Assembly (NCBI GenBank): GCA_947589105.1
Contig: CANQBL010000009.1
Location: 1-32,076, forward strand
Direction: 5' to 3'
DNA: 32,076 bases
From: an uncultured Bacilli bacterium
GTDB taxonomy: Bacteria; Bacillota_I; Bacilli_A; RF39; UBA660
Positions 1-32,076 of this stretch are shown here, one piece after another. Both the position numbers and the translations under genes were made by a program. The notes beneath the pieces are model-generated. The model was not told the DNA's origin, did no database searches, and saw nothing but the letters and a program-made list of their open reading frames with translations. Each line of letters starts with the position of its first letter. Position 1 is the stretch's first letter.

Positions 1-75
1 GGTATCAGGTTCACCAGTAGTAACCTCTCCTATTGTTAATGTAGGTGTGGCACCAGTAGGACCTGTAGGACCTGT
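1..75 (-). pseudogene. 3' part of a collagen-like gene, separated from its start by the integrated element
   Basis: Read on the minus strand this encodes Gly-Pro-Thr triplets followed by GATPTLTIGEVTTGEPDT and runs off the window edge. A Gly-X-Thr tract followed by this kind of sequence is typical of the junction between the collagen-like stalk and the C-terminal domain in BclA-type surface proteins. It has no start codon or ribosome binding site of its own, because the upstream codons belong to the mobile element. Joining base 73 to the GT at 5590-5591 continues the frame of the fragment at 5562-5750. It is therefore one interrupted gene, not two. The C-terminal domain lies outside the window, so its intactness is unknown. 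Confidence 0.8.
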
Positions 76-84
76 TGCTCGATT
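67..84. other. Attachment-site junction at the recombinase end (core GT at 74-75)
   Basis: The plus strand reads AGGACC-T-GT-TGC-TCGATT. The outer half, AGGACC (67-72), is collagen-repeat DNA. The inner half, TCGATT (79-84), matches AATCGA at the other junction as an inverted repeat. Swapping halves around the shared GT with 5581-5598 rebuilds two symmetric sites, which is what a large serine integrase would have recombined. Confidence 0.8.
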
Positions 85-106
85 GTTTAATTCTTCTTTA
101 TTTATT

Positions 107-2134
107 TTAAATAGTAAAATTCCATATTATCTTTAAATCTCTATCATTTTTTTCTTCATCATAGGGACCTATAATAACTTTATCTATGAAGTCGTTAATT
201 ATTTCAACGTTTAATTTATCAATATGACGATATTTTTTAAATATATTCTTTTTAGATTTTAATGTTTCTTTTTTAAGAGTAGTTGTTGCTATATCTTTTT
301 TTACTATTTTTAATCTATCTTCTAGCATAGCATTATCATCTTTATATTTATTCATTAAAATTACAAATTCTTTTTCTGGCAGTAATCCAGAAATTCGATC
401 TTCATATAGTTTTTGAAAATATGTACTTTTATTTTGTAAATCTTTATTAATTTTAATTTCTTCTTTTTCAAGTGCTTTTAATTTGTCTTTAAATAAATCT
501 TGTTCTATTTCTTCATCATTCAATTTATTAAGAGTATCATTATCGTAAAACTTATCTAGCATAGTATTTATTTTGTCTAAAACAAAATTATGTAATTCAT
601 CTTCTCTTAGCCATTTTTTATTATCACAATTAGCCCAGTTGTCTTTTTTATCCTTACAACATAAATATCCAAATCCATTTTCGTTATTCTTTCCACATTT
701 AGAAAAAATCCTATTACAATTCATACAATAAACCTTATTAGAAAATGCGTGTACTGTTCCATTATTACAACTTCTAGCTTTTTCTTCTAATCTTTTTTGT
801 ACGTTATACCAAATACTTTGATCGACAATGGCTTTATGAGTATTATTTTTTCTTATTCTATCTTCATCATCATTTTTAATAATTGTATGATTTTTATAAC
901 TTACAGTAGTTGTCTTAAATTGTACCATATTACCAATATAGACTTCATCTTTTAAAATTTTTTTAATTGATTGTTCGGACCATTTCATTTTTCTTCTTAT
1001 ATTTTTTTCAAATACTAAATTTATATTTTCGTTATCTACATATCCCTTAATATCAAAATAATATTTTTCGTGTTTTAGATTTTCTTTTAATTTTATCTCA
1101 AATTGATAATAGGTAATATGGGTACGATCTAATTCTTTTGTTATTGTTGCAATACAAGTTGCAGTTTTAGGAATAATATCATTTTCTTTTATAGGAATAA
1201 AATCATTTTCATTAAATTTCCTAATATCTAAATCTTCTTTTTTTGAATAATATATTTTTGTTCTATCATTAGAGTATCTTTTTAAAGTAATATTACATTT
1301 ATTATTAAATGTTTTCATATCAGTTGTAATATAATTAAAACTAATTAAATTATTTAATATTTGATCTTCTTTATTTGTAAAATTAACACTGACAACATAA
1401 GTACCAGCTTTATCAATACAATCATAATCAAAATATTTTTTTAGTAAAGGTATTTTAAGTTTAGAGCCATTTGACATTTTATATTCTAATGGACTTAATA
1501 TCTTATCTTCATTAAGACCATTTGCTATTTTATCTAATCCATATCCTTTCCAATATTCATCAAAAATTCTTTTTACATTTATTGAAGCTACGGGATCAGG
1601 TATTAAATGATTTTTATTTTCCGGATCTTTTAAATATCCATATGCAGTAAAGCTTGCAGTGCACTCTCCGGCTTTTCTTTTTGATCTAAATGTTTCACGG
1701 ATATTTAAGGAAGCATCTTCAAGCATCCATTCATCAGTTAAACCTAAAATTTGACTTGTCTTTTTAGTTTCTCTTTTAGCATTATCAATTTTATCAACAA
1801 CTGTTTTAAATCTAACGCCCCATTCGTGAAACTTATTATGTATATATTTTTCTATAAGTTCAGAATCTCTTGCAAATCTAGCTTGTGTTTTACATAGAAC
1901 AATATCGACGTTACCAGAAGAACATTCTTTTATCATTTTATTAAATTCTGGGCGAGTAGCATCTCCTCCGGACCAATCTTCATCACTATAGACACCAACT
2001 ATTCGCCAGCCTTCATTTTCAGCATATTCTCTTAACATTAATTCTTGATTCTTAATACTTTCTGATAATTCATCTTTTGTAAGTTTATTGCGATCTTCAT
2101 CTGATAATCTTAAATACAATATTACCTTATTCAA
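107..2134 (-). CDS. Large serine recombinase (integrase/excisionase of the element)
   Basis: This is a site-specific DNA recombinase of the large serine family, 675 aa. The N-terminal resolvase domain covers about residues 3-150, with catalytic Ser11 in YLRLSDED and the conserved ARFARDSELIE helix near 85-95. The recombinase domain starts near YGYLKDPENK (165) and resumes at KWSEQSIKKILKDEVYIGN (384-402). A zinc ribbon (CMNC…CGK…LCC…C, about 470-503) is followed by a coiled coil (about 540-630). Between residues 232 and 380 there is an extra segment of about 150 residues not normally found in this family. I start it at the TTG at 2134, which overlaps the stop of the upstream 58-aa ORF and has a G-rich site (GGGGGCGG) just before it; an upstream ATG at 2164 would add ten residues that do not look like the family. 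The gene ends about 30 bp from the attachment core, a common arrangement. Confidence 0.93.
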   Translation of the reverse strand: MNKVILYLRLSDEDRNKLTKDELSESIKNQELMLREYAENEGWRIVGVYSDEDWSGGDATRPEFNKMIKECSSGNVDIVLCKTQARFARDSELIEKYIHNKFHEWGVRFKTVVDKIDNAKRETKKTSQILGLTDEWMLEDASLNIRETFRSKRKAGECTASFTAYGYLKDPENKNHLIPDPVASINVKRIFDEYWKGYGLDKIANGLNEDKILSPLEYKMSNGSKLKIPLLKKYFDYDCIDKAGTYVVSVNFTNKEDQILNNLISFNYITTDMKTFNNKCNITLKRYSNDRTKIYYSKKEDLDIRKFNENDFIPIKENDIIPKTATCIATITKELDRTHITYYQFEIKLKENLKHEKYYFDIKGYVDNENINLVFEKNIRRKMKWSEQSIKKILKDEVYIGNMVQFKTTTVSYKNHTIIKNDDEDRIRKNNTHKAIVDQSIWYNVQKRLEEKARSCNNGTVHAFSNKVYCMNCNRIFSKCGKNNENGFGYLCCKDKKDNWANCDNKKWLREDELHNFVLDKINTMLDKFYDNDTLNKLNDEEIEQDLFKDKLKALEKEEIKINKDLQNKSTYFQKLYEDRISGLLPEKEFVILMNKYKDDNAMLEDRLKIVKKDIATTTLKKETLKSKKNIFKKYRHIDKLNVEIINDFIDKVIIGPYDEEKNDRDLKIIWNFTI

Positions 2135-2303
2135 TATGGCCGCCCCCAAAAACTCTATTTTCAATTCGTTTTATATATTTAAAATATTTTTTATTAAAAA
2201 TCGTTTTTAATTCTTCTTGAGTAGAATTTTCTTTATCAGTTTTAAATTCTTCTGTATAATTAAAATTTGTTTTTATATATTTTTTCCCCTTTTTATTATT
2301 CAT
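2127..2303 (-). CDS. 58-aa basic protein translationally coupled to the recombinase
   Basis: The sequence begins MNNKKGKKYIKTNFNYTEEF and ends IENRVFGGGHIE. It has a very strong ribosome site (AAGGGGGG, 6 nt before ATG), and its TAA stop overlaps the TTG start of the recombinase, so ribosomes can pass from one to the other. It is Lys-rich and has no membrane segment. I do not recognise a named family. Small genes just ahead of serine recombinases sometimes encode directionality or accessory factors, which is only an inference here. Confidence 0.72.
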   Translation of the reverse strand: MNNKKGKKYIKTNFNYTEEFKTDKENSTQEELKTIFNKKYFKYIKRIENRVFGGGHIE

Positions 2304-2329
2304 TTCAACCCCCCTTATAAATAAAAAAA

Positions 2330-2400
2330 CTATAATAGTAGTTCTTATTTAATTTTATTCATAAGTATAAAAAGTAATACTATTATAATTTTTAAAATCA
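2330..2400. promoter_or_regulatory. Possible operator: repeated ACTATWATA-type motifs upstream of the recombinase genes
   Basis: ACTATAATAGT (2330-2340) is a perfect dyad, and closely related sequence recurs nearby at about 2381-2391. Both lie upstream of the 58-aa ORF. They could be a repressor site or simply AT-rich promoter DNA; no clear TTGACA-type element could be fixed. The wider stretch 2304-2475 holds no convincing gene. Confidence 0.25.
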
Positions 2401-2475
2401 CATATTATAGTTTTATAATTATTATATAAAGATAAATTCTCATTAAGATAGCATGTAGGTTCTAAATCAAAATGT

Positions 2476-2518
2476 AAAAAAGCAAAAGGAAGAGGGGTTA
2501 AAAAAAAGAATTTTGCTT
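2476..2518 (-). terminator. Weak terminator-like hairpin after the peptide operon
   Basis: On the minus strand, AAGCAAAA and TTTTGCTT form an 8-bp stem around a loop of about 23 nt, and a T run follows. The stem is AT-rich and the loop long, so this is only a plausible end for the ABC-F/radical SAM/peptide operon. Confidence 0.35.
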
Positions 2519-2556
2519 AATACGAAACTCTTTTATGTTGAATGACTAATTTTGTT

Positions 2557-2658
2557 TTAACATTTAATCCAATTTGATAATGTACCACGCCAATTATTTT
2601 CTTCTGTCGAGTTGCGGATAGACTCAATAACCAAGTTTAAAAAATCTTTATTAGACAT
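2557..2658 (-). CDS. 33-aa peptide, candidate precursor for the adjacent radical SAM enzyme
   Basis: The peptide reads MSNKDFLNLVIESIRNSTEE followed by NNWRGTLSNWIKC. It lies 22 nt downstream of the radical SAM/SPASM gene on the same strand. Its AAGGAGGTG ribosome site, at ideal spacing, is the best in the element; an in-frame ATG 18 nt upstream sits before that site and is not the likely start. The N-terminal two thirds is an amphipathic helix-like leader. The last 13 residues carry two NW-x-(G/K) units and a C-terminal Cys, residues that SPASM enzymes commonly modify in other RiPPs. Function as a precursor is inferred from position, size and composition. No sequence family was recognised, and no protease or dedicated exporter is nearby. 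Confidence 0.7.
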   Translation of the reverse strand: MSNKDFLNLVIESIRNSTEENNWRGTLSNWIKC

Positions 2659-2680
2659 TATTAGCACCTCCTTCATTTTT

Positions 2681-3733
2681 TTAAATTTTTTCTATTTCAT
2701 TAAATAAATGTTTTCTTTGTTCACAGTAAACATATATGCCTTCGTGAGTTAATTCATCATGAGTATTAACTCTTGTGGCTGGACAACCATTATGGCATAT
2801 ATTAAATATTTTACAATTTTTGCATTTTTTAGGAATATAATTAATTTTCTTTACAAAATTTTTATATGATTCTGATAAAAATACATTTTTTAATTCTGTT
2901 TCTTTTATATTTCCATATGAAGTTGTACTTCTTAAATACTCACAGGGGTAAATATTTCCTTGTTCATCGATAGAAATCCATTTAGAACACATTCCTCTAT
3001 TAGAACACAACGACGTTGTTGTTCCCGCATACCACATTAATATTTCATCTATTTCTCTTACTTTGATTTCTGAGTTTTGGAATTCCAACCATTTTTTTAA
3101 TATGTTAATCAAATACTTGTCCCATTTATTACTAGAGATACTAAAATTATCGGTTGCAGAATCATATACTGGACTATACTTTATTTCTTTAAATCCATTT
3201 TTCACAAAAAATTCAAAATTTTTTACTCCATAATCATATGTATTTTGTGAAACTGTTGCAATAATTGGAGGATTAATTTTATGATTTCTCAAAATATTAA
3301 TACCTTCCATAACCTTGTCAAAACTACCTATTTCTGAATTAAATAATCTATTTTTATTATGTGATAATTTATCTCCATCTAAACTTACACTAACTATAAA
3401 ATTGTTTTGCTTGAAAAATTCTGCAAATTCATCTGTAACTAAGATTGCATTTGTTTGTATCATATTATATACCTTTTTAGATTGTGTTTTATATTTATTT
3501 ACAATTTTTATATAATTTTTGTAAAAATTCAATCCTGCCATCATTGGTTCGCCACCATGCCAACTCACAATTAAATTATCAGTTAATTCAAAAGCCTCTT
3601 TTATAATTTTATCTAAAAGATTTTCATTTAATATGCTGAATTTTGAACTTTTAAATGGAGCAGCATAACAATAACTACAATTTAAATTACAATGATTTCC
3701 TACAGGTTTGATTTGCAATGTTAATTCTTTCAT
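2681..3733 (-). CDS. Radical SAM/SPASM peptide-modifying enzyme
   Basis: This is a 350-aa radical SAM protein. C15-x3-C19-x2-C22 (GNHCNLNCSYCYA) binds the SAM-reducing 4Fe-4S cluster, and WHGGEP follows, as in anSME-like enzymes. The C-terminal SPASM region has cysteines at CSNRGMCS, YPCEY, CKNCKIFNICHNGC and a final YC, enough for two auxiliary clusters. The family contains sulfatase maturases and many RiPP maturases. No sulfatase is present, and a 33-aa ORF lies directly downstream, which favours peptide maturation. The start is placed at the ATG at 3733 behind AGGTGG; a GTG three codons upstream is possible. It follows the ABC-F gene by 16 nt and must share its transcript. The cytoplasmic chemistry and the substrate are not shown by the sequence. 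Confidence 0.88.
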   Translation of the reverse strand: MKELTLQIKPVGNHCNLNCSYCYAAPFKSSKFSILNENLLDKIIKEAFELTDNLIVSWHGGEPMMAGLNFYKNYIKIVNKYKTQSKKVYNMIQTNAILVTDEFAEFFKQNNFIVSVSLDGDKLSHNKNRLFNSEIGSFDKVMEGINILRNHKINPPIIATVSQNTYDYGVKNFEFFVKNGFKEIKYSPVYDSATDNFSISSNKWDKYLINILKKWLEFQNSEIKVREIDEILMWYAGTTTSLCSNRGMCSKWISIDEQGNIYPCEYLRSTTSYGNIKETELKNVFLSESYKNFVKKINYIPKKCKNCKIFNICHNGCPATRVNTHDELTHEGIYVYCEQRKHLFNEIEKI

Positions 3734-3749
3734 ATTCACCACCTAAATG

Positions 3750-5393
3750 CTATTTTTTATATAATTTCTTTTCTGAATTAACTTGATGATAATATTCAAC
3801 AGTTTTTTTATCATAAAAATTTAATTGCCCACTCGGTAGTATTAATTCTCTTTCAATATCTAAATTATCCACAAATTCGGGATTATGGGATACGACTAAC
3901 ATTGTACCCTGAAACGTTTTAAATGTTTCAGCTATAATTTTTTGAGTTTCTGGATCTAAATGATTTGTTGGTTCATCCAAGATTAACATATTAGCTCCTT
4001 TTAAAGATAACTTTGCTAAAGCAATACGACTTTTTTCTCCTGGAGATAAAATAGAAACTTTTTTAAATACATCATCTCCATAAAATAAAAATCTACCTAA
4101 AATATTTCTTATTTTATTTTTTGAAAGAGAAATATCTGAAAAATTGTCTATTATAGATTTATCATTGTCTAATAATTCATGTTCTTGGGCATAATATCCC
4201 AAATCTGTTTTATTGCCAATTTGAATTTCACCACTATCTGGAGTTAATTGGCCTACAATTAATTTTAATAAAGTAGATTTTCCAACTCCATTTTCTCCAA
4301 CAATCAAAAATTTTTCACCACGTTTTAATTCAAAAGATAAATTGTGAATTATGTCTGATTGTGCTTTTTTGTCATATTTAAAAGATAAATTTTTTACTCT
4401 TAATGGAAAATTATTACTTTCTCTAAGCATATCCATTTGTATTTTTGCTTGTTTTTGTAAAGGAGCAACTTCTATTTTATTAGCTATTACTTTTTCTAAT
4501 TTTTTTTCACGATCTTGAGCCATTTTTTTTCTTTTTCCAGATGCAGATTGATATTTATCTACCACTTCTTGCAATCTTTTTATTTCTTTTTCTTGTTGCT
4601 CAGCTAAATTTAACAAATTTTTTTCTCGTTCTGTATGTAATTTAGCAAAACGGTTATAATTTCCATCATATAATTCCATTTTTTTCGTTCTTTTGTCTAA
4701 AAATAAGATTTTTGTAGTTATTTTATTTAAAAATTCGATATCATGAGAAATAACATAGACACTGCCTTTATAATTTTTTAAGAAATTAATGACAAATTGT
4801 TTAGTATCATTATCTAAATGATTTGTTGGTTCATCCAATAAGATTACTTCTGGCATAGAATAGAGTAATCTAGCAAAAGCTACCTTGGATTTTTGCCCTC
4901 CTGATAGTTCGTTTAATTTCTTATTAAGTACATCGTCTGAAATAGCCATACCATTAATAATTTTTAAAAGTTCTGTATCTGAACTGTAATAATTCCAATA
5001 TTCTAATTTATTTTGTAACTTTTCTACCTTATTAAATAATTCTTTTTGTTTATTTTCAGATTGCTCTATAGCAATTTGCTCATATACTCGTTGTAATTTT
5101 TCATTTAATTCACTTATTGGCCTACCAGATAATAGAAAATCTAAAACAGTTATATCCATAGAAGGGATTTCGTCACTAATAACCTGTGGGAGCCATCCTT
5201 TACGTATATTATTCATAAATTTTACATTACCACTATCTGGAGAAACAAAACCTAATATTATTTTAAAAAATGTTGTTTTACCAGCACCATTGACACCAAC
5301 TATGCCAACTTTTTCGGATTCTGGAATATTTAAATTTATATCATTAAATATTTTTTGAACTCCAAAAGATAAAGTTAAATTTTTAATTTCCAT
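3750..5393 (-). CDS. ABC-F family ATPase (ribosome-acting; possible resistance or self-protection protein)
   Basis: The 547-aa protein has two ABC domains in tandem and no membrane segment. Domain 1 has Walker A GVNGAGKTT (33-41), signature LSGGQKSKVAFARLL and Walker B LLDEPTNHLD. A charged linker (EQQEKEIKRLQEVVDKYQ region) follows. Domain 2 has GENGVGKST, LSPGEKSRIALAKL and ILDEPTNHLD. ABC-F proteins act on translating ribosomes; some displace antibiotics, others tune elongation. I cannot assign a resistance subgroup. The start is at ATG 5393 behind AAAGGAGAC. An upstream in-frame ATG lies within the -10 box of the promoter, so it cannot be transcribed as a start. As first gene of the operon with the radical SAM enzyme and peptide, it may protect the producer, but it could equally be a passenger resistance gene. 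Confidence 0.9.
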   Translation of the reverse strand: MEIKNLTLSFGVQKIFNDINLNIPESEKVGIVGVNGAGKTTFFKIILGFVSPDSGNVKFMNNIRKGWLPQVISDEIPSMDITVLDFLLSGRPISELNEKLQRVYEQIAIEQSENKQKELFNKVEKLQNKLEYWNYYSSDTELLKIINGMAISDDVLNKKLNELSGGQKSKVAFARLLYSMPEVILLDEPTNHLDNDTKQFVINFLKNYKGSVYVISHDIEFLNKITTKILFLDKRTKKMELYDGNYNRFAKLHTEREKNLLNLAEQQEKEIKRLQEVVDKYQSASGKRKKMAQDREKKLEKVIANKIEVAPLQKQAKIQMDMLRESNNFPLRVKNLSFKYDKKAQSDIIHNLSFELKRGEKFLIVGENGVGKSTLLKLIVGQLTPDSGEIQIGNKTDLGYYAQEHELLDNDKSIIDNFSDISLSKNKIRNILGRFLFYGDDVFKKVSILSPGEKSRIALAKLSLKGANMLILDEPTNHLDPETQKIIAETFKTFQGTMLVVSHNPEFVDNLDIERELILPSGQLNFYDKKTVEYYHQVNSEKKLYKK

Positions 5394-5447
5394 AAATTTA
5401 GTCTCCTTTTTATAAGAAATTGAAGTTAATATTGAAAATTTAGCTAT

Positions 5448-5476
5448 ATTATACATAATTTATATTTAAATATCAA
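5448..5476 (-). promoter_or_regulatory. Sigma-A-type promoter of the ABC-F/radical SAM/peptide operon
   Basis: On the minus strand TTGATA (5471-5476), 17 nt and TATAAT (5448-5453) make a near-consensus promoter. The predicted 5' leader is only about 50 nt, with no obvious attenuator of the kind that precedes many ABC-F resistance genes. The position rules out the longer ABC-F reading frame. Confidence 0.8.
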
Positions 5477-5561
5477 GATAATTTTTCTGAGAAAAAAGTT
5501 TTGATTAAAGTGTTGCGCGATGATTTAAAGATAATAAAGTTTTAAGTTAGAAATTTTAATT

Positions 5562-5750
5562 CTATTTAGAAGATTTATAAAATCGACAGGTTGGTCCTGT
5601 TGGGCCAATTAGCCCAGTAGGACCTGTTGGACCAGTTGGACCCGGAATGTATCTTGGACAACAACATTTTCTATTTTGCATTTCACTTAAAGCAGTGTTT
5701 AAAATATTGCCTTCATAACAACTGTTTCCTACTTGAATTTGATTATTCAT
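5562..5750 (-). CDS. 5' part of the interrupted collagen-like surface protein gene
   Basis: This open frame encodes 62 aa. The Cys-containing N-terminus (MNNQIQVGNSCYEG…, then KCCCPRYIPG) leads into GPTGPTGPTGLIGPTGPT, then ends in CRFYKSSK. The last seven residues and the stop come from the element, so the protein is artificially cut. On excision the frame runs on into the repeats at 1-75. The start is well supported by AAAGGAGAT before ATG 5750. Short collagen-like stalk proteins of this design are found on the surfaces of spores and cells of Firmicutes. No secretion signal is visible, as is usual for BclA-like spore proteins. In the present arrangement the gene is very probably non-functional. 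Confidence 0.82.
   Translation of the reverse strand: MNNQIQVGNSCYEGNILNTALSEMQNRKCCCPRYIPGPTGPTGPTGLIGPTGPTCRFYKSSK
5581..5598. other. Attachment-site junction at the cargo end (core GT at 5590-5591)
   Basis: The plus strand reads AATCGA-CAG-GT-T-GGTCCT. AATCGA (5581-5586) is the element half and GGTCCT (5593-5598) the collagen-gene half. Paired with the junction at 67-84 it restores both parental sites as perfect dyads. Confidence 0.8.
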
Positions 5751-5809
5751 ATAATTATCTCCTTTCGATATATACTATGAAAGAAAATTTTTAAAACTTA
5801 TTATGTTTG

Positions 5810-5838
5810 TTGCAACTTCTTTTAAAATGTGCTATTAT
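5810..5838 (+). promoter_or_regulatory. Promoter of the permease gene
   Basis: TTGCAA (5810-5815), 17 nt and TATTAT (5833-5838) lie 28 nt before the permease start. The site falls in the divergent gap between the collagen-like gene and the permease. Confidence 0.65.
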
Positions 5839-5865
5839 CTAGTTGCTTATTTTTAAGGAGAAAAA

Positions 5866-6714
5866 ATGAAACAAATAATAATAGATACTTTACTTGATGC
5901 TGTTAAAATTTTTCCATTTTTAATCGTAACGTTTTTTATAATGGAATTTATTGAACATAAATTTAGTAAGAAAAGTAGAAAAAAAATTATTAAAGCTGGT
6001 AAGTTCGGTCCGATTATTGGAGGAATATTAGGCGCTGTTCCACAATGTGGTTTTTCTGTTATGGCAACTAATTTATATGCAACTAGAATAATAAGTATTG
6101 GTACACTAATGGCAATTTATTTATCAACATCTGATGAGATGCTTCCTGTTATAATATCACAAGGAGCTCCTTTCTCAGTTATTTTTCAAGTGGTTAGCTT
6201 TAAAGTTATTATAGGAATTACTTGCGGTTTTATTATTGATTTCATATTAAAAAGTAATGTTGATGAAAAAGTTAGTAATATAAAAGATTATTGTGAAGAA
6301 AATAATTGTGATTGTAAACATGGTATATTTAAATCTTCTATTAAACATACTTTTAATATACTATTTTTTATTGTTACAATAACTTTTTTGCTTAATACGG
6401 GAATCTTTTATCTTGGAGAAAATAACATATCAAAATTATTTTTAAAAGATAGTTTTTTTGCTCCTTTTGTATCGAGTTTAATTGGCCTTATTCCAAATTG
6501 TGGCGCTAGTGTTATTTTAACTGAGTTATATTTAAGTGGGGTTATATCCTTTAGTTCTTGTATTGCTGGTCTTTTAACTGGAAGTGGAGTTGCTATATTG
6601 GTTTTATTTAAGGTTAACAAAGATAAAAAAGATAATTTAAGAATATTAGCGATGTTGTATTTGATTGGCTCATTAATAGGGGTTACAATGCAAATTATAA
6701 ACGCACTTTTATAA
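5866..6714 (+). CDS. ArsP_2-like multi-span permease, putative heavy-metal exporter
   Basis: This 282-aa integral membrane protein has about eight to ten hydrophobic segments in two similar halves. Each half carries the same motif: VPQCGFSVMATNLY (about 58-71) and IPNCGASVILTELY (about 209-222). A Cys/His-rich loop, YCEENNCDCKHG (about 142-153), joins the halves and could bind a metal. The paired P-x-C-G motifs and the STSDEMLPVI segment resemble the family described as putative 10-TM heavy-metal exporters (ArsP_2). The substrate (Mn, Zn, As or other) cannot be told. A monocistronic unit is likely, with its own promoter and a terminator directly after the stop. Start supported by AAGGAG. Confidence 0.72.
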   Translation: MKQIIIDTLLDAVKIFPFLIVTFFIMEFIEHKFSKKSRKKIIKAGKFGPIIGGILGAVPQCGFSVMATNLYATRIISIGTLMAIYLSTSDEMLPVIISQGAPFSVIFQVVSFKVIIGITCGFIIDFILKSNVDEKVSNIKDYCEENNCDCKHGIFKSSIKHTFNILFFIVTITFLLNTGIFYLGENNISKLFLKDSFFAPFVSSLIGLIPNCGASVILTELYLSGVISFSSCIAGLLTGSGVAILVLFKVNKDKKDNLRILAMLYLIGSLIGVTMQIINALL

Positions 6715-6747
6715 AATACTGTCTATTTATTTAGATGGTATTTTTTG
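6715..6747 (+). terminator. Rho-independent terminator after the permease
   Basis: AATACTGTCTA and TAGATGGTATT pair over 11 bp with two G·U wobbles, and six T residues follow. It begins right at the stop codon. Confidence 0.75.
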
Positions 6748-6754
6748 TTATAAT
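6746..6754 (+). promoter_or_regulatory. Extended -10 element TGTTATAAT for gpmI
   Basis: TG-T-TATAAT lies 19 nt before the gpmI start codon and directly after a terminator. No good -35 box is seen, which fits an extended -10 promoter. It implies a leader of about 12 nt. Confidence 0.6.
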
Positions 6755-6773
6755 AAAAAAGGAGATGATAAAG

Positions 6774-8288
6774 ATGAAAAAGCCTCTTGTTTTATGTATA
6801 TTAGATGGGTGCGGAATTAGAGAAGAAAAGGATGGGAATGCTTTTAAAAATGCTAATAAACCTACCTTTGATTATTTATGGAATAATTATCCTCATAGTT
6901 TATTAAAAGCTAGTGGAAATGAGGTAGGGCTTCCTTATGGTCAAATGGGAAATAGTGAAGTAGGTCACATGAACATTGGAGCAGGTAGAATAGTTTATCA
7001 ACCATTAGAAATTATAAATAAAAGTATTGAGAACAAAAGTTTTTTTCAAAACAAAGAAATATTAAAAGTTATAAAACACGTTAAAGATAATAATTCTAAA
7101 TTACATATAATGGGCTTATTAAGTGACGGAGGGGTTCATTCTCATATAAATCATTTGATGGCTTTAATTGATATGATAAAACAAAATAATGTTAGTAACA
7201 TATGCTATCATTTGTTTTTAGATGGTAGGGATGTTAATCCTAAAAGTGCTTTAACATATATTAAGATGCTGGAAAATAAGATAAATGAGATGGGATTTGG
7301 AAAAATAATAACTTTATCTGGTAGATATTATGCTATGGATCGTGATAATAATTATGATAGGGTAAAAAAAGCATATGATGCTATATGTTATGGCTGTGGA
7401 GAAAAATATAATAATGTAGTAGATTGTATTAATGAAAATTATAAAAAAAATATTACTGATGAATTTATTGTTCCTTCAATAATAAACGAAGGAAAACTTG
7501 AGGATAATGATGGAATTATAACTTTTAATTTTAGACCTGATCGTTTAAGAGAATTATTTACCGCTATAACTAATCCAAATGCAAGTAAAATAAAAATAAA
7601 AAAATTAAAAAACATTAAAACAGTAACAATGTTTCCAGTAGTAAATTCTGTTTTATGTCCAAGTGCTTTTAATCATCAAAACTTATCTGAAACGTTGGGT
7701 ATATATTTGTTTGAAAAAAATTTAAAACAACTAAGAATCGCTGAAACCGAAAAATATGCTCATGTGACTTATTTTTTTGATGGCGGTATAGAACAGAATT
7801 TGGATGGAATGGAAAAAATTTTAATACCATCTGCTAAGGTTGCAACTTATGATATGAAACCAGAAATGAGTGCTAAAGAAATAACTGATACGTTAATTAA
7901 AGAACTTAATAAGGATGTTTTTGATGTTGTAATTTTAAATTATGCAAATGGAGATATGGTTGGACATACTGGTAATTACACGGCCGCTTTAAAAGCAGTA
8001 GAGTTTTTAGATGTTTGTTTAAAAAGACTTTATGATAAAATAAAAGAAAAACAAGGAACTTTGATAATAACGGCAGACCATGGCAACTGTGATATAATGT
8101 GGGATAAAAATCATAATAAAGTAACAAGTCATACAACGTCCTTAGTTCCTTTAATAATTACAAAAAAGAACATAACGTTGAATGATGGTAAATTATCAGA
8201 TATAGCTCCTACGATGATAGAATTATTAGGCCTTTTAAAGCCAAAAGAAATGACCGGGCATAGTTTGATTAAGAAGAAAAATAAATAG
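6774..8288 (+). CDS. gpmI: 2,3-bisphosphoglycerate-independent phosphoglycerate mutase
   Basis: The enzyme interconverts 3- and 2-phosphoglycerate in glycolysis, in the cytoplasm. At 504 aa it is close to the usual length of about 510. Diagnostic features are Asp11 in LDGCG, catalytic Ser61 in MGNSEVGHMNIGAG, DGRDVNPKS, RYYAMDRDNNYDRV, NYANGDMVGHTG and ADHGNCDIMWD, which together supply the two-Mn site and substrate contacts. The start is the ATG at 6774, 9 nt after AAGGAG; upstream ATGs would overlap the ribosome site or the promoter. No strong terminator follows immediately, so the hairpins near 8386-8448 may also serve as its 3' end. Confidence 0.96.
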   Translation: MKKPLVLCILDGCGIREEKDGNAFKNANKPTFDYLWNNYPHSLLKASGNEVGLPYGQMGNSEVGHMNIGAGRIVYQPLEIINKSIENKSFFQNKEILKVIKHVKDNNSKLHIMGLLSDGGVHSHINHLMALIDMIKQNNVSNICYHLFLDGRDVNPKSALTYIKMLENKINEMGFGKIITLSGRYYAMDRDNNYDRVKKAYDAICYGCGEKYNNVVDCINENYKKNITDEFIVPSIINEGKLEDNDGIITFNFRPDRLRELFTAITNPNASKIKIKKLKNIKTVTMFPVVNSVLCPSAFNHQNLSETLGIYLFEKNLKQLRIAETEKYAHVTYFFDGGIEQNLDGMEKILIPSAKVATYDMKPEMSAKEITDTLIKELNKDVFDVVILNYANGDMVGHTGNYTAALKAVEFLDVCLKRLYDKIKEKQGTLIITADHGNCDIMWDKNHNKVTSHTTSLVPLIITKKNITLNDGKLSDIAPTMIELLGLLKPKEMTGHSLIKKKNK

Positions 8289-8351
8289 AACTATAAAAAA
8301 TATTTAATATGTAAAATTTTGTAAAAAAAGTTGTAAAAAATAAAAAAACTA

Positions 8352-8379
8352 TTGCTTTTTCTTAAAAATATAGTATCAT
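8352..8379 (+). promoter_or_regulatory. Promoter for the candidate small RNA
   Basis: TTGCTT (8352-8357), 16 nt and TATCAT (8374-8379) predict a start near 8386, just ahead of two hairpins. The -10 is imperfect. Confidence 0.45.
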
Positions 8380-8385
8380 TAAAAG

Positions 8386-8448
8386 TGGAAGTACAAGTAT
8401 TTACTTCCCTTATTGTTAAGGTCGTGCGTACCCACTCACGACTTTTTT
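8386..8448 (+). ncRNA. Candidate small RNA with two hairpins and a T-run terminator
   Basis: No protein is encoded here. GGAAGTA (8387-8393) pairs with TACTTCC (8402-8408). GTCGTG (8421-8426) pairs with CACGAC (8437-8442) around the loop CGTACCCACT, and six T residues follow. This gives a transcript of about 63 nt, preceded by promoter-like boxes. Single-stranded C-rich stretches (CTTCCCTT, TACCCAC) could pair with Shine-Dalgarno sequences, as in several Firmicutes regulatory RNAs. It matches no RNA family I can name. It might instead be the 3' end of the gpmI message. Confidence 0.5.
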
Positions 8449-8471
8449 ATTTATAATGAGTTATAAGAAAA

Positions 8472-8501
8472 AGAAGATTATAGGTAATCTTTATTTTTTT
8501 T
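8472..8501 (+). terminator. Second terminator between the small RNA and hsp20
   Basis: AAGATTA-TAGG-TAATCTT is a 7-bp stem with a 4-nt loop followed by an interrupted T run. It would insulate hsp20 from upstream transcription. Confidence 0.6.
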
Positions 8502-8547
8502 GAATAAAAAGAAAATATTTACATAAAATAAAATAGAATTAAAAAAA

Positions 8548-8574
8548 TTAGCACTCTATATTGACAAGTGCTAA
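8548..8574 (+). promoter_or_regulatory. CIRCE operator (HrcA binding site)
   Basis: TTAGCACTC, 9 nt and AAGTGCTAA match the CIRCE consensus TTAGCACTC-N9-GAGTGCTAA with one change. It covers the -35 box of the hsp20 promoter, so HrcA binding would block transcription until heat or protein stress. Confidence 0.93.
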
Positions 8575-8589
8575 AAATAGTGGTATAAC
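8561..8589 (+). promoter_or_regulatory. hsp20 promoter inside/after CIRCE
   Basis: TTGACA (8561-8566), 17 nt and TATAAC (8584-8589) form a strong sigma-A promoter. The -35 box lies within the operator. Confidence 0.85.
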
Positions 8590-8613
8590 TTTATTGAAAG
8601 GAAGATGAGAAAT

Positions 8614-9006
8614 ATGAGTTTAATACCAAGAAACTATTTCGGCGATATTTTTGATGACTTTATGCCTATGCCAAAAGAGGAAAAAATGAAATGTGATATC
8701 TACGAAAAGGATGGAGATTATCATATTGAAATGGATGTTCCGGGATTTAACAAGAATGAAATAAAAATAGAAGCAAATAAGGATTACCTAACGATAACCG
8801 CTGAAAAATCTAATGAAAAAAGTGAAGATGATGAAGCTAAAAATTATATTCATCGCGAAAGAACATATGGTAAATATCAAAGGTCATTTTATTTGCAAGA
8901 CTTAGATTCTGAAAAAATAGATGCTGAATTTAATAATGGTGTATTAAAAATTATTGTTCCTAAGAAAGAAGAACAAGAAAATAAAAAATATATTGAAATA
9001 AAATAA
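8614..9006 (+). CDS. Small heat-shock protein, Hsp20/alpha-crystallin family
   Basis: This is an ATP-independent holdase chaperone of 130 aa, the usual size. The N-terminus MSLIPRNYFGDIFDDF is typical of Firmicutes Hsp20. The alpha-crystallin domain runs from CDIYEKDGDYHIEMDVPGF to GVLKIIVPK, the conserved C-terminal signature, and ends KKYIEIK with an I-x-I-like tail. The start is ATG 8614, 9 nt after AAAGGAAG; an ATG three codons upstream overlaps the ribosome site. Control by HrcA is seen directly from CIRCE over the promoter. The gene is a single transcription unit closed by a terminator. Confidence 0.95.
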   Translation: MSLIPRNYFGDIFDDFMPMPKEEKMKCDIYEKDGDYHIEMDVPGFNKNEIKIEANKDYLTITAEKSNEKSEDDEAKNYIHRERTYGKYQRSFYLQDLDSEKIDAEFNNGVLKIIVPKKEEQENKKYIEIK

Positions 9007-9008
9007 AT

Positions 9009-9032
9009 AAAAAACGGTTTAACCGTTTTTTT
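9009..9032 (+). terminator. Terminator of hsp20
   Basis: AAAACGGTT and AACCGTTTT form a compact stem followed by T residues, directly after the stop codon. Confidence 0.85.
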
Positions 9033-9221
9033 GTTTTATTATTTTATTTATATTAGAATATAAGATCATATAGTATTACATAGTAAAAACATAAATAGAA
9101 AAATTGTGATTTTGATTGGAAAAGAATTAATAGTTTAAAATCTTTATATTGAAGGAAAAATTCGTAATTATATATTAAAATAAAATATAGAATATAATTT
9201 AAACAAAGTTATAAAAAAAAT

Positions 9222-9254
9222 ATAAAAGGAACGTTATCCTCTTTTATTTTTTTA
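9222..9254 (+). terminator. Possible orphan terminator before the phosphoketolase gene
   Basis: ATAAAAGGA and TCCTCTTTTAT pair with a two-base bulge, followed by seven T residues. No gene precedes it, since hsp20 has its own terminator, and I see no ORF in 9033-9221. It may end a small transcript or insulate the next promoter. Confidence 0.4.
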
Positions 9255-9262
9255 AATTGTTA

Positions 9263-9271
9263 TGATATAAT
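9263..9271 (+). promoter_or_regulatory. Extended -10 element (TGATATAAT) for phosphoketolase
   Basis: TG-A-TATAAT lies 30 nt before the start codon. A convincing -35 box is absent. Confidence 0.5.
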
Positions 9272-9301
9272 TATTTATAAGATAGAAAAAGGGGATAAGT
9301 T

Positions 9302-11611
9302 ATGACGGAGTTAGAAATACTAGATGGTTATTTTAGAGCAGCTAATTATTTATCTGTAGGGCAACTTTATTTACGGGATAATCCGTTATTAAAAAGGCCA
9401 CTAAAAAAAGAAGATATTAAAAAGAAAATAGTTGGGCACTGGGGAACCGTTCCAGGACAAAATTTTATATATACGCATCTAAATAGGGTAATTAATAAGT
9501 ATGATTTAGATATGATTTTTATATCTGGTCCGGGTCATGGTGGTAACTTTATGATTTCTAATACGTATTTAGAAGGAAGTTACACTGAAAAATATCCAAA
9601 TATAACTCAAGATGAGGCGGGACTAAAAAAATTATTTAAACAGTTTTCTTTTCCAGGCGGAGTGCCTTCTCATGTTGCTCCGGAAACTCCAGGTTCAATC
9701 CACGAAGGAGGAGAATTAGGCTATAGTCTTTCGCATGCTTTTGGAGCAGTTCTTGATAATCCTAATTTAATTGCAGCCTGTGTAGTAGGAGATGGCGAAG
9801 CGGAAACTGGACCACTTGCAACCAGCTGGCATGGAATTAAGTTTTTAAATAAAAAAACCGATGGGGTAGTTTTACCAATATTACATTTAAATGGTTATAA
9901 GATAAGTAACCCAACCATTTTTTCTAGAATGACTAATGAAGAATTGGCAAGCTTTTTCTACGGACTTGGTTATAAGCCTTATTTAGTAGAGGGTTCCGAT
10001 GAGATTTTAATGCATAAAAAAATGATGGTTACCATGGATTGTGTTATTGAAGATATTAAAAGCATAAAACAATCACTTGAAGAAAAGAAAGTATACTGGC
10101 CTATGATAATTCTTAAAACTCCTAAAGGTTGGACTGGGCCTAAATTAGTTGATGGAAATAATATTGAAGGCTCATTTAGATCACATCAAGTACCTATTAC
10201 TATGGAAAAAGAAGATCATTTAAAATTATTGGAAGATTGGCTTAGAAGCTATAGACCAGAAGAGTTATTTGATAATGATGGCAAGTTAATAGAAGAATTA
10301 AAATCAATTTGTCCTAAAGGTAAAAAACGAATGGGATCAAGTTTATATACTAATGGAGGTTATTTAAGAAAAGATCTTATAATTCCAGATTTTACCAATT
10401 ATGGAGTTGAGGTTGGAACCCCAGGTTGCGTTAAAAAACAAGATATGCTTGTTTTAAGTAGTTTTGTAAGAGATATATTTAAACTAAATGAAGAAAATAA
10501 AAACTTTAGAATATTTGGACCTGATGAAACAATGTCAAATCGGTTATATGATGTGTTTGAAGTTACCAAAAGAGATTGGCAGCTAGATATAAAAGAAAAT
10601 GATGAATACCTTTCTAAAGATGGAAGAATAATGGATTCAATGCTTTCTGAACATATGTGTGAAGGAATGCTTGAAGGTTATTTATTAACAGGCAGACATG
10701 GTTTTTTTGCTAGCTATGAAGCTTTTATTAGAATCGTTGATTCAATGGCAGCTCAACATGCAAAATGGCTTAAGGTATGTAATGAAATTTCTTGGAGAAA
10801 ACCTATTTCCTCTCTTAATTTTCTTTTAGCATCAAACGTATGGCAACAAGATCATAATGGTTTTACCCATCAGGATCCAGGATTTTTGGACCATATAGCC
10901 AATAAGAAAGTTGATGTTGTAAGAATGTATTTACCTCCTGATGCTAATTGTCTTCTTTCTTGTATGGACCATTGTTTAAAAAGCAAAAATTATGTCAATG
11001 TAATTATCGCTTCAAAACATCCTTCTTATCAGTGGCTTAACATAGAAGAAGCTACTAAACATTGTTCTGATGGTATTGGTATATGGGATTTTGTAGCTAA
11101 CGATGATAATCCTGATATAATAATGGCCGCAGCGGGTGATACACCAACGCTTGAGGCAATTGCAGCAACTAAATTATTAAAAGAATTTTTACCTAGTTTA
11201 AAAATAAGATTTATAAACGTAGTTGATTTAATGAAACTTGATTCTGGTTCAAAGCATCCACATGCTTTAAGTGATGATGAGTACGATAAATTATTTACCA
11301 TAAATAAACCAATTATTTTTGCATATCATGGGTATCCAACTCTTATTCATGAACTAACGTATTTTAGACATAATCATAACATTAACGTACATGGTTATAT
11401 TGAAGAAGGAACTATAACTACTCCTTTTGACATGAGGGTAAAAAATAAAATTGACCGTTTTAATTTAGTAATTGATGCAGTTAATAATTTAAATTTAGGT
11501 CAAGATGGTAAGCGAATAATAGACGTAATGGAAGATAAATTAAAACAACATTCAAGATATATAGTTGAAGAAGGCGAAGACCTAGAGGAAATAAAAAATT
11601 GGAAATTTTAA
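9302..11611 (+). CDS. xfp: Xylulose-5-phosphate/fructose-6-phosphate phosphoketolase
   Basis: This thiamine-diphosphate enzyme cleaves xylulose-5-P (and often fructose-6-P) with phosphate to acetyl-phosphate plus a sugar phosphate, the key step of heterofermentation. At 769 aa it is slightly shorter than the common 790-825. Recognisable segments are [18 protein letters not shown] (45-62), SGPGHGGN (75-82), the ThDP-binding [16 protein letters not shown] (163-178), [17 protein letters not shown] and [13 protein letters not shown]. Start supported by AAAAAGGGG. It probably shares a transcript with the lipoprotein gene 20 nt downstream, ending at the terminator at 12058-12088. Acetyl-phosphate would yield ATP through acetate kinase, not in the window. 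Confidence 0.97.
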
Positions 11612-11631
11612 GGGAAAAGAAGGTGCTTAAT

Positions 11632-12075
11632 ATGAAAAATATTAAAAAAACTATTATGAGAATTGGTTTAATAATGCTAGTAGTTGTGTTATCAGGATGT
11701 ACAAGAAAGCAAACACTTACGTGTACAATGGATAAAAATCAATCAGGAATCGATATGGTTACTAAGATTGAAACAATTTTTAAAGATGATGAAATTGTAA
11801 ATCTTAATTTATATGTTGATGCAAAGTTAGATGAGTCACTTTCTAATTATGTGACAATTTTTGAAAGCATGTTAAAGTCTCGATACGAAAAATATAAAAA
11901 AGAAGGTACCGTTGTTGATGTTACAAAAAATGGTAATACTGTAAAAGCTAATTTATCATTTGATTTAAACAAAATGAAAAAAGAGGATAAAAAACAATTA
12001 GATATTATTGATACTAAAAGTAATAAAGATTCTACTCAAAAACAGTTAGAAAAACAGGGATATACTTGTAAATAG
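11632..12075 (+). CDS. Small lipoprotein of unknown function
   Basis: The predicted 147-aa precursor has a Lys-rich N-terminus, a hydrophobic stretch and the lipobox VVLSGC, so it should be lipidated and held on the outer face of the membrane. The mature part begins TRKQTLTCTMDKNQSG and is charged, with a second Cys and a C-terminal YTCK that might pair. The fold recalls small YehR/DUF1307-type lipoproteins, but I am not sure. The start is ATG 11632 behind AGAAGGTG; the longer frame would overlap the end of the phosphoketolase gene. No functional link to phosphoketolase is evident apart from likely cotranscription. Confidence 0.8.
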   Translation: MKNIKKTIMRIGLIMLVVVLSGCTRKQTLTCTMDKNQSGIDMVTKIETIFKDDEIVNLNLYVDAKLDESLSNYVTIFESMLKSRYEKYKKEGTVVDVTKNGNTVKANLSFDLNKMKKEDKKQLDIIDTKSNKDSTQKQLEKQGYTCK

Positions 12076-12088
12076 TATATCCTTTTTT
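12058..12088 (+). terminator. Terminator overlapping the lipoprotein stop codon
   Basis: GGATATAC (12058-12065) and GTATATCC (12075-12082) pair perfectly over 8 bp, and six T residues follow. The upstream arm encodes the last residues of the lipoprotein. Confidence 0.85.
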
Positions 12089-12135
12089 AAACACTAAAAT
12101 GGTTTTAAGTCATACAATATTGTGGAGGCTTTACA

Positions 12136-13053
12136 ATGGGAAAATATACTTATGGTAAGGACACTTATGTGTATGACAATAATTTAGGAGAAAAAATTTC
12201 TTTATATACCCCAATAGCTCCACCGCAACATCAAAATGGTGTGGTAGGAATTGAATCAATAATGTCACCAAGACCTATTTATGATGATCCTTGCTATAAA
12301 GCAAGTGGAAAATTAAAGGATAAAGTAATAATACTAACAGGTGGTGATTCGGGTCTTGGAAGGGCAGCGGCAGTTGCTTTTGCCAAAGAAGGTGCTAATT
12401 TAGTTATCCCTTATTTTAACGAACATGAAGACGCTTTAGAAACTAAAAAGGTAGTAGAAGGCTACGGCGCTAAATGTCTGTTATTAAGTGGTGATTTAAG
12501 TAAGAAGGAATTTTGCAAGGAAGTAGTTAGAAAAACGCTAGATAAATATGGTAAAATAGACGTCCTTGTTAATAACGCTGGAGTTCAGTATCAAGCTGAT
12601 AAGTTAGAAGATATTACGGATGAACAGTTCGATTGGACGATGAAGGTAAACGTATATGGGATGTTTTACTTAACCCGTGAGTGTTTGCCTTATCTTCATT
12701 CTGGTAGCTCAATAATTAACTTAACTTCTATTACCACTTTTAAAGGAGAACCACAACTAATTGATTACGTAACAACTAAGGGTGCAATAGTAGGTTTTAC
12801 TAGGTCTTTAGCAAGAAACTTAGCGTTAAAAAACATAAGGGTAAATGCGATAGCACCAGGATTTTTTTGGACACCCCTTCAACCTAACTGCTGGGTAAAA
12901 GATAAAATACCAACTCTAGGAGCAGACGCGGCGGTAGGACACGGTGCCATGCCTTATGAGCTTGCGGCAACGTACGTATTTTTAGCAAGTGATGATTCAT
13001 CATATATGACCGGACAAATAATGCACGTTAACGGCGGAGAAGTAATGGGCTAA
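12136..13053 (+). CDS. Short-chain dehydrogenase/reductase, YdaD/YhdF-like general-stress type
   Basis: This is an NAD(P)-dependent oxidoreductase of 305 aa. The Rossmann motif TGGDSGLG is at 68-75, NNAG at 146-149, catalytic Ser198 in INLTSIT, and Tyr211/Lys215 in DYVTTKGA, so the active site is complete. An extra N-terminal segment of about 60 residues, with a proline-rich stretch (TPIAPPQHQNG), precedes the fold; this is characteristic of the YdaD/YhxC/YhxD group of SDRs that are often stress-induced in Bacillus. The substrate is unknown. GTGGAGG supports the start. It is a single gene flanked by terminators. Confidence 0.92.
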   Translation: MGKYTYGKDTYVYDNNLGEKISLYTPIAPPQHQNGVVGIESIMSPRPIYDDPCYKASGKLKDKVIILTGGDSGLGRAAAVAFAKEGANLVIPYFNEHEDALETKKVVEGYGAKCLLLSGDLSKKEFCKEVVRKTLDKYGKIDVLVNNAGVQYQADKLEDITDEQFDWTMKVNVYGMFYLTRECLPYLHSGSSIINLTSITTFKGEPQLIDYVTTKGAIVGFTRSLARNLALKNIRVNAIAPGFFWTPLQPNCWVKDKIPTLGADAAVGHGAMPYELAATYVFLASDDSSYMTGQIMHVNGGEVMG

Positions 13054-13054
13054 T

Positions 13055-13083
13055 AAAAGATCGTTTTTTTAAACGGTCTTTTA
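13055..13083 (+). terminator. Terminator of the SDR gene
   Basis: AAAAGATCGTTT and AAACGGTCTTTT pair with one wobble around a T-rich loop directly after the stop codon. Confidence 0.8.
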
Positions 13084-13090
13084 TTGTTTA

Positions 13091-13099
13091 TGTTATAAT
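13091..13099 (+). promoter_or_regulatory. Extended -10 element TGTTATAAT
   Basis: It lies 25 nt before the second SDR gene and just after the previous terminator. No -35 box is evident. Confidence 0.6.
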
Positions 13100-13123
13100 A
13101 TTTTTTAGAAAGGAAAGAATTTT

Positions 13124-13834
13124 ATGAGTAAAACAGTATTAGTAACAGGAGCATCAAGGGGAATAGGAAGAGCAACCATAATAGAGTTTGCAAAAAATGG
13201 TTATAACGTTGTTATAAATTATTTGTCAAGTAAAAAAGATGCTATAAACTTAAAAAATACTGTGGAAAATTTGTATGATGTAAATGCGTTAGCTATAAAA
13301 GCTGATATTACCAAACAAGATGAAGTAAAAAATATGTTTAAAGAAATAATAAATAAGTTTGGTAAAATAAATGTTCTTATAAACAATGCTGCATATGAAA
13401 ACGATAATAGTTATTTAGAAAAAACAAAAAAGGAGTTTATGAGGGTTTTAGAAGTTAATGTATGGGGAACTTTTTATGTTACAAAATGTTTTTCTAAATA
13501 TATGGATGATGGAATTGTTATAAATATTTCTTCATTAGATGCAACTGAAACTTATAATCCATTAAGTATGGATTATTGTGCTTCTAAAGCAGCGGTAAAT
13601 TCTCTTTGCCAAACATTTTCTTTAGCATGCCCAAATATAAAATATGTTTCGTTAATGCTTCCTTGGGTTAATACGGAAGATGTTAAGCAAATGTTTCCAG
13701 AATATTTAAAAAACGAATTAAAACGCACAGGACAAGAAAGGTTATTAGAACCAGAAGAAGTTGCTAGTAAAATATATAAATTTGTAAATGATAAAAAGGT
13801 AATAAGTGGTAGCATAATTAAATATGATTTCTAA
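13124..13834 (+). CDS. FabG-like short-chain dehydrogenase/reductase
   Basis: The protein is a classical SDR of 236 aa. The NAD(P) motif TGASRGIG is at 8-15, INNAA at 86-90 in place of NNAG, Ser136/137 in INISSLDA, and Tyr151/Lys155 in DYCASKAA. FabG reduces 3-oxoacyl-ACP, but many paralogues act on other carbonyls, and there are no fatty acid genes around it, so the substrate is open. Ribosome site AGAAAGGAAAG. It probably forms an operon with the unrecognised gene 18 nt downstream. Confidence 0.88.
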   Translation: MSKTVLVTGASRGIGRATIIEFAKNGYNVVINYLSSKKDAINLKNTVENLYDVNALAIKADITKQDEVKNMFKEIINKFGKINVLINNAAYENDNSYLEKTKKEFMRVLEVNVWGTFYVTKCFSKYMDDGIVINISSLDATETYNPLSMDYCASKAAVNSLCQTFSLACPNIKYVSLMLPWVNTEDVKQMFPEYLKNELKRTGQERLLEPEEVASKIYKFVNDKKVISGSIIKYDF

Positions 13835-13852
13835 TTATATAGGAGGTAGAAT

Positions 13853-14524
13853 ATGAATAAAAAATATGATATAAATTGTTTGCCAGACTTTTTTTCTGTA
13901 ATAGATAAAAAACAAATAGATTACGCTTTTAGTGGTATGGAAAATAAAAAGTGTTTTGTATTTTTTGATAATGGATTTACTTCAACATACGTTGAAACAA
14001 ACAAAAAGTATATATGGGATGGATTTTTGCTTTTTGTTGATAAAAATATTGATATAGAAGATATCAAAAAAGGTATAAATTTGCATGATGCACGAATAAT
14101 GGCATTACAAAGAACAAGTTATTTTGATAAAGCTAATACAAGTAATGTAAAAGAATATATTTTAAAACAACTTCAAGATAATAATATAAAATATTTTATT
14201 ATGCCAGATAAAAATGAAGTTTCTGGTTATCCTTCAAAAGGTGATATGTGGTCAACTAGGGATGAGACGGTATTAAATGATGCTATTGATTGCATACAAT
14301 ATGGCACTGCCACCTTTTATCCTCTTTCTGAATTTAATTTCAAAATTGAATTTTCTGAAACAAAAATACCAAATTTTGATTACGTACATAAAGGGAGCAT
14401 TGTATTAGAAAATGAGAAACAAGCTATTTTAATAGAAATATTAGATAATAATGTATTATCAGATTATATTAATAGTTTTTCCTCTCGTAGTGTTAGTGTA
14501 GAAAATCTTAGATATAAGAAGTAG
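13853..14524 (+). CDS. Unrecognised 223-aa cytoplasmic protein
   Basis: I do not recognise a family. The protein has no signal peptide or membrane span. It is rich in aromatic and acidic residues, and its hallmark segments are FFDNGFTSTYVETNKKYIWD, HDARIMALQRTSYFD, SGYPSKGDMWSTRDETVLND and YGTATFYPLSEFNFKIEF. It starts behind a strong AGGAGGT 18 nt after the SDR stop, so the two are probably cotranscribed; that pairing is the only hint to its role. The sequence after it lacks a clear terminator. Confidence 0.75.
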   Translation: MNKKYDINCLPDFFSVIDKKQIDYAFSGMENKKCFVFFDNGFTSTYVETNKKYIWDGFLLFVDKNIDIEDIKKGINLHDARIMALQRTSYFDKANTSNVKEYILKQLQDNNIKYFIMPDKNEVSGYPSKGDMWSTRDETVLNDAIDCIQYGTATFYPLSEFNFKIEFSETKIPNFDYVHKGSIVLENEKQAILIEILDNNVLSDYINSFSSRSVSVENLRYKK

Positions 14525-14568
14525 ATTTAAAATATATTCTTGCGCACTAAATAGTAAAATCTAATATA

Positions 14569-14585
14569 CGTCGAAATATGTCGAA
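14569..14585 (+). promoter_or_regulatory. Tandem Spo0A-box-like sites
   Basis: CGTCGAA (14569-14575) and TGTCGAA (14579-14585) lie 10 bp apart, i.e. on the same helix face. TGTCGAA is the consensus 0A box of the sporulation regulator Spo0A. They are 80-95 bp before the Bro-N-like gene. Whether this organism has Spo0A is not shown in the window. Confidence 0.4.
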
Positions 14586-14633
14586 TAAAAAATGTAAAAA
14601 AAGGGTTTTCATTCAAACAAATGTATTGTAGTA

Positions 14634-14639
14634 TATAAT
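14634..14639 (+). promoter_or_regulatory. -10 box before the Bro-N-like gene
   Basis: TATAAT lies 23 nt before the ATG at 14663. The -35 is poor (ATTCAA at 17 nt), which would fit activator dependence but does not prove it. Confidence 0.4.
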
Positions 14640-14662
14640 TGTTAAACGGCAAGGAGGCTACT

Positions 14663-14974
14663 ATGAAAGAAGAAAAATTAAAAACCATAACAAAATTATT
14701 TGAAGGTAATGAAATAAGAAGCATTTGGGATAGTAAAAAGGAAGATTACTATTTTAGTGTTGTTGATGTAATAAGTGTGTTAACAGAAAGTAAAATACCA
14801 AAAAGATATTGGACTGATTTAAAAAGAAAGCTAATTGAAGAAGGCAGCCAGTTGTACGAAAAAATCGTACAACTGAAATTAAAATCTTTGAAGGACGGAA
14901 AATATTATTTGACTGATGTGCTTGCAACAGAAGGTATATTTAGACTTATAGAATCTGTTCCTAAAACCATTTAA
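14663..14974 (+). CDS. Truncated Bro-N (phage antirepressor-like) protein
   Basis: The 103-aa product has the N-terminal Bro-N-type fold seen in phage antirepressor-like proteins: IRSIWDSKKEDYYFSVVDVI, then TESKIPKRYWTDLKRKL and TDVLATEGIFRLIESVP. Full-length relatives known to me continue after ESVPSPKAEPFK for 150 residues or more; here the frame ends with VPKTI and a TAA. The 30 bp that follow do not encode the missing part in any frame. It is therefore a shortened remnant or a stand-alone domain. The start (ATG 14663) follows AAGGAGG; an ATG eight codons upstream overlaps the -10 box. Confidence 0.75.
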   Translation: MKEEKLKTITKLFEGNEIRSIWDSKKEDYYFSVVDVISVLTESKIPKRYWTDLKRKLIEEGSQLYEKIVQLKLKSLKDGKYYLTDVLATEGIFRLIESVPKTI

Positions 14975-15037
14975 GTATAAAATAACATTTTAGTTTTTGT
15001 AAATATGATTGTAAAATTAGAAAAGGAGATTAAAACA

Positions 15038-15871
15038 GTGTTAGAACTAAAAGTAGATAATCAAATTATTAATTACACTAAAATAAATAATGAAGATTAT
15101 ATTTCTATTACAGATATGATTAAATCAAAAGATGGAGAATTTTTTATATCTGATTGGCTTAGAAATAGAAATACTATTGAATTTTTAGGAATTTGGGAAG
15201 AACTTCATAATCCTAAATTTAATTATGGCGAATTCGCCATAATTAAAAGTAAGGCGGGTTTAAATAGTTATAAGATTAGTGTTAAAGAGTGGGTCAATAA
15301 GACAAATGCTATTGGTATAACATCAAAAGCGGGAAGATATGGTGGAACATATGCTCATAAAGATATTGCTTTTGAATTTGGTATGTGGATTAGTCCAAAA
15401 TTTAAATTGTTGTTAATTAAAGAGTTTGAAAGATTAAAACAAGAAGAACAAAAACAATTAGGATGGAGTGCTAAAAGAGAACTATCTAAAATTAATTATA
15501 AAATTCATACGGAGGCAATTAAAAATAATTTAATACCTAAGAAATTAAGTAATGAACAAATAAACTTTGTTTATGCAGAAGAAGCAGATGTATTAAATAT
15601 GGCTTTGTTTGGAATTACGGCAAAGGAATGGAGAAAACAAAATCCAAATTTAAATGGTAATATAAGAGATTATGCTTCTATTGATGAACTTATATGTTTA
15701 GCAAATTTAGAAAATTTAAATTCGGTATTTATTAGTGATGGATTAACTCAGGCTAAGAGACTGGAAAGGTTAAATAAAATTGCTATTTCAGAAATAAAGA
15801 TATTATCGGAAAGTAATATGAAATATTTAAATAATAATGACGAAAAAACAAAAAATATTATTTGTAATTAA
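15038..15871 (+). CDS. KilA-N domain protein (phage-type DNA-binding/antirepressor relative)
   Basis: The 277-aa protein carries a KilA-N domain in the N-terminal half: YTKINNEDYISITDMIKSKD, then ISDWLRNRNTIEFLGIWEEL and GRYGGTYAHKDIAFEFGMWI followed by SPKFKLLLIKEFERLK. The C-terminal half is helical and has a second conserved block, FVYAEEADVLNMALFGITAK. KilA-N proteins are common in phages and as solitary genes in gut Firmicutes, and probably bind DNA. A GTG start at 15038, 9 nt after AAAGGAG, is preferred; an ATG at 15005 lies before that site. It follows a truncated Bro-N gene, so the two look like leftovers of phage DNA. Confidence 0.85.
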   Translation: MLELKVDNQIINYTKINNEDYISITDMIKSKDGEFFISDWLRNRNTIEFLGIWEELHNPKFNYGEFAIIKSKAGLNSYKISVKEWVNKTNAIGITSKAGRYGGTYAHKDIAFEFGMWISPKFKLLLIKEFERLKQEEQKQLGWSAKRELSKINYKIHTEAIKNNLIPKKLSNEQINFVYAEEADVLNMALFGITAKEWRKQNPNLNGNIRDYASIDELICLANLENLNSVFISDGLTQAKRLERLNKIAISEIKILSESNMKYLNNNDEKTKNIICN

Positions 15872-15965
15872 AGAAAGTTTTTAATAAGGCGATTTAACTA
15901 ATGAAATATATGGGATATGATTTGAGATGAAAGTATAAAGACGTAGCAAAAAGTGAGGTAGTAAC

Positions 15966-16292
15966 ATGTATGATATTTTTAAAACATTAAAAAGTAAATA
16001 TATGAATTACGATATCGTCTATGATAAAAAATTTAATTTTATAACTATTAAAAAAGATAATATGAAAATAGAGTGTGATGATAGTATTTTATATCTTTAT
16101 GTAAAGAATAAAGATATAACTCATGTACATTTAGATGATAAAGAAACTAAAGATATATATCAAACAATTATTTATTTTATAAATAATTATAATAAAATAA
16201 TAAGAAATCAAATAATTATTGATGTTGTATCTGTAATTGGGACAATTATAATAGTAGCTTTAATAATTTTTTTAATAGAATTTATAAAATAA
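15966..16292 (+). CDS. Small C-tail-anchored membrane protein, unknown function
   Basis: This 108-aa protein has a charged N-terminal domain of about 80 residues followed by one strongly hydrophobic span near the C-terminus (IIIDVVSVIGTIIIVALIIF). No signal peptide is present, so the N-terminal part probably faces the cytoplasm. GAGGTAG precedes the ATG. It lies 94 nt after the KilA-N gene and 20 nt before the PLP enzyme gene, so it may be cotranscribed with the latter. No family was recognised. Confidence 0.7.
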   Translation: MYDIFKTLKSKYMNYDIVYDKKFNFITIKKDNMKIECDDSILYLYVKNKDITHVHLDDKETKDIYQTIIYFINNYNKIIRNQIIIDVVSVIGTIIIVALIIFLIEFIK

Positions 16293-16312
16293 ATGTTAAA
16301 TAGGAGGCAGTT

Positions 16313-17569
16313 ATGTACAAAGAATTCGAAATAAGTGATAAGGCTAAGGATTTAGTTTTAAAAGCAGAAGAAAGTTTAAAAGACGAGTTTAAAAAAATTG
16401 ATGAAGCATGTGATATAAATAGTTTAAAGGTGCTTAATGCTTTTCATAATAATAATATTTCAGAAGCACACTTTAATAGTACGACGGGTTATGGTTATGA
16501 TGACATAGGTCGCACCGCAATAGAAAACGTATTTAAGGAAGTTTTAGGGGCTGAAGACGCACTTGTAAGAAGTCAGTTTATATCAGGTTCTCATGCTTTA
16601 TGCGTTGCTTTATTTTCATACTTAAGGCCAGGTGACTTAATGCTTAGCATAACGGGGACCCCTTATGATACACTTCATGAGGTAATTGGTATAAAGGAAA
16701 ATAAAAGTTCTTTAAAATCATTTGGGATTTTGTATGACCAAATTGAATTAGTAAGTGATGATTTTGATTATGAAAAGATAAAACATTACTTAACAAGTAA
16801 AAAAGTTAAACTAATTGAAATTCAAAGAAGTAAAGGTTATTCAACTAGAAAAAGTATTACCATTGATAAGTTAGAAAAAGTTATTAATGAAATAAGAAAA
16901 GTAGATAAAGATGTTATTATAATGGTTGATAATTGTTACTGTGAGTTTGTTGAGGAAAAATCTCCTTGCATGGTAGGAGCAGACGTAGTAGTAGGCTCAT
17001 TAATTAAAAATTTAGGTGGTGGTATTGCTCCTAATGGTGCTTATATTGTTGGTAAAAAAGAATTAATTACTTTAGCAGGTGAAAGACTAACCTTACCTGG
17101 AGAGGGTAAAGAAGTTGGTCCAACCCTTGGAATAAATAAGCAGATTCTTCAAGGCATTTTTATGGCTCCTAGCGTTGTTTCATCGTCTTTAAAAACGGCT
17201 ATTTTAACAAGTAAAGTTTTAGAAGATTTAGGATATAAAGTTGAACCTAAATATAATGAAAAAAGGGCTGATATTGTTCAAAACATTATTTTTGGTAACG
17301 AGGATGATTTGGTTCGTTACTGCGGTGGAATACAATCCGCTTCACCAATTGACTCATTTTCAAAACCCGTTCCATGGGATATGCCAGGATATGATGATAA
17401 AGTGGTTATGGCTGCTGGTACGTTTACACAAGGTTCTTCTATTGAACTTTCATGTGATGGACCGATAAGACCTCCTTTTATAGCTTATCAACAAGGAGGA
17501 TTAACCTATTCATATGGAAAATTAGCGGTTATGAAAGCGGTTAGTATGTTATTAGATAACGACAAATAA
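16313..17569 (+). CDS. Methionine gamma-lyase family PLP enzyme (aluminium-resistance/YnbB type)
   Basis: The 418-aa protein is a fold-type I pyridoxal-phosphate enzyme of the group annotated as methionine gamma-lyase family or aluminium-resistance protein. Signature segments are FNSTTGYGYDDIGR, EVLGAEDALVRSQFISGSHA, GDLMLSITGTPYDTLHEVIG, IMVDNCYCEFVEE and VVVGSLIKNLGGGIAPNGAY, whose Lys is the likely Schiff-base residue; QQGGLTYSYGKLAVMKAV closes the protein. Length fits the family. The true substrate is not established for the group. Start behind AGGAGG. The terminator arm overlaps the stop codon. Confidence 0.93.
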   Translation: MYKEFEISDKAKDLVLKAEESLKDEFKKIDEACDINSLKVLNAFHNNNISEAHFNSTTGYGYDDIGRTAIENVFKEVLGAEDALVRSQFISGSHALCVALFSYLRPGDLMLSITGTPYDTLHEVIGIKENKSSLKSFGILYDQIELVSDDFDYEKIKHYLTSKKVKLIEIQRSKGYSTRKSITIDKLEKVINEIRKVDKDVIIMVDNCYCEFVEEKSPCMVGADVVVGSLIKNLGGGIAPNGAYIVGKKELITLAGERLTLPGEGKEVGPTLGINKQILQGIFMAPSVVSSSLKTAILTSKVLEDLGYKVEPKYNEKRADIVQNIIFGNEDDLVRYCGGIQSASPIDSFSKPVPWDMPGYDDKVVMAAGTFTQGSSIELSCDGPIRPPFIAYQQGGLTYSYGKLAVMKAVSMLLDNDK

Positions 17570-17584
17570 TGTCGTTATTTTATT
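17556..17584 (+). terminator. Terminator overlapping the stop of the PLP enzyme gene
   Basis: ATAACGACA (17556-17564) and TGTCGTTAT (17570-17578) pair over 9 bp with a short loop holding the TAA stop, and T-rich DNA follows. Confidence 0.82.
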
Positions 17585-17602
17585 TATACTTTTACTTTAA
17601 CG

Positions 17603-17611
17603 TGTTATAAT
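17603..17611 (+). promoter_or_regulatory. Extended -10 element TGTTATAAT for the deacetylase gene
   Basis: TG-T-TATAAT lies 18 nt before the start codon at 17630 and follows a terminator, giving a very short leader. Confidence 0.6.
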
Positions 17612-17629
17612 AAATAAGAGGGTGTGAAA

Positions 17630-19048
17630 ATGAGAAACAAGCAATTATTAATTATCTTATTTTTTTCAATTTTATTACTTGGAATATTAGTATACGTAAA
17701 TTATTTTGATAGACAAATATATTTTAAAAATTTTAAATCATATGATAAAGTAGAAATATTTAGTGATTATAAAGAAGATAACAAAGTAATTGCGTGTTAC
17801 GGTAACAACCTTAACTGTAGTAGAATTAAATATAAAATTCAAGGAAGAGTAAATACCAAGAAATTGGGAGTTTATACCCTTACTTATTCTGCTAAAAAAA
17901 ATAAAAAAATCGCAAGAATAAAGAAGAAAGTAGAAGTTGTAGATACTACTTCACCAGAATTAAATATAAGTGGTACTTTTGATAACGTTTGTCCTAATGG
18001 AAAAACAAATGGTGTTACTTACGAATCTATTGATAATTATGATGGAGATATAACTAGTAATATAAAATATAAAATAAAAAATAATAAAATAATATATAAG
18101 GTAACAGATTCATCTGGTAATAGCACAAAAAAGGAGTTTGATGTAATTATTAAAGATGAAGAAAAACCAACGTTAATTTTGAATGAAGAAAGTACGTTAT
18201 ATATTTCTGAAGGTAGTAATTATAATGAACCAGGTTATGTTGCAATTGATAATTGTGATGGAAATATAACTGAACAGGTTATTGTAACTGGTAAAGTGGA
18301 CACTAGTAAAAAGGGAACGTATGAATTAACATATAGTGTAAAAGATTCACTTGGAAATGAAACTGTTGTAAAAAGAATAGTTAAAGTTTTTCCTAAAAAT
18401 AATTATAAACCAGGAATTATAAGTGAAAAAACAATTTATTTAACTTTTGATGATGGACCAGGAGCTCACACCGCAAGATTACTTGATATATTAAAAAAAT
18501 ATGATGCTAAAGCTACGTTTTTTGTAACAGGCTATAATGATAAGTATAATGAATTGTTAACTAGGGAAGATAACGAAGGTCATACCGTAGGTCTTCATAG
18601 TTATACTCATAACTATGCAAATATATACTCAAGTATTGATGCGTACATGGAGGATTTATTAAAAATACAATCTAAGGTTAGACAATATACCAAAAAAGAT
18701 TCTTGGATAATTAGATTTCCAGGAGGAAGTTCTAATACTGTTAGTAGAAAATATAGAATGGGAATAATGGGAGAGTTAACTCAAAAAGTTGAAGAAATAG
18801 GCTTTAGATACTTTGATTGGACAATTGCGTCTGGAGATGCTGGAAGTACTAAGGATTCGAATAAAATAATTGAAAATGTTACTGCAGGAATAAAAGAAAA
18901 TGAAGTTAATGTTGTTTTAATGCATGATATAAAATCTTATACGGTTGACGCGGTTGAAAAGATAATAGAATTTGGACTAGCAAATGGTTATACTTTTGCA
19001 CCAATTACCATGGATAGTCCGATTGTACACCAAAGGGTAAATAATTAA
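17630..19048 (+). CDS. Membrane-anchored polysaccharide deacetylase with two Ig-like (DUF5011-type) domains
   Basis: Probably a peptidoglycan N-acetylglucosamine deacetylase acting outside the cell. Residues 6-24 form an N-terminal membrane anchor. Two Ig-like repeats follow, the second clear from VDTSKKGTYELTYSVKDSLG (223-242). The NodB domain covers about 267-465: TFDDGP (272-277, metal/catalytic Asp), HSYTH (323-327, zinc ligands), RFPGG (362-366), DWTIASGD (396-403) and VVLMHD (428-433, catalytic His), so the active site is complete. Deacetylation often gives lysozyme resistance. The start is ATG 17630 after GAGGGTG; a GTG at 17624 is possible. 472 aa. Confidence 0.92.
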   Translation: MRNKQLLIILFFSILLLGILVYVNYFDRQIYFKNFKSYDKVEIFSDYKEDNKVIACYGNNLNCSRIKYKIQGRVNTKKLGVYTLTYSAKKNKKIARIKKKVEVVDTTSPELNISGTFDNVCPNGKTNGVTYESIDNYDGDITSNIKYKIKNNKIIYKVTDSSGNSTKKEFDVIIKDEEKPTLILNEESTLYISEGSNYNEPGYVAIDNCDGNITEQVIVTGKVDTSKKGTYELTYSVKDSLGNETVVKRIVKVFPKNNYKPGIISEKTIYLTFDDGPGAHTARLLDILKKYDAKATFFVTGYNDKYNELLTREDNEGHTVGLHSYTHNYANIYSSIDAYMEDLLKIQSKVRQYTKKDSWIIRFPGGSSNTVSRKYRMGIMGELTQKVEEIGFRYFDWTIASGDAGSTKDSNKIIENVTAGIKENEVNVVLMHDIKSYTVDAVEKIIEFGLANGYTFAPITMDSPIVHQRVNN

Positions 19049-19049
19049 T

Positions 19050-19076
19050 AAAACACAAAAATAAATGTGTTTTTTT
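19050..19076 (+). terminator. Terminator of the deacetylase gene
   Basis: AAAACACA and TGTGTTTT pair around an AT loop, followed by T residues. Confidence 0.8.
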
Positions 19077-19139
19077 CTTTGGCTTAATAATTATTCACGT
19101 TCAAATTTTTTTCATTTAATATTAAGGGGGATTAATATT

Positions 19140-20108
19140 ATGGAAAAAAAGGGAATTGATATAAGTCATCACCAAGGTGATATAGATTTCGAAAAGTTAA
19201 AAGGAAATATAGATTTTGCTATGGTAAGAACAAGTTATGGTTCTTTTTATGAGGATAGAAAATATAAACAAAATATTCAAGGTTTACAAAGGGTTGGTAT
19301 TCCTTATGGTTTGTACCATTTTTCATATGCTACAAACGTTTCTGATGCAAAAAAAGAAGCAAAAGGATTTATTAATTTAATTAAAAATTATAATCCTACG
19401 TATCCAGTAGTAATAGATATAGAATCATCTGATAGGACAAATAACGTTAGTAAAGATACACTTATAAATATTGTTAAAACTATTTGTAATGAGATAGAAG
19501 AAGCAGGTTACTATGTAATGATATACGCAAATTTAGACTATTTAAATAATAAATTAAATGAAAGTTCTCTAGATAAATATGATAAATGGTTAGCACAGTG
19601 GAGTAATAAACCAACTTATAATAAAACCTTTGGAATGTGGCAATATTCTTCTAAAGGAAGCATTCCAGGAATAAAAGGTAATGTAGATTTAAATATAGCT
19701 TATAAAGATTACCCATCTATAATAAAAGAAAAAAAATTAAATAATTATAATAATAATGTAGATAATAATAATGATAATAATGAAGAAAATAATACTAACA
19801 TTATTAATTACGTAGTAAAAAAAGGTGATACTTTAATTAAAATAGCAACAAAATATAAAACAACTTATCAAGTATTAGAAAGTTATAATAACATATTAAA
19901 TCCAAACAAAATATACCCAGGTCAAATAATAAAAATACCATGGAATTTAGAAATAAAGCCTACTTCTTACGTAGTAAAAAAAGGAGACAGCTTAAGTAGC
20001 ATAGCTAAAAAATATGGAGTAAATTGGAAAACTCTATATGAAAAAAATAAATCTGTAATAGGTAAAAATCCAAATGTTATAAAACCAGGTCAAGTATTAA
20101 ATATTTAA
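19140..20108 (+). CDS. GH25 muramidase with two LysM repeats
   Basis: The 322-aa enzyme cleaves peptidoglycan between MurNAc and GlcNAc. The GH25 domain (about 4-195) contains Asp7 in KGIDISHHQGD, Asp93/Glu95 in VVIDIES, and YGLYHFSYA. An Asn-rich linker (about 202-222) leads to two LysM domains, each starting YVVKKGDTL or YVVKKGDSL, which bind the wall glycan. There is no signal peptide or membrane segment at the chosen start (ATG 19140 behind AAGGGGG); the longer frame begins inside the preceding terminator and is not credible. A leaderless muramidase resembles a phage endolysin or a protein released by another route. Confidence 0.93.
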   Translation: MEKKGIDISHHQGDIDFEKLKGNIDFAMVRTSYGSFYEDRKYKQNIQGLQRVGIPYGLYHFSYATNVSDAKKEAKGFINLIKNYNPTYPVVIDIESSDRTNNVSKDTLINIVKTICNEIEEAGYYVMIYANLDYLNNKLNESSLDKYDKWLAQWSNKPTYNKTFGMWQYSSKGSIPGIKGNVDLNIAYKDYPSIIKEKKLNNYNNNVDNNNDNNEENNTNIINYVVKKGDTLIKIATKYKTTYQVLESYNNILNPNKIYPGQIIKIPWNLEIKPTSYVVKKGDSLSSIAKKYGVNWKTLYEKNKSVIGKNPNVIKPGQVLNI

Positions 20109-20195
20109 AGATTAATGTTTTTTGTTAATATTTTTTATGAAAATAATAATTATGTATAATACTTTACGTTAGAAATAATAAAAAAAGTTATTTTG

Positions 20196-20225
20196 TTGAC
20201 TATAATTTTAAAAAAGTGGTATTAT
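20196..20225 (+). promoter_or_regulatory. Promoter of the first exported matrix-like gene
   Basis: TTGACT (20196-20201), 18 nt and TATTAT (20220-20225). The block TTAAAAAAGTGGTATTATA (20208-20226) recurs exactly at 20868-20886. Confidence 0.7.
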
Positions 20226-20256
20226 AATTCTAGAAAATAAAGGAAGGAGTTTAGTA

Positions 20257-20805
20257 ATGAAAAAACAAAATATTGCAATAATAGCAGTAGTAGCATTTGT
20301 GCTAGCAATATCAGTAGGTTATGCATTATTCTCAGAAACTTTGCAAATTAACGGAACCGCAACAGCCAAAGGAAATTTTGATGTGCAATTTACTAGTGCA
20401 ACTCAGGGAGATAGTAAAGGCTATACAAAACAAAAGGAGCCAGAACATGAGCTTGCTAAAATAGAAGATGGAGGTAAAACTTTAACTATTACTGTTAATA
20501 AGCTTGATTATCCAGGAGCGTATGTAAATATTCCAATAACGGTAACAAATCAGGGAACTATTTCTGCTGTTTTAAAGTCTGTAGAACAAACCTCTGCTGA
20601 AGAAATTCAAGATCCAATTAAAATTACTTATACTGGTTTAACTGAAAACCAAGGAGAAGAAAAAACTATTGCATCAGGTGCAACTCATACTTTTAACGTA
20701 AAGGTTGAATGGGATCCTGAAGATAATGATAAAAGTAACAAAAGAGATGTGACTACACAATTTAAAGTAACATTAAATTATGAACAAGCAGTTAACCAAA
20801 ATTAA
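20257..20805 (+). CDS. TasA/SipW-type exported surface protein 1
   Basis: The 182-aa precursor starts with a hydrophobic signal (residues 7-22) followed by VGYALFSETLQINGTATAKG and NFDVQF. The A-x-F-S…G-x-A-x-G-x-(F/L)-(D/E) pattern after the hydrophobic core is the mark of signal peptides handled by SipW-like peptidases, as in TasA and camelysin. The mature part is a beta-rich domain with NIPITVTNQGTISAVLKSVE and THTFNVKVEWD, shared with the next gene. It probably forms surface fibres or matrix, by analogy with TasA. It has its own promoter and terminator. Strong start: AAGGAAGGAG. Confidence 0.78.
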   Translation: MKKQNIAIIAVVAFVLAISVGYALFSETLQINGTATAKGNFDVQFTSATQGDSKGYTKQKEPEHELAKIEDGGKTLTITVNKLDYPGAYVNIPITVTNQGTISAVLKSVEQTSAEEIQDPIKITYTGLTENQGEEKTIASGATHTFNVKVEWDPEDNDKSNKRDVTTQFKVTLNYEQAVNQN

Positions 20806-20815
20806 TAAATAACAA

Positions 20816-20843
20816 GCAAAGCTTTAATTAGCTTTGTTTTTTT
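20816..20843 (+). terminator. Terminator between exported proteins 1 and 2
   Basis: CAAAGCT (20817-20823) and AGCTTTG (20830-20836) form a stem followed by seven T residues. Confidence 0.82.
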
Positions 20844-20855
20844 AATTTCTTAAAG

Positions 20856-20885
20856 TTGACTTAAAAATTAAAAAAGTGGTATTAT
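20856..20885 (+). promoter_or_regulatory. Promoter of exported proteins 2 and 3, twin of the 20196 promoter
   Basis: TTGACT (20856-20861), 18 nt and TATTAT (20880-20885). The spacer end and the -10 are identical to the upstream promoter. Confidence 0.7.
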
Positions 20886-20913
20886 ATTTATACATAATAA
20901 AGGAATGTCATAT

Positions 20914-21417
20914 ATGAAAAAACATAAATCAATTTTAATCGGGTTTCTAGGATTTTTATTTTCCATGACGGTTGGGTATGCATTATTTAGTCAAACTGTA
21001 ACTATTAACGGGACTGCAACAGCAAGAGGTAGTTTTGATATAGAATTTACTGAAGCTAAAATTGTTGATCAAGTTGGTTCAACTAATTCTTCTGCTATTA
21101 TAAGTGATGATAAAAATAGCTTAAATATTTCTATTCCTAAGTTAGAGTATCCCGGAGCTTATGTTGTTGTAGCTGTTACAATTACTAATAAGGGATCAAT
21201 TCCTGCTTTTTTGGAAAGTATAGAAGAAAAGGGATTAAATTCTGATGAATCTATTAAGGTTTCTTATACGAATCTTAGTGAATTAAAAAATGTTGTATTT
21301 AATCAAAATGATACTCAGACTTTTAATGTTAAGGTTATATGGGACGATAAATCTAATAAGTCATCTAGTGATGTTAATTTTACTATTAAATTAAATTATA
21401 AACAAATTATGAATTAG
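20914..21417 (+). CDS. TasA/SipW-type exported surface protein 2
   Basis: This paralogue of the preceding gene has 167 aa. The signal region reads MTVGYALFSQTVTINGTATA, then RGSFDIEF; the mature domain has YPGAYVVVAVTITNKGSIPA and TQTFNVKVIWDD, matching protein 1 closely. Duplication of one ancestor is the simplest reading. The start is ATG 20914, 9 nt after AAAGGA; an ATG three codons earlier overlaps the ribosome site. It probably forms an operon with protein 3 (33-nt gap). Confidence 0.77.
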   Translation: MKKHKSILIGFLGFLFSMTVGYALFSQTVTINGTATARGSFDIEFTEAKIVDQVGSTNSSAIISDDKNSLNISIPKLEYPGAYVVVAVTITNKGSIPAFLESIEEKGLNSDESIKVSYTNLSELKNVVFNQNDTQTFNVKVIWDDKSNKSSSDVNFTIKLNYKQIMN

Positions 21418-21450
21418 TTATATCAAAAAAGGTATAAAGGAAGGTGTGTT

Positions 21451-22041
21451 ATGCAACATGTTAAAAATAAAAAAAGATTATTTACTATTAGCTGTATAAT
21501 TTTTATATATGTTTTAGCTATGAGTATAGGGTATGCTTTTTTTAGTGAGTCTTTAACCATTAATGGTGTTGCTAGCACAGTTGATTATTATGAAGGAGAA
21601 AAATTACCTGTTACGGCAGTTATAAGAGATACTGAAAATAATAGATACTATACGTCTGATACTGAAAAAAATCATTTGGTTTTTAATTTTGAATCTTGGG
21701 AGAATGATACTTATACTTTAAAGATAAAAAAAGAAGTTGGTATTGTAATAGGAGAAAAAACTATAACTTATGTTATATCATTTATAAATCCAACAACAAC
21801 AACTTTTACTAATGGTACAATTAGTACGGAAATTACTAAAAATACTAATGGCCATATAAAAAATTTAAGTGGAACTTTATCAAAAGAAGAAGTATCTCCT
21901 GGTGAACAAGTGGATGTTTCATTCACTATAAAGTCTAATTTTTTAACTAATTATGGAGAGGATTCTGCTAAAGCAACTATTACATATACTTATCAAAATA
22001 AACCTAGATATCTTTACTTTATAGTTGATTATATAAATTAG
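21451..22041 (+). CDS. TasA/SipW-type exported surface protein 3 (divergent)
   Basis: The precursor has 196 aa. A basic N-terminus (MQHVKNKKR) and a hydrophobic core lead to MSIGYAFFSESLTINGVAST, clearly the same cleavage-type region as proteins 1 and 2. After it the sequence differs: a Thr-rich domain with INPTTTTFTNGTISTEIT and ISTEITKNTNGHIKNLSG-type segments and SPGEQVDVSFTIKSNF. It could be a minor or capping subunit of the same fibre, as TapA is for TasA, but that is inference. Ribosome site GGAAGGTG. Confidence 0.74.
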   Translation: MQHVKNKKRLFTISCIIFIYVLAMSIGYAFFSESLTINGVASTVDYYEGEKLPVTAVIRDTENNRYYTSDTEKNHLVFNFESWENDTYTLKIKKEVGIVIGEKTITYVISFINPTTTTFTNGTISTEITKNTNGHIKNLSGTLSKEEVSPGEQVDVSFTIKSNFLTNYGEDSAKATITYTYQNKPRYLYFIVDYIN

Positions 22042-22136
22042 TAAATTGTCTAGATAATAGTCTAATAAAAAAATTATATTTGAAAAATTACTTATTATAA
22101 ATTTATTTAATTGATTAGACTAAATTAGGAGGGCAA

Positions 22137-23333
22137 ATGAAAAAGAGTATTAAATTATTAATCTTAGCATTAATTATTTTATCTTCAATAATACTTGAGG
22201 TTACTAAAGTATCTTTAATACTAGGTTCTTCGTATGCTTATGTTGTAAAACCTATGATTTGGATTTTCATAGGTATTATTAGTTTTGTTTTCTTTAAAAA
22301 TGATAAATTAATTAATAATAAGTATAAAAAAGATGTTTTCTTTATTGTTAGTGTTACGACTCTTTTATATTTTCTTTTATATTTTTTCTTAGGCTACATT
22401 AAGGGTTTTGCAAATAATCCGTATGACACATCATTTAAGGGTATAATTACTAATTTATGGGTACTTTTACCTATGTTAATAGTTAAAGAATATGTTAGAT
22501 ATTATATGATTAATAATTGTAATCAGAAAAAAGTTTTATTAAATGCTTTTCTTATATCTTTTTTATTTACGTTAGTTGAGTTAAATATTTATAAATTTGA
22601 TGCTTATTTTTCAACATCACTTGCCACTTTAGAATTTGTTATGCAAACGTTTATCCCTAGCTTAATAACAAATTTGTATTTAACATATGTATGTTATTTT
22701 GCAGGATATCAAACTTCTATATTTTATATTTTGATTCCTCAATTAATCATATATGTTTTACCAATTCTACCTGATATAGATTGGGCTACACTTTCTATTA
22801 TAAACTCTGCTACTCCATTTTTTTCCTATATATATATAAATTATTATATTAATAAAATGGATAAAACCTTGAATAGAAAAGAAGTAAAAACTGTTGATTT
22901 TAAAGGTTGGCTTAGTATGATTGCAATTGTTATTTTAATGGTTTGTTTTGGATTAGGGGTATTTTCTTATAAGCCTTTAGTAATTGCAAGTAATAGTATG
23001 GCGCCTAAAATTCTTAAAGGCGATATAGTTATAATAAAAGACGTAGACGTTGGAAATGTTAAAAAATGTGATGTAATAAGATATAAAATGGAAGGCTATT
23101 ATGTAGTTCATAGGGTTGTTATGATATCTGAAAATAATGATGGTGAAAAAGTCTTTATAACTAAAGGTGATAATAATGATAATATAGATTTGTATCCAGT
23201 AAAACAATCACAATATGCTGGAATTGTTAAATTCGATATTCCGTATTTAGGTTATCCGACATTAATTCTTAATAAACTTTTACATACTAATGTTGAAGAT
23301 AAAGTTAGTGTTGATAAAGGAAGGATAGAATAG
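22137..23333 (+). CDS. SipW-like signal peptidase I fused to a multi-span membrane domain
   Basis: The 398-aa protein has six or seven hydrophobic segments in the first 240 residues, then a further anchor (257-277) and a C-terminal signal peptidase domain. Catalytic Ser287 is in IASNSMAPKI and His325 in YYVVHRVV, with GDNND (344-348) supplying the acidic residue. A Ser-His rather than Ser-Lys pair marks the ER/archaeal/SipW class. SipW normally has about 190 aa, so half of this protein is an unexplained membrane module. It sits amid four genes with SipW-type signal regions, which it very probably processes. An inverted repeat (AGTCTAAT … ATTAGACT) lies in the 95-bp upstream gap. Start behind AGGAGGG. 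Confidence 0.83.
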   Translation: MKKSIKLLILALIILSSIILEVTKVSLILGSSYAYVVKPMIWIFIGIISFVFFKNDKLINNKYKKDVFFIVSVTTLLYFLLYFFLGYIKGFANNPYDTSFKGIITNLWVLLPMLIVKEYVRYYMINNCNQKKVLLNAFLISFLFTLVELNIYKFDAYFSTSLATLEFVMQTFIPSLITNLYLTYVCYFAGYQTSIFYILIPQLIIYVLPILPDIDWATLSIINSATPFFSYIYINYYINKMDKTLNRKEVKTVDFKGWLSMIAIVILMVCFGLGVFSYKPLVIASNSMAPKILKGDIVIIKDVDVGNVKKCDVIRYKMEGYYVVHRVVMISENNDGEKVFITKGDNNDNIDLYPVKQSQYAGIVKFDIPYLGYPTLILNKLLHTNVEDKVSVDKGRIE

Positions 23334-23382
23334 TATTATTTGTCGTAATTTTACTAGTAGGAATTTATAATAGAGTTTTGGG

Positions 23383-23411
23383 TTGTAAATTAATTTACTA
23401 GGTGTTATACT
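23383..23411 (+). promoter_or_regulatory. Promoter of exported protein 4 and the DUF5305-like gene
   Basis: TTGTAA (23383-23388), 17 nt and TATACT (23406-23411), 22 nt before the next start codon. It differs from the twin promoters upstream. Confidence 0.6.
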
Positions 23412-23432
23412 TTAATATGATAGGGGTGTCTC

Positions 23433-23924
23433 ATGAAAAAGCAAAGTTTATTTATTGTTTTAATAGTGCTATGCATTATAACTATGGCAGTGGGATATTC
23501 TATTTTTAGGACAAATATTGAAGTAAGTGGTAAAACAGCAGAAGCGAAGGATCTTGAAGTTATTTTTACAAACGTTGGAGAAATAAAACAAGAGGGTTGT
23601 ACTTATGCAAAAGCTATAATATCTGAAAATAAGAAAAAAATTACTATAAGTGTTGAAATTTCTAACCAAAAAGGTTCTTTTGCAAATTTTCCAATTACTT
23701 TAAAAAACGTAGGATTAATACCTGCTAAACTTAGATCAATAAGACAAATTGGAACAAGTAATTTTCCTTTAGAAGTTAGATATACTGGAATTGGTGTTAC
23801 TGATTTAGTATTAAATCCTGGGGATGAGCAAGAATTTAATGTTATAGTTTCTTTAAATGATAATACAATCCCTGATAAGGATTCTTATAAATTTTATATA
23901 GATTTTGATTATATACAAGGTTAA
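23433..23924 (+). CDS. TasA/SipW-type exported surface protein 4
   Basis: This 163-aa precursor has a signal region ending MAVGYSIFRTNIEVSGKTAE, then AKDLEVIF, the same pattern as proteins 1-3 but with Arg in place of Ser after the F. The mature domain has FPITLKNVGLIPAKLRSIRQ and GDEQEFNVIVSLND, the same fold as proteins 1 and 2. It is cotranscribed with the downstream membrane protein (12-nt gap). Its position after the signal peptidase supports processing by that enzyme. Confidence 0.75.
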   Translation: MKKQSLFIVLIVLCIITMAVGYSIFRTNIEVSGKTAEAKDLEVIFTNVGEIKQEGCTYAKAIISENKKKITISVEISNQKGSFANFPITLKNVGLIPAKLRSIRQIGTSNFPLEVRYTGIGVTDLVLNPGDEQEFNVIVSLNDNTIPDKDSYKFYIDFDYIQG

Positions 23925-23936
23925 GGAGGTATTATA

Positions 23937-25043
23937 ATGAATAAACTAAAGTTAAATGATAAACTAAAGTTAAATAAAATAGACCCCAAAAAAGTAATTA
24001 TATCTTGTCTTTTAGTTATTGCATTGGTTATTCAGTTTGCTTTTTTAAGCTATTTGTTTAAAGCACTTATTCCAAACGAAAATAAAAAAGAAGAAAATGT
24101 AATAATGAGTTATAATCAAGGTGGGAATTTTGATTATAAGGTATTTTTAATACCTAATGAGTTTATTAAAGAACAGTATTTGGGACCTAATGAGGCTTAT
24201 ATATTAAATTTAATTGATCATATTCAGATAAATTCGTTATATAATTTTTCTGCTACTGAAAAAACTAGCGTGACTGGAACTAATAAAGTTACTGCAAAAT
24301 TAGTTGTATATTATAGGGAATCTAGCGATAAGACTGCTAATCCAGAAATTTTGAAAAAAGAAGACGTATTAGAGGAAAAAGTTGTTAATTTTAATGATAA
24401 GACTTATAGTACTATTAGTACGTATGATATATATTTAACAGAATATTTAAAGACTTTAAAAGAGTTTCAAAGCCAAGTTAAAATATCAGTTGAGGGTTAT
24501 TTAGAAATTAATTCCGAAACTAAATTTAATGGTTTAGTTGGAGGAGCAGCATATAATGATAAATATACAAATACTTTAAAAATACCACTTAGTTCATCTG
24601 TTATTAAAATTGAAAATTCAAGATCAAATCAAAAAACTAATAAAGTATATGAAGGAGATCTTGTAAAAACAAATAAAACAGTAATGAGTTTTATAGTAAT
24701 AGCAAACATAATAGTATTTATTATTATTTGCGTTCTACTAAAAAAATTATTTATGTTTACTAACAAATCAGAGTATGATAGATTCTTAGAGAAAATACTT
24801 AAAAATTATGATGATATTATAGTTAATACTTCTTCTATTATAGAAGTAGAAAAATACAAATTAGTAGAAATAAATGAGTTTAAGGAGATTCTTAACTTAT
24901 CAAGAGAGCTTTTATTACCAATTATGAATTATGAAATAGAAAAAGGAAGGGAAACTTGGTTTTACGTTATAAAAGATGATATTTTATATAGGTTTATAAT
25001 TTCAGAAGACACAATAAAGGCAACAAAAAAACATGAAGAATAA
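23937..25043 (+). CDS. DUF5305-like bitopic membrane protein of the matrix cluster
   Basis: The 368-aa protein has two membrane spans (about 20-42 and 248-268) bracketing an external domain of about 200 residues with YNQGGNFDYKVFLIPNEF and FSATEKTSVTGTNKVTAKLV, and a cytoplasmic C-terminal tail of about 100 residues. This layout and the Y-x-v-x-L-x-P-N start of the external domain match DUF5305 proteins, which are often found next to SipW-type signal peptidases. It may assist assembly or anchoring of the exported proteins. The N-terminus has a short direct repeat (LKLNDKLKLN). Strong start AAGGAGG; terminator directly after the stop. Confidence 0.75.
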   Translation: MNKLKLNDKLKLNKIDPKKVIISCLLVIALVIQFAFLSYLFKALIPNENKKEENVIMSYNQGGNFDYKVFLIPNEFIKEQYLGPNEAYILNLIDHIQINSLYNFSATEKTSVTGTNKVTAKLVVYYRESSDKTANPEILKKEDVLEEKVVNFNDKTYSTISTYDIYLTEYLKTLKEFQSQVKISVEGYLEINSETKFNGLVGGAAYNDKYTNTLKIPLSSSVIKIENSRSNQKTNKVYEGDLVKTNKTVMSFIVIANIIVFIIICVLLKKLFMFTNKSEYDRFLEKILKNYDDIIVNTSSIIEVEKYKLVEINEFKEILNLSRELLLPIMNYEIEKGRETWFYVIKDDILYRFIISEDTIKATKKHEE

Positions 25044-25072
25044 AAGAAGAAAATTAATTTTTTCTTCTTTTT
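25042..25072 (+). terminator. Terminator of the matrix cluster
   Basis: AAAAGAAGAAAA and TTTTCTTCTTTT pair over about 11 bp with a short AT loop, beginning within the stop codon. Confidence 0.8.
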
Positions 25073-25139
25073 GTTTAAATAGTAATTAAAAAGATCGATT
25101 ATGGTAAGTAATATAAATCTTATTAATGTTATAAAATTC

Positions 25140-25168
25140 TTGTTTTTGTTAAAAAAAAGTATTATAAT
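25140..25168 (+). promoter_or_regulatory. tRNA operon promoter
   Basis: TTGTTT (25140-25145), 17 nt and TATAAT (25163-25168), 12 nt before the first tRNA. Confidence 0.75.
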
Positions 25169-25180
25169 TAAATAGCAAAT

Positions 25181-25255
25181 TGCCCTGTAGCCAAGTGGTA
25201 AGGCATCGGACTCTGACCCCGACATGCACTGGTTCGAATCCAGTCAGGGCAACCA
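25181..25255 (+). tRNA. tRNA-Gln (anticodon CUG)
   Basis: A full cloverleaf can be drawn. Acceptor TGCCCTG/CAGGGCA, D arm GCC…GGC, anticodon loop CTCTGAC with CTG at 25213-25215, T arm ACTGG-TTCGAAT-CCAGT, discriminator A and encoded CCA. The anticodon stem TCGGA/CCCGA has an A·C mismatch next to the loop. CUG reads only CAG, a rare Gln codon in such AT-rich DNA, so a UUG isoacceptor must exist elsewhere. Confidence 0.93.
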
Positions 25256-25265
25256 ATAATAATAT

Positions 25266-25342
25266 GGCTCGTTGGTGAAGGGGTTTAACACATCGCCCTC
25301 TCAAGGCGACATTCACGAGTTCAAATCTCGTACGAGTCACCA
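25266..25342 (+). tRNA. tRNA-Glu (anticodon CUC)
   Basis: Acceptor GGCTCGT/ACGAGTC (one G·U), anticodon stem TCGCC/GGCGA with loop CTCTCAA and CTC at 25300-25302, T arm ACGAG-TTCAAAT-CTCGT, discriminator A and encoded CCA. It is 10 nt after tRNA-Gln on the same transcript. CUC reads GAG, the minor Glu codon here. Confidence 0.93.
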
Positions 25343-25352
25343 ATTTGATAAT

Positions 25353-25382
25353 AACTAGATTAAGAGTCTAGTTTTATTTTTA
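25353..25382 (+). terminator. Terminator of the tRNA operon
   Basis: AACTAGA (25353-25359) and TCTAGTT (25367-25373) pair over 7 bp with a 7-nt loop, then T-rich DNA. The csaA-like gene starts just after it and may be reached by read-through. Confidence 0.75.
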
Positions 25383-25395
25383 TAGTGGAGGTATT

Positions 25396-25725
25396 ATGAT
25401 AAGTTTTGAAAATTTTGCTAAATTAGACATAAGGGTTGGTACAATAATTGATGCATGTGTGTTTGATAAAGCAATTAAACCAGCTTATAAACTTAAAATT
25501 GATTTTGGTAATAAAATAGGTATTAAGTATTCTTCTGCCCAAATTACTGATAAGTATTGTGTTAATGAATTAATTGGAAAGCAAATTGTTGCGGTTGTTA
25601 ATTTTCCTCCAAAACAAATATCTAATTTTATGTCTGAGGTTTTAGTATTAGGAACTTATAGTGATAATAAGGTAGTTTTAATTAAGCCTGATTTTCCAGT
25701 TGAAAATGGAGATAAGATTGGATAG
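25396..25725 (+). CDS. csaA: CsaA-like tRNA-binding OB-fold protein
   Basis: The 109-aa protein is a single EMAP-II/Arc1p-type tRNA-binding domain: FENFAKLDIRVGTIIDACVF at the start, GIKYSSAQIT in the middle, and GKQIVAVVNFPPKQISNFMS toward the end. This is the CsaA layout (usual length about 110). CsaA has been described as a secretion chaperone, but the fold binds tRNA, as in the C-terminus of methionyl-tRNA synthetase. Its position between two tRNA genes and a tRNA synthetase favours a tRNA role. Start behind GTGGAGG, 14 nt past the tRNA terminator; no separate promoter is obvious. Confidence 0.9.
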   Translation: MISFENFAKLDIRVGTIIDACVFDKAIKPAYKLKIDFGNKIGIKYSSAQITDKYCVNELIGKQIVAVVNFPPKQISNFMSEVLVLGTYSDNKVVLIKPDFPVENGDKIG

Positions 25726-25742
25726 ATTTTAGTAATTTAATT

Positions 25743-25751
25743 TGTTATAAT
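25743..25751 (+). promoter_or_regulatory. Extended -10 element TGTTATAAT for gltX
   Basis: TG-T-TATAAT lies 27 nt before the gltX start codon, in the short gap after csaA. Confidence 0.6.
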
Positions 25752-25778
25752 TAAATTGTTAAGAAAGGAATTGATTTT

Positions 25779-27440
25779 ATGACTAACAAAGATTTAGCAA
25801 ATTTAATATTTCCTGATGTAAATAAAACAATTGAAGATTACGAAAAAATGTATCCTAAAAGAAATTTAAAAGAAGGAGCAGTAGTAACACGTTTTGCACC
25901 TAGCCCTACTGGGTTTGTTCATATAGGACATGTTTTTTCATCTTTTGTTGCAAATAAAGTTGCAAAAGATACTAACGGGGTATTTTATTTAAGAATAGAG
26001 GATACTGATCAAGAAAGAATTGTAGATGGTGCAATTACCAATATTTTAAAAGATTTAAAAGATTATGATATAACCTTTGATGAGGGTATGATAAGTGAAA
26101 CTGAGGAAAAAGGTAATTATGGACCATACTTACAAAGTAAAAGAAAGGAAATCTATCATACCTTTATTAAGTATTTTCTTGAAAACGGAATGGCTTATCC
26201 TTGCTTTTGTTCTAAAGAAGAGTTAGAAGAAATAAGAAATGCACAAGAAAAAAGAAAAGATAGAATAGGTTATTATGGAAGATATGCAAAATATAGAAGA
26301 AATTCTATAGAAGATGCTTATAATAGAATTAAAAATGGTGAAAAATTTGTTATTAGACTAAAATCTCCGGGAGATTTCGCAAAAAAAGTTACTGTTAAGG
26401 ATTTAGTAAAGGGAAACATTACGTTTCCAGAAAATGATATGGATATTGTTATAATGAAACAAGATGGGCTTCCAACTTATCATTTCGCTCATTTAGTTGA
26501 TGATTATTTAATGCGTACTACTCACATAATAAGAAGTGATGAGTGGGTATCATCTCTTCCAGTTCATGTACAATTATTTCAAATGTTAGGAGTAAAACCT
26601 CCAAAATACGCACATTTATCTCCAATTATGAAGGATGATAATGGTACTAAAAGGAAACTTTCTAAAAGAAAAGATCCAGAATGTGCAATGCATTTTTATC
26701 ATAAAAAAGGCATTCCAACCGAGGCGGTTAAACTTTATTTAATGACACTTGCTAATACTAATTTTGAACAGTGGATGGATGCTAATAAAGATAAAACTAT
26801 AGATGATTTTGAGTTTAGTTTTAACAAGATAAGTAAATCAGGTGGTTTATTTGACATGGAAAAACTTAATAATATTTCAAAAAATTATTTATCTAGAATT
26901 ACAGCTGTAGAGTTTTACGATATGCTATTAAATTACACAAAAGAATATGATGTTGAATTTTTTGAACTTATTAGTAAATATAAAGATTTTACCATTGGAC
27001 TTTTGAACATAGAAAGACAACAAAAAAAACCTAGAAAAGATTATTCTTCTTTTAGTGAAGTAAGAGAACTTGTATGGTATATGTATGATGAATTATTTGA
27101 AAAACATGAGAAAAATTATGAGTTTACAAATATCTCTGATAAAGATGAAATAATTAAAATAATGAAAACTTATGTCGAAAAATATTATGACGAAAAAGAT
27201 GATCAACAAACTTGGTTTGAAAAGATTAAGGATTTATCAGAAGAGTTTGGTTATTCTAAAGAAGTTAAACAATATAAAGAAAATCCTGATAAATATAAAG
27301 GACATGTAGGAGATGTATCAATGGTTATAAGAGTTGCTCTTACTACTAAATCTATGACACCTAATCTTTATGACATAATGAAGTTATTTGGAAAACAAAG
27401 AATTATTAGAAGAATAGAAGAATTAAAAAGGAATATCTAA
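25779..27440 (+). CDS. gltX: Glutamyl-tRNA synthetase
   Basis: A class I aminoacyl-tRNA synthetase that charges tRNA-Glu (553 aa). HIGH is at 48-51 in FAPSPTGFVHIGHV, followed by YLRIEDTDQERIVDGA. The KMSKS-equivalent is KLSKR in GTKRKLSKRKDPE. The C-terminal anticodon-binding part ends GKQRIIRRIEELK. It is longer than the common 470-500-aa bacterial form, mainly through an N-terminal lead of about 35 residues and extra segments. Adjacent tRNA-Glu and tRNA-Gln genes suggest it may also charge tRNA-Gln with Glu for later amidation by GatCAB, but no gat genes or glnS are in view. Start behind AAGAAAGGA. Two terminators follow. Confidence 0.94.
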   Translation: MTNKDLANLIFPDVNKTIEDYEKMYPKRNLKEGAVVTRFAPSPTGFVHIGHVFSSFVANKVAKDTNGVFYLRIEDTDQERIVDGAITNILKDLKDYDITFDEGMISETEEKGNYGPYLQSKRKEIYHTFIKYFLENGMAYPCFCSKEELEEIRNAQEKRKDRIGYYGRYAKYRRNSIEDAYNRIKNGEKFVIRLKSPGDFAKKVTVKDLVKGNITFPENDMDIVIMKQDGLPTYHFAHLVDDYLMRTTHIIRSDEWVSSLPVHVQLFQMLGVKPPKYAHLSPIMKDDNGTKRKLSKRKDPECAMHFYHKKGIPTEAVKLYLMTLANTNFEQWMDANKDKTIDDFEFSFNKISKSGGLFDMEKLNNISKNYLSRITAVEFYDMLLNYTKEYDVEFFELISKYKDFTIGLLNIERQQKKPRKDYSSFSEVRELVWYMYDELFEKHEKNYEFTNISDKDEIIKIMKTYVEKYYDEKDDQQTWFEKIKDLSEEFGYSKEVKQYKENPDKYKGHVGDVSMVIRVALTTKSMTPNLYDIMKLFGKQRIIRRIEELKRNI

Positions 27441-27446
27441 TCTTTT

Positions 27447-27479
27447 TGAAATCATTTAAAAATATAAAAATGATTTTTT
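27447..27479 (+). terminator. First terminator after gltX
   Basis: AAATCATTT (27449-27457) and AAATGATTT (27468-27476) form a stem followed by T residues. Confidence 0.75.
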
Positions 27480-27513
27480 GAAAAAAGAAAAAAACTAAAA
27501 ACGAAAAACAAGA

Positions 27514-27542
27514 AGATAATTCTTGTTTTTTTGTGAAAATAA
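27514..27542 (+). terminator. Second terminator after gltX
   Basis: AAAAACAAGAA (27514-27524) and TTCTTGTTTTT (27530-27540) pair over 11 bp. It is stronger than the first and 35 bp downstream, so it is a back-up stop or the end of a short RNA. Confidence 0.78.
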
Positions 27543-27618
27543 GTATATAAAAAAGAATTATTGTAATTTGTAATAGTAAATAATAAGTGATAGTATTTAG
27601 TAAAAAGGAGGAATTTTA

Positions 27619-27738
27619 ATGATAAAACAAGAAATAAAAGTAATCCTAATGAAATATGATAGAGCTTTTAAAATTATAATAAGTAATATAACAAAATTAA
27701 CCTTAAAAAAATTAGAAAGACTAAATTATGAAAATTAA
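27619..27738 (+). CDS. 39-aa basic leader-like protein overlapping the helicase start
   Basis: The peptide begins MIKQEIKVILMKYDRAFKII and ends TKLTLKKLERLNYEN. It has a perfect AAAGGAGG ribosome site, whereas the helicase gene has none of note. Its stop at 27736-27738 lies 11 nt inside the helicase gene, in another frame, which is the usual layout for translational coupling. The sequence is an amphipathic Lys-rich helix. No family was recognised; it could be a regulatory leader rather than a functional protein. Confidence 0.65.
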   Translation: MIKQEIKVILMKYDRAFKIIISNITKLTLKKLERLNYEN

Positions 27739-29101
27739 AAAGAAGTATTTATCTTCTTTTTTTTGCAATATTAATGGTGTTTGTTTGGATAAAAATCAAA
27801 TAAAAATAGTTACTTCTAAAAGAAAAAACATACTAGTTTTAGCGGGAGCTGGTTGTGGTAAAACTCTAACTATTGTATCAAAAATAAAATATTTAATAAA
27901 AGTTGTTAATGTTGATCCTAAGGACATAGTTTGTATATCTTTTACTAATGATGCTGTTAATAAATTAAAATCTGATTTAAATGAAAATAAAGTAGATGTT
28001 ATGACATTTCATAAACTAGCTTTAAAAATACTGGGTAAGAAAAGGGAAGTTTTAACGGAGAATATGTTAATTAATATAATAGAAAATTCATTTTGTAATG
28101 ATGTTTTATTTGGACTTTATAATATTAATAAAGAAGATATGTATTTGTTGGTACAAACTTTTATTAATTTATTTAAATCTAAAAATTATAAACTAGATAA
28201 ATTTTATGAATTTATTAATAAGGCAGATTCTAAAGATAAATTATTATTAAAGGAAATAATGAAGTGTTATATATGTTATGAATCTTATTTGAATAAAGAA
28301 AATCTAATGGATTTTAATGATATGATAAATTTAGCTACTGAAAAATTAGAAACATCAAGTATTAGATATAAATACATAATAATAGATGAATGGCAGGATA
28401 CTTCTATATCTAAGTTGAGATTAATAAGAAAATTACAAGAATTATCATATGCAAAAGTTTTTGCAGTAGGTGATGATTTTCAATCTATATATAGATTTAC
28501 TGGATCAAATATAAATGTAATTACAAGGTTTAGACACTATTTTTTATTTGCAAAAATATTTAAATTAAATATAACTTATAGAAATTCTAAAGAGCTTGTA
28601 AAAGTTGCAGGTAAATTTATAATGAAAAATAAATTTCAAGTAAAAAAGAAAATAAAATCCACATTTAATTTAAAAAATCCTATTGAAATAATATATTATA
28701 ATAATTTACAAAATTCTATTGATAATATATTAAAAAACGAAGATATAGATGATTTGCTTATATTATCAAGAAATAATAAAGATTTAGATACTATAAAAAT
28801 AAATAAAGATATTTGTTATAGAAAAATGAGTGTTCATAAATCAAAGGGTTTACAATCAAATTATGTATTTGTAATTAATGTAAATAATAATAAAAATGGG
28901 TTTCCAAATAAATATACAAATAATAATATATTAAAATATGTTAATAATTATAAAGAATACTACCCTTATGAAGAGGAAAGAAGATTATTTTATGTAGCTC
29001 TTACTAGGTGTATTAAGAAGGTATATTTATTTGTTCCTAAAAATAATCCTTCTATTTTTATAAATGAAATCAAAAAATATAAAAATGTAATTAAAAGATA
29101 A
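27728..29101 (+). CDS. Compact UvrD/Rep-type (SF1A) DNA helicase
   Basis: The 457-aa protein has the full set of SF1A motifs: Walker A AGAGCGKT (39-46), ISFTNDAVNKL (Ia), IIIDEWQDTS (II, with Trp where DEYQD is usual), VGDDFQSIYRFTGSN (III), ITYRNS (IV), MSVHKSKGLQ (V) and RRLFYVALTRC (VI). UvrD, PcrA and Rep have 650-750 aa, so the inserted 1B/2B subdomains are mostly missing. The protein should hydrolyse ATP and move on DNA, but its pathway is unknown. Small helicases of this kind occur in defence systems and on mobile elements as well as in repair. It follows a 39-aa coupled ORF; no nuclease partner is visible nearby. Confidence 0.88.
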   Translation: MKIKKKYLSSFFCNINGVCLDKNQIKIVTSKRKNILVLAGAGCGKTLTIVSKIKYLIKVVNVDPKDIVCISFTNDAVNKLKSDLNENKVDVMTFHKLALKILGKKREVLTENMLINIIENSFCNDVLFGLYNINKEDMYLLVQTFINLFKSKNYKLDKFYEFINKADSKDKLLLKEIMKCYICYESYLNKENLMDFNDMINLATEKLETSSIRYKYIIIDEWQDTSISKLRLIRKLQELSYAKVFAVGDDFQSIYRFTGSNINVITRFRHYFLFAKIFKLNITYRNSKELVKVAGKFIMKNKFQVKKKIKSTFNLKNPIEIIYYNNLQNSIDNILKNEDIDDLLILSRNNKDLDTIKINKDICYRKMSVHKSKGLQSNYVFVINVNNNKNGFPNKYTNNNILKYVNNYKEYYPYEEERRLFYVALTRCIKKVYLFVPKNNPSIFINEIKKYKNVIKR

Positions 29102-29203
29102 TAAAAATTTAGTTATTTAAAGATATTTGTAATATAAAAATGATATTTAAAGATAATATATTAAAAAAATAAAAAAATATAGCAAAAATTTATTAATAAA
29201 ATA

Positions 29204-29231
29204 TTGTTTTAGGCCATATTTATGTTATAAT
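29204..29231 (+). promoter_or_regulatory. Promoter of the LRR surface protein, with TGTTATAAT
   Basis: TTGTTT (29204-29209), 16 nt and TATAAT (29226-29231), the latter preceded by TG-T. Among the TGTTATAAT sites it is the one with the best -35 box. Confidence 0.65.
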
Positions 29232-29266
29232 TTTGTTAGTATAAATAAGATAGAAAAGGAGTTATT

Positions 29267-30778
29267 ATGAAAAATAAAAAAGTGTTATTTATATCAATTG
29301 TAGCAATAATACTAGTGTTAATATTAGCAATATTTTTAACTCCAAATTTAATAAAGAGATTAAAAGCTAATATTTTTAGCACATCAAGTAATCAAAAAGA
29401 AGTTATAAATGATAATGCTGTAGATCAAATATGTGGTGCAGAAATTAATAATGAAAATTTTATTACTGTAAATGGTAACGTTGTTATTAATAAAGGTAAT
29501 GAGGGTGTAGCAACAATTAATATAAAAAGTGATAATCTTGTATTTACAAAAGAAATTAAAGTTAAATCTAACGAATTTTCTTCTTTTAATTATGTTTTAC
29601 CTCGAGGTAATTATACCTTAACCATAACTAAAGATGGTTATAAAACATATCAAGAACAAATATCTGAAAGTAAAGATCTTACGATTACTCTAGTAAGTAA
29701 TGATATGGGAAATCTATTATTTTCTAGTAGAACTTTTTTAAATACTTACTATGAGTATTATCAAGATGGTACTTTACATTTAAAAGCAATTGGTAGTCCA
29801 TATGATTATTTTTCTGAAGATAAAATGATTGATGAAAACTTTTTTTATAGTGCTTTAACAGATGTTTTAGTAAAAAGTATAACAAGTAAAGGTTTTTTAA
29901 TAGAATATTTTAATTCAGCTAAAGAAAATGATCTTGTTTTTCAATTTGTTTCGTTAGTCTTCCCAGGCTTCATACAAGATGCTGAAACTAAAAATCGATT
30001 AATTGAAATTAGTAATAAGATAAAAAATAATGAGTGTAATAATGAAAATTATTTAACGGATGAAAGTTGTATACTTTTTGATTCAACTGATATTAAAGAT
30101 GATAATTATTCTTTTGAAGTTTATAAAAATGTTTTAGATATTATTATTAATATTCCGCAGCAAACTAAGTTAATTATCGATGATGACGTAGTTGTATTAC
30201 CATTTCTTTCTTTTGTATCGGCAGATGAAGTTATTGTTAATAAAAATATTCTTTTTCTTAATGATTATACATTCATGTCTTCTAAAATAAAAACAATGAC
30301 TATTAATACGCCTTTATTTGGTGATTATGGAAGTTATTTTGCGAGTGCATCTAAAATAAATAATCTAATAATCGGTGAGGGTATTACTAATATACCATCT
30401 AATGCTTTTTCTGGATCAGAAATTGATAATGTTAGATTACCTAGCACACTTGAAGAAATTGGAACAAGTTCATTTGAAGATGCTAAATTAAATGGTATTG
30501 TATTACCAGATAGTGTAAAATATATTCGGGATAATGCTTTTAGTAATCTTGGTATTACAGATATTAAGTTACCTAATAGTTTAATTGAAATTGGTAGATA
30601 TGCTTTTTCTGATAATAAATTAACTAAAATAACTATACCTGAAAGAGTTGAAAAAATATGGGATTACGCATTTTATAATAACGCTATAAAAGAAGTTGAA
30701 ATAAAAGGGAATAGAACTAGATTTAACAATGATTGGTCACATATAGGCTTTCCTGAAAATTTAAAGCCTAGTGAATAA
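29267..30778 (+). CDS. Membrane-anchored surface protein with PEGA-like and BspA-type LRR regions
   Basis: The 503-aa protein has an N-terminal membrane anchor (about 5-25) followed by TPNLIKRLKAN. A PEGA-like segment (about 100-140; YVLPRGNYTLTITKDGYKTY) follows, then a central region of unknown fold. The C-terminal third is a BspA-type leucine-rich repeat array (about 365-485) with units such as GITNIPSNAFSGSEIDNVRL and DSVKYIRDNAFSNLGITDIK. BspA-like repeats mediate adhesion and binding in gut and oral bacteria. Two Cys residues near 260-275 may form a disulfide. No LPXTG sorting signal is seen, so the N-terminal span is the anchor. Start behind AAAAGGAG; probably an operon with the next gene. 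Confidence 0.83.
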   Translation: MKNKKVLFISIVAIILVLILAIFLTPNLIKRLKANIFSTSSNQKEVINDNAVDQICGAEINNENFITVNGNVVINKGNEGVATINIKSDNLVFTKEIKVKSNEFSSFNYVLPRGNYTLTITKDGYKTYQEQISESKDLTITLVSNDMGNLLFSSRTFLNTYYEYYQDGTLHLKAIGSPYDYFSEDKMIDENFFYSALTDVLVKSITSKGFLIEYFNSAKENDLVFQFVSLVFPGFIQDAETKNRLIEISNKIKNNECNNENYLTDESCILFDSTDIKDDNYSFEVYKNVLDIIINIPQQTKLIIDDDVVVLPFLSFVSADEVIVNKNILFLNDYTFMSSKIKTMTINTPLFGDYGSYFASASKINNLIIGEGITNIPSNAFSGSEIDNVRLPSTLEEIGTSSFEDAKLNGIVLPDSVKYIRDNAFSNLGITDIKLPNSLIEIGRYAFSDNKLTKITIPERVEKIWDYAFYNNAIKEVEIKGNRTRFNNDWSHIGFPENLKPSE

Positions 30779-30807
30779 AAATATATTATTATAACGGAGG
30801 AGTAATT

Positions 30808-32076
30808 ATGAAAAAGAAAAAATTATTTTTGAGTATTGGAATTATTATTTTATCGTTGTTAGTAGTATGTTTAATAGGTTTTTCTCCATCTATATATAAA
30901 AGATTACGAGGTAATGCAAATTCATTTGAAAGTGATAATGGCCAAGCTGTTAAAACCGGTGTTGTTATTGATACAAAGCTTATTAATGATGGTGATATTA
31001 CATCAATTCCGCTTAAAATATATAATGGTTCAGATAAAAAAATTACTATTAAATCTATAATAAGGGCTAATTGTGAGGAAAGCGTAGATTCGTGTAAGGA
31101 TGAAACTGAAATACAAAATAATAAACAGATTGAGGTTAACCCTGATGAGGATTATGAGTATAATGTAACATTACAAGCTATTAATCCAGATAACAGTGAA
31201 TTTTCTGGCCTAATTAAGATAGGAATACAGTATGAATTAGAAGGAAAAACTTATAAATTATTTACTTATTCTCTTGTTTTACAGGGAGAAGATTTTAATA
31301 AATATGTAGATAAATCAATGATGAATTTTGATGGTTTTCAACTTGAAATGAATTCTACAAAATTTAGACCAAATATTTCAAATGGTTCTAATAATTCAAG
31401 AAAAACTAGCGAAATATTTATTCAAATACCTTGTAAAAAAGTTGCCATGGATATCTCTGAAAATCTTAAAGATATAGGTTTATGGTATATAGTATATCCA
31501 AATGATGATGTTGATAACTTAGAGGTTAGTCATCCTCAGTCACAGGACTCATTAACTAAAAACATGCTAGGTGAAAGTAACCAATCTAATATTTCACAAT
31601 ATTTTGATTTTTCTTATATTAATGAAAAGAAACATGGTTCTGGTAAAATGCTTGTAGGAAGTGAAATAGTTAGTTATGATTTCCAAACTGGAAAATTTAT
31701 CTTAACAGATAATAAAGATAATAAAAATGGTATATACTTTTATCTAGAAGGAACTCCAAAACAAACTGTTGAAAATGTTAAGATTATTCCAGGCCTTTAC
31801 TTTAGGGAGTATGGTAATGAAAGCGAAAATAATTATGTATATTCATCAGAAACCGAAGATTTTATTAATGTAAAAGATGCAAATAATACTGGTGAGATGC
31901 CAAGCTTTGAGCTTACTGTTTATGACAAATCTAAATTATATGAATTATTAAAAAAGAGGGTTAATGAAATTACAAAAGTAAATGAAGACCAAGTAGAGTT
32001 AGAAAGTTTTATTTCTTCTTTTGAGGCTTTATATGAAGGTTTAAATACTTATATTAATAGAAGTGTTACGCAAAGT
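30808..32076 (+). CDS. Membrane-anchored surface protein, incomplete at the window edge
   Basis: The frame is open from ATG 30808 (behind CGGAGGAG) to the last base, giving at least 423 residues. The N-terminal span (about 6-28) and the following SPSIYKRLRGNANSF resemble the start of the preceding protein, so the pair shares an anchor module. The extracellular part includes TGVVIDTKLINDGDITSIPL and a Cys pair (ANCEESVDSC). The visible end (VYDKSKLYELLKKRVNEITK onward) looks like the start of helical FIVAR-type repeats. I cannot name a family. It lies 29 bp after the LRR gene with no terminator between, so cotranscription is likely. Confidence 0.78.
   Translation, partial: MKKKKLFLSIGIIILSLLVVCLIGFSPSIYKRLRGNANSFESDNGQAVKTGVVIDTKLINDGDITSIPLKIYNGSDKKITIKSIIRANCEESVDSCKDETEIQNNKQIEVNPDEDYEYNVTLQAINPDNSEFSGLIKIGIQYELEGKTYKLFTYSLVLQGEDFNKYVDKSMMNFDGFQLEMNSTKFRPNISNGSNNSRKTSEIFIQIPCKKVAMDISENLKDIGLWYIVYPNDDVDNLEVSHPQSQDSLTKNMLGESNQSNISQYFDFSYINEKKHGSGKMLVGSEIVSYDFQTGKFILTDNKDNKNGIYFYLEGTPKQTVENVKIIPGLYFREYGNESENNYVYSSETEDFINVKDANNTGEMPSFELTVYDKSKLYELLKKRVNEITKVNEDQVELESFISSFEALYEGLNTYINRSVTQS

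Follow-up and report, generated by a model that had tools for sequence, protein, structure and literature searches.

The cluster of six genes in the window (the whole stretch of DNA that was analysed, 32,076 nucleotides) is probably a self-contained unit that exports and assembles a donor-strand surface fibre of the TasA/AbpX-like type. The predicted fibre system would be a new variant and not a canonical tapA-sipW-tasA system. In the literature searched, we found no mention of DUF5305 and no link between RF39-type gut lineages and TasA.

In the proposed mechanism, four precursors (subunits A to D) would be exported by Sec and cut after GY[A/S] by a long-form Ser-His signal peptidase, which is likely to be dedicated to these substrates because sites with Phe at P2' are poorly handled by LepB. 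The cut would free the conserved N-terminal strand x-F-S-E-x-L-x-I-x-G-x-A, and the freed strand would enter the groove of the next β-sandwich subunit (donor-strand complementation) to build a non-covalent fibre. Subunit A is probably the main fibre subunit because it is first in gene order, has an apparent promoter and terminator of its own and diverges fastest. Subunits B and D may be co-subunits or minor subunits. Subunit C could sit at the end of the fibre, initiate it or act as an adhesin-type subunit; its slot is filled by cellulose-binding proteins in relatives. The DUF5305 protein would be a membrane partner for assembly or anchoring. A role of the predicted fibres in biofilm is possible; the organism is known here from MAGs alone.

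Operon layout and conservation

The window is an entire contig (C9) of a draft genome of 1.04 Mb that is 92.5% complete. The six genes lie on the + strand at 20257-25043 in the order A, B, C, peptidase, D and DUF5305, with intergenic gaps of 12-99 bases. The features are as follows.

20196-20225, +, promoter-like site 5' of A: TTGACT-18-TATTAT with an extended -10 (TGGTATTAT); consensus match only
20257-20805, +, subunit A: 182 aa, TasA/AbpX-like exported protein; predicted cleavage between ...VGYA and LFSETLQINGTA
20329-20373, +, early mature segment of A, codons 25-39: proposed donor strand with F25 (P2'), L29, I31, G33 and A35
20814-20839, +, terminator-like hairpin with a T-run, between A and B: near-identical at the same place in loci L013 and L014 of relatives
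20856-20885, +, second promoter-like site, 5' of B: TTGACT-18-TATTAT, a near-copy of the A site with AAAAAAGTGGTATTATA common to both
20905-21417, +, subunit B: 170 aa, A paralogue, ~45% identical
21451-22041, +, subunit C: 196 aa, divergent; SipW-type signal, different β-rich domain; in the slot immediately 5' of the peptidase gene
22137-23333, +, long-form Ser-His signal peptidase (S26B/Sec11/SipW type): 398 aa, ~250-aa N-terminal membrane domain and catalytic domain
23433-23924, +, subunit D: 163 aa, GYS↓IF variant, ~29% identical to A
23937-25043, +, DUF5305 protein: 368 aa, PF17231 match

The cluster start at 20196 given by the first-pass annotation coincides with the TTGACT-18-TATTAT promoter-like site. 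The same layout stands 5' of A in L013 and L015, and the site 5' of B is conserved in L013 and L014. Since a scan across the region gave promoter-like sites no more commonly than in shuffles, the promoter argument rests on this conservation. The arrangement of promoter-like sites and hairpin suggests that A is additionally expressed on its own, probably in excess. Translation of B probably starts at 20914, where an ATG is better placed for an AAAGGA site. In L015 (3432-4153), ~720 bases separate A and B, compared with ~100 bases in the window and in L013; this spacer may contain insertion-sequence remains.

Genes for a polysaccharide deacetylase and a GH25-LysM protein lie 5' of the operon, with synteny kept in relatives, and tRNA-Gln and tRNA-Glu genes lie 3' of it. 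An orphan TasA-like gene (L017 348-971) adjoins a GH25-like muramidase gene, as the window operon does (19065-20108), and this recurring neighbour may point to wall remodelling for export. Two more membrane-anchored surface-type proteins, lacking a GYAxF signal, are encoded 3' of the operon (29267-30778, with BspA-type LRR_5 repeats, and 30808-32076). Elsewhere in the window, two adjoining genes at 14639-15871, the second with KilA-N (PF04383), are similar to antirepressor-type genes of phages and lie in chromosomal surroundings, and a large serine recombinase (Resolvase, Recombinase, zinc ribbon) at 107-2164 possibly marks a mobile-element edge at the left end of the contig.

The nearest relatives are uncultured Bacilli MAGs, and two isolate names among them contain 'Lapin' (rabbit). 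Operon synteny is kept in three related MAG loci. The dN/dS values of 0.29-0.33 for the subunits and 0.125 for the peptidase indicate purifying selection, and A is the fastest-diverging of the six genes (60% identity to L013, compared with 86% for the peptidase). Synteny, the subunit dN/dS values and the motif enrichment described below rule out chance or spurious open reading frames. A mobile element was also rejected: plasmids hold no relatives of A, and none was confirmed in a scan of viral contigs.

Among 61 loci of the family, the long-form peptidase has DUF5305 within 1.6 kb in 58 and one or more neighbouring subunits in 54, most of the seven exceptions being at contig ends. The loci hold zero (7), one (23), two (18), three (9) or four (4) subunits. 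Four substrates had been thought exceptional, and this did not hold: four of these loci have four, the genome encodes five more such proteins on contigs C3 and C19, and the Clostridium perfringens sipW-bsaABCRSD operon encodes four putative secreted proteins, BsaA-D (PMC7395162). Contigs C10 and C19 share an exact 77-base end overlap (L016 1-777, L019 8278-10062); joined across the overlap, one gene would encode an N-terminal TasA-like domain ahead of DUF285/LRR repeats, with genes for a second long-form peptidase and a second DUF5305 after it.

Subunit C and a possibly exchangeable slot

Subunit C has its signal in common with A, B and D and differs in its mature part. A six-sequence profile for C matched gamma-adaptin appendage domains (E 1e-4), and the match was read as Ig-like topology in common only. 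PF00553 (CBM2) gave no match at E ≤ 1 in subunit C of the window, which has no recognisable binding domain, and no large adhesin is encoded in the operon.

The slot immediately 5' of the peptidase gene is occupied by CBM_2 proteins in L053, L054 (6837-7997), L065, L074, L089 and L064, the last being a fragment truncated by the end of its contig, with E values of 2e-24 to 4e-9. Read against the CBM2 consensus, several of them have aromatic residues at positions expected for the binding face. CBM_2 occurs in seven of the 117 family genomes; eight of its nine matches are in the slot, and the ninth, at a contig end, is not placeable. At other loci, large TasA-domain proteins with Flg_new or Laminin_G_3 domains are encoded 3' of DUF5305. 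The suggestion that the divergent C is a capping or adaptor subunit is plausible because relatives have CBM2 proteins in the C slot, while the weak model of its own fold (pLDDT 64) has only generic sandwiches as structural matches. By analogy of position, C may be the exchangeable binding subunit of this organism.

These neighbours bear on what the fibre would be for. Instead of a biofilm matrix, the operon could make short pili or a fibrillar coat whose end adhesins attach to plant fibre, mucin or the host; this is a refinement of the fibre explanation and not an exclusive alternative, and we consider it a real possibility that falls short of being probable. It agrees with the CBM_2 proteins in six relatives, the fusions of TasA domains with Laminin_G_3 or Flg_new, and a DUF285/LRR protein at the second locus of the genome. 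The lack of a recognisable binding domain in C and of a large adhesin in the operon of the window argues against it, and biofilm and adhesion are in any case not mutually exclusive. As a tentative extension, donor-strand fibres in this family of small-genome gut Bacilli might be modular carriers, in which binding subunits that can be exchanged for one another (CBM2 cellulose-binding, laminin-G and DUF285/LRR), C being one, are presented by a conserved core of A-type subunits, the long-form Ser-His peptidase with its unique membrane domain, and DUF5305. Functionally, such fibres might be the Gram-positive equivalent of chaperone-usher pili that carry end adhesins.

Subunit signals, proposed donor-strand segment and structural relatives

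The donor-strand fibre explanation draws on the N-terminal segments and the relatives of the subunits. As first noticed from the open reading frames, four small proteins carry GY(A/S)xF after a hydrophobic core: the N-termini of all of A-D are basic (lysines or arginines), followed by the core and G-Y-[AS]-x-F. An NG-x-A element, attributed to all four in this or a variant form, is present in A and B (INGTA) and C (INGVA) but degenerate in D (VSGKTA). With the cut position placed by analogy with TasA, the predicted sites are GYA↓LF in A and B, GYA↓FF in C and GYS↓IF in D, giving Phe at P2' throughout and Ala at P1 except in D, which has Ser; GY[AS]xF in A-D thus corresponds to the TasA-type site of P1 Ala and aromatic P2'. 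Residues G21, Y22 and F25 of A are invariant. The motif was found in 91 of 124 open reading frames matching the family profile and in 4 of 300 others with an N-terminal hydrophobic stretch, and therefore is not due to chance. In TasA, Phe at P2' and the flanking residues make a poor LepB substrate (PMC10269814). Some homologues have Leu instead of Phe at P2', so the argument from LepB exclusion is weaker family-wide.

Conservation continues beyond the cut. In 111 homologues, P2' (F/L), P6' (L), P8' (I/V), P10' (G) and P12' (A) each carry 1.5-2.4 bits, compared with 0.25 bits at unaligned later positions, and the residues between P6' and P12' are mostly polar, giving an alternating hydrophobic conservation. 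The donor strand of TasA fibres comprises residues 28-38, with contacts that include F29 and I32 (PMC9674648). AlphaFold models A as an eight-strand β-sandwich (pLDDT 77) and leaves residues 24-36 unplaced, with scores below 50, as would fit a strand whose place is in a neighbouring subunit. Subunit A thus combines an N-terminal strand unplaced in the monomer model with the alternating pattern.

A profile of 56 subunits against the PDB matched AbpX (9sj2, E 7.9e-10; 9rhp, E 6.3e-9), with the next best match at 0.011 and TasA entries reached at E 1.3. A narrower profile of 10 sequences (A-, B- and D-type, from close relatives alone) again matched AbpX (E 7.1e-6). By profile comparison, the closest solved relative of the subunits is archaeal AbpX, not TasA. 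TasA, ABP and ABPx have been grouped as donor-strand fibres (PMC11952670), and homology of the subunits to donor-strand fibre subunits is well supported at the sequence level. In a Foldseek search with the A model, the TasA fibre 8aur ranked fourth (E 9e-3, probability 0.92). VIA alignments of the model covered 128 residues of AbpA (7ueg), 126 of a thread filament (7pnb) and 112 of 8aur, at Z 5.3-5.8, and generic Ig-like sandwiches reached up to Z 6.7 over ~90 residues. The expected resemblance to TasA was thus borne out as a predicted β-sandwich with the TasA fibre, AbpA and the archaeal thread filament among its structural neighbours, but with Z scores tied with generic sandwiches; the comparison is consistent with a TasA/AbpA-like fold without being decisive.

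Against Pfam and NCBIfam, none of A-D scored above the thresholds, including those of PF12389 (TasA/camelysin) and TIGR04088 (SipW-type signal), and TasA-family membership by these models was rejected. PF12389 had no match in this genome at E 1e-8, and TIGR04088 none at E ≤ 1. Among the 56 homologues, PF12389 was reached at E < 0.01 by six (best 0.0011), TIGR04088 by one (E 0.047) and the BsaA model TIGR04090 weakly by two (E 0.008); other matches were to DUF11, CARDB and DUF7507 type domains. PF12389-type proteins came from only one genome of the sample. In L129 (618-1725), of the same family, there is a classical pair: a SipW-like peptidase of the short kind (171 aa) is accompanied by a protein that matches the camelysin model and bears a canonical SipW-type signal (GGTMAYFTDTES). 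That genome also has a long-form system. The label SipW/TasA-like fits the Ser-His peptidase separate from LepB, the TasA-like cut sites, the β-sandwich and the AbpX match, but not the family models or the identity of the closest solved relative.

It is unlikely that the subunits are instead exported, SipW-processed but non-polymerising proteins, lone Ig-like domains at the surface or wall, in which the early mature segment would do no more than let the peptidase recognise them. The generic sandwiches among the structural matches and the DUF11, CARDB and DUF7507 type domains of the homologues are compatible with this, and some conservation near the cut would be expected, since LepB kinetics depend on P3 to P4' (PMC10269814). 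The conservation, however, alternates and extends to P12'-P14', well past the protease subsite; AbpX, which was matched specifically, is a fibre subunit; and AlphaFold places the segment outside the fold.

Peptidase, DUF5305 and comparison with known systems

A Ser-His signal peptidase amid the subunit genes was confirmed. The enzyme, of archaeal type, matches TIGR02228 above the cut-off (E 1.7e-26), its Ser287, His325, Asp345 and Asp351 are invariant in 34 homologues, and profile comparison favours SEC11C (E 2.5e-23) over the Ser-Lys enzyme SipA (4e-4). The catalytic Ser and His, the conserved Asp and the ER-type homology are those of an S26B/Sec11 signal peptidase, and the score against the Bacillus SipW equivalog NF046067 (60.4 bits) is below the 190-bit threshold. 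Because a distinct LepB is encoded in the genome, its sequence showing the Ser and Lys expected in a P-type enzyme, the Ser-His enzyme looks dedicated to the substrates of the cluster. A second long-form Ser-His enzyme is also present in the genome. The N-terminal multi-helix membrane domain of ~250 residues (22137-22900) contains invariant G86 and P209 and near-invariant E118, R121, P174 and P212 in 34 homologues; Pfam and PDB profile searches gave no convincing match for it, and it possibly binds substrate or a partner. At E ≤ 1e-45, the long form was found in the family of the window and in two other sampled genomes of the class; the long-form profile reached 73 of 193 genomes of the order at E ≤ 1e-40, and a peptidase match at E ≤ 1e-10 was present in 65 of 117 family genomes, short-form enzymes included.

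That the enzyme is a general second signal peptidase, with an incidental association with the subunit genes, is very improbable: orphan substrates elsewhere in the genome and Leu at P2' in some homologues would suit it, but subunits adjoin the enzyme in 54 of the 61 loci, most of the others being at contig ends, and LepB is encoded separately. The idea that general Ser-Lys processing is the sole route was rejected, since the enzyme of the cluster itself is Ser-His.

The membrane protein described as DUF5305-like is a true DUF5305 protein (PF17231, E 2.2e-17, 63.7 bits against a gathering threshold of 29). It probably consists of an N-terminal transmembrane segment, an external domain, a second transmembrane segment and then the conserved domain, and is proposed to be the assembly or anchoring partner. 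In L091, of another family, a DUF5305 and Ser-His peptidase-like pair has acidic, halophile-like neighbouring proteins, and this genome bin possibly holds archaeal contamination.

Among known systems, Bacillus subtilis tapA-sipW-tasA has in common with the window a Ser-His SipW-type peptidase, a P1 Ala/P2' Phe site, a conserved N-terminal strand and a β-sandwich, whereas the window has no PF12389 match and no recognisable TapA but has the extra membrane domain of the peptidase and DUF5305. The C. perfringens operon likewise has a single SipW for four putative secreted proteins, and its main subunit is followed by a terminator with readthrough, which may be compared with the hairpin after A; unlike the window, it includes the BsaR/BsaS two-component system, and DUF5305 is not among its listed genes. 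In B. cereus, several such secreted subunits have been reported (PMC13082335, PMC10151520); sipW-tasA-capP-calY there resembles the window in having several co-assembling subunits and an accessory protein, but its subunits are of the camelysin family, and the portions of these papers that were covered describe no DUF5305 or long-form peptidase. Gram-negative chaperone-usher pili are alike in the principle of donor-strand complementation and a possible end adhesin, but the window has no chaperone or usher, export and envelope differ, and the machinery is not homologous. The archaeal AbpA/AbpX bundling pili include the best solved sequence relative and have β-sandwich subunits joined by donor-strand complementation, as predicted here, while the window operon is bacterial and encodes four paralogues and a long-form peptidase. 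Four substrates are thus not novel in themselves; the C slot holding CBM2 proteins in six relatives is more so. The spread of a conserved peptidase-DUF5305-fibre module through a single family with very small genomes in the gut hints at a way for such reduced bacteria to hold on to plant fibre or the host, gives DUF5305 a testable context, and joins the bacterial TasA-type and archaeal bundling-pilus systems by sequence.
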